From Chloroflexota bacterium (GTDB lineage Bacteria > Chloroflexota > Anaerolineae > Anaerolineales > Villigracilaceae): 61,283 nt of DNA. Of the stretch, positions 1 to 61,283 are shown piece after piece. The stretch covers positions 1-61,283 of the forward strand of contig JAIOAU010000017.1 of the NCBI GenBank assembly GCA_019873655.1, in the 5' to 3' direction. Position numbers and translations under genes: made by a program. The notes beneath the pieces were generated by a model, which did no database searches, was not told the origin of the DNA, and saw only the letters and a program-made list of their open reading frames with translations. How positions within the stretch are numbered: the stretch's first letter is position 1; each line of letters starts with the position of its first letter.

Positions 1-79
1 ATGCCAACCAAATTGCGGAATGAACTTGCCCGACCGCAAAGTTGCTTATAACTCAAGACCATGCTTGCACTCTCCCTTG

Positions 80-1087
80 ATGATTTTCATCAATTATGCA
101 ACAAATCTAGACAGATTCGCGGTCAAATTCTGGGGCGTGCGCGGCAGCCACCCGACGCCCGGCCCGCAGACGGTCCGCTTCGGCGGCAACACGGCCTGCG
201 TGGAAGTCCGCCTGGGAGAACGGACGTTGATTCTGGACGCCGGGACGGGCCTCATCCCCCTGGGCCGTGAACTGGTCCGCCGCGCCCGCCGCGACGGGAA
301 GCCGCTGGACCTGGTCATCCTGTTGAGCCATCTGCACCACGACCACACCCAGGGCATCCCCTTCTTCGCCCCGGCCTATCTGCCGAACGCCCGCCTGCGC
401 ATCTACGGGCCGGGGACCTCGGCCGAGGGCCTGAGCCGGGTGCTGGAGGCCAATCAGAGCCAGCCGACCTTCCCGGTCGGCCTGCACGAGATGGCGGCCG
501 TCAAGGAGTTCCGTTCGCTGCGCGAGACCGACGTCCTTGTGCTGGAGGGAGAGCAAGCGCGGCTGGCCGGCCCCGACGAGGCGGTCGGCGAGGAGACCGT
601 CAGGGTGCGCATCCATCGTTCGTACGCCCATCCGGGCGGAGTATATGCCTATCGGCTGGAGTGGCGCGGCCGCAGCCTGGTCTACGCCACCGACACCGAA
701 GGCTACGTCGGCGTGGACCGGCGGCTGGCCGCCTTTTCTGCTGGCGCCGACCTGTTGATTCACGACGCCCAGTACAGCGAAGCCCATTACCGCGGCCAGG
801 TTCCGGGATGGCCCGCCACCCAGGGCTACGGCCACTCGACGGTCGAGATGGCCTGCGATCTGGCTGCCGCCGCCGGCGTGGACAGGCTGGTCCTCTTCCA
901 TCACGACCCGGCCTATGACGACGCCGCCGTCGCCGCCGCCGAGGCGCAGGCGCGGGCGCGCTTCCCGCGCGCCCTGGCTGCCTTCGAGGGCCTGGAACTG
1001 GAGGTGGACGGCCGCGGCCGGGGTCGCCTCCTCCTCGTCCCTCGCGGGGAGGCCGCCGCGTCGCCGCTGCTGACCAAAGGGAAGTAA
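80..1087 (+). CDS. MBL-fold metal-dependent hydrolase
   Basis: This is a metallo-beta-lactamase-fold hydrolase of about 335 residues, probably a soluble phosphodiesterase or similar enzyme. The metal-binding motif HLHHDH lies at about residues 84-89, after the strand-loop LDAGTG; further ligands are likely the His of SYAHPGG, the Asp of YATDTEG and the His of LFHHDPAYDD. The family's start region (VKFWGVRGSHPTPG) follows shortly after the ATG at 80. The frame is open from 20, but the first 20 codons look unlike the family, so I chose 80; no clear ribosome-binding site decides this. The next gene begins 3 bases after the stop. The substrate cannot be told from the sequence. Confidence 0.85.
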   Translation: MIFINYATNLDRFAVKFWGVRGSHPTPGPQTVRFGGNTACVEVRLGERTLILDAGTGLIPLGRELVRRARRDGKPLDLVILLSHLHHDHTQGIPFFAPAYLPNARLRIYGPGTSAEGLSRVLEANQSQPTFPVGLHEMAAVKEFRSLRETDVLVLEGEQARLAGPDEAVGEETVRVRIHRSYAHPGGVYAYRLEWRGRSLVYATDTEGYVGVDRRLAAFSAGADLLIHDAQYSEAHYRGQVPGWPATQGYGHSTVEMACDLAAAAGVDRLVLFHHDPAYDDAAVAAAEAQARARFPRALAAFEGLELEVDGRGRGRLLLVPRGEAAASPLLTKGK

Positions 1088-1090
1088 AAT

Positions 1091-1801
1091 ATGCTTACCA
1101 TGGAGGCAGTCAAGACCACCGACACCCGCAGCCTGCTGGGCGAGATCGAACTGCTGCGCGGGCTGAACGCTGGCCAACTGGCCTGGGTGGCCCAGCGCGC
1201 CCACCGCAAGTTCTTCCCGGCCGGGACGAATATCCTCACGGCCGAGACTCCCGGCGAGGTCGTTTACATCATCCTGTACGGGACGGTCAAAGTCCACATC
1301 GAACAGCCCGACGGGCGGGATGTGATTCTGTCCATTCTCGGGGCGGGCGACACCCTCGGCGAGATGAGCCTGATCGACTCGGTCGGGCGCTCGGCCAGCG
1401 CCGTGACGCTCGAAGATTCGCTCCTGTTGTGGATGGACCGAGCCACCTTCCAGACCATGCTCGACGAGTTCCCGCCGGTGGCGCGCAACCTGGTGCGCAT
1501 CCTCTCGGCCCGCATCCGCCTCTCGGACCAACTCATTCAGGCCCTGGCGACCCTCGACGTCTACGGGCGGGTGGCGCGCCAGTTGCTGGCCTTCGCCGAG
1601 AAGTACGGCCGCGCCGAGACAGCCGGCGAGATCACCATCCCCATCCGCCTGACGCAGGGCGACATGGCCGACCTGGTCGGGGCGTCGCGCAAGCGCGTCA
1701 ACCAGGTGATGGTGGCCTTCAAGGGGCTGGGCCTGATCGCCGAGGCGGACGGCAAGATCACCATCCGCAATCGGGAAGGGCTGGCTCGATATTGCCGCTG
1801 A
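1091..1801 (+). CDS. Crp/Fnr-family transcriptional regulator
   Basis: This is a cytoplasmic DNA-binding regulator of 236 residues. An N-terminal cyclic-nucleotide-binding-type beta barrel (GEVVYIILYGTVKVHIEQPDGRDVIL, quoted in parts: GTVKVHIEQPDGRD, LGAGDTLGEMSLID) is followed by a long dimer helix and a C-terminal winged helix (LTQGDMADLVGASRKRVNQVM), as in Crp. There is no N-terminal cysteine cluster, so it is not an oxygen-sensing Fnr. Whether it binds cAMP is unclear: the phosphate-binding cassette (GEMSLIDSVGRSAS) is only roughly like that of Crp. It sits 3 bases downstream of the MBL-fold gene and is probably co-transcribed with it. Target genes are unknown. Confidence 0.88.
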   Translation: MLTMEAVKTTDTRSLLGEIELLRGLNAGQLAWVAQRAHRKFFPAGTNILTAETPGEVVYIILYGTVKVHIEQPDGRDVILSILGAGDTLGEMSLIDSVGRSASAVTLEDSLLLWMDRATFQTMLDEFPPVARNLVRILSARIRLSDQLIQALATLDVYGRVARQLLAFAEKYGRAETAGEITIPIRLTQGDMADLVGASRKRVNQVMVAFKGLGLIAEADGKITIRNREGLARYCR

Positions 1802-1808
1802 GCGGCGG

Positions 1809-1838
1809 CGGACAATCGGCCGACGGCCATGCTATAAT
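1809..1838 (+). promoter_or_regulatory. Putative promoter for the M42 peptidase gene
   Basis: A perfect TATAAT lies at 1833-1838, with CGGACA (matching the GACA of TTGACA) about 18 bases upstream at 1809-1814. It lies between the Crp-type gene and the next coding region, 34 bases before its ATG. Confidence 0.45.
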
Positions 1839-1871
1839 CGGCATGGCCGATTTTCTTTTTGCGGAGGAGCC

Positions 1872-2924
1872 ATGACCAGCCTGCCCGAAGTCCCAACCGC
1901 CTTTCTGCTCGACTTCCTGACGAAATTGATCAACACCCCCAGCCCGACCGGTCTGGCCGAGCCGGCGGTGGCCCTGTGCGAGCAGACCCTCCAGGCCTTC
2001 CCGCGCCTGACCCTCGAGCGGACGCGCAAAGGGGCGCTGAAAGCCGTCTGGCGCGGGGCGCGCGAGGACGGCCAGCGGGCGCTGACCGCCCACGTGGACA
2101 CCCTCGGGGCGATGGTCAAGGAGATCAAACCCAACGGGCGGCTGAAACTGGCTCGCATCGGCGGCTACGCCTGGAACACCATCGAAGGCGAGGGCTGCAC
2201 CGTCTTCACCCGCAGTGGACGGCAGGTGCGCGGCGCCGTCCTGCTGACCAAAGCCTCCACCCACATCTTCGGGCAGGAGGTCGGCGAAATGAAGCGCGAC
2301 GAGGACAGCCTGGAAGTCCGCCTCGACGCCCGCACCACCCTGGAGGGCGAGACGCGCGACCTGGGCATCGAGGTCGGCGACTACGTGGCCTTCGACCCGC
2401 GCCTGGAAATCAACGCCGGCTTCGTCCGCGCCCGCCACCTGGACGACAAGGCCGGCGCGGCCGCCCTCGTCGCGGCGATCAAGGCCCTGAGCGACGCCGG
2501 CCTCCAGCCGGCCCGCACCACCACCTTCTTGTTCAGCAACTACGAGGAGGTCGGTCACGGCGCGGCGCACGGCCTCTCGGACGAAGTGCAGGAACTGGTG
2601 GCGGTGGACATGGCCGCCGTCGGCGAGGGCCAGAACTCGGACGAGTTCTCGGCCTCCCTGTGCGTCAAGGACAGCGGCGGGCCGTATCATCACGGCCTCT
2701 CGACCCGCTTGCGCGCCCTGGCCGAGCGGCACCAAATCCCCTACCGCGTGGATATTTACCCTTATTATTCCTCCGACGGCGAGGCTTTCTGGCATGCCGG
2801 CGGCGACGTGGCCGTGGCCCTCATCGGCCCCGGCGTGGACGCCTCGCACAGTTACGAGCGCACTCACACCGAGGCGCTGGTGGCAACGGCCAAGTGGATC
2901 CTGGCCTATCTGCTGGAGGAATAG
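1872..2924 (+). CDS. M42-family metallopeptidase (aminopeptidase/endoglucanase-like)
   Basis: This is a cytosolic M42 peptidase of 350 residues, the family's usual length, which forms large oligomers that trim peptides from the N-terminus. Dinuclear-metal ligands are visible: H74 and D76 in TAHVDTLG, the Asp of HLDDKAGA, the paired Glu of SNYEEVGHG, the Asp of VAVDMAAVG and the His of SYERTHTEA. An internal PDZ-like insert lies between the first two blocks. The ATG at 1872 has GGAGG 8 bases upstream and its own TATAAT. A MazG-like gene follows after 32 bases. Family assignment is firm; substrate preference is not visible. Confidence 0.92.
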   Translation: MTSLPEVPTAFLLDFLTKLINTPSPTGLAEPAVALCEQTLQAFPRLTLERTRKGALKAVWRGAREDGQRALTAHVDTLGAMVKEIKPNGRLKLARIGGYAWNTIEGEGCTVFTRSGRQVRGAVLLTKASTHIFGQEVGEMKRDEDSLEVRLDARTTLEGETRDLGIEVGDYVAFDPRLEINAGFVRARHLDDKAGAAALVAAIKALSDAGLQPARTTTFLFSNYEEVGHGAAHGLSDEVQELVAVDMAAVGEGQNSDEFSASLCVKDSGGPYHHGLSTRLRALAERHQIPYRVDIYPYYSSDGEAFWHAGGDVAVALIGPGVDASHSYERTHTEALVATAKWILAYLLEE

Positions 2925-2956
2925 GGCCAGACCTCCAACGGTGGACAAAGCCGAGT

Positions 2957-3286
2957 ATGGACTTTCGAGAGTACCAGACCAAATCCCGCAAGACCGCCCG
3001 CTATCCGGCCATCGGCCACCCCGTCATCTATCCGGTGCTGGGGCTGGTCAACGAGGCCGGGGAAGTGGCTGGCAAGGTCAAGAAGATTTTCCGCGACCGC
3101 GCCGGCGTGATGGACGAAGACTCCCGCCAGGCGCTGGCGGGCGAACTGGGCGACGTCTTGTGGTACCTGGCGCAGGTCTGCACCGAACTGGACCTCTCGC
3201 TCGACGAGGTCGCCGAACACAACCTGGCCAAGTTGTACGACCGCCTGGCGCGCGGCAAAATCGGCGGCGACGGCGACAACCGCTAG
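2957..3286 (+). CDS. MazG-like nucleotide pyrophosphohydrolase
   Basis: This small protein of 109 residues consists of a single MazG-like all-alpha NTP pyrophosphohydrolase domain. The metal-binding pattern is visible as NEAGEVAGKVKK followed by ELGDVLWYLAQV, the EExxE/ExxD arrangement of the family. The C-terminus (HNLAKLYDR) is also typical. Such enzymes hydrolyse non-canonical or excess NTPs to the monophosphate. The ATG at 2957 is the first after the preceding stop; there is no strong ribosome-binding site, so it may be translated by read-on from the peptidase gene. Confidence 0.88.
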   Translation: MDFREYQTKSRKTARYPAIGHPVIYPVLGLVNEAGEVAGKVKKIFRDRAGVMDEDSRQALAGELGDVLWYLAQVCTELDLSLDEVAEHNLAKLYDRLARGKIGGDGDNR

Positions 3287-3348
3287 AGACGGCCGGGACG
3301 AAGGGGAGCAAGCCGCCGCCCGGCCGGAACTCTAATCTTCCTCATACA

Positions 3349-3375
3349 AAAAAGCAACCTGCTTTTTGGTAGAAT
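3349..3375 (+). promoter_or_regulatory. Small hairpin and putative promoter before clpC
   Basis: A 7-bp stem (AAAAAGC at 3349-3355, GCTTTTT at 3361-3367) precedes TAGAAT at 3370-3375. The hairpin may end the upstream transcript, and TAGAAT may be the -10 box of clpC. No CIRCE or CtsR operator was seen. Confidence 0.3.
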
Positions 3376-3447
3376 CAAACCAGACACTTCTTATCCGAAT
3401 GGGTAGCGGTGGGACAGGATTCATATCTTGTCCTGCAGGAGACGATT

Positions 3448-5934
<2,487 letters not shown>

Positions 5935-5949
5935 TGCGCCTCGGCGCGT

Positions 5950-5990
5950 CAGTGCAACGCACGCCCGACGTGCGTTGCACTGATATTTTT
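5950..5990 (+). terminator. Rho-independent terminator after clpC
   Basis: A perfect 14-bp stem (CAGTGCAACGCACG at 5950-5963 with its complement at 5969-5982) has a 5-base loop and is followed by ATATTTTT. It separates clpC from msrA. Confidence 0.85.
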
Positions 5991-6000
5991 GGAGGTTTTT

Positions 6001-6543
6001 ATGGGTAAATCCTTACAGGTAGCCACTCTCGCGGGAGGATGTTTCTGGTGTCTGGAGGCCGTCTTCGACGAACTGCGCGGCGTGGAATCGGTCGAATCGG
6101 GCTATTCGGGCGGACACGTCCCCAACCCCACCTATCACCAGGTCTGCGACGGGACGACCGGCCACGCCGAGGCCGTGCGCGTCACCTTCGACCCGGCCGT
6201 CCTCTCCTACCGTGACCTGTTGACCGTCTTCTTCACCATCCACGACCCGACCACGCTCAACCGTCAGGGCAACGACGTCGGGACGCAGTACCGCTCGGCC
6301 ATCTTTTATCATGACGAGGAGCAGAAGCGCGTCGCCGAGGAGGTGATGCGCGAGATCGAGGCGGCCGGCATCTGGGGGGCGCCGCTGGTCACCGAACTCC
6401 GGCCTTTCGAGGCTTTCTACCCGGCCGAGGAGTATCATCAGGAGTACTTCAAGAAAAATCCCTGGCAGCCGTACTGCCGGGTGGTCGTCGCCCCCAAAGT
6501 GGCCAAGTTCCGCCAGGCGTTTGCCGCCCGGCTGAAATCGTAG
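6001..6543 (+). CDS. msrA: Peptide-methionine (S)-S-oxide reductase MsrA
   Basis: This 180-residue cytosolic enzyme reduces methionine-S-sulfoxide in proteins. The catalytic GGCFWC motif lies near residue 12, and the family blocks [47 protein letters not shown] (in parts) and EYHQEYF follow in order. No MsrB domain is fused. The ATG at 6001 has GGAGG at 5991-5995; an in-frame TTG at 5989 would overlap that site and is unlikely. Further cysteines (VCDGT, PYCRV) may act in resolution. Confidence 0.96.
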
Positions 6544-6564
6544 AGCCGGGCTTTATTGCTTCGA

Positions 6565-6719
6565 GGCGGGCTTCGCCCGCCGCCTTTTCGCTCTTTCTGC
6601 TTCCAGGCGGGCTATGTTTTGAAATATGTTTTGAGCCGGGCTGGGCCCGGCGACTTTCGAGGGCCAAGCCCCCTCGAAACGAACACTTTAGCCTTGCTTC
6701 GAGGCGGGCTTTGCCCGCC
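6565..6719. repeat. Cluster of palindromic repeats upstream of the dus gene
   Basis: Four hairpins stand in a row: GGCGGGC-ttc-GCCCGCC (6565-6581), GCCGGGC-tgg-GCCCGGC (6635-6651), TTTCGAGGG...CCCTCGAAA (6655-6679) and GGCGGGC-ttt-GCCCGCC (6703-6719). Stretches such as TTGCTTCGAGGCGGGCTT recur. The 238-base gap 6544-6781 holds only these elements and a piece of another dispersed repeat at about 6727. They resemble REP-type elements. Confidence 0.7.
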
Positions 6720-6781
6720 AACCTCCGAGAAATTCGCGTCGATTCGGTGCTTAACCGCCAACCTGGGGTAAACTTGACCGG

Positions 6782-7789
6782 ATGGACTCTGCGCGCACCC
6801 CTGCCTTTTTCCTCGGCCGCGTCCCGGTCTATGGCGATGCTCTCCTCGCCCCGATGGACGGTTTCTCCGATTGGCCCTACCGCTCCATCTGCCGCAGCCT
6901 GGGCGCGGCGCTGTGCTACACCGAGTTCGTCAAGGCCGAGTTCGTGGTGATGGCCTTCGAACACATCCAGCCGCGGATGGCCTTCGAGGAGGACGAGCGG
7001 CCGGTGATCATCCAAATCTACGGCGACGACCCCGACGAATTGCTGCGCGCCGCCCTGCTCGTCCAGCAGAAACGCCCCGACGCGATCGACATCAACCTCG
7101 GCTGCCCGGATCGGCGCGTGAACCAGGGCGGGGCGGGCGCGGCCCTCCTGCGTCAGCCGCTCAAGGTGGCGCGCATCTTCCGCGCCTTGAGCGCCGCCCT
7201 GGAGACGCCGGTCACAGCCAAGATTCGCCTGGGATGGGAGGATTGCCGCAACTACCGCCTGATCGCCCGCATCCTGGAGGAGAACGGCGCGGCGGCGATC
7301 GCCGTCCACGCCCGGACGCGCGAGCAGGGCTACGGCGGCGCAGCCGACTGGGACGCCATCGCCGAGGTCAAAGCGGCGGTGCGCATCCCGGTCATCGGCA
7401 ACGGCGACGTGCGCGCCGTCGCCGACATCGCGCGCATGAAGAGTCACACCGGCTGCGAGGCGGTCATGATCGGCCGCGCCGCCATCGGCCATCCCTGGAT
7501 TTTCGCCCGCCTCGACCGGTCCCAGGTCCCGCCCGAGACGGCGCGCCAGATGATTCACTGTCACCTGCGGCGCAATCTGCAATTCTATGGGGAACGCAAG
7601 GGGCTGCTCTTCTTCCGCAAACACGCCATCCAATATCTCAAACATCAGGGCTTCCCGCGTCCGGAGCGGACGCAAATCATCCAGCAGACCGAGGCGCAGG
7701 CCTTTCTCGACCTGCTCGACGCCGCCTATGACCGCCTGGCGAGCGTCCGCCCTGCAGAGCGCGGGGAGGAACAACCGCTCCGCTATTGA
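6782..7789 (+). CDS. tRNA-dihydrouridine synthase
   Basis: This FMN enzyme of 335 residues reduces uridines in the tRNA D-loop. The TIM barrel begins with LLAPMDGFSDWPYRSI and carries the family blocks YTEFVKAE, DINLGCPDRRVNQGGAGAAL (the Cys of the NxGCP motif is the proton donor), VTAKIRLGWED, IAVHARTREQGYGGAADW, IPVIGNGDV and GCEAVMIGRAAIGHPWIF. A C-terminal helical domain follows. The ATG at 6782 lacks a strong ribosome-binding site. The gene is bracketed on both sides by the same palindromic repeat cluster, which is unusual and may mark it as a movable segment. Which uridine it modifies cannot be assigned. Confidence 0.92.
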   Translation: MDSARTPAFFLGRVPVYGDALLAPMDGFSDWPYRSICRSLGAALCYTEFVKAEFVVMAFEHIQPRMAFEEDERPVIIQIYGDDPDELLRAALLVQQKRPDAIDINLGCPDRRVNQGGAGAALLRQPLKVARIFRALSAALETPVTAKIRLGWEDCRNYRLIARILEENGAAAIAVHARTREQGYGGAADWDAIAEVKAAVRIPVIGNGDVRAVADIARMKSHTGCEAVMIGRAAIGHPWIFARLDRSQVPPETARQMIHCHLRRNLQFYGERKGLLFFRKHAIQYLKHQGFPRPERTQIIQQTEAQAFLDLLDAAYDRLASVRPAERGEEQPLRY

Positions 7790-7838
7790 GACGGATGCTC
7801 TTTGCTTCGAGCCGGGCTGGGTCTTCGCTCTGCTTCCA

Positions 7839-7920
7839 GGCGGGCTTCGCCCGCCGACTTTCCGGGGGCCAAGCCCCCCTCTGAAACAAACAAAACCAGC
7901 CCGGACCCGGCGACTTCGAA
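7839..7920. repeat. Palindromic repeat cluster downstream of the dus gene
   Basis: GGCGGGC-ttc-GCCCGCC (7839-7855) and GGGGGC-caa-GCCCCC (7864-7878) repeat the order and spacing of the cluster at 6565-6719. A further GCCGGGC occurs at about 7811 and CCCGGCGACTTCGAAGG near 7912. Confidence 0.65.
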
Positions 7921-7953
7921 GGCTCCAGGGGGTGCAAAAACTCCGAAACTGAG

Positions 7954-7972
7954 TATAATGTAACCGGTTACA
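7954..7972 (+). promoter_or_regulatory. TATAAT promoter element abutting a LacI-type palindromic operator
   Basis: TATAAT at 7954-7959 is overlapped by the perfect 14-base palindrome TGTAACCGGTTACA (7959-7972), 24 bases before the ATG of the membrane glycosyltransferase gene. A central CCGG in such a palindrome is typical of LacI/GalR-family operators. The position would block transcription. No LacI-family gene lies in the window, and no clear -35 box was seen. Confidence 0.6.
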
Positions 7973-7996
7973 CCAATTCCTTCCAGGAACGATCCT

Positions 7997-9268
7997 ATGT
8001 TCAAGAACAAGACCATCCGCAACATCGTTTTTCTCTGGCTGGCCTGGGTGCTGATTGTCATCGGTTACCAGGCCTGGGCGGCGGCGCGCATGCAGCCCCA
8101 ACGCCCCGACTACGCCCGTCCGTTCTGGACGCCGCGCGAGACCACCGCCCTGGCCCAGGCGGGCAAGCCCTATCTGCTCGAACCGTTCATGAATCAGCAG
8201 GTCTGCTGGGATTCCGAGTTCTATCTCTCGATCGCCGTCGCCGGCTACGAGGACCCGCTGGTCACCAAGGCCGAGGTCAACCTCAATCAGTTCGACGACG
8301 ACCCGCTGAACGATTACCAGCGCAACATGCGCTCGATTCCGCTCAGTTACGCCTTCTTCCCCTTCTACCCGGCCATGATCTGGCTGTTTATGTGGCCGTT
8401 GAAACTGCTGGGGATGAACGCCATCGCGACGGCCACGCTGGCGGCAGTCATCGTCTCGGCGCTGGGGGCGCTGGGCGGGATGATTGCCCTCTACGATCTG
8501 GCGCGCGGCGAATTGGAGGACTCCGGTGCCTGGCGGGCGGCCTTCTACCTGATCATCTTCCCGAGCGGCTTTTTCCTGACGATGGTGTACACCGAGGGGC
8601 TGTTCGTGGGACTGGCGTTCGGTTCGCTGGCCCTGCTGATGCGCCGTAAATGGGTCTGGGCGGCGATTCTGGCCGTCTGCGCGGCCCTGACCCGTTCGGT
8701 GGGCGTCGCCCTGGTCGTCCCGATGGGCGTCGTCCTGCTGCGCGAGGTGGGTCTGCGCAACCTGAAAGCGCTCTTCAGCCGTCCCTACCTCGGCAAGGTG
8801 GGCCTGACCCTCTTGCCGCTGGCGGCCTTCCTGGCCTGGAAGATTTCCCCGCTCGGCCAGACCTTCGACATCATCCAGGCCGCCTGGTTCGGGCGCGGTT
8901 TTCTGGAGTTCGGCAAATCGTGGGAAAGTTGGAAATACGCCTTCGACCAGGCCTTTCACAGCGGCGGGCCGAGCATGGCCTATCACATGATGGAGATGTT
9001 CTTCTCGGTCGTGGCGCTGATCGCCTGCGTCTTCACCTTCAAGCGGCATCCCGAAATCACCCTCTTCAGCCTGACGGTGATCCTGTTTGCCCTCTTCAGC
9101 GGCGACATCCAGGGCATGTACCGTTATGTGCTGGCGGCCCCGTCCCTGTTCCTCTTCCTGAGCCGGTTGGGCCGCAACGAGGCCTTCGACCGCGCCTGGA
9201 CGATCGCCAGTTTGCTGCTGATGGGCATCAACGCCTATCTGTTTGCCCTGGACATGTGGGCGGGCTGA
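7997..9268 (+). CDS. PIG-V-like integral membrane glycosyltransferase
   Basis: This is a polytopic membrane protein of 423 residues with about nine to ten hydrophobic segments, starting with FLWLAWVLIVIGYQAW. The extracytoplasmic motif WDSEFYLSIAVAGY, with an Asp after Trp, and the later FPLYP-like FFPFYPAMIW match the PIG-V type of lipid-linked mannosyltransferases (GT-C fold). It probably transfers a sugar from a polyprenyl-phosphate donor outside the membrane. No other glycan genes are next to it. A perfect palindromic operator lies just upstream, so it may be under sugar-responsive control. The donor and acceptor are unknown. Confidence 0.72.
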   Translation: MFKNKTIRNIVFLWLAWVLIVIGYQAWAAARMQPQRPDYARPFWTPRETTALAQAGKPYLLEPFMNQQVCWDSEFYLSIAVAGYEDPLVTKAEVNLNQFDDDPLNDYQRNMRSIPLSYAFFPFYPAMIWLFMWPLKLLGMNAIATATLAAVIVSALGALGGMIALYDLARGELEDSGAWRAAFYLIIFPSGFFLTMVYTEGLFVGLAFGSLALLMRRKWVWAAILAVCAALTRSVGVALVVPMGVVLLREVGLRNLKALFSRPYLGKVGLTLLPLAAFLAWKISPLGQTFDIIQAAWFGRGFLEFGKSWESWKYAFDQAFHSGGPSMAYHMMEMFFSVVALIACVFTFKRHPEITLFSLTVILFALFSGDIQGMYRYVLAAPSLFLFLSRLGRNEAFDRAWTIASLLLMGINAYLFALDMWAG

Positions 9269-9340
9269 ACGGAGAAGGAAAAAACAGGACTCTCTGATTT
9301 TGTCCGGCGCATTCGGGAGGCCAGCAACCTGCTCCAACCC

Positions 9341-9371
9341 GTTTCTTCGGGGGCTTAGCCCCCGAAGAAAC
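9341..9371. repeat. 31-base perfect palindrome (TTCGGGGGCTTAGCCCCCGAA family)
   Basis: The palindrome is perfect around position 9356. The core TTCGGGGGCTTAGCCCCCGAA recurs at 58926-58962, again next to a copy of the terminator described at 9425. The 192-base gap 9269-9460 holds this element and that terminator only. Confidence 0.75.
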
Positions 9372-9424
9372 AACAATAGGTTTTGTTAGACGCTCTTAGC
9401 CCCCTGAAGAAGCAAAGGACGGTC

Positions 9425-9461
9425 CAAAAAGCAGGGCTGCCCCATCTTTTGGGACAGCCCT
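9425..9461 (-). terminator. Terminator of the peroxiredoxin gene
   Basis: Read on the minus strand, AGGGCTGTCCCA and TGGGGCAGCCCT (9433-9444 with 9450-9461, one mismatch) form a 12-bp stem followed by GCTTTTT. Its upstream edge touches the TAA stop at 9461-9463. A near-identical terminator follows the S41 peptidase gene at 58854. Confidence 0.8.
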
Positions 9462-10219
9462 TACCGTGTCTTCAAGCCCAGGGCTTCGTCCAATTGACGC
9501 TCGTCGAAGCCGACAATCACCTTTCCCCGGATGTTGAACGTGGGCGTGGTCTCGTTGCCGTCCGCCCAGGCGCGGACGCGGGCGGCGGCCTCCCGGTCGC
9601 GGGTGATGTCCACCTCGGCGTAGGCGACGCCGCGCGCCTCGAGATAGACGCGCGCCCGCCGGCAGGCCGGACACCAGGAGGTGCAGTACATCACCACCTC
9701 CGCCTCGGGCGCGGACCCGGAGCCGGTCAGCGGATGGGCGGCGGCCCAGGCGGCCGCTTCGGGGTCCACCTCGCCCAGGACGCGCAGTAATTCGTCGTTG
9801 TCGGGCTGGGTGTCGAGGTCGTAGATTTTGGCCCAGCGCAGGATGCCCGCCTTATCCACAACAAAAATGGCGCGCTCGCTGTAGCCCTCGCGCCGCAGGA
9901 CGCCGTATTTCTTGGCCACTGCGCCGTGGGGGTAGAAGTCGCTCAAGAGCGGGTAATGAATGCCGCCCAGACTCTCGGCCCAGGCTTTGAGACAGGGAAC
10001 GCTGTCCACCGAAAGACCCAGCACCTGGGTCTGCATCCCCTCGAACCGGTCGAGCAGGACCTGGTAGGAGGGGATTTGCGCCGTTCAGACCGGCGTCCAG
10101 GCGAGGGGGAAGAAGGCCAGGACGACGTTGCGGCCGCGCAGGTCGCGCAGGCGGACGGGACGGTCGAGGTGGGAGGGCAGGGTGAAGTCGGGGGCGGGTT
10201 TGCCGATCTTGGGAGTCAT
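9461..10219 (-). CDS. Selenocysteine-type peroxiredoxin fused to a glutaredoxin-like domain
   Basis: One frame of 252 residues runs through an in-frame TGA at 10085-10087, codon 45. Residues 1-150 are an AhpC/TSA-type peroxiredoxin (GKPAPDFTLPSHLDRPVRLRD, shown in part; VVLAFFPLAWTPV-U-TAQIPSY; LGLSVDSVPC; AIFVVDKAGILRW). The TGA falls exactly where the family has the peroxidatic Cys of P-V-C-T. Residues 175-252 are a glutaredoxin/mycoredoxin-like domain with C183-P-A-C186 and TTPTFNIRGK. A SECIS-like hairpin begins 8 bases after the TGA. So I read the codon as selenocysteine; the alternative is a nonsense mutation. The ATG at 10219 follows TAAACTTATCTGC with no ribosome-binding site, suggesting a leaderless start. 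It should reduce peroxides, recycling through its own Grx domain. Confidence 0.85.
10033..10079 (-). promoter_or_regulatory. Bacterial SECIS-like hairpin downstream of the in-frame TGA
   Basis: On the minus strand, AUCCCCUC (10075-10068) pairs perfectly with GAGGGGAU (10042-10035). After a 2x2 internal loop, ACC/GGU and GGUC/GACC continue the stem with one bulged A. The apical loop is CUGCUC, with its G at 10055. That G is about 30 bases after the TGA, within the distance known for bacterial SECIS elements. A GC/GC pair with a two-A bulge can extend the base. Confidence 0.75.
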
Positions 10220-10282
10220 GCAGATAAGTTTATCACAAGAGAGGCCGGGGTTCTCGGCGAAGCCCGGCATCTTTTCATCCTG

Positions 10283-10807
10283 CTACGGGAAAATCTCCTC
10301 CGCCCGGTCGCGCTTGCGGCGCAGAGACCAGTAACTGCCGCCGAGCAGGAGCAGATAGAGAATGACGACCGCGTTGTATCCCCCAGGCATGTTGAGCGGG
10401 TCAGTCGCGCCGAGGGCAAGCAGGTTGATCCAGCCCACCAGCAGGAAGCCGCCGATGAGGTCGAGGCGTTTGGAGAGCGCCACCCTGCGCCAGCGCGAGT
10501 GCAGGCCCAAAATTGCCGCCGGCAGGAGCGCCGCCAGTTCGACCACCAGCCAGAGCAGAATCCGCCAGGGAGACAGGTAGATGAAACTCCACTGGTAGCC
10601 ATACAGCGGGATGAATTGCCAGACATCTACGCCCCGCGGTCCCGTCAGCGAGAACATCAGGCTGGTCAGGAGCGTGTTTTCGTAGTTTTTGATAAACCCC
10701 TGAATCAGCATGATGACCGCCGCGCCCAGGGTGAGATAGAACCACTTTTCCCAGCGCGGCAGGCGGGCTTCGAGTCTTTCGATGGAAAGAGGCGGTTTAT
10801 TGCTCAT
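10283..10807 (-). CDS. Hypothetical integral membrane protein
   Basis: This 174-residue protein has four clear hydrophobic segments (around WFYLTLGAAVIMLIQGF, RILLWLVVELAALLPAAIL, DLIGGFLLVGWINLLAL, NAVVILYLLLLGGSYW) and a basic C-terminus. I do not recognise the family. Its start overlaps the end of the PadR-type gene by 11 bases, so it is translationally coupled to that regulator, the usual arrangement for a regulator and the membrane protein it controls. PadR partners are often exporters, but nothing here shows transport. Confidence 0.75.
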   Translation of the reverse strand: MSNKPPLSIERLEARLPRWEKWFYLTLGAAVIMLIQGFIKNYENTLLTSLMFSLTGPRGVDVWQFIPLYGYQWSFIYLSPWRILLWLVVELAALLPAAILGLHSRWRRVALSKRLDLIGGFLLVGWINLLALGATDPLNMPGGYNAVVILYLLLLGGSYWSLRRKRDRAEEIFP

Positions 10808-11183
10808 GGCTTTCTCCCTTCTCCAGAAGGCGGCGGATGCGCTCCGCCACTTCGGGGTGTTGAAAAATCAGGATGTTGCGTTCGATGAAGCGGCGCAGCA
10901 ACTCGCGCCCGTCCCCGGTCAGACGGTAGTACTTGCGCGGCGGACCGAGGCTGGACGCCCCCGCTTCGCTGGCCACCAGCCCCATCTCCTCGAAGCGGCT
11001 GACGGCGCGGTAGACGCTGTTGTCGTCGGCGCTCATCGTCCCCTGACTGGCGCGCAGCACCTCGGCGCTCATCTCGTAGGGGTAGCGCGGCTTCTCATCC
11101 AGCAGGAGGAGCAGCCAGAAGGTGAGCAGCCCTTTCTTGTAGACGCTTTCCCAGTTTTCGAGCAGACGGTCGAGTTCGGGCAT
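10797..11183 (-). CDS. PadR-family transcriptional regulator
   Basis: This 128-residue protein has a PadR-type winged helix: LLTFWLLLLLDEKPRYPYEM starts the domain, NSVYRAVSRFEEMGLV is the recognition region, and PPRKYYRLTGDGRELL is the characteristic wing. A short C-terminal helix would mediate dimerisation. The start has AAAGGAGAA upstream. An inverted repeat GTATTAT-N9-ATAATAC sits between promoter and start and is a likely site of self-repression. It is the first gene of a two-gene unit with the membrane protein. Confidence 0.9.
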   Translation of the reverse strand: MPELDRLLENWESVYKKGLLTFWLLLLLDEKPRYPYEMSAEVLRASQGTMSADDNSVYRAVSRFEEMGLVASEAGASSLGPPRKYYRLTGDGRELLRRFIERNILIFQHPEVAERIRRLLEKGESHEQ

Positions 11184-11198
11184 TCCTGTTCTCCTTTG

Positions 11199-11221
11199 GT
11201 ATTATTCTACGTGTATAATAC
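11199..11221 (-). promoter_or_regulatory. Inverted repeat, probable PadR operator
   Basis: GTATTAT at 11199-11205 and ATAATAC at 11215-11221 are exact reverse complements with a 9-base spacer. The element lies 15 bases upstream of the padR start, next to its ribosome-binding site, where binding would block the padR transcript. Confidence 0.6.
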
Positions 11222-11292
11222 TTTTATAAGTATAGCATAGAAAATCGCTGCACGTCAATGACTCCCCTACAGAATTATTAGGCTTGGAAGGT

Positions 11293-11321
11293 TTGACGCA
11301 AGTCCCCCTTACAAGTATAAT
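11293..11321 (+). promoter_or_regulatory. Promoter of the ten-gene operon 11366-26128
   Basis: TTGACG (11293-11298) and TATAAT (11316-11321) are separated by exactly 17 bases. It is the only strong promoter seen before the terminator at 26134. Confidence 0.75.
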
Positions 11322-11365
11322 CATTTTACCTTGTGTCCCCTCCAGGGACGTTCTCCGAGGCCCCC

Positions 11366-12181
11366 ATGGCGCTGCGCGGTAATCTGCGTGATTTTACGAT
11401 AACGCAACTCCTCAATCTCATCAACCTGGCCCGCAAGACGGGGACGCTGATCGTCGAAGGTCCCAGCGAGACGGCGCAGGTGTCTTTTCGTGATGGAAAA
11501 CTGGCCTACGCGCAAATTGGGCGCGAGGATGGCGGGTTGGCGTCCATCCTGTATAAGGCCAACAAACTCTCTGCCGGTCAGTATCGGGCCATCCAGCAGC
11601 GCGCCGGGTCCATCTCCGATAAGGAACTTGGCCTCTTGCTCATCAACGCCGGCTACGTCACCCAGGAAGACATTCTCACGAATCTGCAGCAGCATTTTAC
11701 CGACATCGTCCAGCGCTTGTTTACCTGGGTAGAAGGTTTCTTCCGTTTCGAAAACGACCAATTGCCTCCCGAAGACCGCATCAACGTCCGCCTCGACCTG
11801 GAGAATTTGATCATCGAAGGGTCGCGGCAATTGCGCGAGTGGGAGCAATTGCAAGACGAGATCCCCAGCCTGGATATGGCGCTCAAGTTCACCGACCGGC
11901 CGGACGCCAATCTGCGCAAGGTCAATTTGAGCGTGGAAGAGTGGCGGGTGGTTTCCTATATTAACCCGAAGAACACCATCCGACAGATTGCGAATGCAAC
12001 CAAGATGAACGATTTGGAAATTCGCCGAATCGTCTATGGATTGTTGCAGGCTGGTTTGGTAGAAATTTGTCGTCCGGAGGGCGCGCCTGCGCCTCCTCCG
12101 GCGCGCATGTTCCCGACCGAGAACAAGGACGAGCAGAAATCGCTGGTCAACCGTCTGATCAATCGCATTCGGTCGCTCTAA
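11366..12181 (+). CDS. DUF4388 (PATAN-like) domain protein
   Basis: This 271-residue protein begins with a DUF4388 domain (ALRGNLRDFTITQLLNLIN, RKTGTLIVEG, VSFRDGKLAYAQIG), continues with a helical region, and ends with a winged-helix-like segment (NTIRQIANATKMNDLEIRRIVYGLLQAGLVEI in parts). DUF4388 proteins occur with Ras-like GTPases and two-component systems in Chloroflexota, Myxococcota and Deinococcota, and the next gene here is such a GTPase. It probably acts as an adaptor or effector. The ATG at 11366 has CGAGG 5 bases upstream; a GTG at 11333 would add 11 poorly conserved residues. It is first in the operon. Confidence 0.85.
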   Translation: MALRGNLRDFTITQLLNLINLARKTGTLIVEGPSETAQVSFRDGKLAYAQIGREDGGLASILYKANKLSAGQYRAIQQRAGSISDKELGLLLINAGYVTQEDILTNLQQHFTDIVQRLFTWVEGFFRFENDQLPPEDRINVRLDLENLIIEGSRQLREWEQLQDEIPSLDMALKFTDRPDANLRKVNLSVEEWRVVSYINPKNTIRQIANATKMNDLEIRRIVYGLLQAGLVEICRPEGAPAPPPARMFPTENKDEQKSLVNRLINRIRSL

Positions 12182-12202
12182 CTTTTGTCGAGGATAGTCA
12201 TC

Positions 12203-12745
12203 ATGCAAACGGTCAAAATGGTCGTCACAGGTCCTTTCAACGCTGGCAAGACGGAGTTCATCCGTTCGGTCAGCGAGATCGATGTGGTTTCGACCGAGCG
12301 CAAAATTTCCAGCGCCCTGGAGAGAACGGTCAAGGAAGCCACTACGGTAGCGATGGACTTCGGCCGCATCACGGTGGATGAGGACCTGGTCTTGTATTTG
12401 TTCGGCACCCCCGGCCAGAAACGTTTCGATTTCATGTGGGAGATTCTCTCGGAGGGGATGTTGGGATTCATCGTCCTGGTGGACAGCACCCGGCCGGAAA
12501 CCTTCCGAGAGGCGCGCTCGATCCTGGAGACTTTTCGCGCTTACGCTCCGACTCCGTATGTCGTTGCGGCCAACAAACAGGACAAGAAAGACGCCTGGGA
12601 GTTGGAAGACATGCGCCTCGCCCTGCGGCTGGATTCGAAAGTCAAGTTCCTGCCCTGCGTGGCCACCGACCGTGACTCAGTCAAGACGGTGCTGCTCGAG
12701 TTGCTCTACAGCATCCTGGCTGAGATGGAGGGTGGGGAGAAATAG
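12203..12745 (+). CDS. Ras-like small GTPase (MglA/Rab-type)
   Basis: This 180-residue protein is a single P-loop GTPase. Visible motifs are G1 GPFNAGKT, a G2-region Thr cluster (VKEATTVAMDFGRI), G3 LFGTPGQKRF in place of DxxGQ, and G4 NKQD. Such GTPases, encoded with DUF4388 or roadblock partners, act as bacterial polarity or switch proteins. The ATG at 12203 has GAGGA 9 bases upstream; a TTG at 12185 is less likely. It lies 21 bases after the DUF4388 gene and belongs to the same operon. The effector is not known. Confidence 0.9.
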   Translation: MQTVKMVVTGPFNAGKTEFIRSVSEIDVVSTERKISSALERTVKEATTVAMDFGRITVDEDLVLYLFGTPGQKRFDFMWEILSEGMLGFIVLVDSTRPETFREARSILETFRAYAPTPYVVAANKQDKKDAWELEDMRLALRLDSKVKFLPCVATDRDSVKTVLLELLYSILAEMEGGEK

Positions 12746-12769
12746 TCTCTCCATCTTGTTGTAAACGCC

Positions 12770-13567
12770 GTGTCCTCGATAACCACCGACCAGGGTATCG
12801 TACATTACGAAGTCTATGGACGCGGGCGTCCGGTCATCCTGCTGCATGGCTGGCTCGGCTCGTGGGGCCTGTGGCAGGAGACGATGACCTACCTGGGGCG
12901 CTTCTACCGCACCTATGCGCTCGATTTCTGGGGGTTTGGCGAATCGGGCAAGAAACGTGATACCTACGCCGTACAGGATTTTGTCAGTCTGGTGGACCAG
13001 TTCATGGACCACCTGGGCATCGATTCGGCGCCGCTGGTCGGTCACAGCATGGGGGGGACGGTCAGCCTGTCGGTGGCGATTCAGTACCCGGGGCGGGCCA
13101 AGAAAGTCGTCGTCGTGGGGTCTCCCATCGTCGGCTCCTCGCTGGCCTGGGCGTTGAAGATGGCCGGCCGGCGTCCGATTGCGGTCATGTTGTTCAACAT
13201 GATGTGGGCGTTCCGGCTGGGGATGCGCGTCGCCTCGCCGTTCATCTGCAAGGATCCGCGCTTCCCCGACATGATGGACAAGGACCTGTCGCGCACCACG
13301 TTGGAATCCTTCCTGCTCAGCATTGCTTCGCTGCGCCGCACCGACTTGCGCCCGATGCTCAACCAGATTCGCATCCCGGTGATGGGCATGTATGGCGACA
13401 AGGACATCATCGTCCATCCCAATCAGTGGCGGCCGCTGCTGGAGGGCGTCCCGCACGCCCGCATCGAACGCTTCGACCAGGCCGGTCATTTCATCATGCT
13501 CGATGACCCTGAGCCTTTCATGCACAAACTGAAACAATTCCTGGACGAAGAGACGCCTGCCGGATGA
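12770..13567 (+). CDS. Alpha/beta-fold hydrolase (catalytically intact paralogue)
   Basis: This 265-residue protein has the alpha/beta-hydrolase fold: oxyanion region LLHGWLGSW, nucleophile elbow GHSMGG with S93, acid Asp in MYGDKDI and catalytic His in DQAGHFIM. It starts with GTG at 12770 and its end overlaps the next ATG by 4 bases. A gapless paralogue with Gly in place of S93 closes the operon at 25337. The substrate is probably a small ester or similar molecule; the acyl-chain genes downstream suggest a lipid, but that is inference. Confidence 0.9.
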   Translation: MSSITTDQGIVHYEVYGRGRPVILLHGWLGSWGLWQETMTYLGRFYRTYALDFWGFGESGKKRDTYAVQDFVSLVDQFMDHLGIDSAPLVGHSMGGTVSLSVAIQYPGRAKKVVVVGSPIVGSSLAWALKMAGRRPIAVMLFNMMWAFRLGMRVASPFICKDPRFPDMMDKDLSRTTLESFLLSIASLRRTDLRPMLNQIRIPVMGMYGDKDIIVHPNQWRPLLEGVPHARIERFDQAGHFIMLDDPEPFMHKLKQFLDEETPAG

Positions 13568-14193
13568 AGACACCTGCAGAGGCCTACTTCTATCCCAACT
13601 CGATGGGGCGAATCATTCTGCTCGCCATGGAAGAGATTCTGGGGCGGAATGGCGTCAACGCCGTCCTCAACCTGGCCTCTCTTTCGGAATACATCGGGCG
13701 TTACCCTCCCCACAATCATGACCGCAAATTTCCCTTCGAGCAGGTCAGCCGGCTGCAAGCGGCCCTGGAGAACGCCTACGGCCCGCGCGGCGGACGCGGG
13801 CTGGCGCTGCGCGCCGGGCGCGCCTGCTTGAAATACGGCCTGCGCGAATTCGGCCCCGAACTGGGACTGACTGATTTGGCGTTTCGTCTCCTGCCTCTGG
13901 CGACCAAAATCAAGACCGGCAGCGAAGCGCTGGCGGCGCTGTTCAATGAATTTACCGACCAGCGGGTGCGGTTGGAGGCCGATGAGCAGAACCTCTACTG
14001 GCACATCGAACGCTGTCCGCTCTGCTGGCAGCGCCAAACCGACGGCCCCTGCTGTCACCTGGCGGTTGGCTTGCTCCAGGAGTCGTTATACTGGGTCAGC
14101 GGGGGCAAATACTTCCAGGTGGAAGAGACGAAATGTATTGCATCGGGGGACAGCGCGTGTACAATAGTAATTAACCGGACTCCGATTGGATAA
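13564..14193 (+). CDS. V4R-domain ligand-binding protein
   Basis: This 209-residue protein has helices at the N-terminus and a V4R domain at the C-terminus. The family's hallmark is visible: the Cys pair in ERCPLCWQRQTDGPCC, then ETKCIASGDSACTIVI, where the C-x-x-x-GD-x-x-C block binds a metal or shapes the pocket. V4R domains bind small hydrophobic ligands and were named after 4-vinyl-protochlorophyllide reductase accessory proteins. The ATG overlaps the stop of the hydrolase gene, so translation is coupled. It probably works as a sensor or carrier for the product of its neighbours; that role is inferred. Confidence 0.8.
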   Translation: MKTPAEAYFYPNSMGRIILLAMEEILGRNGVNAVLNLASLSEYIGRYPPHNHDRKFPFEQVSRLQAALENAYGPRGGRGLALRAGRACLKYGLREFGPELGLTDLAFRLLPLATKIKTGSEALAALFNEFTDQRVRLEADEQNLYWHIERCPLCWQRQTDGPCCHLAVGLLQESLYWVSGGKYFQVEETKCIASGDSACTIVINRTPIG

Positions 14194-14196
14194 TCT

Positions 14197-15474
14197 ATGC
14201 TCAAAGTCATCCTTCAGGCCCCGCGACACATTCCGCCCTTCAACGAGCCGGCGCGCGACTTGCGCATCCAGAACAAGCCGCTCTGGCTGAATCAGCGCGA
14301 CCTGCTGGCCCCCTACGTGGATCGCGAAATCGAACTCCCGCCGGGGGCGCGCCTGCCGATCTCGCGCGAACCGATGATCGTTTACCGCGACAATTTGTTC
14401 TTCGATGAATACTACATCACTGAATTCCTGACCCAGGCCAAGAAACGCAACCGCGCCGTGCGGGCCGCCTTTTCGCTGGATGACGCCGCCTTCCGGGAAC
14501 ACGCCCTGCCGCTCTCGGTCTCCTACACCCCGGCCGGCAACCTGTATTACGCCGACCTGTGGTATTACCCCAACGGCCCCGAAGCCGATGTGGAACCTTT
14601 GGTCATCGACATGCAGGCGCGCGAAATCGGCTATTACCATGTGCCGACCTACATGGCCACCGAGAGCGGCGACCTGGTCTATCAGGTCCCGCTGCGCGCC
14701 ATGATGGCCATCGACTGCTGGACGCACATCTTCATCGCCGACGGCGTCTTCGGCCTGTTCGCCCGCGGGGCGCGCTTCGAGGACCGGCTGGCCCGCGACG
14801 TCTGGTTCAAACTGGGCGTCCTGGCCACGGCCATGTACGAGGGCAAGCAATTGCTGGAGTGCTCGAAACTCGTCAAGGTGGGCAAGAACTGCGTCATCGA
14901 CCCGACCGCCATCATCCACGGCCCCACCACCATCGGCGACAACGTCACCATCAACGCCGGGGCCGTCATCGAGAATTGCATCATCGGCAGCAACGTCAAC
15001 ATCTCCCAGGGCTGTCAGTTGATGCTCTCGGTCGTCGGCGACGGCACCTTCCTGCCCTTCCGCGCCTCGCTGTTCATGACCACCATCATGGAGAACGGCA
15101 TGGTGGCGCAAAACACCTGTCTGCAGATGTGCGTGGTGGGGCGCAACACCTTCATCGGCGCCGGGAACACGTTTACGGATTATAATTTGATTCCCTCGCC
15201 GATCCGGGCGCTGGACGGCAACGATCAACTGGCGTTTGCCAACCGGCCGGTGCTGGGAGGCTGCGTCGGGCACAATTGCCGCATCGGCGCGGGGATGATC
15301 GTCTTCCCGGCCCGCACCATCGAGTCGGATGTTGTCCTGTTCGGTTCGGCCGAACGCCGCATCATTGACCGCGACGTCAAATACGAACAGAGCGATCATC
15401 ACAAACTCAAAGATGCCAGCAAACACCCGCGTCTGTATCCCCGCCGCGGCGAGGCAGACTTGACCTCATGGTAA
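14197..15474 (+). CDS. Left-handed beta-helix (hexapeptide) transferase-like protein
   Basis: This 425-residue protein has an N-terminal domain I do not recognise (residues 1-225), followed by hexapeptide repeats forming a left-handed beta-helix (VGKNCVIDPTAIIHGPTTIG, DNVTINAGAVIENCIIGSNV, NCRIGAGMIVFPARTI). Such helices are found in acyltransferases, GlmU-type enzymes and carbonic anhydrases. The gene lies 3 bases after the V4R gene and 4 bases before the acyl-ACP-reductase-like gene, so an acyl or nucleotidyl substrate is plausible. The product could be an acyltransferase; no catalytic His could be identified with confidence. Confidence 0.72.
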   Translation: MLKVILQAPRHIPPFNEPARDLRIQNKPLWLNQRDLLAPYVDREIELPPGARLPISREPMIVYRDNLFFDEYYITEFLTQAKKRNRAVRAAFSLDDAAFREHALPLSVSYTPAGNLYYADLWYYPNGPEADVEPLVIDMQAREIGYYHVPTYMATESGDLVYQVPLRAMMAIDCWTHIFIADGVFGLFARGARFEDRLARDVWFKLGVLATAMYEGKQLLECSKLVKVGKNCVIDPTAIIHGPTTIGDNVTINAGAVIENCIIGSNVNISQGCQLMLSVVGDGTFLPFRASLFMTTIMENGMVAQNTCLQMCVVGRNTFIGAGNTFTDYNLIPSPIRALDGNDQLAFANRPVLGGCVGHNCRIGAGMIVFPARTIESDVVLFGSAERRIIDRDVKYEQSDHHKLKDASKHPRLYPRRGEADLTSW

Positions 15475-15478
15475 GCGC

Positions 15479-16570
15479 GTGGACACCTTTGCCTTCATCA
15501 TCCACCCGATTGACCCCAAGCGGGACGTCAGTCGGAAGTTCCCCCTGCTTGGCCGCCTGCTCAGCGAGCGGCAGATAGACTTCTTTTCGACCTTTTTCCC
15601 GCCCGTCTATATTTCCGAAATCACCGGCGTCACCTCGCAGGCGACCGGCAAAGAGATTCGCGGCTGGTTCATCGCCTGTCCGTATACACCGCGCCGCATG
15701 ATGGAGTTGCGCGAATGGACAGTTTATCGTAAGATTATTCAGACGGGCCGCCTGGCTGAAAGGCTCGGCGCGCAAATCCTGGGACTGGGCGCTTTCACCT
15801 CCGTCATCGGCGACGCCGGCGTGACGATCGCCCGCGCCCTCGACATCCCCGTCACGACCGGCGATTCGTACACCGTCGCCATCGCCGTCGAAGCGGTGCG
15901 CGAGGCGGCGCGCGTGATGGAGATTCCGCTCCGCCAGGCGACGGCCGCCGTGGTCGGCGCGACCGGCTCGATCGGCCGGGTCTGCGCGGACCTGCTGGCC
16001 GACGATGTGGCCGAGTTGATTCTGATCGGCCGCCGCCAGGAAGCGCTCGAGGCGCTGCGCGACCAGTTGCAGGGTCCGGACCGGGCCGTCCTGCGGACGA
16101 GCACACGCGTCAACGACATCGCCCAGGCCCAGTTGATTCTGACCGTCACCAGCGCGGTGCACGAGGTCATCTACCCCGAACATTTACAGCCGGGCAGCGT
16201 GGTGTGCGACGTCGCCCGCCCTCGTGACGTTTCTGCAATGGTGGCCGCGGTCAGACATGATATATTAGTCATAGACGGCGGCATGGTGGACGTGCCGGGG
16301 CCCGTCGACTTCCACTTTAACTTCGGTTTTCCGCCGGGCAAGGCCTATGCCTGCATGGCGGAGACGATGACCCTGGCCCTGGAGGGCCGTTTCGAGGACT
16401 ATACTTTGGGTAAGAACATTACGCGCGCTCAGGTGCAGGAAATTTCCGCTCTGGCAGCCAAACACGGCTTCCGGTTGAGCGGCTTCCGCTCGTTCGAGCG
16501 CGCCGTGACGGAAGAACAAATCCAAGCCATACGCCAGGCGGCGCGCCAAGCCCGCCGTATTCGCAGTTGA
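15479..16570 (+). CDS. Acyl-ACP-reductase-like NAD(P) enzyme (AAR family)
   Basis: This 363-residue protein aligns by eye over its length with cyanobacterial long-chain acyl-ACP reductase, which makes fatty aldehydes. Shared blocks are FIIHPIDPKRDVSRKF, EITGVTSQATGKEIRGWFI, GLGAFTSVI, PVTTGDSYT, the Rossmann motif VVGATGSIGR, VIDGGMVDVPG, ACMAETMTLALEG and AAKHGF. The Cys of the ACMAE block (C292) corresponds to the catalytic Cys of the cyanobacterial enzyme. The gene starts with GTG 4 bases after its neighbour. No aldehyde deformylating oxygenase is present. It probably reduces an acyl thioester in this operon's pathway; the chain length is unknown. Confidence 0.8.
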   Translation: MDTFAFIIHPIDPKRDVSRKFPLLGRLLSERQIDFFSTFFPPVYISEITGVTSQATGKEIRGWFIACPYTPRRMMELREWTVYRKIIQTGRLAERLGAQILGLGAFTSVIGDAGVTIARALDIPVTTGDSYTVAIAVEAVREAARVMEIPLRQATAAVVGATGSIGRVCADLLADDVAELILIGRRQEALEALRDQLQGPDRAVLRTSTRVNDIAQAQLILTVTSAVHEVIYPEHLQPGSVVCDVARPRDVSAMVAAVRHDILVIDGGMVDVPGPVDFHFNFGFPPGKAYACMAETMTLALEGRFEDYTLGKNITRAQVQEISALAAKHGFRLSGFRSFERAVTEEQIQAIRQAARQARRIRS

Positions 16571-16582
16571 ACGGGAGGCACT

Positions 16583-17491
16583 ATGGGAAAATCTCGCCTG
16601 TTGGTCGTCGAAGATGATCATGACATCTCCAATATGCTGAAGATTTACTTCAGCGGGCTGGGCTACGACGTGGACGTCGCCCCGCGCGGGTCGGACGCGC
16701 TCGAAAAGACGCGTCAGGTGCTGCCTCACCTCATCGTGCTGGACATCATGCTGCCAGACATCGATGGCTATGAGGTCTGCCGCACCCTGCGGACGAACAC
16801 GCGCACCAGCCACATCCCGGTGATCTTTCTCACGCAGAAGGACGAACGCAGCGACAAGTTGCAAGGCCTCGAACTGGGCGCGGATGACTACATCACCAAG
16901 CCCTTCGACATCGAGGAGTTGAAGTTGCGCGTCCAGGGCGCCATCCGCCGCGCCGAGCGCGAAGCCCTGACCGACCCGCGCTCCGGCCTGCCCGCCGGCC
17001 GCCTGATCGAGGAGCAGTTGCGCCAGACCATCCGCCAGAACGGTTGGGCCTACATGGACATCCGCATCAATTACTTCTCGCAGTTCAACGATGTCTATGG
17101 CTTCGTGGCCGGCGATGACGTCCTGCGCTTTACGGCCATGCTGATGGGCGAGGTGGTGGACGAACTTGGCAATCCTACCGACTTCATCGGCCACGCCGGC
17201 GGCGACAATTTCATCATTATCACCTCCGAGGGCGCGGCCGAGAACATTCGTCAGCGGCTCAAGGCGCGCTTCGCCGAAGAAGTCCAGACGCACTACAACT
17301 TCATCGACCGCCAGCAGGGATACATTCTGACCTCTGGCCCCGGCGGCGTGACCGAGAAGACGCCCCTGATGACCCTTTCGGTGGGAATCGTCACGCCCAA
17401 AGAACAGACGTTTGCCGATATCCGCGAGATTACCGAACTGGCCGCCGAGGTGCGCCGTCAGGATATGCCTCCTCTGCCGACCAAAGGATAA
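16583..17491 (+). CDS. Response regulator with degenerate GGDEF domain
   Basis: This 302-residue protein has a receiver domain (residues 1-125: acidic pair VVEDDHD, phosphoacceptor Asp in VLDIMLPDIDGYE, Lys in ITKPFD) joined to a GGDEF-like domain (residues 130-295). The signature reads GGDNF, and the preceding linker SGLPAGRLIEEQL replaces the usual LTGLPNR. Loss of the Glu makes cyclase activity unlikely; it may bind nucleotide or act as an output adaptor. It lies 9 bases before the giant kinase, its probable partner. The ATG has GGGAGG upstream. Confidence 0.88.
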   Translation: MGKSRLLVVEDDHDISNMLKIYFSGLGYDVDVAPRGSDALEKTRQVLPHLIVLDIMLPDIDGYEVCRTLRTNTRTSHIPVIFLTQKDERSDKLQGLELGADDYITKPFDIEELKLRVQGAIRRAEREALTDPRSGLPAGRLIEEQLRQTIRQNGWAYMDIRINYFSQFNDVYGFVAGDDVLRFTAMLMGEVVDELGNPTDFIGHAGGDNFIIITSEGAAENIRQRLKARFAEEVQTHYNFIDRQQGYILTSGPGGVTEKTPLMTLSVGIVTPKEQTFADIREITELAAEVRRQDMPPLPTKG

Positions 17492-17500
17492 TCCTCGCTT

Positions 17501-20500
17501 ATGTTTTCCGGGCAGTCGGTATTGCTGGGAATCAGCCTGCTCCTGACCGGGTTCGTCTTCTTTTTCCTGGTCTGGGGTTTGGCGCGCCTGATTCCCCGCT
17601 TGCGCCCGGCCATCCCGAAAGCCTCCTTCTCCTCCCTGCCCGACCAGGGAGGCCATGATTTCGCCACCCTGTTGGTCCAAGCCGGCGGACGGGTGGGGTA
17701 CATGAATCAGACGGCCCAGCAGTATTTCAACCTGCGCGAGGGGGAACTGCCCAACCTCGAACTGCTGGCCCGCCGCGTCCGCCCGAGCGAGGACTTCCTG
17801 AGATTGTGCGCCGCCGAGGGACAGGCGCGCTTTTCGATCAACGGCCGGCCGGTGGATGGCATTTCCTACTTCGTCCCCGGCCCGCAGCCGGCTCTGCTGG
17901 TCAGCCTGCGCCGCGCCGATGTGTCCTCCGCGCTCGCCCCCGACGCCTACGAGGTCTCCGGTTCGGCCCTCAAAATCCTGACCGAGTTCAGCCAGAGCCT
18001 GGCCGTCAGCCAGGGACTGACCGCCACCATCCAGACGCTGATGGAAAACGTTCAGCGCCTCCTGCCGGCAGACCTGCTGGAGGTCGGCTTGTGGAACGCC
18101 GCCGACGAAAAGATCGTCGTCTATCGTTTCATCACCGGACCTCGGGTCGCCTCTCAACTCGAAAAGAGTTTGCCGCGCCCGCCGACGGGCTACGCCGCTT
18201 ATTTGATCGAACAGCGAAAACCCTTATTCATCCCCGATACGCGCGTCTACACCGAGATTCCCTACGAGGAGAGCGGCGAACAGATTCCCATTCGTTCCTA
18301 CATCGGCCTGCCGCTCCTCATCCAGAACGAAGTGGTGGGCACCCTGGCGGTGGGACTGGCCAGCGCCGAGGCCTTCTCGCGCGAAGACCTGGACATCCTG
18401 CAATTGATTGCCGGGCAGGCCGCTGTCGCCTTGCGCAACGCCCGGTTGCTCGAAGACGAACAGCGTCGCACCGCCGAGTTGAGCGGCCTGGCCAACCTGG
18501 CGCAGGCAATTGGGGCCACGCGCGACCCGCGCGACCTGTTTACTCGCCTGGTGCAGAGCGTCGCCCCCTTGCTGGATGTCCAGGTGCTCGGTTTTCTCCT
18601 CTACAACGAAAGCCGCCGCTCGCTGGAGGGCCAGGTGCCTTTCATCGGCATGCCGGCCCAATTCGTGGACTTGTACCGCCTTCCCGTCCCGGCCGGCGGC
18701 GTGCTCGAAGAACGCCTGCTGAGCCGCGAGGCGCTCATCACCCGCAACGCCCAAGAAGATGAACTCTGGCGGCAGATGGGCTTCCAAGATTTCGCCCGCG
18801 CCGCGTCCTGGCGCGACGTGGCCCTCATCCCCCTCGTCTCGGCCGGGCGGTCGCTCGGCTTCTTGCAGATCGCCAATCACCGCGTCCAGGAAAACGCATT
18901 TTCGTCCAACGAAATGCGCCTGCTCAACATCATCGCCAATCAGACCGCCCCGATCATCGACAACGTCGCCCTGGTGCAGCAGGCGCGGCAGCGCGCCCAG
19001 CGGGCCGAGGCCTTGCGCCGCATCGCCAGCCTGACCAGTTCCTCGGCCACCGCCGATGAAATGCTGCGTTACACCGTCCAGGAACTGGCCCGCCTCATCC
19101 AGGCCGATATGGGGGCCGTCTTCCTGTTGAACGAGGCCCAGGGCATCTCGCGCCTGCACCTCGATTCGCTCTTCGGCGTCTCGGCCGAGACGATGGACTC
19201 GTTCAGCCGCATCTATGTGGACGATCCCCAATTCCATTTCACCGTCACCGGCAGCCAGCGGTCTTTCCTCTCCAGCAACCTTTCGGCCGATGAGCGGCTG
19301 CTCTCCGTCTATCGCCCGCTGGTGGACAAACTCAAGATGGAATCGGTCATCATCGTCCCCCTGGTCGTGCGCGAGCGCAGCCTGGGGGAATTGATGCTGG
19401 CCAGCAAGAAACCCGATTTCTTCAACAATTACGACCTCCAGGTCGTCTCGACTGCGGCCGGACAACTGGCCGCCGCGGTGGAGGGCGCTTCGCTCTCCTC
19501 CCAGACCGACGAGAGCCTGCGCCGGCGCGTCGACCAGTTGACGGCCATGACCCGCATCGGCCGCGAACTGAACACCACCCTCGACTGGCAATACCTGCTC
19601 CAGGTGGTCTACGACGAAAGCCTGCGCACCACCCGCGCCGACTGCGGCACCATCCTGCTGTTCGACATGACCGCCCCGCCGCAGGGCGAGCCGCGCCTCG
19701 TCTTCCACCTGGGCGATGAGCCGGCCGCCCAACTCTCGGCTCTCGAGCGCGAAGTCATCGAGCGCGGCGAACCGCGCCTGGTGGACGATTTTTCCCAAAT
19801 CGCAGAGCCGCCGGCGCATGAGGGCGTCCTTTCGGCCCTGATCGCTCCCATCGCCTACCAGGGCAAGACCGCCGGCCTGATTCACCTGCACGCCTTCGAA
19901 CCCCGCCGCTTCGATCAGACGGCCATGGACATCATCATGACCCTGGCCGTCCAGGCGGCGATTGCCCTGGGCAACGCCCAGCGGTATCAGGAACAGGTAG
20001 CGCGCAACGAACTGCTTCGTCAGCGCGCCGAGACGCTCTCCAAACTGTTCGAGACCACCCGCGAAATCGGCCTCGACCGCCCCCTGGAAGAATCGCTCGA
20101 GGCCCTGGCCTACGGCATCCAGGAAGCCACCCCCTTCCAGGTGGTGCTGATCAGCGTGGTGGACAAAGAGACCGGCATGCAGCGGCGCGTTGCCGGGGTG
20201 GGCATGCCGCTCGAAACGCTCAACATGATGAAGGCCCGCCAGCAGCCGTATTCGGCCCTCGAGCAGTTGATGCGCCCCGAATTCAAGGTCGGCGAGGGCT
20301 ACCTCATCCCGCACGACCAGCGCCCCCTCCTCACCCAGGACGTCCAGATGGTCGTCGTCATGCGCGAGCCGGCGGCGGAAACTCCCAACGCCTGGCACCC
20401 GGAAGACGCGCTCTTCTACCCCTTGAAAGATGACGAAGGAAACACGATCGGCGTCATCAGCCTGGACGCGCCCCGCGACGGCCTGCGCCCCAACCGCAAC

Positions 20501-23500
20501 ACCCTCGAAACGATCGAAATCTTCGCCGCCCAGGCCGCCCTGCTCATCCAGAGCGTCCACCGCCTCAACTCCTACCGCAGCCAGGTCGAGACGCTTTCCA
20601 CCAGCCTGGAGCGCCAGCAGCAGTTGCTGGCCATCAGCCAGACCCATCTGCCCGTCCTCCTGCACAAAGACCTGGAGCAGATGATCGCCATCCGCAACCT
20701 GGAGCGGCGCAGCCGCCGCATCCGCGCCGGATTGGAAATCACCGAGACCATCAACCGGCAAGTGGACGGCCCCTCCGCCCTCCAGGCCCTGGGACGCGAA
20801 ATTCTGACCCACCTGGAGATGCACATCTCCATCGTGGCCGAGAACACCGAAGAGGGGGCGCGCCTGCTGCATGTCCTCGGCAACATCCCGCGCGGCGTCA
20901 GCCCCGAGGCCTTGTTCGGCCAGCGCAATCCGCTGCGGTACAGCCTGCAAACCGGCGAGACCCTCCTGGTCATGAACCTGGAAGAGGACGACACCTGGCG
21001 GGATACGCCCCTCCTGAGCAGTCTGCATGCCAAGGGATTCATCTGTCTGCCCATCTTGATCGACAACAAACCCGTGGCAGGCGTGCTGGCGATCAGCCTC
21101 GAGCCGATGCCTCCCCTGACCGACGAGGACCGCCAGGTCTATTACCAGATTGCCCGCCAGGTTTCCATCATCCTGCAGAACATCAGCCTGCTGACCGAAA
21201 CCCGCCGCCGTCTGCGCGAAGTCAACCTGCTCCTGGACTTCAGCCGTCAGTTGAGCGGCCTCGATCCGCAGAGCATCCTCAAATCCCTGCTCGACAGCGC
21301 CCTGCGCGTCGTCACCGCCGCCCACGCCGGCGCAGTGTTGGTTTGGAAAGAACAGGAACAAGTCCTCGTCCCGGCGGTGGCCGCCAACTACGCCAGCATC
21401 GACAGTTTGCTTCAAATTTCGTTCCGCTCCGGCGAAGCCCTGCCCGGCCAGGTCTTCGAGACGCGCAAAGCGCGCCGGGTCGAAGAGATCAACTTCGCCC
21501 GCGACTACAACCTGGCGGCCGAGAACCTGCTGCTCTACCGCGAGGCCACCGGCGGACGTCTGCCGGTCTCCAGCCTGCTCGTCCCGATTCAGACCGGCGA
21601 GCGCATCCTCGGCTTGTTGATGCTCGACAACTTCAATACCCCGGCCGCCTTCTCTTCGGACGATGAGAATTTGCTGCAATCGCTGACCCAGCAGGTGGCG
21701 CTCTCGCTCGAAAACGTCCGCCTGGTGCAGGCTTCGCAGGAGCGCGCTGGTCAATTGCAAGCCCTGACCGAGGTCTCGGCCAAGATGGCGGCCAGCCTCC
21801 AGTCGGGCGAACTGATCGCCGGCCTGCTCGACCAACTGAAAACCGTCCTGCCCTACGACACCGCCATCCTCTGGCTGCGGCAGGGCAAGACGATGGTCGT
21901 GGCGGCGGCGCGCGGCTTCCCCGATGACGAAGAGCGCCTCGGCCTGGAGGTGGCGGTCGAGGACTCGGCTCTGTTGAATGAAATGATCACCACCTCGCAG
22001 GGCATCGTCGTTGGCGATGTGCGCGCCGACCCGCGCTTCCCCGCGCTCATCGAGGCCGAGCGGTTATCCTGGCTGGGTGTGCCGCTGGTCTCCAAGGGCG
22101 AGGTCATCGGCGTGCTGGCCCTCGAGAAGGCCGAACCCCATTTCTACACCGTCGAATACACTCAGTTGGCGACCACGTTTGCCAGCCAGGCGGCGGTGGC
22201 GCTCGAAAACGCCCGCCTGTACGAGGAGAGCCTGCGGCGCGCCGCCGAACTCGATCAGCGCTCGCAGCGCCTGGCCTTGCTCAACCGCCTCTCGTCTGAA
22301 CTGAGCGGCTCGCTGAGCGAAGAGCAGATTCTGCGCCTGACGGCCGAGGAACTGCGTCAGGCCCTCTCGGCCCGGCGCGTCTCGGTGGTCGCTTTCGGGC
22401 GCGGCGGCGAGGCCGTCCTGCAGGTCGTCGTCCCCGAGCCGGCGCGCTTCCGCCCTCACAACCTGCCGTCTGCTCCTCTCTTCGACCGGTTGCGCGATTC
22501 GCTGGGCGTCTTCAGCACCGACAATGTGGCCGCCGAAGCCGACCTGCAACCGCTGGCCGAAATGCTCAAGGGCACCAACTCGTTGCTTGTCCTGCCGCTG
22601 GTCAGCGGCACTGCCCTGCGGGCCTTGATGTTCGTTCACATGGGCGAGACCTATCGCTTCACCCCGACCGAAATCGAACTGGCCCGCACGATTGGCAACC
22701 AGGCCGCCATTGCCCTCGAAAGCGCCCGGCTGTATCAGGACACCGTCTCGCGCGCCGAGCAACTGGCCACCATCAACCGCGCCTCTTACGAGATTGCCCT
22801 CAGCCTCGATCCCGAGGAAATCTACGCCGCCATCCACCGCGCCGCCGCCCAGATGATGGAAGCCGAGTCCTTCGTCATCGCCCTCCTGGACGAGCAGGCC
22901 AACGAGATCGAGGGCGTCTATCTCATGGATCCCAAAGGGCGCGCCCCCAACGTCCGCCTGCCGTATGGACAGGGCCTGAGCGGGCGCGTCATCTCCAGCG
23001 GCGAGCCGCTGCTGATTGCCGACGTCGCCGCGGTCAAGAATTTCGAGGGCCGCACCTATGGCCAGGGCCAGCCGCGTTCAATCGTCGCCGTGCCGATCGT
23101 CCTGGGCGGCAAAGTGATCGGCATGCTCTCGGCCCAGAGTTACAAACCGAACGTCTACACCGAGGACGACCAGCAGATTTTGAGCACCCTGGCCAACCAG
23201 GCCGCGGTGGCCATCCAGAACGGCCGCCTGTTTGCCGAGACCCGCCGCCTGGCGGAGGAACTCGAACAACGCGTCATCGAACGCACCGCCGAACTGGCCC
23301 GCGAACAGCGCAACACCGAGACCCTCCTGCGCATCCTGACCGAGGTCTCGGCCAGCCTCGACCTGGACCGCGCCCTCAACCGCACCCTGGCGCTGCTCAA
23401 CGACGCCATCGGCGCCGAGCAGGGCAGCATCCTCATGGTCAACCCCGAAGACAACACCATCCAGTACCGCGCTGGCTACGGCTACGTCACCCCCATCATG

Positions 23501-24937
23501 ACCGAAGGCCCCCGCCCGACCCCGCTCAAGGTCGGCGAAGGGCTGGCCGGCTGGGTCATCAAGAACCGCCAGAGCGTGTTGCTGGACGACGTCCGCAAGG
23601 ACAAGCGCTGGGTCAAACTGCCCTCCAACGCGCCGCAGCATCGCAGCGTCATCGCCGCCCCGCTGACCGTTGGCGAGGAGGTCATCGGCGCCATCATGGT
23701 CTTCCATCGCCAGGTCGGATATTTCAGCCCCGAACACATGAACCTGGTGCAGGCCATCGGCTCGCAGGTGGCCGTGGCCATCAACAACGCCCACCTCTAC
23801 GAACTGATTCGCGACCAGGCTGAGCGTTTGGGCAGCATGTTGCGCAGCCAGCAGGTCGAGGCCAGCCGTCAGCAGGCCATTCTGGAGGCCGTCGCCGACG
23901 GCGTCCTGGTCACCGACCCCGACAACAAGATTACCTTTATCAACTCGTCCACCGAGCGCATCCTCAACCTCCAGGGCGAACAGGTGCGCGGTCAGCCGCT
24001 CGAAAACTTCGTCGGCTTGTTCGGCAAAGCCGCCCAGGCCTGGATGGAAACCATCCACACCTGGTCCGAGAACCCCGCCAGTTATCAGGCTGGCGAGACC
24101 TACGCCGAACAACTGACCCTCGAAAACGGACGGGTGGTCTTGGTCCACCTGGCGCCGGTCATCTGGCGCAACGAATTTCTGGGCACCGTTTCCATCTTCC
24201 GCGACATCACCCACGAGGTCGAGGTGGATCGCCTCAAGTCCGAGTTCGTGGCGACCGTCAGCCACGAGTTGCGCACGCCGATGACCTCCATCAAGGGCTA
24301 CGTGGACATCCTCCTGATGGGCGCGGCGGGCGCTCTGAACGAAACCCAGACCCACTTCCTCGAGATCGTGCGCGCCAACACCGACCGCCTGAGCATCCTG
24401 GTCAACGACCTGCTCGACATCTCGCGCATCGAGGCCGGCCGCATCACCCTGAGCATGCAGCCGCTCGACCTGCGCCAGATTGCCGAAGACATCCTCGCCG
24501 ACGTCTTGCGCCGCTCGCAGGAGGAGAACCGCCCGATGGGCCTGAGCCTCGACGCCCCGCCCGACCTGCCCCTCGTGCGCGGCGACGAAGAGCGCGTCCG
24601 CCAAATCCTCGACAACCTGGTGGACAACGCCTACCACTACACGCCCGCCAACGGCCAGATTCACATCCACATCCATCAAGAGGGCGACGAGGTCCAGGTG
24701 GACGTCCAGGACAACGGCATCGGCATCGACCTCGCCGACCAGGAACGTATCTTCGACCGTTTCTTCCGCGGCGAGCATCCGCTGGTGTTGGAGACGCCCG
24801 GCACAGGCCTGGGTCTGTCCATCGTCCAGCAATTGGTCGAAATGCACCAGGGCCGCATTTGGATGACCAGCAAGGGGATTCCGGGTGAGGGGAGCACGTT
24901 CTCATTCACCTTGCCCGTCTACAAGGCTGAGGAGTGA
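17501..24937 (+). CDS. Giant multi-GAF sensor histidine kinase
   Basis: This 2478-residue protein begins with one transmembrane segment (VLLGISLLLTGFVFFFLVWG) and a PAS-like region. About eleven GAF domains follow in tandem from residue ~155 to ~2110, each ending in a helix of the type NQAAVALENARLYEE. A PAS domain (~2120-2240) and the kinase core close the protein. H2255 in SHELRTP is the phosphorylated His; N box DNLVDNAYHY and G boxes DNGIGI and GTGLGL are intact. It should autophosphorylate and pass phosphate to the regulators encoded on either side. The ligands of the GAF domains are unknown. Length is several times that of usual sensor kinases. Confidence 0.95.
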   Translation: MFSGQSVLLGISLLLTGFVFFFLVWGLARLIPRLRPAIPKASFSSLPDQGGHDFATLLVQAGGRVGYMNQTAQQYFNLREGELPNLELLARRVRPSEDFLRLCAAEGQARFSINGRPVDGISYFVPGPQPALLVSLRRADVSSALAPDAYEVSGSALKILTEFSQSLAVSQGLTATIQTLMENVQRLLPADLLEVGLWNAADEKIVVYRFITGPRVASQLEKSLPRPPTGYAAYLIEQRKPLFIPDTRVYTEIPYEESGEQIPIRSYIGLPLLIQNEVVGTLAVGLASAEAFSREDLDILQLIAGQAAVALRNARLLEDEQRRTAELSGLANLAQAIGATRDPRDLFTRLVQSVAPLLDVQVLGFLLYNESRRSLEGQVPFIGMPAQFVDLYRLPVPAGGVLEERLLSREALITRNAQEDELWRQMGFQDFARAASWRDVALIPLVSAGRSLGFLQIANHRVQENAFSSNEMRLLNIIANQTAPIIDNVALVQQARQRAQRAEALRRIASLTSSSATADEMLRYTVQELARLIQADMGAVFLLNEAQGISRLHLDSLFGVSAETMDSFSRIYVDDPQFHFTVTGSQRSFLSSNLSADERLLSVYRPLVDKLKMESVIIVPLVVRERSLGELMLASKKPDFFNNYDLQVVSTAAGQLAAAVEGASLSSQTDESLRRRVDQLTAMTRIGRELNTTLDWQYLLQVVYDESLRTTRADCGTILLFDMTAPPQGEPRLVFHLGDEPAAQLSALEREVIERGEPRLVDDFSQIAEPPAHEGVLSALIAPIAYQGKTAGLIHLHAFEPRRFDQTAMDIIMTLAVQAAIALGNAQRYQEQVARNELLRQRAETLSKLFETTREIGLDRPLEESLEALAYGIQEATPFQVVLISVVDKETGMQRRVAGVGMPLETLNMMKARQQPYSALEQLMRPEFKVGEGYLIPHDQRPLLTQDVQMVVVMREPAAETPNAWHPEDALFYPLKDDEGNTIGVISLDAPRDGLRPNRNTLETIEIFAAQAALLIQSVHRLNSYRSQVETLSTSLERQQQLLAISQTHLPVLLHKDLEQMIAIRNLERRSRRIRAGLEITETINRQVDGPSALQALGREILTHLEMHISIVAENTEEGARLLHVLGNIPRGVSPEALFGQRNPLRYSLQTGETLLVMNLEEDDTWRDTPLLSSLHAKGFICLPILIDNKPVAGVLAISLEPMPPLTDEDRQVYYQIARQVSIILQNISLLTETRRRLREVNLLLDFSRQLSGLDPQSILKSLLDSALRVVTAAHAGAVLVWKEQEQVLVPAVAANYASIDSLLQISFRSGEALPGQVFETRKARRVEEINFARDYNLAAENLLLYREATGGRLPVSSLLVPIQTGERILGLLMLDNFNTPAAFSSDDENLLQSLTQQVALSLENVRLVQASQERAGQLQALTEVSAKMAASLQSGELIAGLLDQLKTVLPYDTAILWLRQGKTMVVAAARGFPDDEERLGLEVAVEDSALLNEMITTSQGIVVGDVRADPRFPALIEAERLSWLGVPLVSKGEVIGVLALEKAEPHFYTVEYTQLATTFASQAAVALENARLYEESLRRAAELDQRSQRLALLNRLSSELSGSLSEEQILRLTAEELRQALSARRVSVVAFGRGGEAVLQVVVPEPARFRPHNLPSAPLFDRLRDSLGVFSTDNVAAEADLQPLAEMLKGTNSLLVLPLVSGTALRALMFVHMGETYRFTPTEIELARTIGNQAAIALESARLYQDTVSRAEQLATINRASYEIALSLDPEEIYAAIHRAAAQMMEAESFVIALLDEQANEIEGVYLMDPKGRAPNVRLPYGQGLSGRVISSGEPLLIADVAAVKNFEGRTYGQGQPRSIVAVPIVLGGKVIGMLSAQSYKPNVYTEDDQQILSTLANQAAVAIQNGRLFAETRRLAEELEQRVIERTAELAREQRNTETLLRILTEVSASLDLDRALNRTLALLNDAIGAEQGSILMVNPEDNTIQYRAGYGYVTPIMTEGPRPTPLKVGEGLAGWVIKNRQSVLLDDVRKDKRWVKLPSNAPQHRSVIAAPLTVGEEVIGAIMVFHRQVGYFSPEHMNLVQAIGSQVAVAINNAHLYELIRDQAERLGSMLRSQQVEASRQQAILEAVADGVLVTDPDNKITFINSSTERILNLQGEQVRGQPLENFVGLFGKAAQAWMETIHTWSENPASYQAGETYAEQLTLENGRVVLVHLAPVIWRNEFLGTVSIFRDITHEVEVDRLKSEFVATVSHELRTPMTSIKGYVDILLMGAAGALNETQTHFLEIVRANTDRLSILVNDLLDISRIEAGRITLSMQPLDLRQIAEDILADVLRRSQEENRPMGLSLDAPPDLPLVRGDEERVRQILDNLVDNAYHYTPANGQIHIHIHQEGDEVQVDVQDNGIGIDLADQERIFDRFFRGEHPLVLETPGTGLGLSIVQQLVEMHQGRIWMTSKGIPGEGSTFSFTLPVYKAEE

Positions 24938-24942
24938 CATCC

Positions 24943-25317
24943 ATGGCAAAGATTTTGATTGCAGAAGACGAACGCGACATTCGGGATCTAATTACCTTCA
25001 CCCTGCGGTTTGCCGGCTACGAAGTGGTCGCCGCCAGCAACGGCGAAGAAGCCGTGAACCTGGCCCACCAGGAAAGGCCGGACCTGATTCTCATGGACGT
25101 ACGCATGCCGCGCATGACCGGCTACGAGGCCTGCGCCGCCATCAAGGCCGACCCGACCCTGAAAGATATCCCCGTCATGTTCCTCTCCGCCAAAGGTCAG
25201 GAATCCGAGATTCAGGCCGGGCTTTCGGCCGGCGCGACCGAATATCTGCTCAAACCGTTTGCCCCCGACCAACTCACGGCGCGCATTCAGACGATTCTGG
25301 CCCAACACAAGAGATGA
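24943..25317 (+). CDS. Single-domain response regulator (CheY-like)
   Basis: This 124-residue protein is a stand-alone receiver: acidic pair IAEDERD, phosphoacceptor Asp in LMDVRMPRMTGYE, Thr/Ser switch in MFLSAKG, and Lys in LLKPFAP. There is no output domain. The ATG at 24943 has GGAG at 24931-24934, placed at the end of the kinase gene; a GTG at 24934 overlaps that site and is unlikely. It is probably a phosphate acceptor for the giant kinase. Confidence 0.94.
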   Translation: MAKILIAEDERDIRDLITFTLRFAGYEVVAASNGEEAVNLAHQERPDLILMDVRMPRMTGYEACAAIKADPTLKDIPVMFLSAKGQESEIQAGLSAGATEYLLKPFAPDQLTARIQTILAQHKR

Positions 25318-25336
25318 AGAGAGACTCGATCGAGGC

Positions 25337-26128
25337 ATGAGCGCGATCCTGATTGACGAACGAATTGTGCATTACGAGGTGCTCGGGCGCGGCCGTCCGA
25401 TCATCTTCCTGCACGGCTGGGTGGGTTCCTGGCGCTATTGGGTGCCCGCCATGCAGACCGCCGCGATGTCTTTCCGCGCCTATGCCCTCGACCTGTGGGG
25501 CTTCGGGGATACGACCAAAGACCCCTCCTGCTACAGCCTCGAAAAACAAACCGCCCTGCTCGAACGCTTCATGCAGGAAATGGGCATCGGCAAGGTGGCG
25601 CTCGTCGGTCACGGCCTGGGCGCGCTCATCAGCATCCTCTTCGCCCGCCGCACCCCCGAAATGGTCGACCGCCTGATGGCCGTCAGCGTGCCCTTCGAAA
25701 TCAGCGCCGTCAACGGCCGCCTGCGCTCGCCCGCCTCCCCCGCCGACCTGGCCGACTGGCTGCTGAGCCGCGACCCCCTGACCGAACCGGCCCGCACCGA
25801 CGCCCCCAAGGCCGACCCGGCCGCCATCGTCGCCTCCTTCAACGACCTCGATGGGGCCAGCCTCATGCCGCTCATGGACAGCCTCAACACCCCCTGCCTC
25901 ATCGTCCACGGCCAGAACGATCCCGCCATCCAGACCCCCACCTATGAACGCGTCATGGCCATGCCCGACCGCATCCACCAGATCATCCTCGAAGAGTCTG
26001 GCCACTTCCCGATGATCGACGAAAGCGCCAAATTCAACCGCCTGCTGACCGATTTCCTGGCCCTGATTTCCGGCGACAGCCCGCGCCAGTTGCAACTCAA
26101 GGACGAGTGGAAACGCCGCGTGCGTTGA
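25337..26128 (+). CDS. Alpha/beta-hydrolase paralogue lacking the nucleophile serine
   Basis: This 263-residue protein aligns without gaps to the hydrolase at 12770 over the first 100 residues (HYEVLGRGRPIIFLHGWVGSW, in parts; YALDLWGFG). The nucleophile elbow reads GHGLGA: G93 stands where the paralogue has S93. The Asp (HGQNDP) and His (ESGHFPM) positions of the triad remain. It is probably a non-catalytic binding protein or regulator; a codon error is the alternative. The ATG at 25337 follows GAGG. It is last in the operon, followed by a terminator. Confidence 0.85.
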   Translation: MSAILIDERIVHYEVLGRGRPIIFLHGWVGSWRYWVPAMQTAAMSFRAYALDLWGFGDTTKDPSCYSLEKQTALLERFMQEMGIGKVALVGHGLGALISILFARRTPEMVDRLMAVSVPFEISAVNGRLRSPASPADLADWLLSRDPLTEPARTDAPKADPAAIVASFNDLDGASLMPLMDSLNTPCLIVHGQNDPAIQTPTYERVMAMPDRIHQIILEESGHFPMIDESAKFNRLLTDFLALISGDSPRQLQLKDEWKRRVR

Positions 26129-26133
26129 TTCTC

Positions 26134-26157
26134 GCCGGAGGCGCTCCGGCTTTTTTT
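26134..26157 (+). terminator. Terminator of the ten-gene operon
   Basis: GCCGGAG (26134-26140) and CTCCGGC (26144-26150) form a 7-bp stem with a GCG loop, followed by seven T. Confidence 0.88.
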
Positions 26158-26160
26158 ATC

Positions 26161-26189
26161 TTGACAGCCCCGCTGCCTCGCCTTATACT
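26161..26189 (+). promoter_or_regulatory. Promoter of the thiamine operon
   Basis: TTGACA (26161-26166) and TATACT (26184-26189) are 17 bases apart, directly before the TPP riboswitch. Confidence 0.85.
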
Positions 26190-26201
26190 AGCACCGACAA
26201 T

Positions 26202-26290
26202 CCAACGGGGAGCCCGTCTACGGGCTGAGAGGAAGGTTCAGCCTTCGACCCGCAGAACCTGATCCGGATCATACCGGCGGAGGGATACGC
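26202..26290 (+). ncRNA. TPP riboswitch (THI element)
   Basis: The conserved strings of the TPP aptamer occur in order: CGGGGAGCCC, GGGCTGAGAGG (THI-box core), ACCCGCAGAACCTGATC and CGGATCATACCGGCG, then GAGGGATACG. A terminator follows and a thiamine pyrophosphokinase gene comes next. TPP binding should favour the terminator and shut off the operon. Confidence 0.97.
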
Positions 26291-26302
26291 GCTCGACCCA
26301 TC

Positions 26303-26333
26303 ACCATCCTCCCCGGAGGATGGTTTTCTTTTC
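26303..26333 (+). terminator. Riboswitch-controlled terminator
   Basis: ACCATCCTCC (26303-26312) pairs perfectly with GGAGGATGGT (26315-26324), followed by TTTCTTTT. The stem lies between the aptamer and the first gene, as expected of an expression platform. Confidence 0.88.
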
Positions 26334-26363
26334 GACGGGCTTCCCGGCCCTGATGGTGGTGAC

Positions 26364-27008
26364 ATGCCCCCACGCGCTCTTGTCTTTGCCAACGGCAGCC
26401 TGCCCGACCTCGAAGCGGCCCGCCGCCTCGTCCGGCCCGGCGACCTGATCCTCGCCGCCGACGGCGGCAGCCGCCACGCCCTGGCCCTCGGCCTCTCGCC
26501 CGCGGCCGTCATCGGCGACCTCGACTCGCTTTCCGCCGCCGACCGCCGCCGGCTGGAGGCCGCCGGCGCGCGCCTCCTCGTCCACCCGCGCGACAAGGAC
26601 CAGACCGACCTCGAACTGGCCCTCGACTTCGCCCTCCAGCAGGGCTGCGCCGCGGTCGTCGTCCTCGCCGCCCTGGGCGGCCGCCTCGACCAGACTCTCG
26701 CCAACCTGGCCCTGCTCACCGCCCCGCGCTTCGCCGACCTGGACATCCGCCTCGATGACGGCGTCGAAGAGGCCTTCTTCGTCCGCCGCCAGGCGCGCAT
26801 CGAGGGCCGCCCCGGCGACCTCGTCTCCCTCTTGCCCTGGGGAGGCCCGGCCGTCGGCGTGGTCGCCGAGGGCCTGCGCTGGCCCTTGCGCGCCGAGACC
26901 CTCCACCCGGAGCAGACGCGCGGCGTCAGCAACGAACTGCTCGCCGAGGCGGCCTCCGTCTCGCTGGAGTCTGGCTTGCTGCTCGTCGTTCACCGCCGTC
27001 AGGGATAA
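26364..27008 (+). CDS. Thiamine pyrophosphokinase
   Basis: This 214-residue cytosolic enzyme transfers pyrophosphate from ATP to thiamine. Family blocks are FANGSLPD, LAADGGSRHAL, AVIGDLDSL and KDQTDLELAL in the catalytic half, and GGRLDQTLANL; the C-terminal half is the thiamine-binding beta domain with TRGVSNEL. It is the first gene behind the TPP riboswitch, followed by the substrate-binding and permease parts of a thiamine transporter, so the operon imports and activates thiamine. The ATG lies just after GGTGGTGAC, a weak ribosome-binding site. Confidence 0.94.
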   Translation: MPPRALVFANGSLPDLEAARRLVRPGDLILAADGGSRHALALGLSPAAVIGDLDSLSAADRRRLEAAGARLLVHPRDKDQTDLELALDFALQQGCAAVVVLAALGGRLDQTLANLALLTAPRFADLDIRLDDGVEEAFFVRRQARIEGRPGDLVSLLPWGGPAVGVVAEGLRWPLRAETLHPEQTRGVSNELLAEAASVSLESGLLLVVHRRQG

Positions 27009-27029
27009 CTCATCTCTTGGGAGGTCCCG

Positions 27030-28073
27030 ATGAAACGCTCAATCCTCTTTCTCCTTCTCTTCCTCTGCCTGGCGCTGCTGCCGGCCTGCCGGGCGCAGCA
27101 GCCCGCCACGCTGACCGTCATGACCCATGACGACTTTGCCATCAGCGAAGAAGTCATCGCCGAGTTCGAGCAGGCGCACAACGTCGAGGTCGTGATTCTG
27201 CGCAGCGGTTCGGTCGGCGAGGCCCTCAACAAGGCCATCCTGAGCGCCGAAGCCCCGCTGGCCGACGTCTTCTACGGCGTGGACAACACCTTCCTCTCGC
27301 GCGCCCTCGAGGCCGGCATCTTCGAACCCTACGAATCGCCGCGCCTGGCCGACATCCCCGACGCCTTCGAACTCGACCCCGAACACCGCGCCCTGCCGGT
27401 GGATTACGGCGACGTCTGCCTCAACTACGACATCGCCTGGTTCGAACAGCGCGGCCTGCCGCTCCCCCAGACCCTCGCCGACCTGCTCGACCCGGCCTAC
27501 CGCGGCCTGCTGGTGGTCGAGAACCCGGCCACCTCCTCGACCGGCCTCTCCTTCCTGCTCGCCACCATCGCCGCCTTTGGCGAGGACGGCTACCTGGACT
27601 ACTGGGCCGGGCTGCGCGCCAACGGCCTGGTCGTGGTGGACGACTGGGGCACCGCCTACTACACCAACTTCAGCGGCTCGTCCGGCCGCGGCCCGCAGCC
27701 GCTGGTCGTCTCCTACGCCTCCAGCCCGGCGGCCGAGGTCATCTACGCCGACCCGCCGGTCGAGACGGCCCCCACCGCCGCCATCACCGCCCCCGGCACC
27801 TGCTACCGGCAGATCGAATTCGTCGGCATCCTGCGCGGCGCCGCCAACCGGCCCCTGGCCGAGGCCTTCGTGGACTTCATGCTCGATACCCGCTTCCAGG
27901 AAGACATGCCGCTGCAGATGTTCGTCTATCCGGTCAACCAGCGGGCCGCCCTGCCCCCCGAATTCGTCCGCTGGGCGCAGACCGCCGAACAGCCCGCCAG
28001 CCTCGACCCGGCGCTGATCGCCGCCAACCGCGAACGCTGGATCGAAGCCTGGACGGAGGTGGTGCTGCGTTGA
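27030..28073 (+). CDS. thiB: Thiamine ABC transporter substrate-binding lipoprotein
   Basis: This 347-residue exported protein has a lipoprotein signal peptide (ILFLLLFLCLALLPAC, Cys at about 17) followed by a periplasmic-binding-protein fold of the ThiB/TbpA type (TLTVMTHDDFAISEEVI, VFYGVDNTFLSRALEAG, PVDYGDVCLNYD, VVENPATSSTGLSFLL). The position after thiamine pyrophosphokinase and before ThiP, behind a TPP riboswitch, supports thiamine or TPP as the ligand. The ATG follows GGGAGG. Its end overlaps the start of the permease gene. Confidence 0.92.
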   Translation: MKRSILFLLLFLCLALLPACRAQQPATLTVMTHDDFAISEEVIAEFEQAHNVEVVILRSGSVGEALNKAILSAEAPLADVFYGVDNTFLSRALEAGIFEPYESPRLADIPDAFELDPEHRALPVDYGDVCLNYDIAWFEQRGLPLPQTLADLLDPAYRGLLVVENPATSSTGLSFLLATIAAFGEDGYLDYWAGLRANGLVVVDDWGTAYYTNFSGSSGRGPQPLVVSYASSPAAEVIYADPPVETAPTAAITAPGTCYRQIEFVGILRGAANRPLAEAFVDFMLDTRFQEDMPLQMFVYPVNQRAALPPEFVRWAQTAEQPASLDPALIAANRERWIEAWTEVVLR

Positions 28074-29803
28074 ACCCAGGCGGGCAGGTTTCAAAGGGGA
28101 CGATTCGGCTGGCTGGCCTCGCGCCGGCCCGCCGAATCGTCCTTTCTCTGCTCCGCCGCCTGGCTCTCTGGACGCCGGCTCTGCTCTTCCTGGCGGCTTT
28201 CTTTTTTTACCCCCTGGCTCGCATCCTGACCCTCAGCCTGGACCCGGCCGCCCTGACCCCCGCCGCCCTCGGACGGGCGGCCTCGGTTTTTGCCTTCACG
28301 TTCTTTCAGGCCGCCCTCTCGGCGCTTCTGACGCTCCTCCTCGGCCTGCCGGCCGCCTGGCTCTTTGCGCGCTACGACTTCCGCGCCCGCGCCTGGCTGC
28401 GCACCCTGACCGCCATCCCTTTCATGCTGCCGACCGTGGTCGTCGCTGCCGGTTTCAATGCCTGGCTGGGGGGGCGCGGCTGGCTCAACCTTTTGCTGAT
28501 GAACGCCTTCGGATTGGAAACGCCGCCGATTCGATTCGTCGGCACCCTGGGGGCCATCCTGCTGGCGCACGTCTTCTACAACACCACCATCGTCATCCGG
28601 CTGGTCGGCAACGCCCTGACGCACCTCGACCCGCGCCTGGAGCAGGCCGCCCGGACTCTTGGGGCTGACCCGCGCCGGGTGTTCACGGCGGTCACCTTGC
28701 CGCTGTTGCGTCCGCCGCTGCTGGCGGCCGCCCTGCTGGTCTTCCTGTTCGACTTCACCAGTTTCGGCGTCATCCTGCTGCTGGGCGGCGCGCGCTTTGC
28801 CACCCTGGAGGTGGAAATCTATCTGCAGACGGTTCAATTCTTCAACCTGCCGCTGGCGGCCTGGCTGGCGTTGATTCAACTGTTATGCACGCTGGCTTTC
28901 TCGGCGCTCTACAGCCGCCTGACGGCGCGCCTGGCCGCGCCGGTTGGCCCGAAGCCGGCGGAGGTCAACCTGCGCCGTCCGCGCACGCTGCGCCAGCGGC
29001 TCTTTGTCGCCGGCCTTTCGGCGTTGCTCGTGATTTTCTTCGTCCTGCCTCTTATCTCGTTGCCGGCGCGCTCGCTGACCCGCCTGGAGGCCGACCTCGG
29101 CCAGCGCGGTCAGGTGCGCTACGGCCTGACCGGCGACTACTATGCCGAACTGTTCGTCAACCGCAGCGGGTCGTTGTTCTACGTGCCGCCCTTCCGGGCC
29201 TTGTTCAACTCCCTGGCCTACGCCAGCCTGACGGTGATTCTTTCGCTGAGCCTCGGCTTCCCGGTCGCCTCGGCGCTGGCGCGCCCGGGCCGCCTGGAAC
29301 GGGCGCTCGACCCTGTGCTCATGTTGCCGCTGGGCGCTTCGGCGGTGACCCTCGGCCTGGGATTCATCGTCTCCTTCGGCCGCTGGCTGGTCTCGCCGTT
29401 CTTCGTCCCGCTGGCCCATACCCTGATTGCCCTGCCCTTCGTCATCCGCAGCCTGCAGCCGGCGCTGGCCTCCATCCCTGAGCGTCTGCGCCAGGCGGCG
29501 GCCTCGCTGGGGGCCTCCCCCTTCCGCGTCTGGCAGACGGTGGACTGGCCGATCGTACGCCGGGCGGCGCTGGCCGCGGCGGTCTTTGCCTTCACCGTCT
29601 CGCTGGGCGAATTCGGGGCGGCGGTTTTGCTGGCGCGTCCCGAATACCCCACCCTGCCGACCGCCATCTATCGTTTCCTCTCCCAGCCGGGAGGCATGAA
29701 CTACGGCCAGGCGATGGCCATGGCCACGATTCTGATGCTCGTCACGGGCGCAGGCATCCTGATCATCGAGAAATTCCGCCTGCCCGGGGCGGGCGAATTC
29801 TGA
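28070..29803 (+). CDS. thiP: Thiamine ABC transporter permease
   Basis: This 577-residue polytopic membrane protein has the double ThiP form: two permease halves of about six transmembrane segments each. Each half carries an EAA-type loop (LEQAARTLGADPRRVFTAVTLP; LRQAAASLGASPFRVWQTVDWP, in parts). It starts with TTG, with TTGA overlapping the stop of thiB. No ATP-binding subunit follows: the next gene is lexA. The ATPase must be encoded elsewhere or shared. Confidence 0.92.
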   Translation: MNPGGQVSKGTIRLAGLAPARRIVLSLLRRLALWTPALLFLAAFFFYPLARILTLSLDPAALTPAALGRAASVFAFTFFQAALSALLTLLLGLPAAWLFARYDFRARAWLRTLTAIPFMLPTVVVAAGFNAWLGGRGWLNLLLMNAFGLETPPIRFVGTLGAILLAHVFYNTTIVIRLVGNALTHLDPRLEQAARTLGADPRRVFTAVTLPLLRPPLLAAALLVFLFDFTSFGVILLLGGARFATLEVEIYLQTVQFFNLPLAAWLALIQLLCTLAFSALYSRLTARLAAPVGPKPAEVNLRRPRTLRQRLFVAGLSALLVIFFVLPLISLPARSLTRLEADLGQRGQVRYGLTGDYYAELFVNRSGSLFYVPPFRALFNSLAYASLTVILSLSLGFPVASALARPGRLERALDPVLMLPLGASAVTLGLGFIVSFGRWLVSPFFVPLAHTLIALPFVIRSLQPALASIPERLRQAAASLGASPFRVWQTVDWPIVRRAALAAAVFAFTVSLGEFGAAVLLARPEYPTLPTAIYRFLSQPGGMNYGQAMAMATILMLVTGAGILIIEKFRLPGAGEF

Positions 29804-29854
29804 TGGTGGGGCTTTTTCCCGGTTTTCCCGCATCCGAAAAGTCGAAAATTCTCC

Positions 29855-29883
29855 TTGACACAGAACGTATGTTCGTGTATGAT
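29855..29883 (+). promoter_or_regulatory. lexA promoter with SOS box
   Basis: TTGACA (29855-29860) and TATGAT (29878-29883) are 17 bases apart. Between them lies GAACGTATGTTC (29863-29874), the GAAC-N4-GTTC box of Gram-positive-type LexA. Binding here would block RNA polymerase, giving autorepression. Confidence 0.92.
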
Positions 29884-29927
29884 AGTAGCACAAATGAGCG
29901 AATTTGCTCAGAAAGGAAGCGTGTGTC

Positions 29928-30605
29928 ATGGTCCGTACTCGTAAAGGCCTGACCGAGCGACACCAAAAAATCCTCGATTACATCAACAAACGGGTGCGTG
30001 AGCAAGGGTATCCCCCCTCCATCCGCGAGATCGGCAAGGCGACGGGCATTTCATCGACTTCGGTGGTCACCTACTACCTCAAACAATTGTCTGAGTTGGG
30101 GCTGATCGAACGGGATGCCCGATACTCGCGCGCCTTGCGCTTGCCGAACTCCGCGCCAGCGCAGGATTTGATTCGAATCCCCATTTTGGGGCCCATCGCC
30201 GCCGGTCTGCCCATCCTGGTTCCTGACGCCGGTCCAACCTATGTGGGGGACGAACTCGATGCGGTGGACATCGCTCGCAGCGTCATCCCCGCGCGGGAAA
30301 AAGAGGACGATTTGTACGCGTTGAGGGTTCAGGGCGATTCGATGATCGACGCCATGATCAACGATGGCGACATCGTCATCATGAAGCGAGCCGCCAAGGC
30401 CAACAACGGTGAAATGGTCGCCATCTGGCTGCCCCATCGCGATGAGACTACCTTGAAGTATTTCTTCAAAGAAGAGGACCATTATCGCCTCCAGCCGGCC
30501 AATCCAACCATGCAGCCGATCATCGTCAGCAAAGACGAGCCATTGGAGATCAAGGGAAAAGTGGTGATGGTCATTCGCAAAGTGGAGCAGGCAGGCGTAA
30601 AGTAG
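29928..30605 (+). CDS. lexA: LexA repressor
   Basis: This 225-residue repressor controls the SOS response. A winged helix (LTERHQKILDYINKRV; SIREIGKATGISSTSVV) precedes an S24 peptidase domain. The self-cleavage site is the Ala-Gly bond in PIAAGLP; the catalytic Ser lies in GDSMIDAMI and the Lys in IVIMKRAAK. RecA-stimulated self-cleavage would lift repression. The ATG at 29928 has AAAGGAAG upstream; the frame is open 8 codons further. A SOS box lies in its own promoter. Confidence 0.96.
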   Translation: MVRTRKGLTERHQKILDYINKRVREQGYPPSIREIGKATGISSTSVVTYYLKQLSELGLIERDARYSRALRLPNSAPAQDLIRIPILGPIAAGLPILVPDAGPTYVGDELDAVDIARSVIPAREKEDDLYALRVQGDSMIDAMINDGDIVIMKRAAKANNGEMVAIWLPHRDETTLKYFFKEEDHYRLQPANPTMQPIIVSKDEPLEIKGKVVMVIRKVEQAGVK

Positions 30606-30613
30606 TCGTCGGG

Positions 30614-30649
30614 CGGCTCCCGGCCTCGGGTCGGGAGCCGTTTTTTTTT
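30614..30649 (+). terminator. lexA terminator
   Basis: CGGCTCCCG (30614-30622) pairs with CGGGAGCCG (30632-30640), followed by nine T. Confidence 0.93.
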
Positions 30650-30776
30650 GTCTTTTTTCGTAAATCCAGGTATTGTGAGAGAAGCCGAGAGGGCGTAAAA
30701 TTGGTGCACTGGTCTTTTATGGCAAGGAAATGCAGAATGGATCACGAAGATAACGATTCTTCTGAGTCTGCACACC

Positions 30777-30857
30777 GTAGGCTTAAATCACATTGCAGGC
30801 GCGGGACCGCCGGGGAGGTGAATCGGCCTCTCGGGTGATGTTCCGGCGCCGGGGAGG
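30777..30857 (+). promoter_or_regulatory. Structured GC-rich leader of corA, possible riboswitch
   Basis: The leader contains GCTTAAATC, GCGGGACC, GGGGAGGTGAATCGG and a closing pair GGCGC/GCGCC. The order recalls the 5' half of the ydaO (c-di-AMP) aptamer, but the typical 3' half is not evident, so this is only a suggestion. Confidence 0.25.
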
Positions 30858-30862
30858 CTGTC

Positions 30863-31792
30863 ATGCTGGCAATTTACAAAAGCACGGAACAGGGATTGCA
30901 GCGTTTCGATGACGTCGTCAACGGCGGCTGGATTGACGCGGTCAACCCTACTCCCGAAGAAATTGCCCAGTTGCAGGCCTGGGGGATCGAAGCAGACCTG
31001 ATCAACTATTCTCTCGACCAGGATGAGATGGCGCACATGGAGCGGGAAGAAGGCTACGTCTTCATCCTGTTGCGCATCCCCTATTTTCAAGGGTCCGGCA
31101 CCGATATTCCTCACATTACCATCCCCTTGGGGATTATCCTGACCGACCGATTCGTGGTGACCATTTGCCGCTACGAAAACGATATTACCCGCGCGTTGTG
31201 CAACGGCAAGTATCGGGGTTTGAAGACGGCCAAACGCTACCGCTTTGCGTTGTACGTTTTCCTGGAGACCGCCCTCCGCTATCTGAGTTATTTGCGGGAA
31301 ATCAATCGCATCACCGAGGTGCTCGAAGACCAGTTGCAACTCTCGACCCGCAACCGTGAGGTGCTGGAACTGCTCAAAGTCCAGAAGAGCCTGGTGTATT
31401 TCACCACCGGCCTGCGTTCCAACCTGGTGCTCATGGAGCGCCTGCAACGCGTCCGCATGTTCAATCAGTTCGAGGAAGACCAGGAACTCCTGGAAGATGT
31501 CATCACCGAAAACCAACAAGCCATCGAGATGACGAACATTCAGACCAATATCCTCAACGGCCTGATGGACGCCTTTGCCTCCATCATTTCGAATAACCTC
31601 AACACCATCATGAAAGCCCTGGCAGCGCTGACGATTATCATCAACGTCCCGACGATCGTGGCCTCTTTCTATGGGATGAACGTGGCCTTGCCTGTCCAGG
31701 ACCATCCCCATGCATTTCTGATTGTGCTGCTGATTTCGATTGTATTGGTCGCCATTGCTGTATTCGTTTTTGTCAAACGAGACTGGTTCTGA
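30863..31792 (+). CDS. corA: CorA-family magnesium/divalent cation channel
   Basis: This 309-residue protein has the CorA plan: a large N-terminal cytoplasmic funnel, a long helix, and two transmembrane segments at the C-terminus. The signature YGMN (SFYGMNVALP) ends the first segment and the acidic periplasmic loop reads VQDHPH. The tail ends in basic residues (KRDWF). It should form a pentamer for Mg2+ uptake. The ATG has GGGGAGG upstream. The 257-base gap before it holds the lexA terminator and a structured leader. Confidence 0.95.
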   Translation: MLAIYKSTEQGLQRFDDVVNGGWIDAVNPTPEEIAQLQAWGIEADLINYSLDQDEMAHMEREEGYVFILLRIPYFQGSGTDIPHITIPLGIILTDRFVVTICRYENDITRALCNGKYRGLKTAKRYRFALYVFLETALRYLSYLREINRITEVLEDQLQLSTRNREVLELLKVQKSLVYFTTGLRSNLVLMERLQRVRMFNQFEEDQELLEDVITENQQAIEMTNIQTNILNGLMDAFASIISNNLNTIMKALAALTIIINVPTIVASFYGMNVALPVQDHPHAFLIVLLISIVLVAIAVFVFVKRDWF

Positions 31793-31836
31793 TATAGCGC
31801 TCTGCCGAGGGGCTGTCCCACAGGCCGTTTCGAAAA

Positions 31837-31873
31837 CATAATGACCGCCAGATTGGGCGGCCATTATGCTTTT
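31837..31873 (+). terminator. corA terminator
   Basis: CATAATGACCGCC (31837-31849) pairs with GGCGGCCATTATG (31856-31868) with one mismatch, followed by CTTTTAG. The rest of the gap up to 32074 holds part of a dispersed repeat near 31928-31985 (GAATGACACGAACTTTACG) and no gene. Confidence 0.75.
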
Positions 31874-32074
31874 AGATAGAGGCGATTCAAACTTTTGCTG
31901 CGGCCGGCGCGTTGCTGCTTTTCAGCATCGAATGACACGAACTTTACGAAAAAGATTTGGAGAATTCGCGAAATTCGATGCTTTTGCTTTCCAGACCATC
32001 TTTTCGCCGGTTCTCGGCGTTTTGCGTCCCAGCCGGCCCTTGCAAGGCCCGATTTCCAACTCTCTCCTTGAACC

Positions 32075-32800
32075 TCAGCGGAGCGTATAGACGATCGTGA
32101 CCGTCGTGGTGATCTGCAGCGTCCCGGCCTGGACCGGCACGCTGGCGGCCATCTCGGCCATCGGCGCGTTGAGGCGGACCGAGTCGGCGTAGGGCAGCGG
32201 AGTGCTGTCGTAGTACGAGATGGTTTGCACCTCGCCGAGAGACACGCCCGTGGCGGAGGCCAATTCCTCGGCCTGACGGCGGGCGTTCTCGACCGCCGCC
32301 AGCCGGGCCTGAGAAAGCGCCTCGGCGCGGTCAGAGACGTCGAAAGCGATGCTGCCAATGGTGGTCGCCCCGGCCCGCACCGCCGAGTCGAGCAACTCGC
32401 CCAGCACATCCAGGTCGCGCACGGTCACATAGACGGTGTTGTCCACCACGTAAGTCACGCCGATCTGGTTGTAATTTTCATCATAGATCGGCTGCGGATA
32501 GATGCTGAAATTGGTGGTCTGGATGTCGCGTTCCTCGACCCCCAGGCTACGGATCACCCGGATGACGGCGTCGGCGCGGGCGTTGTTGGCGGCGATGGCC
32601 GCGTTGGCGCTCTCGTCGCGGGTTTGAACCCCAATCGAGACGTAGGCGATGTCGGGGGTCAGGGTCACCATGCCGCTGCCGGTCACGGTGAGGGTGCGCT
32701 CGGCCGGCGCGGGCTGGGTGTAAATGGTGGTCGGGCTGCAGGCGGTCAACGCCAGGCTCAGCGCCAGGAGAAAGGTCACAAACAGCAAGCGAGTACGCAT
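32075..32800 (-). CDS. SIMPL-domain (DUF541) lipoprotein
   Basis: This 241-residue exported protein has a lipoprotein signal peptide (LLFVTFLLALSLALTAC, Cys at about 21) and one SIMPL/DUF541 domain: RTLTVTGSGMVTLTPDIAYV, VRSLGVEERDIQTTNFSIYP-like blocks, and VDNTVYVTVRDLD. The family is common in envelopes of many bacteria, with no settled function. The start has GGAGG 6 bases upstream. It is a tandem paralogue of the next gene, from which it is separated by about 100 bases. Confidence 0.88.
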   Translation of the reverse strand: MRTRLLFVTFLLALSLALTACSPTTIYTQPAPAERTLTVTGSGMVTLTPDIAYVSIGVQTRDESANAAIAANNARADAVIRVIRSLGVEERDIQTTNFSIYPQPIYDENYNQIGVTYVVDNTVYVTVRDLDVLGELLDSAVRAGATTIGSIAFDVSDRAEALSQARLAAVENARRQAEELASATGVSLGEVQTISYYDSTPLPYADSVRLNAPMAEMAASVPVQAGTLQITTTVTIVYTLR

Positions 32801-32902
32801 GATTTTCCTCCAAAATGAAGTGGAATAGTCATTGATCTGACGTTGCTCTCCCCGGAAAAGTTCCGCCCTCCCCGGTTGGAGAGGGCGGTTTCCCGCAAGT
32901 CT

Positions 32903-33619
32903 TTAGCGAATCTCGTAGGTGATGCTTAGATAGACCGTCAGCGGCAGTTTGCCGGGATTGATGGGGGTTGGCGCGCCCCCCTCGCCTCCGCCGCCGCCCA
33001 TGCCGTAGCCATAGTAAACCGGCGGAGAATCGCTGTAGGAAAGGTTCTGAATCTCGCCCAGTTCGAGACCGGCGTTCCCGGCCAGTTCGGCCGCCAGGCT
33101 GGCAGCGTTTTCCATCGCCAGTTGACGGGCCTCCTGCATGGCGGCAGATTTATCGGCCACATCGAATTGCAAACTGTTGATGTTGTTCGCCCCGGCCGAG
33201 ATGGCGGCGTCCAACACCTGGGGCAGTCTGTCCAGGTCGCGCACGGTCACGTAAACAGTGTTGTCCACCATGTAAACGATGCCGGCAGACGCCCCCGTGA
33301 CCGGGTCGTACTGCTGCGATCCCCAGACCGAGAAATTGCTGGTCTGAATATCGCTGGCCGCAATGCCCATGCCGGTCAGCGCATCCACGACTGCCTGCGT
33401 CTGGCGGTTGTTCTCATCCACTGCGGCGGAAATATCGGCGTTCTCGGTATGCACGCCCATGTACACATAAGCAATGTCGGGGGTCATGTAGACGGTGCCG
33501 ACGCCGGTCACGCTGAGAGTGCGCGGCGCGGCCTGGTCGGACGAAGACCGCGAACCGCAGCCGGCCAACGCCAACGCCAGAATCAACACCGACGCCAAAA
33601 CAAACCATTTCGAACGCAT
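32903..33619 (-). CDS. SIMPL-domain (DUF541) lipoprotein, paralogue
   Basis: This 238-residue lipoprotein has the signal LASVLILALALAGC and a SIMPL domain closely matching that of its neighbour (RTLSVTGVGTVYMTPDIAYV; DIQTSNFSVWG; MVDNTVYVTVRDLD). A Gly-rich stretch (YGMGGGGGEGG) lies before the last strand. The two genes probably arose by tandem duplication. I chose the ATG at 33619, which has AGGAGG upstream; the frame extends 7 codons further, over that site. Confidence 0.88.
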   Translation of the reverse strand: MRSKWFVLASVLILALALAGCGSRSSSDQAAPRTLSVTGVGTVYMTPDIAYVYMGVHTENADISAAVDENNRQTQAVVDALTGMGIAASDIQTSNFSVWGSQQYDPVTGASAGIVYMVDNTVYVTVRDLDRLPQVLDAAISAGANNINSLQFDVADKSAAMQEARQLAMENAASLAAELAGNAGLELGEIQNLSYSDSPPVYYGYGMGGGGGEGGAPTPINPGKLPLTVYLSITYEIR

Positions 33620-33690
33620 ACAAACCTCCTTTTGAGACAAGTGATATGGAATTCAGACGTTGTCAGGTGAGAAAAAGTTCCCCTCACGCC

Positions 33691-33719
33691 TTGTATTTTA
33701 CCCTAAATCCCTGTACAAT
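33691..33719 (+). promoter_or_regulatory. nurA promoter
   Basis: TTGTAT (33691-33696) and TACAAT (33714-33719) are 17 bases apart, 27 bases before the nurA ATG. No SOS box is seen in it. Confidence 0.6.
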
Positions 33720-33746
33720 CCGATACAAATGTTCTAAGGGACAGGC

Positions 33747-34904
33747 ATGACCCTCAACTTCCAGCAAGTCTATGAAAAAATCCGCGCCATCGGGCAGGAA
33801 GCGGCGGCGCGCCGCGAGACCCTGGAGCGCCAGCGCCAGCGCGCCTGGGACCTCTTCCAGGCCTGGAAGGAGAAAGCGGCGCTCCTGGCCGAAAAGGTCG
33901 AGCGCGCCCGCGGCTATGACCCGACCCTGCGCTGCGCCATCCCCCTCGGGGCGCCGCTCGACTCGGCCTTCGACCCCGCGCCGGCCTCCGTTCCCCCGAT
34001 TCTCCTCGCCGCCGACGGCTCGCAGATCGCCCCCGACCGGCACGCGGCCGTCCTCTACAGCCTGGTCAACGTCGGGGCCATCGTCCTCCGCCCCGGCTCC
34101 GGCGCGGCCCCCGAAGTCTTCACCGAGAGCAGTCTGCTGTTCGACGACGAAATGTACACCGAGAGCGGCGCGTTGACCGAGGAGGCCCTCGCCCTGCGCC
34201 GCGACCTGGCCGAGCGGCGCGTCCTGCTCGAGTTGGCGCGGCAGGCTGAGGGTCCGCGCCTGGCGCTGACCGACGGGCCGGTCGAACTGTGGGGCGCGAA
34301 GAACGCCGACGAGCAGGAGTACCGCCGTCATCTCGAAATGCACAAGTCCATCCTCTCGCAGATGCAGGAACAGGGCGTCGTCCCCGCCGGTTACGTGGAC
34401 AAGCCCGCCGCCGACCTGGTCATCCGCCTGCTGGAGATTGCCGCTTTGCCGGAGGACGAGATGAAGGATTTGCGCCAGCGTCATCCCCTGCGCGGCGCAA
34501 CCGACCTGTGGCTGTTCAGCCGCCTGCTTCGAGGCGGCCAACGGTCTGCGGTCTTCGGCCTGCAATCCAGTTCGCGCGCCCACTACACCGGCGACCTGGC
34601 GCTGCACTTCTTCTACCTGAACGCCGGCGACGAGAAGCATCCCGCCCTGGCGCGGGTCGAGTTCCCGCGCTGGGTCGCCGAAGACGAGGCCGCCCTGAAC
34701 GCCTTGCACGCCGCCCTGCTGGAACAGTGCCGCCTGATGGGAGCGCGGCCGTATCCGTACCTCTTGCACCGCGCCCACGAGATTGCGGTGGTGCGCTTCG
34801 AGGAGAAACAGCAGGTCGAGGCCATGCTTGAACTCGAACTGCGCCGCGCCGGCGGCGAGGTCGGGCAGAAATCGGGCAAGCAATCGGCGAAGGACAACAG
34901 GTAG
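33747..34904 (+). CDS. nurA: DNA double-strand-break repair nuclease NurA
   Basis: This 385-residue protein has an N-terminal coiled coil (EAAARRETLERQRQRAWDL) and a NurA nuclease domain. The conserved Asp is D90 in LLAADGSQI; further family blocks are LTDGPVELWG, AGYVDKPAADLVIRLLE and the C-terminal PYPYLLHRAHEIAV. NurA is a 5'-3' exonuclease that works with the HerA translocase in DNA end resection. The matching herA gene lies at 41286, beyond several inserted genes. The ATG has AAGGGA upstream. Confidence 0.88.
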   Translation: MTLNFQQVYEKIRAIGQEAAARRETLERQRQRAWDLFQAWKEKAALLAEKVERARGYDPTLRCAIPLGAPLDSAFDPAPASVPPILLAADGSQIAPDRHAAVLYSLVNVGAIVLRPGSGAAPEVFTESSLLFDDEMYTESGALTEEALALRRDLAERRVLLELARQAEGPRLALTDGPVELWGAKNADEQEYRRHLEMHKSILSQMQEQGVVPAGYVDKPAADLVIRLLEIAALPEDEMKDLRQRHPLRGATDLWLFSRLLRGGQRSAVFGLQSSSRAHYTGDLALHFFYLNAGDEKHPALARVEFPRWVAEDEAALNALHAALLEQCRLMGARPYPYLLHRAHEIAVVRFEEKQQVEAMLELELRRAGGEVGQKSGKQSAKDNR

Positions 34905-34912
34905 TCGGTTGG

Positions 34913-34980
34913 ATTGCCAATCCGACCGACTGCGGGCGAACACGATTCCGCAAATTGGCGCAATTCGATCCAAGATTGGC
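34913..34980 (+). repeat. Dispersed repeat before the HAS-barrel-like gene
   Basis: The stretch ATTGCCAATCCGACC ... CGCAAATTGGCGCAATTCGAT recurs as imperfect copies at about 59565-59610 (minus strand), 48133-48162, 31928-31985 and 6727-6747, in each case in non-coding DNA and mostly just upstream of a gene. Confidence 0.5.
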
Positions 34981-34988
34981 GAGGTGTT

Positions 34989-35579
34989 ATGACAGGCATT
35001 CAGATTGGACATCTTCTCCGCGCTGGAACGACCGGCTTCGTGGCCGGCTGCCCGGTCTCGCAACTGGAAGCCCCGGCGCTGGGCGCGCTCGTCCGCGCCC
35101 CGCTCTCGGATGGCTACGCCGTCTACGGCCTGATCACCGACATCCACATCAGCGACGACGGCCTGGTGCGGCAACTGGTCACGGCGGATCACATCACGCC
35201 GGAGGTGATGCACGACAACCGCGAGCGGCGCATCGTGCCGGTCGAGATGAGCGTGCTGACGGTCGGCTACGAACTGGACGGCAAAATCCATCATCTCTTG
35301 CCGCCGCGCCCGCCCCTCAGCCTGGACGTCATCTACCTCTGCTCGGACGCCGAACTGGCGCGCTTCGTCGCCGCCGGACGATTCGGCTACTTCCGTCACA
35401 TCCTGCGGGCGGAGGACGTCCCCATCGGCGAGGTGCTGGCGGCGCACATCCTGCAGGTGAAGCAAAAGACGAAAAACGAAGCCTGGGTCGAGGAAGCCAC
35501 CCGCGAACTCATCACGCTTCTGCGCGACGATTACCCGGCGCTGATGTCCGTGCTGGGCGCGTTGGGGGAGGTGGTTTAA
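34989..35579 (+). CDS. Small HAS-barrel-like protein of the nurA/herA locus
   Basis: This 196-residue protein is not of a family I can name. Its first 50 residues (GFVAGCPVSQLEAP, GALVRAPLSDGYAVYGLITDI) follow the same pattern as the N-terminal HAS barrel of HerA at 41286 (GYIIGGGLKESFRA, GAFVVVESGEWLFYGLVTDL). The rest is mixed alpha/beta with no nuclease or ATPase motif. It may be a stand-alone adaptor for the HerA-NurA machine. The ATG at 34989 has GAGGTG 3 bases upstream. A repeat array begins at the first base after the stop. Confidence 0.75.
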   Translation: MTGIQIGHLLRAGTTGFVAGCPVSQLEAPALGALVRAPLSDGYAVYGLITDIHISDDGLVRQLVTADHITPEVMHDNRERRIVPVEMSVLTVGYELDGKIHHLLPPRPPLSLDVIYLCSDAELARFVAAGRFGYFRHILRAEDVPIGEVLAAHILQVKQKTKNEAWVEEATRELITLLRDDYPALMSVLGALGEVV

Positions 35580-35643
35580 ACACAAAGGACACGAAGGTCA
35601 ACACGAAGGTCACAAAGAAATTCGTGGATTTGGAAACACAAAG
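35580..35643. repeat. AAAGGACACGAAGG-type repeat array, copy 1 (left flank of IS110)
   Basis: ACACAAAGGACACGAAGG, ACACGAAGGTCACAAAG and GGAAACACAAAG follow directly on the stop of the HAS-barrel-like gene. The IS110 element is inserted at the end of this array. Confidence 0.8.
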
Positions 35644-35658
35644 TAACTGTGTTTCTTG

Positions 35659-36639
<981 letters not shown>

Positions 36640-36794
36640 CTAACATGCAATGTCACACCTGGCTAGCACATGCGGGCTTCCATAGCCCTAGTAACTGTTC
36701 GGTCTTGTGCAAGAACGGTGCGGCTACCCATCACTTCGTGACGGTCTTTTTCACCTGGACACAAACCGGTATGCCGCACCGATATAATCATACT
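36640..36794 (-). ncRNA. IS110 bridge RNA (predicted)
   Basis: The non-coding region upstream of the transposase folds into two loops. The first is closed by GGTGCGGC/GCCGCACC (36773-36780 with 36717-36724) and contains TTTGTGTCC (36765-36757), identical to the target flank (36804-36796 read on the same strand) and thus able to pair with it. The second is closed by GCACA/TGTGC (36666-36670 with 36706-36710), with an inner hairpin GGGCT/AGCCC, and contains ACAGTTACTAG (36698-36688), identical to the element's own circle junction. This is the layout of target-binding and donor-binding loops in IS110 bridge RNAs. Confidence 0.82.
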
Positions 36795-36880
36795 AGGACA
36801 CAAAGGATAACACGAAGGCCACGAAGATATAAAAAATACCTTTGTGCTCCTTTGTGAAAACTTGGTATCCTTTGTGTTGA
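36795..36880. repeat. AAAGGACACGAAGG-type repeat array, copy 2
   Basis: ACACAAAGGATA (36798-36809) and its exact reverse complement TATCCTTTGTGT (36866-36877) flank GAAGGCCACGAAG and CTTTGTGCTCCTTTGTG. The array lies between the IS110 element and the GxxExxY gene. Confidence 0.8.
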
Positions 36881-36903
36881 AAGTGTTGAAAAAGGAGACA
36901 ACG

Positions 36904-37314
36904 ATGGATTCGAGAACTCAAAGGACATTTGCGCCAATCCCTGCAGAAGTGGAACGAGTCGGCAAAATCGTCTTGGACGCCGCCTACCGCGTCCACACGG
37001 CGCTTGGCCCTGGGCTGCTGGAGTCCGTCTATAAAACCTGTCACGCCTACGAAATTCGTGAAAGCGGCCTGCTGGTCGAATCCGAAGTGCCGGTGGCGGT
37101 TGTGTACAAGAACCTGCGCATGGAGGGTGGCCTGCGCCTGGATTTGCTGGTCGAGAAATGTGTCATCGTAGAAATCAAGGCAGTTGAAGAGATGAATCCG
37201 GTTTACGAAGCGCAACTCCTGACCTATCTGCGTCTCACCGGCGTCCGTCTTGGCTATCTCATCAATTTCACCGTTCCCCATCTCAAAAACGGCATCAAAC
37301 GCATGGTCGTTTAA
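36904..37314 (+). CDS. GxxExxY protein (PDDEXK-like)
   Basis: This 136-residue protein belongs to the GxxExxY family: the name motif is visible as GLLESVY, after VHTALGPG. The later block LRLDLLVEKCVIVEIKA has the D...E-x-K pattern of PDDEXK nucleases, and LTYLRLTGVRLGYLINF is also typical. Its function is not established. The gene stands alone between two repeat arrays (36795-36880 and 37320-37696), which suggests it moves or is maintained as a repeat-bounded unit. The ATG has AAGGAG upstream. Confidence 0.9.
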   Translation: MDSRTQRTFAPIPAEVERVGKIVLDAAYRVHTALGPGLLESVYKTCHAYEIRESGLLVESEVPVAVVYKNLRMEGGLRLDLLVEKCVIVEIKAVEEMNPVYEAQLLTYLRLTGVRLGYLINFTVPHLKNGIKRMVV

Positions 37315-37319
37315 GAGAT

Positions 37320-37696
37320 CCCTTTGTGCTCCTTTGTGGTATCCTTCCTGTCCTTCGTGCTTTAAATCCATCTCTCTTCATGTTCCTTTGTGCCAACCTT
37401 TCTGTCCTTTGTGTTCTAAAATCCATCCTCCCTTCGTGTCCTTCGTGATATCCTTCCTGTCCTTTGTGTTTTAAATCCATCTCTCTTCGTGTTCCTTTGT
37501 GCCAACCTTTCTGTCCTTTGTGTTCTAAAATTCATCCTCCCTTCGTGTCCTTCGTGATATCCTTCCTGTCCTTTGTGTTTTAAATCCATCTCTCTTCGTG
37601 TTCCTTTGTGCCAACCTTTCTGTCCTTTGTGTTCTAAAATCCATCCTCCCTTCGTGTCCTTCGTGATATCCTTCCTGTCCTTTGTGTTTAAAAACC
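37320..37696. repeat. Tandem array of a 109-bp unit made of CCTTTGTG/CCTTCGTG submotifs
   Basis: The marker GCCAACC recurs at 37392, 37501 and 37610, giving an exact 109-base period with about 3.3 copies. The copies are nearly identical; a diverged partial copy begins at about 37322. Inside each unit CCTTTGTG, CCTTCGTG and CTGTCCTTTGTGTT alternate. It fills the 382 bases between the GxxExxY and methyltransferase genes; no gene lies in it. Confidence 0.92.
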
Positions 37697-38569
37697 ATGC
37701 CCAAACGCAAAACCACCCGCACCGCCTCCTTCGGCTCCCCCGGCCGGGTCGGACACGACTCGACGCCGTTCTACAACAGCCGCCTCTACGCCGGCCAGCC
37801 CCAGGAGCAGGACGCGCCGTACTTTGAGACTCCCCTCCCGCCCGACTGCCTCGACCGCATCTTCTGCCACTCCGCCGAGGCGATGACCGAACTGCCGGAC
37901 TGTTCGGTGCATCTCATGGTCACCTCGCCGCCCTACAACGTCGGCAAGGACTACGACGCCGACCTCTCGCTGGACGAATACCTGGCCTTCCTGGAGCGCG
38001 TCTGGCGCGAGACCTGGCGCGTGCTCGTCCCCGGCGGGCGGATGTGCGTCAATGTCGCCAACCTGGGGCGCAAGCCGTACATTCCCCTGCACGCGTACAT
38101 CGCCGAGCAGGCCATCCGCCTGGGTTTCCTGATGCGCGGCGAAATCATCTGGAACAAGGCCGCCAGCGCCTCGCCGTCCACCGCCTGGGGGTCGTGGAAA
38201 TCGGCCGCCAATCCCACCCTGCGCGACGTCCACGAGTACATTCTCGTCTTCTCTAAGCAGACCTTTCGGCGCGAAAACCCGGCCAACCGCGCCAGCACAA
38301 TTACCCGCGAGGAGTTCCTCGAATACAACAAATCCATCTGGACTTTCCCGGCCGAACCGGCGCGCAAGATCGGGCATCCGGCCCCCTTCCCGGTCGAGTT
38401 GCCGCGGCGGCTGATTCAACTCTACACCTTCGCCGGCGAGGTTGTCCTCGACCCATTCATGGGTTCCGGGCAGACGGCCATCGCGGCGCGTCAGAGCGGA
38501 CGGAGGTATGTGGGGTATGAAACAGATGAAAAGTATGTAAAATTAGCAGAGAAGAGAATTTTCGGTTAA
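37697..38569 (+). CDS. Site-specific DNA methyltransferase (beta class, probably N4-cytosine)
   Basis: This 290-residue enzyme has the catalytic motif IV TSPPY (76-80) before the SAM-binding motif I DPFMGSG (252-258), the beta-class order. SPPY rather than DPPY suggests N4-cytosine methylation, though N6-adenine is possible. Between them lies a variable region with the target-recognition part. No restriction endonuclease gene lies beside it. The ATG at 37697 follows the repeat array within 10 bases. Its stop overlaps the ATG of the PAS-GGDEF gene (TAATG). Confidence 0.9.
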   Translation: MPKRKTTRTASFGSPGRVGHDSTPFYNSRLYAGQPQEQDAPYFETPLPPDCLDRIFCHSAEAMTELPDCSVHLMVTSPPYNVGKDYDADLSLDEYLAFLERVWRETWRVLVPGGRMCVNVANLGRKPYIPLHAYIAEQAIRLGFLMRGEIIWNKAASASPSTAWGSWKSAANPTLRDVHEYILVFSKQTFRRENPANRASTITREEFLEYNKSIWTFPAEPARKIGHPAPFPVELPRRLIQLYTFAGEVVLDPFMGSGQTAIAARQSGRRYVGYETDEKYVKLAEKRIFG

Positions 38570-41184
38570 TGCCCTCCATCTACCTGACCCCCGCCTCCAT
38601 CAGTTACCTCAACCAGTTCCTGCTGTCGCTGGTCATCACCGCCTACCTGGTCTGGCGGCTGTTTTTCCAAAAGAAGCGCCAGCCGCTCTCGGCCTCCGAC
38701 CGCCTGCTGACGTTCTTCTTCGTCGCCGTGACCCTGTTCTCGTTGGGCTTGTTCCTGGATTCGTCGCTCCTGCCCACCGAGCGGCTGAGGGTGGTCTATC
38801 TGCTCAATACCATCCTGGCGCTCATGCTGATCGCCCTGCTCCAGTTCGCCTACTCGTTCCCGCAACCGGTCGAAAAGCAGCGCCTCGAGCGCTGGCTGGC
38901 GCTGGCCGTCAGCGGAGCCTATATGCTGTTGGAAGCGGGAGTTGCCATCTGGCGCTTCAGTTTGTTGCGTCACGCCGAGGTTGTCTTCCGCGAACCGGAG
39001 ATGGATTACCCCCCGGTCGTCTTGTTCGCCTGGGTAATCTTCGTTTTCGCGCGCGGCACGGTGCGCAACTGGCGCAACCCCGCCGCCCGCCGCTTTGCGC
39101 TGATTTTTCTCGTCCCCCTGACGCTGGCGGCGCTCAATATCGTCCGCTCCTACGCCGGGATTTCGACCCCCGTCTATCACATCAGCATGTCGGTCGGGAT
39201 TCTCGTGACCATTTTCCTGTTTGCCTTCAACTACCTGAACGCCCGGCCCGAATCCACCTCTCTGATGATCAAGTTTTCCGGCGCAGTGCTGACCAGCGTG
39301 CTGGCGCTCTTCGGCGTGGTCGCCTGGCTGGTGACGCCCGCCTACGCCGCCCAGTACCGCCCGCCGCTCCTTGACCATCGTTCCATCCGCTTCACCCCCA
39401 ACGAGGGCGGCGGATACAACGTGGCGGAAATCCCTTTCCAGTTTGAGCCCGAAAGGGGACAAAAACTCGACATCACAGACGAATCGGACAATCGTTTTGG
39501 CTATGTTCCATGGACGTTGACGTTCGATTTCCCCTTCTACAACCAGCGCTATTCCCAGGTGTTCATCGGCAACAATGGTCTCATCAGTTTCGGCCAGCCG
39601 ATGGCCTATTGGAGTCTGGAATACCGCCTCTCCGACATTCCCATCTTCTTTGCTCTCTATTTGGACCTGAATCCCGAGGCGAGCCCGGAGGGCGGCATCT
39701 ACCTGCGAGAAGAGGCCGACCGGCTCATTGTCACCTACGACCGTCTGCGGGCGTTTTACCACCCGGAGCGGGAATATACCTTCCAGGTTGTCCTGCACGC
39801 CGACGGGCGCATCGACCTGACCTACAACGGCCTGCCCGAGGGCGCGCAGTACCAGGTCAATGACCGGCCCGACGCCTCCCCCTGGGTCATCGGGGCGAAG
39901 CCCGGCCTGGATTCCGGCCAGACGGTCAGTTTTGCCGCCCTGCCGCTCACGACCGGCCCTGAAGGCGCGCTGGACGACCAAAACCGCGCCTTCCGGCAAT
40001 ACATCCACGCTTTCCTCCTGCCGCTGGCGATTGCCATTCTGACCAGTGGCTTGGTCTTCCTGTTTGGTCTGCCTCTCCTGATGCTGATCGCCATCGCCCG
40101 CCCGCTGCAGGCGCTCGTAACAGGAATGCAACAGTTCGACCGCGACCAACAGCACCGCCACATTCCCGTTCAATTCCAGGATGAGATTGGCTTCCTGACC
40201 CAATCCTTCAACACCCTGACCGACGCGCTGGACGATTTGATCCGCAACCTGGAAGCGCGCGTCGCCGACCGCACCGCCGACCTGGAAAGCGCCAACGCTG
40301 AACTGCGCAAACTTTCAGTGGCCGTCGAGCAGAGTCCCAGCGTCATCGTCATCACCAACCCGCAGGCCGAAATCGAATACGTCAACGAGGCCTTCACCCG
40401 CTCCACCGGCTATACCTTCGAGGAAGTCAAGGGCAAGAACCCGCGTCTCCTGCAATCCGGGCAGACGCCGCCCGAAACGTTCCGGAACATGTGGAAGACC
40501 TTGCTGGCAGGCAAGACCTGGCGCGGCGAGTTGGCCAATCGCCGCAAGAACGGCGAGGTCTATTGGGAATACACAGTCATCGCGCCCATCCACGATGTCG
40601 AGGGAAACGTCACCCATTATGTCGCCGTCAAGGAAGACGTCACCGCCCGCAAAGCCGCCGAGGCCAAACTGGAAGAATTGGCCGTCACCGACCCGCTGAC
40701 CGGCCTGCTCAACCGCCGCGGCTTCTTCCAGGAGGCCGAGCAACTGTATGAGCGCAGTATGCACCCGCCTTACCTGCTCGCCGCGCTGATGATGGACATT
40801 GACCATTTCAAGAACGTCAATGATCAGTACGGCCATCAGGCGGGCGACGCCGTGCTGCGGGAAATCGCCGCCCGCATTTGCGCCAGTCTGCGCCCCACCG
40901 ACCTGGTCGCCCGCTACGGCGGCGAGGAATTCGTCGCCCTGCTGCCGCGCGCCTCCCGCCTCACGCTGGAACAGATTGCCTCCCGCCTCAACGCCGCCAT
41001 CCGTGAGCAGCCGGTCGAATACGAGGGCAGGAAAATTGCAGTGACCATCAGCATCGGCGGCGCGATGCTGACCGCCGGGAGCCGTTCGCTGGACGAACTC
41101 CTGACCCAGGCCGACCAGGCCATGTACCGGGCCAAAGATCGCGGCCGCGATTGCGCGGTCATTTGGGATGAAAAACAGGCGTGA
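38569..41184 (+). CDS. Membrane PAS-GGDEF diguanylate cyclase
   Basis: This 871-residue protein has an N-terminal region of about seven transmembrane segments (from FLLSLVITAYLVWRLFF), an extracytoplasmic domain with VFIGNNGLISFG and a beta-rich nidogen-like pattern, another transmembrane segment (LPLAIAILTSGLVFLFGLPLL in parts), a HAMP-like linker, a PAS domain (SPSVIVITNPQAEIEYVN) with PAC, and a GGDEF domain. GGEEF at 784-788 is active-type, and RPTD at 775-778 is the inhibitory site for c-di-GMP. It should make c-di-GMP in response to an outside signal. It is translationally coupled to the methyltransferase, an odd pairing. Confidence 0.92.
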   Translation: MPSIYLTPASISYLNQFLLSLVITAYLVWRLFFQKKRQPLSASDRLLTFFFVAVTLFSLGLFLDSSLLPTERLRVVYLLNTILALMLIALLQFAYSFPQPVEKQRLERWLALAVSGAYMLLEAGVAIWRFSLLRHAEVVFREPEMDYPPVVLFAWVIFVFARGTVRNWRNPAARRFALIFLVPLTLAALNIVRSYAGISTPVYHISMSVGILVTIFLFAFNYLNARPESTSLMIKFSGAVLTSVLALFGVVAWLVTPAYAAQYRPPLLDHRSIRFTPNEGGGYNVAEIPFQFEPERGQKLDITDESDNRFGYVPWTLTFDFPFYNQRYSQVFIGNNGLISFGQPMAYWSLEYRLSDIPIFFALYLDLNPEASPEGGIYLREEADRLIVTYDRLRAFYHPEREYTFQVVLHADGRIDLTYNGLPEGAQYQVNDRPDASPWVIGAKPGLDSGQTVSFAALPLTTGPEGALDDQNRAFRQYIHAFLLPLAIAILTSGLVFLFGLPLLMLIAIARPLQALVTGMQQFDRDQQHRHIPVQFQDEIGFLTQSFNTLTDALDDLIRNLEARVADRTADLESANAELRKLSVAVEQSPSVIVITNPQAEIEYVNEAFTRSTGYTFEEVKGKNPRLLQSGQTPPETFRNMWKTLLAGKTWRGELANRRKNGEVYWEYTVIAPIHDVEGNVTHYVAVKEDVTARKAAEAKLEELAVTDPLTGLLNRRGFFQEAEQLYERSMHPPYLLAALMMDIDHFKNVNDQYGHQAGDAVLREIAARICASLRPTDLVARYGGEEFVALLPRASRLTLEQIASRLNAAIREQPVEYEGRKIAVTISIGGAMLTAGSRSLDELLTQADQAMYRAKDRGRDCAVIWDEKQA

Positions 41185-41272
41185 AAACACAAAGGACTCG
41201 AAGGAAACACGAAGGCCACAAAATTTGTGCTCCTTTGCGAATGCCTTTGTGACCTTCGTGTTTGAATAAACT
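41185..41272. repeat. AAAGGACACGAAGG-type repeat array, copy 4, with an 18-bp inverted repeat
   Basis: AAACACGAAGGCCACAAA (41205-41222) and TTTGTGACCTTCGTGTTT (41246-41263) are inverted copies with one mismatch. The array lies between the stop of the GGDEF gene and the herA start. Confidence 0.85.
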
Positions 41273-41285
41273 TGTGGTGAAAACT

Positions 41286-42974
41286 ATGACAGATAACTTA
41301 GACCCCATCGGCTACATCATCGGCGGCGGACTGAAAGAGTCCTTCCGCGCCCGGCTGACCCTCCCGGCCCAGGAAGTGCAGGAGGGCGCGTTCGTCGTCG
41401 TCGAGAGCGGCGAGTGGCTGTTCTACGGCCTCGTCACCGACCTGCAACTGGGCGCCACCGACCCGCGCTTCGCCGACGAGCAGAGCGAGAGCCGCCTTCC
41501 GCCCGCCCTGGCGCGCGCCCTGCACGGGCAGACGCTCTTCACCAACCTCGAAATCCTGCCCGCCCTGATGCTCGAACGCGGCCCGGAGCCGGGAACGCCG
41601 GAGTACAAGGCCTGGGCGGAGGAACACGCCAAGAATCCGCCGCGCCCGCGCCCGGTCAAGACCGTGCCGCCGCACCACGCCCCGGTCCGCCTGGCGACGG
41701 CCGGCGACATTGACGAAATCTATCGCGGCGATTTCATCATCGGCTACACCCGCGAGCAGGGACATCCCGTCCGCATTGACCTCGACACCTTCGTCCAGCG
41801 TTCGGCGGGCGTCTTCGGGGCGACCGGCACGGGCAAGTCGTTCCTGACCCGTCTCCTGCTGGCCGGGCTGATGCACAAGGGTAAGGCCTCGGTGCTGGTC
41901 TTCGACATGCACAACGAGTACGGCTTCGACGACGTGGCCTCCGACACGGGCGAAAAAGTGACCGGCCTGAAGACCAAGTTTGCCAGCCGCGTGCGGGTGG
42001 TCGGCCTGGGGCCGAAGGCGCTGATTCGGAACAACACGCCGGACTTCAACCTGGAAGTCGCCGCCGAAGACATCACCCCCGCCGACATCGAACTGCTGAC
42101 CGGCGAACTCAACCTGCGCGAGACCGCCCCGACCGTCCTGCACGCCCTCGAACACAGCCTGGGGCGCGGCTGGTTTGCCAAGTTCAAGGCCATGAACCGC
42201 GACGAAATCGAAATCGAGGACGAGCGCGGCAAGACGAAGCGCGTCCCGCACCCGGAGAGCGTCGCCGCCTGGGCCAACGCGCACGGCGTCAACGTCATGG
42301 CCGCCGAGGGCCTGCACGACAAACTGCGTCGCCTGTTCGACAAGCCCTACATCGTCGAACAGCCCGCCGCCGATTCGGTCGGGGAAATCGTCCAGTCGCT
42401 GGAGGCGGGCAAGCACGTCATCCTGTCCTTCGGCCAGTTCGAGAGCGACCTGGACTATCTCTTCGTCTCCAATCTGCTGACGCGCAAAATCCGCCAGGTG
42501 TGGGAGCGCAAGACGAACGCCTTCCGTTCCAGCGGCAAGGACGAGCCGCGTCAACTGGTCATCGTGCTGGAGGAGGCGCACAAACTGCTGAACCGCGAGA
42601 TGGCCGCCCAGACGACCTTCGCCAGCATCGCCCGCGAGATGCGCAAGTACTACGTTACCCTGCTCATCGTGGACCAGCGCCCGTCGCAGATTTACGATGA
42701 GGTCATGTCGCAGTTGGGGACGCGCATCTCCGGCTGGCTGGGCGACGAGGACGACATCCACGCCGTCCTTTCGGGGCTTTCGGGCCGCGACGCTCTGCGC
42801 GGGATGCTGGCGCGGCTCCAGCCGAAGGAGGAGGTCCTCCTGCTGGGCTGGGGCGTGCCGATGCCCCTGCCGGTGAAGTCGCGCCGCTACGACGACACCT
42901 TCTGGCGCGAGTTGTTCGGCGTCAGCGGCAAGAAGGACGAGGCGCAAATTATGAAGGAATTGGGGTATGGATAA
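41286..42974 (+). CDS. herA: HerA-like DNA translocase/helicase
   Basis: This 562-residue protein has an N-terminal HAS barrel (IGYIIGGGLKESFRARLTLP, in parts) and a FtsK/HerA-type RecA fold. Walker A is GATGTGKS (178-185), followed by VLVFDMHNEYG; Walker B is LVIVLEEAHKLLN; the arginine-finger region includes GTRISGWLGDEDD. HerA forms a hexamer that drives DNA through NurA. It is separated from nurA by 6.4 kb containing four foreign-looking genes. I chose ATG 41286; an upstream TTG lies in the repeat array. Confidence 0.92.
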   Translation: MTDNLDPIGYIIGGGLKESFRARLTLPAQEVQEGAFVVVESGEWLFYGLVTDLQLGATDPRFADEQSESRLPPALARALHGQTLFTNLEILPALMLERGPEPGTPEYKAWAEEHAKNPPRPRPVKTVPPHHAPVRLATAGDIDEIYRGDFIIGYTREQGHPVRIDLDTFVQRSAGVFGATGTGKSFLTRLLLAGLMHKGKASVLVFDMHNEYGFDDVASDTGEKVTGLKTKFASRVRVVGLGPKALIRNNTPDFNLEVAAEDITPADIELLTGELNLRETAPTVLHALEHSLGRGWFAKFKAMNRDEIEIEDERGKTKRVPHPESVAAWANAHGVNVMAAEGLHDKLRRLFDKPYIVEQPAADSVGEIVQSLEAGKHVILSFGQFESDLDYLFVSNLLTRKIRQVWERKTNAFRSSGKDEPRQLVIVLEEAHKLLNREMAAQTTFASIAREMRKYYVTLLIVDQRPSQIYDEVMSQLGTRISGWLGDEDDIHAVLSGLSGRDALRGMLARLQPKEEVLLLGWGVPMPLPVKSRRYDDTFWRELFGVSGKKDEAQIMKELGYG

Positions 42975-43000
42975 GGCGAGGCGGCCCAAAAATTGCCCGC

Positions 43001-43029
43001 TTGACGCTTTAAGCAGGTTGTGCTAGTAT
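43001..43029 (+). promoter_or_regulatory. Promoter of the LysM lipoprotein gene
   Basis: TTGACG (43001-43006) and TAGTAT (43024-43029) are 17 bases apart. A hairpin GAGTCGC-gtcaa-GCGACTC (43045-43063) lies in the leader before GGAGGAAGG. Confidence 0.65.
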
Positions 43030-43080
43030 CACCTTATCGTTGTAGAGTCGCGTCAAGCGACTCCTTGTGAGGAGGAAGGA

Positions 43081-43776
43081 ATGTCCAAGAACATCTATTT
43101 CATCCTGGCGGCGGCGATGATCGCTGTCTTTGTTCTGGCGGGGTGTGAACGCTCGGCCGCAGCGCCATCTTCTCTGCCGACGCCCACCTTGTCCGCCGAA
43201 CCGTTGGCAGGCGGCGAGACGGTTACCGAGGATCAAATGGCCCTTCTCTGGGCGTATGCCACCCAGACCGCCATGGTCAGCACGCCCCAGCCGACGATTG
43301 TGATGGAGACCCCGACCCCGCTCGAAATTGTCGCCGTGACGCCCACGGACACCCCCGTCCTGCCGCCGACCGGCATGCCGGTCACTCCTGCGGTTTTGCC
43401 GGCCACGCCTCTTCCCGCCATTACCCCTGCCGTTGGCCGGCCGGCGACCTATACGCTCCAGCCCGGCGAATTCCCCTACTGCATTGCCCGCCGCTTCAAC
43501 GTCGATCCCAATGAATTGCTGGCGCTGAACGGCTTGAGCGATGGCATGGTCTATTATCCTGGGCTGACGCTGCAAATCCCGCAGACCGGCAACCCCTTCC
43601 CCGGCGAACGCGCCCTGCGGCCTCACCCGGCCACCTATACTGTTAGTAGCAGCGAGGACACGATTTATCGTATTGCTTGCTACTATGGGGATGTGGATCC
43701 GGCCCAGATTGCAGCGGTCAACAACCTGGCCTCTCCTTATACCTTGCAAATCGGACAAACCCTATCCATCCCCTGA
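43081..43776 (+). CDS. LysM-domain lipoprotein
   Basis: This 231-residue exported protein has a lipoprotein signal (FILAAAMIAVFVLAGC), a Pro/Thr-rich linker (VTPTDTPVLPPTGMPVTPA) and two LysM domains (YTLQPGEFPYCIARRFNV; YTVSSSEDTIYRIACYYG). LysM binds N-acetylglucosamine-containing glycans such as peptidoglycan. No catalytic domain is attached, so it is probably a structural or scaffold protein of the envelope. The ATG has GGAGGAAGG upstream and a strong terminator follows. Confidence 0.93.
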   Translation: MSKNIYFILAAAMIAVFVLAGCERSAAAPSSLPTPTLSAEPLAGGETVTEDQMALLWAYATQTAMVSTPQPTIVMETPTPLEIVAVTPTDTPVLPPTGMPVTPAVLPATPLPAITPAVGRPATYTLQPGEFPYCIARRFNVDPNELLALNGLSDGMVYYPGLTLQIPQTGNPFPGERALRPHPATYTVSSSEDTIYRIACYYGDVDPAQIAAVNNLASPYTLQIGQTLSIP

Positions 43777-43796
43777 ACGTTGCCAGATCCGACTCG

Positions 43797-43825
43797 ACCA
43801 GGCGGAGCATCGCCTGGTTTTTTTT
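43797..43825 (+). terminator. Terminator after the LysM gene
   Basis: ACCAGGCG (43797-43804) pairs with CGCCTGGT (43811-43818), followed by a run of T to 43825. Confidence 0.9.
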
Positions 43826-43833
43826 GAAATAAC

Positions 43834-44382
43834 ATGCCCTTCGAACTGCTGAACTCTGAAGTCGTTTACCCCGGCCGCGCCTTCACCATCCGCCGCGACC
43901 GCGTCCGCCTGCCCGACGGCCGCGAAACGAAACTGGACGTCGTCGAACACGTCGGCTCGGTGGTCATCGTGCCGGTGGATGACGAGGGAAACCTGCTCTT
44001 CGTCCGCCAGTACCGCCACGCGGCGGGCCTGGACCTGCTGGAACTGCCCGCCGGGACCCTGGACGAGAGCGAGGCCCCCGAAGCCTGCGCCCGGCGCGAG
44101 GTCCGCGAAGAGACCGGCATGGCCGCCGGACGGCTGGAACATTTGGGCGGCTTCTACCTCGCCCCCGGCTACTCGACCGAGTACATGCACGTCTATCTCG
44201 CCGCCGACCTCTACCCCGCCCCCCTCGAGGCCGACGCTGACGAATTCCTGGCCGTCGAGAAAATCCCGCTGGCCGAAGCGTTCTCCCTGCCTGCCCGCGG
44301 ACAGTTGCCCGACGCCAAGTCGCTGGCGGCGCTCCTGCTGGCCCGCGAGCGCCTCGGCGGGGTCGCTTCGGCGGAAAACTGA
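43834..44382 (+). CDS. Nudix hydrolase, ADP-ribose-pyrophosphatase-like
   Basis: This 182-residue protein has a complete Nudix box, GTLDESEAPEACARREVREETG (shown for reference as G-x5-E-x7-REVREETG), at about residues 77-99. The N-terminal strand block and LFVRQYRHAAGLDLLELPAG match ADP-ribose pyrophosphatases, as does GFYLAPGYSTEYMHVYLA. It should cleave ADP-ribose or related nucleoside diphosphate sugars. The ATG lies 8 bases after the preceding terminator's T-run, which leaves little room for a promoter, so it may depend on read-through. Confidence 0.92.
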   Translation: MPFELLNSEVVYPGRAFTIRRDRVRLPDGRETKLDVVEHVGSVVIVPVDDEGNLLFVRQYRHAAGLDLLELPAGTLDESEAPEACARREVREETGMAAGRLEHLGGFYLAPGYSTEYMHVYLAADLYPAPLEADADEFLAVEKIPLAEAFSLPARGQLPDAKSLAALLLARERLGGVASAEN

Positions 44383-44514
44383 TTGTGACAAGTCGCAGGG
44401 CAATTTGTGTATTAAATTACTATTCCAAGACCTTTGCCGCGGCTAAACTTATCAATTGGTGTATTCGACCAAAACAGAGATTATCTCTCTGAATTTCATG
44501 GAAGGAGCCTGATT

Positions 44515-47500
44515 ATGGCAAGAAAAATGGTTACGATTGACGGCAACGAGGCCACCGCCTCGGTTGCCCACCGCACGAACGAGATTTGCGCGATTTACCC
44601 CATCACCCCATCCTCCAACATGGGCGAATGGGCCGACGACTGGTCGGCCGCCGGGAAGAAGAACATCTGGGGCACCGTCCCGCTGGTGATTGAAATGCAG
44701 TCCGAGGGCGGCGCGGCCGGCGCAGTGCACGGCGCGCTGCAAACCGGCGCGCTGACGACGACCTTCACCGCCAGCCAGGGCCTGCTGTTGATGATTCCCA
44801 ATATGTACAAGATTGCGGGCGAACTGACCAGCACCGTCTTCCACGTCTCGGCCCGCACGGTCGCCACCCACGCCCTCTCCATCTTCGGCGATCACTCCGA
44901 CGTGATGGCCTGCCGCCAGACCGGCTGGGCGCTGATTGCCTCCGGCTCGGTGCAGGAAGCCCACGACTTCGCCTGCATCGCCCAGGCCGCCACCCTCGAA
45001 GCGCGCGTGCCGTTCCTGCACTTCTTCGATGGCTTCCGCACCTCGCACCAGGTCGAGAAAATCGAGCAGTTGAGCGACGACGACCTGCGCTTCATGATTG
45101 ACGATGAACTCGTCCGCGCCCACCGCGCCCGCGCTCTCTCGCCCGACCGCCCCATCATCCGCGGCACGGCCCAGAACCCGGACGTCTTCTTCCAGGCGCG
45201 CGAGACCATCAACCCCTTCTACGCCAAGACCCCGGCCATCGTCCAGAAGGTGATGGACAAATTCGCCGGCCTGACCGGCCGCCAGTATCACCTCTTCGAT
45301 TACATCGGCGCGCCGGACGCCGAGCGGGTCGTCATCCTGATGGCCTCCGGCGGCGAGACCGCCGAAGCGACCGTCCGCTACCTGGTGGAAAAGGGCGAGA
45401 AGGTCGGCGTCATCCGCGTCCGCCTCTACCGGCCCTTCTCGGTCGAACACTTCCTGGCCGCCCTGCCCAAGACGGTCAAATCCATCGCCGTCCTCGACCG
45501 CACCAAGGAACCGGGCGCGATTGGCGAGCCGCTCTACCTGGACGTGGTCAACGCCCTGGTCGAAGGCGGGCGTCCCGAAATCAAAGTCATCGGCGGGCGC
45601 TACGGCCTCTCGTCCAAAGAATTCACCCCGGCCATGGTCAAGGCCGTGCTGGATGAACTCAAGAAACCCGCGCCCAAGAATCACTTCACCGTCGGCATCA
45701 TCGAGGATGTGACCGGCTCCAGCCTGGACTACGACCCGTCCTTCTCGGTCGAACACCCCGAAACGGTGCGCTGTGTCTTCTTCGGCCTCGGCGCGGACGG
45801 CACGGTGGGCGCCAACAAGAACTCCATCAAAATCATCGGCGAGGAGACCGACAACAATGCCCAGGGGTACTTCGTCTACGACTCGAAGAAATCCGGCTCG
45901 ATGACCATCTCGCACCTGCGCTTCGGCCCCAAGCCGATTCAGGCCCCCTACCTCATCACCCCCAACACGGCCAACTTTGTCGCCTGCCACCAGTTCACCT
46001 TCCTGGAACGCTACGACATCACCAAGTACGCCCAGCCGGGGGCGGTCTTCCTGCTCAACAGCATCTACGGCCCGGACGAAGTCTGGGACCACCTGCCGCA
46101 GGAAGTCCAGCGCGACATTATCGAGAAGAAATTGCGCTTCTACGTCATCAACGCCTACGACGTGGCCGAGAAGACCGGCATGGGCGGGCGCATCAACACC
46201 ATCATGCAGACCTGCTTCTTCGCCATCTCCGGCATCCTGCCGCGCGACGAGGCGATTGCCCAAATCAAGAAGGCCATCCAGAAGACCTACGGCAAGCGCG
46301 GCGAGGCCGTCGTGCAGAAGAACTACGCCGCCGTGGACCAGACGCTGGCCAACCTGCACGAGGTCAAGGTCCCGGACAAGGTGACGAGCAAACTGACCCG
46401 CCGCCCGCCGGTCCCCGACGCCGCCCCGGACTTCGTCAAGAACGTCCTCGGCCCGATGATTGCCGCCAACGGCGATTCGCTCCCCGTCTCGGCCCTGCCG
46501 GTGGACGGCACCTTCCCGACCGGCACGACCAAGTGGGAGAAGCGCAACATCGCCCTCGAAATCCCGGTCTGGGAACCCGACCTGTGCATCCAGTGCGGCA
46601 AGTGCGTCTTCGTCTGCCCGCACGCCGTCATCCGCCACAAGGTCTATGACAAGAAATTCCTCGAACAGGCCCCGGCCACGTTCAAGCACATGGAGTCGAA
46701 GTTCAAGGAATTCCCCGGCATGGCCTACACCGTCCAGGTTGCGCCCGAGGACTGCACCGGCTGCGCCCTGTGCGTGGAAGCCTGCCCGGCCAAGGACAAG
46801 ACCAACCCGGCCCGCAAGGCCATCAACATGGCCCCGCAGCCCCCGCTGCGCGGGAGCGAAGCCGTCAACTGGGAATTCTTCCTCGGCCTGCCCGAAGTGG
46901 ACCGCACCGCCATCAGCCTGACGACCATCAAGAACTCGCAATTGCTCGAACCGCTCTTCGAGTTCTCCGGCGCCTGCGCCGGCTGCGGCGAGACCCCCTA
47001 CGTCAAACTGATGACGCAACTCTTCGGCGACCGCGCCATCATCGCCAACGCCACCGGCTGTTCGTCCATCTACGGCGGCAACCTGCCCACCACGCCCTAC
47101 GCGCCGAACAAGGAAGGCCGCGGCCCGACCTGGTCCAACTCCCTGTTCGAGGACAACGCCGAGTTCGGCCTGGGTTTCCGCCTGACGCTCGACAAGCAAA
47201 TGGAATTCGCCCGCGACCTGCTGCCGCAGTTCGCCGCCGAAGTCGGCGAGCAACTGGTGGACGAACTCCTGAAGGCCGACCAGACCACCGACCTGGGCAT
47301 CAAGCAGCAGCGCGAGCGCGTCGCCATCCTGAAAGAGAAACTCGCCAAGTCCAAGCATCCGCAGGCCGCCAACCTGCTCGCGGTGGCCGACTCGCTGGTC
47401 AAGAAATCGGTCTGGATCGTGGGCGGCGACGGCTGGGCCTACGACATCGGCTACGGCGGCCTCGACCACGTCCTCTCGACCGGCCGCGATGTCAACCTGC

Positions 47501-48063
47501 TCGTCCTGGACACCGAGGTCTATTCCAACACCGGCGGGCAGGCCTCCAAGGCCACGCCGCGCGGCGCGGTGGCGCGCTTTGCCGCCCAGGGCAAGGGCAT
47601 GCCCAAGAAAGACCTCGGTCTGATGGCGATTGCTTACGGCAATGTCTATGTCGCCCGCGTCGCCATGGGCTACAGCGACGCTCACACGCTCAAGGCCTTC
47701 CTCGAGGCCGAGTCTTATCCGGGCCCGTCGCTCATCATCGCCTACAGCCACTGCATCGCCCACGGCATCGATATGGCCAAGGGCCTCGAACAGCAGAAGA
47801 TGGCCGTCCAGTCTGGCCTGTTCCCGATCTACCGCTACGACCCGCGCCTGGCCGCCGAGGGCAAGAATCCGCTCCAGATCGACTGCAAGGAACCGAGCAT
47901 CCCGGTCGAGCAGTACATGTACAGCGAGACGCGCTTCCGCATGCTGACCCAGAGCGACGAAGCCCGCGCCGAGCAACTGCTCAAACTCGCCCGCGAAGAT
48001 GCCAAGGCGCGCTGGAACTTCTACTCCCAGATGGCCGCCATGCACTACGGCGAGAAAGCCTAA
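44515..48063 (+). CDS. nifJ: Pyruvate:ferredoxin (flavodoxin) oxidoreductase
   Basis: This 1182-residue one-piece enzyme oxidises pyruvate to acetyl-CoA and CO2 with reduction of ferredoxin. The order is the usual one: PFOR domain I (VTIDGNEATASVAHRTNEIC; AIYPITPSS), domain II, the EKR region, two 4Fe-4S clusters (CIQCGKCVFVCPH; CTGCALCVEACP), a proximal-cluster Cys in CAGCGETPY, and the TPP-binding domain (VGGDGWAYDIGYGGLDHV; VYSNTGGQASKATPRG). It supports anaerobic or facultative metabolism. The ATG at 44515 has AAGGAG upstream; an ATG-like start further 5' lacks conservation. A strong terminator follows. Confidence 0.97.
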   Translation: MARKMVTIDGNEATASVAHRTNEICAIYPITPSSNMGEWADDWSAAGKKNIWGTVPLVIEMQSEGGAAGAVHGALQTGALTTTFTASQGLLLMIPNMYKIAGELTSTVFHVSARTVATHALSIFGDHSDVMACRQTGWALIASGSVQEAHDFACIAQAATLEARVPFLHFFDGFRTSHQVEKIEQLSDDDLRFMIDDELVRAHRARALSPDRPIIRGTAQNPDVFFQARETINPFYAKTPAIVQKVMDKFAGLTGRQYHLFDYIGAPDAERVVILMASGGETAEATVRYLVEKGEKVGVIRVRLYRPFSVEHFLAALPKTVKSIAVLDRTKEPGAIGEPLYLDVVNALVEGGRPEIKVIGGRYGLSSKEFTPAMVKAVLDELKKPAPKNHFTVGIIEDVTGSSLDYDPSFSVEHPETVRCVFFGLGADGTVGANKNSIKIIGEETDNNAQGYFVYDSKKSGSMTISHLRFGPKPIQAPYLITPNTANFVACHQFTFLERYDITKYAQPGAVFLLNSIYGPDEVWDHLPQEVQRDIIEKKLRFYVINAYDVAEKTGMGGRINTIMQTCFFAISGILPRDEAIAQIKKAIQKTYGKRGEAVVQKNYAAVDQTLANLHEVKVPDKVTSKLTRRPPVPDAAPDFVKNVLGPMIAANGDSLPVSALPVDGTFPTGTTKWEKRNIALEIPVWEPDLCIQCGKCVFVCPHAVIRHKVYDKKFLEQAPATFKHMESKFKEFPGMAYTVQVAPEDCTGCALCVEACPAKDKTNPARKAINMAPQPPLRGSEAVNWEFFLGLPEVDRTAISLTTIKNSQLLEPLFEFSGACAGCGETPYVKLMTQLFGDRAIIANATGCSSIYGGNLPTTPYAPNKEGRGPTWSNSLFEDNAEFGLGFRLTLDKQMEFARDLLPQFAAEVGEQLVDELLKADQTTDLGIKQQRERVAILKEKLAKSKHPQAANLLAVADSLVKKSVWIVGGDGWAYDIGYGGLDHVLSTGRDVNLLVLDTEVYSNTGGQASKATPRGAVARFAAQGKGMPKKDLGLMAIAYGNVYVARVAMGYSDAHTLKAFLEAESYPGPSLIIAYSHCIAHGIDMAKGLEQQKMAVQSGLFPIYRYDPRLAAEGKNPLQIDCKEPSIPVEQYMYSETRFRMLTQSDEARAEQLLKLAREDAKARWNFYSQMAAMHYGEKA

Positions 48064-48072
48064 ATCACAAAC

Positions 48073-48107
48073 GATGGGACAGAGCACGCCTCTGTCCCAT
48101 CTTGTTC
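48073..48107 (+). terminator. nifJ terminator
   Basis: GATGGGACAGAG (48073-48084) pairs perfectly with CTCTGTCCCATC (48090-48101), followed by TTGTTC. Confidence 0.85.
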
Positions 48108-48176
48108 TCTATCAAATTCATAAACTTCTTGCCCATTCGTAACATTCGCGTCATTCGATGCGACCAAGGAGACCCT

Positions 48177-49178
48177 ATGACCGACCTGACCACCACCTAC
48201 CTCGGCCTGAAACTCAAGAACCCCATCGTCGCCTCGGCCTCGCCGCTTTCGGAGAAAGTCGAAACCGCCAGGCAACTCGAAGAGGCCGGCGTCTCGGCCC
48301 TCGTCATGTACTCGCTCTTCGAGGAACAAATCATCCACGAAAGCCTCGAACTCGACCACTTCCTCTTCACCGGCACGGAAATTTCGCCCGAGATCACCTC
48401 CTTCTACCCGCAGACCGGCCGCTACAGCCTCAAGCCGGACGCCTACCTGGAGAAGGTGACGCAACTCAAGAAAGCCTTGAGCATCCCGGTCATCGGCAGT
48501 TTGAACGGCGTCTCGACCGGCGGCTGGGTCAAGTACGCCCGCCGCATCGAGGAAGCCGGCGCCGACGCCCTGGAACTCAATCTCTACTACCTGCCAATCG
48601 ACCCGGACCTGACGGCGGCCGCCCTGGAGGACAACTACATCGCCCTGGTGAGCGAAGTCTGCAGCAGCGTGCGCATCCCGGTGGCGGTCAAACTCAGCCC
48701 CTACTTCACCGCCCTGCCGAACCTGGCGCGGCGACTCGTGAGCGTGGGCGCCAAAGGCCTGGTGCTCTTCAACCGCTTCTACCAGCCCGACCTGGACATC
48801 GAGAATCTCGAAGTGAAGCACACCCTCGATCTGAGCGTCTCCGGCGAATTGCGCCTGCCGCTGCGCTGGGTTGCCCTCCTCTATGGCCGCGTCAACGCCG
48901 ACCTGGCGCTGACCGGCGGCGTTCACACCGCCGAGGACGTGCTGAAGGCCATGATGGCGGGAGCCAAAGTCACTCTGCTGGCCTCGGCCCTGCTCCAGCG
49001 CGGCCCGGCCTACGCCGCCTCCCTGCTGGCCGACATGCAGGCCTGGATGGAAGCCCACGAATACGCCTCGGTGGCGCAAATGCAGGGCAGTCTGAGCCAG
49101 GCCAAGGGTCCGGACCCGGCCGCCTACGAGCGGGCCAATTACATGAAGGTGTTGCAGTCCTTCAGGTGGTTGCCCTGA
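48177..49178 (+). CDS. Dihydroorotate-dehydrogenase-like FMN protein
   Basis: This 333-residue protein has the TIM-barrel fold of class 1 dihydroorotate dehydrogenases: TYLGLKLKNPIVASASPL, ALELNLYYLP, PVAVKLSPYF, LALTGGVHTAEDVLKAMMAGA. The catalytic Cys/Ser region of true pyrimidine enzymes is not obvious. Genes of this type often stand next to nifJ-type oxidoreductases, as here, so a role in electron transfer or an accessory role is likelier than pyrimidine synthesis. The ATG at 48177 has AAGGAG upstream; a dispersed repeat copy lies just before it. Confidence 0.88.
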   Translation: MTDLTTTYLGLKLKNPIVASASPLSEKVETARQLEEAGVSALVMYSLFEEQIIHESLELDHFLFTGTEISPEITSFYPQTGRYSLKPDAYLEKVTQLKKALSIPVIGSLNGVSTGGWVKYARRIEEAGADALELNLYYLPIDPDLTAAALEDNYIALVSEVCSSVRIPVAVKLSPYFTALPNLARRLVSVGAKGLVLFNRFYQPDLDIENLEVKHTLDLSVSGELRLPLRWVALLYGRVNADLALTGGVHTAEDVLKAMMAGAKVTLLASALLQRGPAYAASLLADMQAWMEAHEYASVAQMQGSLSQAKGPDPAAYERANYMKVLQSFRWLP

Positions 49179-49194
49179 GCCTCCCCCAAAGAAA

Positions 49195-49224
49195 AACAGC
49201 CCCGGCCTCGCAGTCGGGGCTGTT
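49195..49224. terminator. Bidirectional terminator between convergent genes
   Basis: AACAGCCCCG (49195-49204) pairs with CGGGGCTGTT (49215-49224). It lies between the dihydroorotate-dehydrogenase-like gene (plus) and infA (minus). Confidence 0.8.
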
Positions 49225-49254
49225 GCATTGCTGAATGAGAGCAAACGGAAACGA

Positions 49255-49506
49255 TTATCCGATCAGGTCGGATTCTTCGCTGGCGCGGCGGTGGCGATAG
49301 GTGATCCGGCCGCGGGTCAGATCGTAGGGCGACATCTCGACCTTGACCCGGTCTCCGAGCAAAATGCGGATGTAGTACTTGCGCATCTTGCCCGAAAGAT
49401 AGGACAACACCTCGTGCCCGTTGTCGAGCCGAACCCGGAACTGGGTACCCGGCAGGGCCTCGACCACCGTCCCCTCCACCTGGATTTTTTCTTCCTCTTT
49501 AGCCAT
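49255..49506 (-). CDS. infA: Translation initiation factor IF-1
   Basis: This 83-residue protein is an S1/OB-fold factor that binds the ribosomal A site during initiation. Family blocks are [37 protein letters not shown] (in parts), [18 protein letters not shown] and TYRHR. A C-terminal tail of about 10 residues exceeds the usual length. It lies 36 bases downstream of rpsU on the same strand and is probably co-transcribed with it; no ribosomal operon surrounds it. Confidence 0.96.
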
Positions 49507-49542
49507 CTTGCCTCCGTTCCGCTTGCTGCTGCCAGGTTGCTG

Positions 49543-49740
49543 TCATTCGACTTCTTTGACCTGGCGGCGCTTATAACGCCTCATCGACTTCTTGGCGTCC
49601 ATGCGGCGCTGTTCGCTTTTGGAGACGAACCAGCGCTTGCGGCGCACCGTGCTCAACACGCCGCTCTTGACCACTTTCTTGCGGAAGCGCTTGAGCAGGG
49701 ATTCCTGCGATTCGTTATTGCGCAGACTGACGCTCGGCAA
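49543..49740 (-). CDS. rpsU: Ribosomal protein bS21
   Basis: This 65-residue basic protein (PSVSLRNNESQESLLKRFRK, VLSTVRRKRWFVSKSEQRR) is the small-subunit protein bS21. I chose the TTG at 49740: AAGGAGGTGA at 49755-49746 lies 5 bases upstream, and MPSVSLRNNE fits the family's N-terminus. A GTG at 49749 is in frame but lies inside that ribosome-binding site. It heads a unit with infA, driven by a minus-strand promoter at 49921-49949. The 294 bases up to 50034 hold divergent promoters and no gene. Confidence 0.93.
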   Translation of the reverse strand: MPSVSLRNNESQESLLKRFRKKVVKSGVLSTVRRKRWFVSKSEQRRMDAKKSMRRYKRRQVKEVE

Positions 49741-49920
49741 CTTTCTCACCTCCTTCCATCTGGAAGGTAAAAAATCAAAACGGCCTCGTCACAGACTCGG
49801 CCGGATACAGCGCACCAGCAAACCGCAACTGACACCAAAATCACCTAAATCCTTCGCTGCACACTCCTTGATCGCCGTGAGAACTTGGGAGACGATCGCG
49901 CCGATCTGTGAACTGCTTCG

Positions 49921-49949
49921 ATTATACTATGGAAGCGCAGGCGTGAGAA
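49921..49949 (-). promoter_or_regulatory. Promoter of rpsU-infA
   Basis: On the minus strand, TTCTCA (49949-49944) and TATAAT (49926-49921) are 17 bases apart. The leader to the rpsU start is about 170 bases. Confidence 0.55.
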
Positions 49950-49991
49950 GAGAAAGAGGCGTCTTTTCCTGAACAGCGCGACTGATCATGA

Positions 49992-49997
49992 TATACT
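49992..49997 (+). promoter_or_regulatory. Putative -10 box of the ECF sigma gene
   Basis: TATACT lies 37 bases before the GTG start. No good -35 box was seen at the expected distance. Confidence 0.35.
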
Positions 49998-50034
49998 GCG
50001 CAGAAACTTTCTTGTTCCGGCAGGGTTATTTCTT

Positions 50035-50631
50035 GTGCAGCCCTCCGGTGAGGCGCAAACAGTGCAGAGGAAAGAGGAAGAACGAGAGGTTCTCAGGAAG
50101 GCTTCCGAAGGCGATCAGGAAGCGTTTGGCGTTCTGTACGAACAATATGTGGAACGCATCTTTAACTACGTCTATTATCGCACCGGCAATGTTCACGACG
50201 CCGAGGATTTGACGGCGCGCGTGTTCTATCGGGCCTTCCGTCACATCCGCAATTACACCGACCGCGGCGTGCCTTTTTCGGCCTGGTTGTATCGCATCGC
50301 CCACAACCTGGTGGCCAACTGGCACCGCGATCGCAGCCGCCGACAGGAAATTCCCCTCTCCGACGCGCCCGTCTTGCAGTACAAAGGGGAGGCCCCCGAA
50401 GCCAGCCTGATGATGAACCAAGAGCGCGAATCGCTGCTGCGCCTCATCCGCCGTCTGCCCGCCGAGCGCCAACATTTGCTGATTTTGAAGTTCGTGGAAA
50501 ATCTCTCGAACGCCGAAATCGGCGCCATCATGGGACGCAGCGAAGGGGCGGTCAAAAGCCTCTATCATCGTACTCTGTTGGCCTTGCGCGACGAAATCGG
50601 CAATAGCGACTTACTCGAAGGAGAGACCTGA
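50035..50631 (+). CDS. ECF-type RNA polymerase sigma factor
   Basis: This 198-residue protein has sigma region 2 (FGVLYEQYVERIFNYVYYRT; DAEDLTARVFYRAFRHI; FSAWLYRIAHNLVANWHRD) and region 4 (LRLIRRLPAERQHLLILKFVENLSNAEIGAIMGRSEGAVKSLYHRTLLALR, in parts), and lacks regions 1 and 3, as ECF factors do. No anti-sigma gene follows; the next gene encodes DegV, with TGATG overlap. It starts with GTG. Which signal releases it is not visible. Confidence 0.94.
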   Translation: MQPSGEAQTVQRKEEEREVLRKASEGDQEAFGVLYEQYVERIFNYVYYRTGNVHDAEDLTARVFYRAFRHIRNYTDRGVPFSAWLYRIAHNLVANWHRDRSRRQEIPLSDAPVLQYKGEAPEASLMMNQERESLLRLIRRLPAERQHLLILKFVENLSNAEIGAIMGRSEGAVKSLYHRTLLALRDEIGNSDLLEGET

Positions 50632-51476
50632 TGTTCCATATCGTGACCGACGGCGCAGCCGACATGCCGACAGAATGGCAGGAACAATACGGGATCCACA
50701 TCGTTCCCATCCCGATTCGGTTTGGCGAACAAACCTATCTGCAAGGGGCGGAGATCTCGAACGAGGACTTCTACCGCCTCGTGGATGCAAACGGCCAGGT
50801 CCCCAAAACTTCCCAGCCGGCACCTTTCCACTTCAAGGAACTCTACGAGCGGATCGGGCGGGCTGGCGATACCATTCTTTCCCTCCATGTGACCAGCCGC
50901 CTGTCGGGAACATTCGATTCGGCGGCGGCCGCCGCCCGCGAACTGGCCGGCAAACTGCGCATCATCCCGTTTGATTCGGGGGCCGGTTCGGCGGCCCTCG
51001 GCATGATGTGCCGCGAAGCGCGTTTGCTCGAACGCGCCGGGGCAGGTCTGGAAAAGATCCTCGAGCGCCTGGAGTTCATCCGCCGAAACGTCCGCATCGT
51101 CCTGACCCTCGACAATTTGCACTACGCCCGTCTCAGCGGACGGGTGGGAGCCTTGCAGGCGGCCCTGGCTTCGCTGTTGAACGTCAAGCCCATCATCGTG
51201 CTGCGGGAGGGGCTGTTGGAGATGGCCGATAAGGTGCGGACGCGCAGCCGGGCTGTTGAGCGGGTGCTCGAATTGCTCCACCAACAGTTCGGGCATCGCC
51301 CCGTTCATGCCGCCGCCGTCCACGCCCGCGACCCCCAGGCGGGGGCGGCCCTGGCCGAACGCGCCGCCAAACTCTTCAACGTACGAGAATTGATTCTGAC
51401 CGAACTTTCGGTGGCCGTCGCCGCCAACCTCGGGCCAGGGACGATTGGACTGGTCGTTTATCCGGCAGGAGAGTAA
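50631..51476 (+). CDS. DegV-family fatty-acid-binding protein
   Basis: This 281-residue protein has the DegV fold: the N-terminal block FHIVTDGAADMPTEW, VPIPIRFGEQTYLQG, the Ser/Thr pair in KTSQPAPFHFKELYE, LHVTSRLSGTFDSA and FDSGAGSAALGMM. DegV (FakB-type) proteins hold a fatty acid for phosphorylation by FakA, but no fakA is seen here. It is translationally coupled to the ECF sigma gene, an unusual partner. The ligand is inferred from the family only. Confidence 0.92.
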   Translation: MFHIVTDGAADMPTEWQEQYGIHIVPIPIRFGEQTYLQGAEISNEDFYRLVDANGQVPKTSQPAPFHFKELYERIGRAGDTILSLHVTSRLSGTFDSAAAAARELAGKLRIIPFDSGAGSAALGMMCREARLLERAGAGLEKILERLEFIRRNVRIVLTLDNLHYARLSGRVGALQAALASLLNVKPIIVLREGLLEMADKVRTRSRAVERVLELLHQQFGHRPVHAAAVHARDPQAGAALAERAAKLFNVRELILTELSVAVAANLGPGTIGLVVYPAGE

Positions 51477-51478
51477 AG

Positions 51479-51757
51479 ATGGGAATGGGACAGAAAATTG
51501 TCGATGTTTCGAAGACGGGCTTGAATACGCTCGAACAGCGGTTGGCAGGCATTCTGCGTCCCATCGCTCCGCGGCGTGAATTTGTGCGCGGCCTGGGTCA
51601 GCGCATCCAGACCCCGCCGCCGGCGGCCATGATCGACCGCCCAGCGGATGTCCGCCTCATCCTCCTGGCCCTGACCGGCCTGTTCTCGCTCGGTCTGCTG
51701 ATCGCCGTTCTCGTTCGCTATCTGGCCGGGCCGGAGCGGCGCGGTCGCCACGCCTGA
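51479..51757 (+). CDS. Small single-pass membrane protein
   Basis: This 92-residue protein has a soluble N-terminal half and one transmembrane segment (LILLALTGLFSLGLLIAVLV), then a basic tail. I do not recognise the family. It begins 2 bases after the stop of degV and belongs to the same unit. It lies downstream of an ECF sigma gene, but it is too unlike anti-sigma factors, which have a zinc-binding N-terminus, to be called one. Confidence 0.7.
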   Translation: MGMGQKIVDVSKTGLNTLEQRLAGILRPIAPRREFVRGLGQRIQTPPPAAMIDRPADVRLILLALTGLFSLGLLIAVLVRYLAGPERRGRHA

Positions 51758-52015
51758 TCATCTCTCTTCGATCCCCAATTTCATCGCCAGTTGAGCGTTC
51801 GACGGTTCGACCAGCACGGAGCCGTCGGGCCAGATCAGGGTCGGGACGCTGCGGAAGCCGCGGTTGATCGCCTCGACCCGCGCGGCCGCCTCGGCGTCCT
51901 GATCGATGTCGATCCACCGGTACGGGATGCCGTGTCGGTCCAGAAACGCCCGCGTCCGGCGGCAGTCGCCGCACCAGCGCGTGCCATAAACCAGCAAGAT
52001 GTCGGAGGAAGGCAT
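51758..52015 (-). CDS. Glutaredoxin/mycoredoxin-like protein
   Basis: This 85-residue protein has a thioredoxin fold with a W-C-G-D-C motif (VYGTRWCGDCRRTRAFLD), a cis-Pro region (SVPTLIWPDGS) and the length of small glutaredoxins. It should act as a cytosolic thiol-disulfide reductase. It resembles the C-terminal domain of the peroxiredoxin fusion at 9461. Its stop abuts the stop of the convergent gene. The 245 bases upstream hold a plus-strand promoter only. Confidence 0.9.
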   Translation of the reverse strand: MPSSDILLVYGTRWCGDCRRTRAFLDRHGIPYRWIDIDQDAEAAARVEAINRGFRSVPTLIWPDGSVLVEPSNAQLAMKLGIEER

Positions 52016-52166
52016 AGGGTCAACTCGCTATGGGGGCTTTCCTGGAGCCGCTCGATTCTCCCTGCGTCTTCGTGAGAAGCGATCTCCGTACGTGGTATGG
52101 GGCGCTTCGTTGCTTTGTTCCTCGCAAGGATAGATCGAGAGGACTTAAGGACGACATGACGGGCTA

Positions 52167-52195
52167 TTGACAGCAATCCAAAATATTAGTATTAT
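52167..52195 (+). promoter_or_regulatory. Promoter of the PhoB-type regulator gene
   Basis: TTGACA (52167-52172) and TATTAT (52190-52195) are 17 bases apart in an AT-rich stretch. The leader is about 60 bases. Confidence 0.8.
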
Positions 52196-52260
52196 GATAT
52201 TGATTGTCTGATTCGTTGTCTCTTTTTCATGGGACAATTTTACTTGAAAGATATCTCTCG

Positions 52261-53034
52261 ATGAGTGAATTTCAGAAACTCGCCTCTGGCCTACTGCAGG
52301 AAACGACCCTGGGATTTGACCTGGATGAATCTCAAGCATCTCGGGCGCGCGTCCTGATCGTGGATGATGACGCCGATTACCTCGAAATGATGAAAATTAT
52401 CTTGCGCAAGGCCGGCTTCGATGTGGCGACCGCCTCCGATCACCGCCTGGCGCTGGAGAAGTGCGCGGGTCTCTCTCCCGATCTGATCCTCTTGGATTTG
52501 ATGATGCCGGAGATCGATGGGTGGGAACTTTACGAGATGTTGCGAGGGGTGACGCAGGCCCCGATCGTCATGATCACGGCCAGCGCCAACCGAGACAACG
52601 CCGTCCGCGGTTTGGAAATCGGCATGGCGGAGTACATTTCCAAGCCGTTTTACACTCCCGAAATGATCGCCCGTCTCAAGCGGGTGTTGCAATCGGTGCG
52701 AAAGGAAGAAGCGGCCAGTATCCAGGTGTTTCCCGAAATCGAATTGTGCATCAATTATCTGAGCCGCGAGGTGATGATGCGGGGGGAGATCGTACGCCTG
52801 TCGCGGCGCGAATTCGAACTGCTTGCCCTCCTGGCCCGCCGCGCCCCGCATCATGTCCTGTACGAAGACCTGACGACTCATCTGTGGGGGGAGGATAGCC
52901 GCAAGAACCGCGTTCATCTCAAGACGGTGGTGTTCTCTCTGCGCCAGAAGTTGGAAGAGCAGCCTTCTGCGCCCAACATTCTGGTCAACTATCGCAACGT
53001 GGGCTATCAACTGCTCGACGGCAAGAACGGGTAA
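52261..53034 (+). CDS. OmpR/PhoB-family response regulator
   Basis: This 257-residue regulator has an N-terminal extension of about 30 residues, a receiver domain (LIVDDDADYLE; phosphoacceptor Asp in LLDLMMPEIDGWE; Lys in ISKPFYTP) and a winged-helix output domain (LSRREFELLALLARRAPHHVL, in parts; RVHLKTVVFSLRQKL; GYQLLDG). No kinase gene is adjacent, so its partner is encoded elsewhere. I chose ATG 52261; the frame extends 19 codons further upstream, into the AT-rich leader. A terminator follows. Confidence 0.93.
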   Translation: MSEFQKLASGLLQETTLGFDLDESQASRARVLIVDDDADYLEMMKIILRKAGFDVATASDHRLALEKCAGLSPDLILLDLMMPEIDGWELYEMLRGVTQAPIVMITASANRDNAVRGLEIGMAEYISKPFYTPEMIARLKRVLQSVRKEEAASIQVFPEIELCINYLSREVMMRGEIVRLSRREFELLALLARRAPHHVLYEDLTTHLWGEDSRKNRVHLKTVVFSLRQKLEEQPSAPNILVNYRNVGYQLLDGKNG

Positions 53035-53058
53035 ATCTCTCCTTGCAGTTACTTAAGC

Positions 53059-53092
53059 CTAACCTGGGTTGTTGTCCCAGGTTAGTTTGCTT
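53059..53092 (+). terminator. Terminator after the PhoB-type regulator
   Basis: CTAACCTGGG (53059-53068) pairs perfectly with CCCAGGTTAG (53076-53085), followed by TTTGCTTT. A TATAAT at 53095-53100 directly after it, with TTGTCC at 53072, may start the next transcript. Confidence 0.85.
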
Positions 53093-53148
53093 TATATAAT
53101 TCGGATATGCACAGTCTAAATACCAGGTATATCTCAAGGAGACGCCAC

Positions 53149-54591
53149 ATGAAACATTCGAATTTTCTCAAAGCAGCGGGGAGTTTGTCGTACACCCTGG
53201 CCGCTGCTTTTCTCGTCGCCGCGCTGGTCATTGGCCTGCTGCCGGTCGAGCTGGTCGCGGCCAGCAAGGGCGGCAACTCGGGGGCCATCTGGACGACCAA
53301 CGGCGATTGCGGCGATGCCAGCCAGGATGTCAATCACTTTGCGATTGGCGAGGTGGTTTACATCAACGGCAGCAACTTCGATCCCAACACATCGTATAGT
53401 TGGCAAATCAAAGGGCAGCCCGGCGGCGCCAGCGCCGACCCGAATATCGTCGTGGCTTCGGGCACTGTGACGACCGACAGCAACGGCAATTTCTGTTTTG
53501 CTGCTTATACGGTCGCCGCGGACGATGACGGCGAGTACTCGGTCAAGGTCGGCAACAAGGGCGACAATTACCGCGTCCGCGGGACGACCCCTCCACCTCC
53601 GCCTCCGCCGGTCGATGTCTGCCCGAACATTCAGGGCAATCAAACCACGGTTCCTGCCGGCATGGAAGTGGACGGCCAGGGCAACTGCGTGCCGATCATT
53701 GACCTGTGCCCGAACATTGCTGGGAATCAGGCCGCCATCCCTGTGGGCATGGAAATGGACAACGAGGGCAACTGTGTGCCGATCGTTGACCTGTGTCCCA
53801 ACATCGACGGGAATCAGAGTTACCTTCCGGATGGCATGGAGGTGGACGACGAGGGCAACTGCGTGCCGGTTTCCTCAGACGATCCCTTTGGCCTGGATTT
53901 CTACTGCCTGGGCTTCACCGTGACCAACCAGAATGATTTTGCCGCCTCCTTCGACTGGGAAGTGGCGGGCGGCCCCTCTGGCTCCGAGACGCTCGGGGTG
54001 GGTGAATCGATCGACATCGATGTCGATCCCGCCTTTGCCGACGCTTTGGTGACGATTTCCTTTGGCGACGGAGAAGGTTTATGGTCTTTGTCGGGCAGCC
54101 TGCCCGAGGACTGCCCCCTGCCCTTCGAAGAGTTGACGATCGAGGGCTTCTGCCTGGGCCCGAACGCCGAATCCTTCGGCTGGCGAATCATCAACCCCAA
54201 CGGCTACGACGTGGATGTGGAGTGGCGGGTCAACGGCAGCGCGCTGGCTGGCCTGGCGACGGTCGATGCCAACAGCAACCACGAGTTCTCGACGCCTAAA
54301 GCAGAAGGCTCCATCATCATGCTCTACATCGGCGGCGTCTTCCAGGGCGATGCGACCGGCGCGCAAAATTGTCCCGTCGACAGGGAGATTCCTCCGCCTC
54401 CGCCCGGCGGCGATCCCGGTGAGACCCCCATCATCCCGTTGGGCAGCGGCGGGCCGATCCTGATCCCCGTCACCGGCGCGGCCGATGACCTGGTCGATCT
54501 GACCCCGCGCCTCTTCATGAACCTCGGCTTCGGTTTCTTCGGCCTCGGCCTGGTTCTGCACGGCCTGGGACGCCGCAAGAGCGTCCTCTAA
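53149..54591 (+). CDS. Secreted repeat protein with C-terminal sorting signal (IPVTG)
   Basis: This 480-residue protein has a signal peptide (LAAAFLVAALVIGLLPVELVAA), a beta-sandwich-like region, a run of seven Pro, and three tandem repeats of the form CPNI-x-GNQ-x5-GME-x-D-x2-GNCVP (residues ~160-245). Two more beta-rich domains follow. The C-terminus reads IPVTG (439-443), a hydrophobic stretch (LFMNLGFGFFGLGLVLHGLG) and RRK, the layout of a sortase sorting signal. The next gene is a sortase, so it is probably its substrate and displayed on the surface. The ATG has AAGGAG upstream. Confidence 0.85.
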   Translation: MKHSNFLKAAGSLSYTLAAAFLVAALVIGLLPVELVAASKGGNSGAIWTTNGDCGDASQDVNHFAIGEVVYINGSNFDPNTSYSWQIKGQPGGASADPNIVVASGTVTTDSNGNFCFAAYTVAADDDGEYSVKVGNKGDNYRVRGTTPPPPPPPVDVCPNIQGNQTTVPAGMEVDGQGNCVPIIDLCPNIAGNQAAIPVGMEMDNEGNCVPIVDLCPNIDGNQSYLPDGMEVDDEGNCVPVSSDDPFGLDFYCLGFTVTNQNDFAASFDWEVAGGPSGSETLGVGESIDIDVDPAFADALVTISFGDGEGLWSLSGSLPEDCPLPFEELTIEGFCLGPNAESFGWRIINPNGYDVDVEWRVNGSALAGLATVDANSNHEFSTPKAEGSIIMLYIGGVFQGDATGAQNCPVDREIPPPPPGGDPGETPIIPLGSGGPILIPVTGAADDLVDLTPRLFMNLGFGFFGLGLVLHGLGRRKSVL

Positions 54592-54669
54592 GACGAGCAT
54601 TCCTGAAGGAGCCAGGCGCGCCGACTTCGCCGGACGCGCCTGGCTTTCTTTGCAAGGAGAGGCGACGCC

Positions 54670-55437
54670 ATGTTCAAGAATCTCAATTGGATGGTGATTC
54701 TGGGGGCGCTGGCGATTTTGGCCGGCGGCCTGAACCTGTGGTCGGATTACCGGCGGGCGGCCGTTTCGCCTTTCGACAGGGTGGATGCGCAGGAAGAGGA
54801 GGCTTTCCTTCCCCTGCTGGTCCCGGTCGAGGAATCGCCGGAGAGCGCCGGCCCCAGCGGTTACGCCCCCACGCTGGATCACGACCGTTTGACCCCCGGC
54901 CGCTTGCCGGTCGAGGAATTCGACGCCCGGCCGCCGCTGACCGGTCTGGCGCCGGAGCGGATTCTCATCCCCTCCATTTCGCTGGATGCTCCTATCGTGC
55001 CGGTGCATTACCGCGACATCGAATTCAACGGGCAAATCTATCATCAGTGGCGGGTGCCAAACGAATTTGCCGCCGGCTGGCAGGATACCTCGGCGCTCTT
55101 GGGCGCGCCGGGCAACACGGTGCTGAACGGCCATCACAACGCCTACGGGCGGGTGTTCGAGAACCTGGCTGCCCTCCGGCAGGGAGATGTCATCCAGGTG
55201 CAGGCGGGCGAATGGGAGTACCGTTACGCGGTGGCGACCAAACTGCTCTTGCCCGAGCGCGGACAGCCGCTGGAAGTGCGCATGGAGAACGCCCGCTGGC
55301 TGGCGACCTCCGCCGACGAGCGCCTGACGCTGGTCACCTGCTGGCCTGCCGAGAGCAACTCCCACCGGCTGATTATCATCGCCTACCCCATTGGCAGGCC
55401 GCTTCGATTGGCCTCCCAAACCGCGGAGACGCCATAA
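54670..55437 (+). CDS. Sortase
   Basis: This 255-residue protein has one N-terminal membrane anchor (WMVILGALAILAGGLNLW), a linker and a sortase domain (ILIPSISLDAPIVPV; NTVLNGHHNAYG with the catalytic His at 155; LTLVTCWPAESNSHRLIIIAYP with C224 and the Arg, in parts). It should cleave sorting signals and join proteins to the surface or to each other. It lies 78 bases after the IPVTG protein, its likely substrate. The sortase class is uncertain; D or E is plausible. Confidence 0.92.
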   Translation: MFKNLNWMVILGALAILAGGLNLWSDYRRAAVSPFDRVDAQEEEAFLPLLVPVEESPESAGPSGYAPTLDHDRLTPGRLPVEEFDARPPLTGLAPERILIPSISLDAPIVPVHYRDIEFNGQIYHQWRVPNEFAAGWQDTSALLGAPGNTVLNGHHNAYGRVFENLAALRQGDVIQVQAGEWEYRYAVATKLLLPERGQPLEVRMENARWLATSADERLTLVTCWPAESNSHRLIIIAYPIGRPLRLASQTAETP

Positions 55438-55443
55438 ACACAA

Positions 55444-55470
55444 ATCGGGCAGAAGATTTTTCTGCCCGAT
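55444..55470. terminator. Bidirectional terminator between two convergent sortase genes
   Basis: ATCGGGCAGAA (55444-55454) pairs perfectly with TTCTGCCCGAT (55460-55470). The loop is GATTT. Confidence 0.85.
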
Positions 55471-55492
55471 GGTTATTTGGGAAGAGAATCCG

Positions 55493-56146
55493 TCAGCGAG
55501 CGCCGGCCGGCTCGGGTACATAGGGCCAGGCCAGGACGAAGAGCCGTCCCCACGAATCGTTCCCCTCGGCGGCAATGCAGGTTTGCAAGACGAGTTGACC
55601 AGCGACGCCATAGGTCTGGTAGAACAGGTCGCTGTAGGTCAACGCGCCGCCCCGGTCCAAATCAATGAAGTTCGAATACGGGCTGTTGGGGTTGACGGCC
55701 TGGAAGCGGCGCAGGGCGGTCACCTGGTAGGAGCGGGTGTGGCCGTCGCCGTAAATGACCACGATGAGGTCGCCGACTCGAATGTCGAAGAAGTGAGCGC
55801 CGGCCAGGGTGTTGTGGGCCAGCAAGCCCAGCGAGCCGAAGTCGGAAGCGGCCCCGAACTGGGTCACGGTTTCGGGGGCGGTGGAGACGTAGGCGGGTTG
55901 TCCGCTTGGCTGCTGAATCACGGGCAGGGCCAGCACGTCTTCCACGTAGAGTCCGGTCACTTGCTGCGGCTGACCGTTGGCGACCTGACGGATGAAGGCG
56001 GCCAGGTCGGGGAGAGGGGCCGTCTGGAGGTCGGCGACGGGGGCGGTCGCCGCGCCGGTCACGGGCAGAAAGGTCGCTGCCGGGCGCGCCCCGCTCAGAA
56101 ACAAGGCCAAGACCAGGAGGAGAAGCAGCAAGCGGTTTCTGTTCAT
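55493..56146 (-). CDS. Sortase-domain protein with its own LPVTG motif
   Basis: This 217-residue protein has a signal peptide (LLLLLLVLALFLSGA) and a sortase-like domain: LGLLAHNTLAGAHFFDI with the catalytic His, YQVTALRRFQAV, and LVLQTCIAAEGNDSWGRLFV with the Cys and Arg. Just after the signal peptide, residues 27-31 read LPVTG, the classical sortase recognition motif. It lacks a membrane anchor other than the signal. It is convergent with the other sortase. It may be exported and itself be a sortase substrate; that is inference. Confidence 0.85.
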   Translation of the reverse strand: MNRNRLLLLLLVLALFLSGARPAATFLPVTGAATAPVADLQTAPLPDLAAFIRQVANGQPQQVTGLYVEDVLALPVIQQPSGQPAYVSTAPETVTQFGAASDFGSLGLLAHNTLAGAHFFDIRVGDLIVVIYGDGHTRSYQVTALRRFQAVNPNSPYSNFIDLDRGGALTYSDLFYQTYGVAGQLVLQTCIAAEGNDSWGRLFVLAWPYVPEPAGAR

Positions 56147-56326
56147 ATTGGATAATTTATGTCTATAAAGTTATTTTCTGGTTATCGAAAAGTTACTTTT
56201 CAATCACCATTATAGAGACAAAAATTGTCCTGTAAAGATGCCAAATGTCATTGTCTGGGGAATGTAAGTTCGGTTATTTTCTGTCCGGGGGTGGCTTCCC
56301 CGGCAGACGAAATTCCAGAACGGCTG

Positions 56327-56332
56327 TATAAT
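56327..56332 (+). promoter_or_regulatory. Putative -10 box of the S41 peptidase gene
   Basis: A perfect TATAAT lies 34 bases before the ATG, which has AAGGAG upstream. A clear -35 box was not seen. The 220-base gap before the gene holds nothing else of note. Confidence 0.45.
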
Positions 56333-56366
56333 CAGCGCAGTCCACTTTCGTAAAAAGGAGAACCCT

Positions 56367-58826
56367 ATGGGAAGGATTGCAAAGATTTTGAGTCTGCTGG
56401 CGGCCGTTGCGCTGCTGTTGACAGCCTGCGGCAAGGGAACCCCCACTGCGACGGAAACGGCTGCTGGCGAAGAACCGTATCTCGTCACCGGTTCGATGGA
56501 TTTCACCAACGCCTTCATTAACTACATCTTCGAAGAACACATGGTGGCGCTGGTGGACATGTACGCCTTCGTCATCCGCGACCAGGAATGGGAAATCCCG
56601 GTCGCTTCGCAGACGCTCGGCTACATGGACATGGACGAAGACAACATGCACGCCGAATACACCCTGCAGTTGCCCGCCCGTCCCACCGGTCAGTTCGTCG
56701 ATGTGGACAACGACGGCGAGACGGATGCCGGCGTGCAGATTTTCGCCGTCTCGTACTGGCCGAACGTCTACGGCGGACCGTATTCGGAGGGCGACGACCG
56801 CTCGCGCGGCTGGCCGAGCGGCTTCTCCTCGGTCCGCACCGACCCGGAGCGGGAGGACGAGGTCAACGGCGGCATGCTGCTCGTCTGGGCGCCGGACGGG
56901 AATCAGGCCTTCCCCACCGGCTACGGCGCGGACAACCTGCTCTTCACCGCCGACGACCCGACCGCGCCCATCCCGGCCGGCTGGACGGTGGTTGACCTGG
57001 ACCAGACGCCGTTTGCCTTCCTCAAAGAGGCCGAGCCGGTCGTGCCGTTGTACGAACCCTCCGATTACGCCGTCAAAGATTATTCGGAGATGAGTTACAC
57101 CGAGGCCTTCGATGCCCTGGTGGAGTTCCTGCGCATGAATTACGCCTTCAACGGCATCCCCGGCAAGGAGCCGGATTACGACGCCCTGGTGGTGGCCATC
57201 CGGCCGCGGGTGGCGCAGGCCGAGGCCGACAACGACCCGCAGGCCTTCTACCTGGCGCTGCGCGACTTCACGCGCGGCTTCTCCGACGGCCATGTCGGCC
57301 TGGACGGCGGCGACATCCAGACCCAGTTGTTCCTCGACGACACCGCCGGCGGCTATGGCTTCGCCATGCGTGAACTGGACGACGGCCGCTTCCTGGTCGT
57401 CTATGTCCGCAATCCTGGCCCGGCCCTGGCGGCCGGCATGCAGGTCGGGGCGGAGATCACCGAGTTCAACGGCCAGCCGATCGGCGAGGCGGTCAGTCGG
57501 GTGGTCCCGTGGGCGCTGCCGCAATCCACCGAATGGCAGATTCGCTATCAGCAGGCGCGCTATCTGCTGCGCGCCCGGCCCGGCGACCAGGCGACGGTCA
57601 CCTTTGTCAACCCCGGCGGCCAGCCCCAGACCGTGACCCTGACGGCCATCGCCGAGCGCGAATCGTTCAGCCGCACCTCGATCTACTACGGCGCGCCGAC
57701 CAATCTCCTGCCGGTCGAGTTCCGCGTCCTCGATTCGGGGGTCGGCTACGTGGCGGTCTATTCCGAGGCCGATGACATCCAGTTGACCATCAAACTGTTT
57801 GAGCGCGCCCTGCAGGCGTTTGAGTCTCTGGAAGTGCCGGGCATCATCATCGACATGCGCTACAACGGCGGCGGCACGCCCCTCGGCCTGGCCGGTTTCC
57901 TGACCGACCAGGAAATTCCGCTTGGCCAGTCCTATTACTACAATGAAAACACTGGCCAGTTCGAGCCGGAAGGCACGCCCGACCGCATCCTGCCGAACGA
58001 GAATCAATACCGCTTCGACAAGATTGTGGTGCTGGTGGGGCCGGCCTGCGCCAGCGCTTGCGAGGAGGAAGCCTACGGTTTCAGCCAGGTGCCGGGCGCG
58101 GAGGTGGTGGGCATGTTCCCGACCTCCAGCATGTTCGGCGAGGTCAGCCGCGGCCAGTTCATCATGCCCGAGGGCTTCACGATGCAGTTCCCGACCGGGC
58201 GCTATCTCTTGCCGGATGGGACGCTCTTCCTCGAGGGGACCGGCGTCCAGCCGACCCTGCGCGTGCCGATCACCGAACAGACGGTTCTGACCGAGGAGGA
58301 CGTCGTCCTGCGCTTCGGCGAGAACGCCATCCTGCTGCCGCCGGGGGCCGGCCTGGAGCCTTCGGGTCCGCCCACGCTGGTGACGAATCAGGCCCAGGCG
58401 GAGGCCGGTCTGCTCGGCCAGGCCGACTGGCTGCAGGATCGGGCGCGCGAGCAGTACAACGAAGAAATCTTCGAACCGCACACCCTGACCTATACCGTCC
58501 CGCTGCGGCGTTCCGAGGACTTGATCTGGACCTACGTCTGGTGCGCCCGCGCCGACGTCCTGGAGCAGAATTTTGCCTCCATGCGCTTCCAGTTCGTCCT
58601 GGACGGCCAGGTCGTGCCGCAAGAGCAGTTGTTCACCTATGACTACGACACGGGCGATGGCAACGCCTGCCGCTTCATCTATGCCCTGCTGACGAACTGG
58701 CCGGCGGGCGAGCATCACCTGACCATCACGGCGACGTTCGTCAATCCAATCAACGACGGCATCGGCGCGACCGACTACGCGGCCGGAGACTATGTTTACG
58801 AATACACCGTTTATGTGAAGCCGTAA
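56367..58826 (+). CDS. S41-family peptidase lipoprotein with PDZ domain
   Basis: This 819-residue exported protein has a lipoprotein signal (ILSLLAAVALLLTAC, Cys at about 20). It has an N-terminal region with a calcium-loop-like DVDNDGETDAG, a helical S41 N-terminal segment, a PDZ domain (NPGPALAAGMQVGAEITEFNG, in parts) and a tail-specific-protease domain (VPGIIIDMRYNGGGTPL; VGPACASACEEEAYGF). The catalytic Ser is expected in ACASACE. The C-terminal 170 residues are beta-rich. It probably processes envelope proteins. A terminator follows. Confidence 0.88.
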   Translation: MGRIAKILSLLAAVALLLTACGKGTPTATETAAGEEPYLVTGSMDFTNAFINYIFEEHMVALVDMYAFVIRDQEWEIPVASQTLGYMDMDEDNMHAEYTLQLPARPTGQFVDVDNDGETDAGVQIFAVSYWPNVYGGPYSEGDDRSRGWPSGFSSVRTDPEREDEVNGGMLLVWAPDGNQAFPTGYGADNLLFTADDPTAPIPAGWTVVDLDQTPFAFLKEAEPVVPLYEPSDYAVKDYSEMSYTEAFDALVEFLRMNYAFNGIPGKEPDYDALVVAIRPRVAQAEADNDPQAFYLALRDFTRGFSDGHVGLDGGDIQTQLFLDDTAGGYGFAMRELDDGRFLVVYVRNPGPALAAGMQVGAEITEFNGQPIGEAVSRVVPWALPQSTEWQIRYQQARYLLRARPGDQATVTFVNPGGQPQTVTLTAIAERESFSRTSIYYGAPTNLLPVEFRVLDSGVGYVAVYSEADDIQLTIKLFERALQAFESLEVPGIIIDMRYNGGGTPLGLAGFLTDQEIPLGQSYYYNENTGQFEPEGTPDRILPNENQYRFDKIVVLVGPACASACEEEAYGFSQVPGAEVVGMFPTSSMFGEVSRGQFIMPEGFTMQFPTGRYLLPDGTLFLEGTGVQPTLRVPITEQTVLTEEDVVLRFGENAILLPPGAGLEPSGPPTLVTNQAQAEAGLLGQADWLQDRAREQYNEEIFEPHTLTYTVPLRRSEDLIWTYVWCARADVLEQNFASMRFQFVLDGQVVPQEQLFTYDYDTGDGNACRFIYALLTNWPAGEHHLTITATFVNPINDGIGATDYAAGDYVYEYTVYVKP

Positions 58827-58853
58827 CCGACGGCTGAAAAGCAAAAACATCGT

Positions 58854-58890
58854 GGGGCTGTCCCAAAAGATGGGGCAGCCCCTGCTTTTT
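58854..58890 (+). terminator. Terminator after the S41 peptidase gene
   Basis: GGGGCTGTCCCA (58854-58865) pairs with TGGGGCAGCCCC (58871-58882) with one mismatch, followed by TGCTTTTT. It is nearly identical to the terminator of the peroxiredoxin gene at 9425. Confidence 0.85.
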
Positions 58891-58925
58891 GGAAAGCCCC
58901 TTGCTCTTTCGGGGCTGAGTTAACG

Positions 58926-58962
58926 CCTGCTTGTTCGGGGGCTTAGCCCCCGAACAAGCAGG
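58926..58962. repeat. 37-base perfect palindrome (TTCGGGGGCTTAGCCCCCGAA family)
   Basis: The palindrome is centred on 58944. It shares its 21-base core with the one at 9341, and in both places it follows the same type of terminator. Confidence 0.75.
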
Positions 58963-59027
58963 TTACAAGCAGGTTACCTTCTCACCCGAGCAGGTGAGAG
59001 ATGAACGTTTTCAGGCGAGAGGGGATT

Positions 59028-59426
59028 TCACTTTCCCAATTGATCGAAATGCGTGTTGCGCAGACGTTCGACCAGTTGCGCCTGCGCTTCCTGCCAGATG
59101 GGGTGCAGAGGACACTCTTCCTCGAAATCGCAGGCCCCCGAATCGCTGACGCATTCGTTGAGCAGAATCGGCCCGTCAATCGCCTCGACTACGTCGAGCA
59201 GGGAAATGTCTTTCGGGTCGCGCGCCAGGGAGACGCCGCCGCGCGCTCCGCGCGAGGTGTGCAAAAGACCGGCAATCGAGAGTTGAGAAATGATCTTGGC
59301 CAGGAAGGACGGCGGGATGTGCTTTTCCTGGGCGACTGTGCTGGTGGCGGCGCGCTGATTGGGCCCCAGTTGGGCCAGATAGAGGACGGCGCGGATGGCG
59401 TAGTCGGCTTGTCGGGTGATTTGCAT
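59028..59426 (-). CDS. Rrf2-family regulator with three conserved cysteines
   Basis: This 132-residue protein has the Rrf2 winged helix (QITRQADYAIRAVLYLAQL; FLAKIISQLSIAGLLHTSRGARGG, in parts) and a cluster C92-x6-C99-x5-C105 in the loop before the last helix. These Cys probably hold an Fe-S cluster, as in NsrR and IscR, so it could sense nitric oxide, iron or redox state. No iron-sulfur assembly genes are next to it. Its promoter contains an inverted repeat, suggesting self-control. Confidence 0.92.
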   Translation of the reverse strand: MQITRQADYAIRAVLYLAQLGPNQRAATSTVAQEKHIPPSFLAKIISQLSIAGLLHTSRGARGGVSLARDPKDISLLDVVEAIDGPILLNECVSDSGACDFEEECPLHPIWQEAQAQLVERLRNTHFDQLGK

Positions 59427-59447
59427 GATTCTCTCCGCTAATCCAGA

Positions 59448-59493
59448 TACAATTTATCGGCTTAATTGTAGTAAAAGCATTCTTGCAGAACAA
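59448..59493 (-). promoter_or_regulatory. Rrf2-gene promoter with inverted repeat
   Basis: On the minus strand, TTGTTC (59493-59488) and TACAAT (59470-59465) are 17 bases apart. TACAATT/AATTGTA (59448-59454 and 59464-59470) form an inverted repeat with a 9-base spacer that overlaps the -10 box. Confidence 0.55.
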
Positions 59494-59709
59494 GTGATAG
59501 AGGTCATGCTCGAATTATGACCTTTTACTCCGATTTTGTCGAATTTGGACTGAAGGGGCATCGAATGACGCGAATTTTGCGAAATGATGGTCGGATTGGC
59601 AATTTGACCTACGATCTTTAACGATCCCGGGGTGACAGAGCGTCCGAGCCGCCGTGGTGGACGCTTTCCAATCGCGCAGGCCGAAAAAGAATCGGGTACA
59701 ATAGTCCTC

Positions 59710-60474
59710 GTGGAAGCAAACCCTGTCTTTCGCGTGCGTAATCTCAACTTCTATTACGGCAAGTTCCTGGCGCTCTCGAAGATCGAGATGGACATCCAGC
59801 CCCGGCGGGTCACGGCCCTGATCGGACCCTCGGGCTGCGGCAAGTCAACCTTCCTGCGCTGCCTGAACCGCATGAACGACACCATCCCCGGGGCGCGCCT
59901 CGAGGGCCAAATCCTGCTCAACGGGCAGGACATCTACGCCCGCGAGTTCAACGTCACCGCCTTGCGCCAGCGGGTGGGGATGGTCTTCCAGAAGCCCAAT
60001 CCCTTTCCCCAGTCGGTCTACGATAACGTCGCCTTCGGGCCGCGCGTCCTGGGGCTGGCGCGCCGCCGCGCCGAACTGGACGAAATCGTCGAGCGCAGTC
60101 TGCGGGCGGCGGCCCTGTGGGACGAGGTCAAGGACCAGTTGAAGCAGAACGCCCTCGGGTTCTCGCTCGGCCAGCAGCAGCGCATTTGCATCGCCCGCGC
60201 CATCGCCGTCCGGCCGGAGGTCATTCTCTTCGACGAATCGACCTCGGCGCTCGACCCGATCGCCACCGGCCAGATCGAGGACCTGATCGCCGAACTCAAG
60301 CGCGACTACACGATCGTCATCGTCACCCACAACATGCAGCAGGCCGGGCGGGTTTCCGATTTCACCGGCCTGTTCTGGCTGGGCGAGTTGGTCGAATTCG
60401 GTCCGACCGAGCAAATCTTCACCCGTCCCCAAAAGGAACTGACTGACGCCTACCTGACCGGAAAGATGGGCTGA
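59710..60474 (+). CDS. pstB: Phosphate ABC transporter ATP-binding protein (PstB-like)
   Basis: This 254-residue ATPase matches PstB: Walker [28 protein letters not shown], the Q-loop [24 protein letters not shown] (in parts), Walker [14 protein letters not shown] and [12 protein letters not shown]. The signature motif reads FSLGQQQR where LSGGQQQR is usual, a change of the first Gly. No pstS, pstC or pstA lies in the window. I chose the GTG at 59710: TACAAT at 59697-59702 ends 7 bases before it, which suggests a leaderless transcript. The 283-base gap before it holds the Rrf2 promoter and a dispersed repeat copy. Confidence 0.88.
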
Positions 60475-60477
60475 GCC

Positions 60478-61122
60478 ATGACCCGCCTGTCTGCTGCCCT
60501 GCTCGTTCTGCTCCTCCTGTTGAGCGCCTGCGATTCTACGGATACCCCCTTGCCTGGGCCGCCGACCGCCCCCGGGCCGACCGCCACCCCGCGGATCGTG
60601 ACGCCGACGCCGGTTTTCGTCTTCCCGGCCACCCCAACCGAGACGGCGACCCTCGTTCCGCCGACCGACACCCCCCTGCCGGTCTCTCCCATCCCCGCCT
60701 CCAGCCCCACCCCCACGCCTACCGCCACGCCCCCTCCGACTCTCACGGTCTCTCTCGTCGGCTGCAACACCAGTCTGGACGTCCGGCACGGGATGGGCGA
60801 GGTGACCAACGCCTACGTCACGGTGGCCAACCCGGGCGGAATCGTGCTGCACAACGTCTGCGCGACGCTCTCGGCCTCGGATGAGGCCCGCCGACACCCC
60901 GACAAGACCGTCTGCGTGGAGGCGCTGGCCAACGGCTATCAGGTGACGCTCAAGTTGACGGTCGACACCGGCTTTCGAGTGGATACCTCTATCGAGGTGT
61001 CTGTCGTCTCCGAAGAGGGCCTGACGGCGCGGGCGGCGAGTCCGAGTTGCACCGACCTGAGCATCTTCACCCTGCCCCCCGGCAGTCTGGGCGCGCCGAC
61101 GGCCATTCAACCCGTTCCCTGA
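60478..61122 (+). CDS. Pro/Thr-rich lipoprotein
   Basis: This 214-residue exported protein has a lipoprotein signal (LLVLLLLLSAC), a Pro/Thr-rich stretch of about 70 residues, and a C-terminal beta-rich domain with four Cys (VSLVGCNTSLDV; LHNVCATLS; DKTVCVEAL; SPSCTDLS). I do not recognise the domain; it may be an immunoglobulin-like adhesive module. It begins 3 bases after pstB and is probably co-transcribed with it. The Pro/Thr linker resembles that of the LysM lipoprotein at 43081. Confidence 0.82.
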   Translation: MTRLSAALLVLLLLLSACDSTDTPLPGPPTAPGPTATPRIVTPTPVFVFPATPTETATLVPPTDTPLPVSPIPASSPTPTPTATPPPTLTVSLVGCNTSLDVRHGMGEVTNAYVTVANPGGIVLHNVCATLSASDEARRHPDKTVCVEALANGYQVTLKLTVDTGFRVDTSIEVSVVSEEGLTARAASPSCTDLSIFTLPPGSLGAPTAIQPVP

Positions 61123-61124
61123 GA

Positions 61125-61163
61125 GTCACGAACCCGTTTCCTGAGAGGAAACGGGTTCGTGAC
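61125..61163 (+). terminator. Terminator after the Pro/Thr-rich lipoprotein gene
   Basis: An 18-bp perfect stem (61125-61142 with 61146-61163, core ACGAACCCGTTTCC) has a GAG loop. The T-run after it is weak (GTGATTT). Confidence 0.65.
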
Positions 61164-61174
61164 GTGATTTGCTA

Positions 61175-61283
61175 GAGCCTGTTATGAACTTTCACAAAAG
61201 ATGAGCGATGGATCGGACGAACTGGTGAAGCATCAGGATAGCAAAAGCCAAATAGTGAAGTCCTTCCAGGATTTCAGGGGTTC
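61175..61283 (-). mobile_element. Edge of an insertion sequence, probably IS4/IS5-like
   Basis: The sequence GAGCCTGTTATGAACTTTCA (61175-61194) looks like a terminal inverted repeat of an IS5-type element. It runs into the 3' end of a transposase-like frame on the minus strand. The rest lies beyond the window. Confidence 0.5.
61192..61283 (-). CDS. Transposase, C-terminal fragment cut by the window edge
   Basis: About 30 codons are open on the minus strand and end with TGA at 61192-61194. The encoded tail reads TPEILEGLHYLAFAILML followed by HQFVRSIAHLL, resembling the C-terminal helix of IS4/IS5-type transposases (LHYLAFAxLML). Only the C-terminus lies in the window, so the family is not certain. 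Confidence 0.5.
   Translation of the reverse strand, partial: TPEILEGLHYLAFAILMLHQFVRSIAHLL

Follow-up and report, generated by a model that had tools for sequence, protein, structure and literature searches.

A full sorting motif recurs at the N-terminus of a putative sortase in surface-display cassettes of Chloroflexota

The cassette and its two sortases

The window, that is the whole stretch of 61,283 nucleotides analysed here, comes from a genome of 3.04 Mb (45 contigs) and contains a surface-display cassette of Anaerolineales-type Chloroflexota, in which a regulator, a surface protein ending in IPVTG and a class-E-like sortase are codirectional and a secreted sortase of the YLP family is convergent to them. 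Rereading the sequence returned the gene coordinates, strands and motifs of the original prediction unchanged, and the parts of the locus, with the regulator added, are as follows:

52204..53034, plus strand: OmpR-type response regulator (PF00072, 98.1 bits; PF00486, 56.4 bits)
53149..54591, plus strand: secreted surface protein with a C-terminal sorting signal, sortase substrate (signal peptide and tail read directly)
54463..54477, plus strand: IPVTG codons of the substrate
54670..55437, plus strand: membrane-anchored class-E-like sortase (PF04203, 78.1 bits)
54805..54819, plus strand: FLPLL codons, residues 46-50 of the class-E-like sortase, in a disordered linker (recurrent motif)
55493..56146, minus strand: divergent YLP sortase, convergent to the operon (NF053836, 248.5 bits; sortase fold)
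56054..56068, minus strand: N-terminal LPVTG codons of the YLP sortase, residues 27-31 (recurs in relatives)
55814..55816, minus strand: His111 of the YLP sortase, presumed catalytic (invariant in alignment)
55577..55579, minus strand: Cys190 of the YLP sortase, presumed catalytic (invariant in alignment)
55544..55546, minus strand: Arg201 of the YLP sortase, presumed catalytic (invariant in alignment)

The surface protein has its ATG at 53149, preceded by an aaggag that resembles a ribosome-binding site, and its stop at 54591; it matches no Pfam family above cut-off. Its tail reads ...ILIPVTG-AADDLVDLTPRLFMNLGFGFFGLGLVLHGLGRRKSVL, in which IPVTG is followed by FMNLGFGFFGLGLVLHGLG and then by RRK at the C-terminus, as in a cell-wall sorting signal. 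The LPVTG of the YLP sortase is not placed as in such a signal, which is C-terminal with a hydrophobic stretch after the motif, as here the hydrophobic stretch precedes it. A survey of the host genome with the pattern [LIVM]P[LIVM]TG (x thus being L, I, V or M) found 42 DNA matches that encode it in frame, and on reading only two of these, the substrate and the YLP sortase of this locus, were judged to have a sorting-like placement. Another match (L051), in which 40 residues separate IPVTG from a hydrophobic C-terminus, was set aside owing to its surroundings, which we take to resemble a cell-division or rod-shape membrane protein; a VPSTG tail-like match in a minus-strand frame of the window was also set aside.

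The original prediction that a surface protein with an IPVTG-hydrophobic-RRK tail precedes a membrane-anchored sortase agrees with the coordinates, the tail and the PF04203 score of that sortase, which exceeds the gathering score of 26.6 bits. This sortase passes no NCBIfam class model, the nearest being class E (NF033747) at 52.6 bits against a cut-off of 160, and we therefore call it class-E-like only. The best solved matches in a fold search are to sortase E of Thermobifida fusca, and the AlphaFold2 model places an N-terminal helix at residues 7-30. Among 15 aligned cassette sortases, the HH, TC and HR residues are invariant, and 11 carry [ADG]FLP[VIL] by regular expression, with a twelfth (L153) having it outside the scanned stretch.

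The convergent protein is 217 amino acids long, with a short, signal-peptide-like N-terminus, and its LPVTG directly follows MNRNRLLLLLLVLALFLSGARPAATF. It was likewise correctly anticipated to be a second sortase bearing LPVTG at residues 27-31 after its signal peptide: it is a near-full-length member (profile positions 3-193 of 195; cut-off 125 bits) of NCBIfam family NF053836, sortase_YLP, which the entry names just a 'putative sortase'. All eight tested relatives, motif-bearing and motif-less, also pass this cut-off. The PF04203 score of the YLP protein is 18.4 bits, below the gathering score, and searches of solved structures gave no sortase match with the sequence (two unrelated weak matches) and none with its profile. 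Its AlphaFold2 model (mean pLDDT 91) nevertheless matches solved sortases in Foldseek with an E-value of 6.2e-8. H111, C190 and R201 are invariant in all 31 aligned sequences, and are presumed to be catalytic based on their position and motif. The name YLP may, as a guess, refer to the YLPL-type tail seen at the end of the neighbour of one relative (L164).

Conservation of the N-terminal motif and its linkage to the cassette

Relatives of the YLP sortase were gathered by a genome search and by a scan of named genomes with one peptide pattern. They are present in 22 of 61 genomes (own genome included), and the NF053836 cut-off is passed in 11 of 298 genomes of the class. The best 80 of 110 matches in the named-genome scan correspond to 79 loci of Chloroflexota, many belonging to Anaerolineales or Anaerolineaceae, and the 24 stretches of viral contigs that fit a pattern include no relatives. 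Our comparison set comprises 84 proteins, 83 from named loci (taking in two of the three YLP copies in L152) and the window's own.

A strict motif, [ILV]P[VIL]TG, occurs in the N-terminal part of 12 of the 84 proteins, compared to a mean of 0.066 and a maximum of 2 after shuffling, and in none of them outside it; shuffling thus rules out a chance origin. A wider strict pattern, [ILVMFAQT]P[VILTA]TG, is found in 20 of 84 rows, window included, within an N-terminal linker that is otherwise unalignable among distant relatives. When 22 relatives selected for the motif are aligned on it, the five motif columns reach 2.9-4.3 bits and each flanking column 1.9 bits at most. Because this selection restricts the letters that can appear in the motif, the informative part is the dominance among allowed alternatives, which is of I (17/22), V (19/22), T (21/22) and G (16/22). 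Examined by eye, most motif-less N-termini show either an A-x-A signal-peptidase site or a lipobox-like Cys, the latter in L111, L113, L117, L123, L124, L130 and L149. As judged from sequence, the N-terminal motif is conserved against an unconserved background. The conservation of LPVTG on which the original prediction depended therefore extends to about a quarter of the family, where it is non-random and tends to go with the cassette, while 64 of 84 rows are without the strict pattern.

For this comparison, a row was scored as having a cassette when its fetched flank contained a class-E-like sortase, an IPVTG/IPITG tail or both, and flanks were scanned with both sortase profiles and the tail pattern. 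The layout of an IPVTG or IPITG surface protein, a class-E-like sortase and a convergent YLP sortase recurs: 20 of the 84 rows have a cassette, with both partners in 17, the sortase only in L089 and L092 and the tail only in L107. Close relatives of the OmpR-type regulator accompany 13 of 19 named cassette loci (window left out), and regulator matches of 37-115 bits are also found in the cassette-less loci L158, L165 and L166. When only rows whose sequence continues for 2 kb or more past the YLP stop are counted, which drops eight short-flank rows, a cassette lies beside 14 of 20 strict-motif rows versus 5 of 56 others (14/20 versus 6/63 before this filter). With relatives collapsed, the strict linkage has p-values of 6.7e-5 at 90%, 0.005 at 70% and 0.047 at 60% identity, and a quick tree with many open forks and curated loose labels has eight changes of the motif and six of the cassette, with just two independent pairs on supported branches. 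Since the effect weakens on collapsing and independent changes are too few for a strict phylogenetic proof, the link is best described as a strong pattern, not proven free of descent.

Exceptions occur on both sides. The cassettes of L107, L157 and L161 lack the motif, and the strict motif occurs without a cassette in the fetched flank in L096, L104, L147, L160, L163 and, from the cultured Thermanaerothrix daxensis, L164. Four of these six loci (L104, L160, L163, L164) have a class-E-like sortase of more than 250 bits elsewhere in the genome, adjoining an IPVTG protein in L104, IPETG or IPQTG proteins in L160 and L163, and a regulator together with a second, motif-less YLP sortase in L164. Class-E-like sortases above 250 bits are present in 8 of 61 genomes, own included, and all eight adjoin a YLP sortase, six of which keep P-x-T-G. 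IPVTG is also present in the YLP proteins L025, L026, L032 and L033, in whose fetched stretches neither partner was detected. In column statistics that are descriptive and ignore kinship, none of the 17 rows with motif and cassette has Gly at residue 181, which lies in the loop preceding Cys190, compared to 50 of the 55 rows that have neither and 4 of the 9 that have the motif only. A difference in the peptide recognised by cassette-linked YLP sortases would lead one to expect this pattern, but common descent could by itself explain it.

Possible roles of the N-terminal motif

P-x-T is common to the substrates and the N-terminal copies, and a G follows without exception in the substrates only. 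The first motif of all 22 IPVTG/IPITG tails near YLP sortases has T-G (the pattern allowed G or A; the L107 tail also has LPVTA nearer the membrane), whereas it is present in 14 of the 17 N-terminal copies that have a cassette beside them, the rest being IPVTA (L089), IPVTK (L092) and LPVTS (L109). L007 has TA as in L089, and L009, also beside a cassette, has only an IPVTI near residue 100, which may be there by chance. Loss of the G after the scissile bond favours binding over cleavage, and accordingly we consider a pseudo-substrate to be the likeliest role of the N-terminal arm, tentatively and at somewhat less than an even chance. The arm would stay on the enzyme after export, where its PVT core would bind a sortase groove, its own or its partner's, and so bound it would hold the YLP sortase inactive, or in a docked state, until displaced by a genuine IPVTG tail, comparable to the lid of class C sortases. 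Against such a role, a full IPVTG, unlike the DPF or DPY of those lids, looks cleavable, and docking of the motif is not supported by the AlphaFold2 model as pLDDT is only ~60-65 over residues 21-40, motif included.

As the main rival reading, the motif could be a substrate of the class-E-like sortase, whose T/G cleavage would free the YLP sortase from its signal peptide and leave an N-terminal Gly that could accept the IPVTG surface protein. Consistent with this possibility, two proteins of a single cassette share the motif, all eight high-scoring class-E-like sortases adjoin YLP sortases that mostly keep P-x-T-G, and such a sortase is present elsewhere in four of the six genomes with a cassette-less strict motif. 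However, we regard it as unlikely since the G is lost in L089, L092 and L109 although that sortase is adjacent or near, L009 retains only its possibly fortuitous IPVTI, the orientation is inverted relative to a C-terminal sorting signal, and the candidate upstream signal-peptidase sites described below would leave few residues as acyl donor. In the more elaborate version of an inverted sorting signal, the partner sortase would cut at T/G and the Gly-ended YLP protein would accept the IPVTG protein, mounting the sortase covalently on its own cargo, which seems improbable. The original prediction had also suggested that the first sortase joins the YLP protein to a partner; as the motif is N-terminal to the enzyme, a cut after the T would set the enzyme domain free instead of anchoring it, and the loss of G, in favour of A, K or S, in three of the 17 cassette-linked copies further speaks against joining. 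Self-cleavage, in which the YLP sortase would cut its own motif a single time, removing a propeptide and thereby gaining solubility and activity, would be compatible with the intact triad and with the motif copies in the six loci that have no cassette in the flank. It is nonetheless very doubtful, given that nothing indicates that the YLP family cleaves IPVTG, some copies are missing the scissile G and most of the 84 rows have no strict motif to cut.

Signal-peptidase cleavage after the motif, which was originally named as an outcome that would undermine a role for it, was assessed in 26 rows with a lax, crude rule. In 25 of these, candidate sites precede the motif (SGA/RPAATFLPVTG in the window, the stroke marking the cut), which could place it close to the start of the mature enzyme, and a cut right at the motif, after PVTG or the like, also fits the rule in 23. 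The sequence could therefore be an odd signal-peptide c-region cut there or nearby by signal peptidase I, its likeness to a sorting motif being accidental or inherited with no role in sorting. This would account for V, I or L at -3 and G, A or S at -1, and for P-V-x-A type sites at the same place in motif-less relatives (HPVSA, LPVFA). Signal peptidase does not require the T or the leading I, L or V, and yet both are kept; moreover, K, D or Q follows the T in L092, L106 and L105, the motif is linked to the IPVTG cassette, and in seven loci (L103, L108, L133, L137, L139, L142, L164) it lies 17-34 residues past an A-x-A type site. A cut after the motif fits the rule, as do upstream cuts, and we keep a c-region as an alternative explanation, though a distinctly unlikely one.

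Relation to known sortases

Binding of a sortase to its own linker is already known. In class C pilin sortases, an N-terminal lid (DPY/DPF) overlaps bound LPAT and mimics LPXTG as a pseudo-substrate, and the enzyme becomes more active once its N-terminal region is taken away (PMC3493515). The active site of Streptomyces SrtE1 contains a tripeptide matching its own linker (PMC5148588). A solved entry of Lactobacillus rhamnosus SrtA is also titled as bound to a self-derived tripeptide. The pseudo-substrate role proposed for the YLP arm resembles the class C lid in that a Pro-containing element of an N-terminal linker would mimic LPXTG, and class C sortases are among the best Foldseek folds for the YLP protein. 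It differs in having a full sorting motif resembling that of the neighbouring substrate, in its short, signal-peptide-like N-terminus and in a model that gives no confident docking. The partner sortase is nearest by fold to class E enzymes (Streptomyces SrtE1, Thermobifida SrtE), but falls below the class E model and has a neighbour with IPVTG rather than LAXTG; the [ADG]FLP[VIL] of such partner sortases, on a linker modelled at low confidence, may be a second lid-like element.

Among the matches listed in searches of the open-access literature, as far as their accessible text goes, we found no description of the YLP N-terminal motif, of an IPVTG/class-E-like/YLP cassette, or of a full sorting motif in a sortase N-terminus that is common to the neighbouring substrate. 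The N-terminal motif is a real and recurrent feature that, at the sequence level, represents a variant of known sortase self-recognition with a full sorting motif, and it suggests a part for the tag in the control of the YLP sortase, such as the autoregulation originally envisaged, or in its processing. If true, what imitates the substrate would be an entire sorting motif resembling the one in the protein encoded next door, within a sortase family that is uncharacterised and a phylum that has received little study, making testable both the function of the YLP family and the use of a sorting motif as an N-terminal regulatory or processing signal.

A recurrent motif in the class-E-like sortase linker

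The membrane-anchored class-E-like sortase, encoded beside its IPVTG/IPITG surface protein in the cassette, carries a short linker motif found by regular expression:

54805-54819 (+), class-E-like sortase, [ADG]FLP[VIL] linker motif (residues 46-50)

The same expression matched 11 of 15 aligned cassette sortases, and L153 (L-numbers denote the compared loci) supplies a twelfth with the motif. The surrounding linker is unconserved in these sortases; the motif itself recurs.

Neighbours and paralogues of the YLP sortases

Two open frames in the window's own genome end in a sortase-like domain:

L086:1453-8922, open frame of 2490 residues
L087:2972-11551, open frame of 2860 residues

Their ends are resembled by those of the open frames of 2607, 1312 and 2246 residues that lie convergent to a YLP sortase (the divergent NF053836 type) lacking the N-terminal sorting-like motif in L102, L115 and L150. 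YLP sortase paralogues stand in tandem in L134, L144 and L151 (two each) and in L152 (three).

N-terminal regions of the YLP sortases

In Thermanaerothrix daxensis (L164), RLYLPVILNLNSDEIPTTGG follows the signal peptide of the YLP sortase and LPPTGGVQVYLPLIMR forms the C-terminal end of its convergent neighbour, both elements being common to the sortase front and the neighbour's tail. A lipobox-like Cys replaces the motif or the A-x-A site in the YLP sortases of L111, L113, L117, L123, L124, L130 and L149, and N-terminal anchoring therefore differs across the family.
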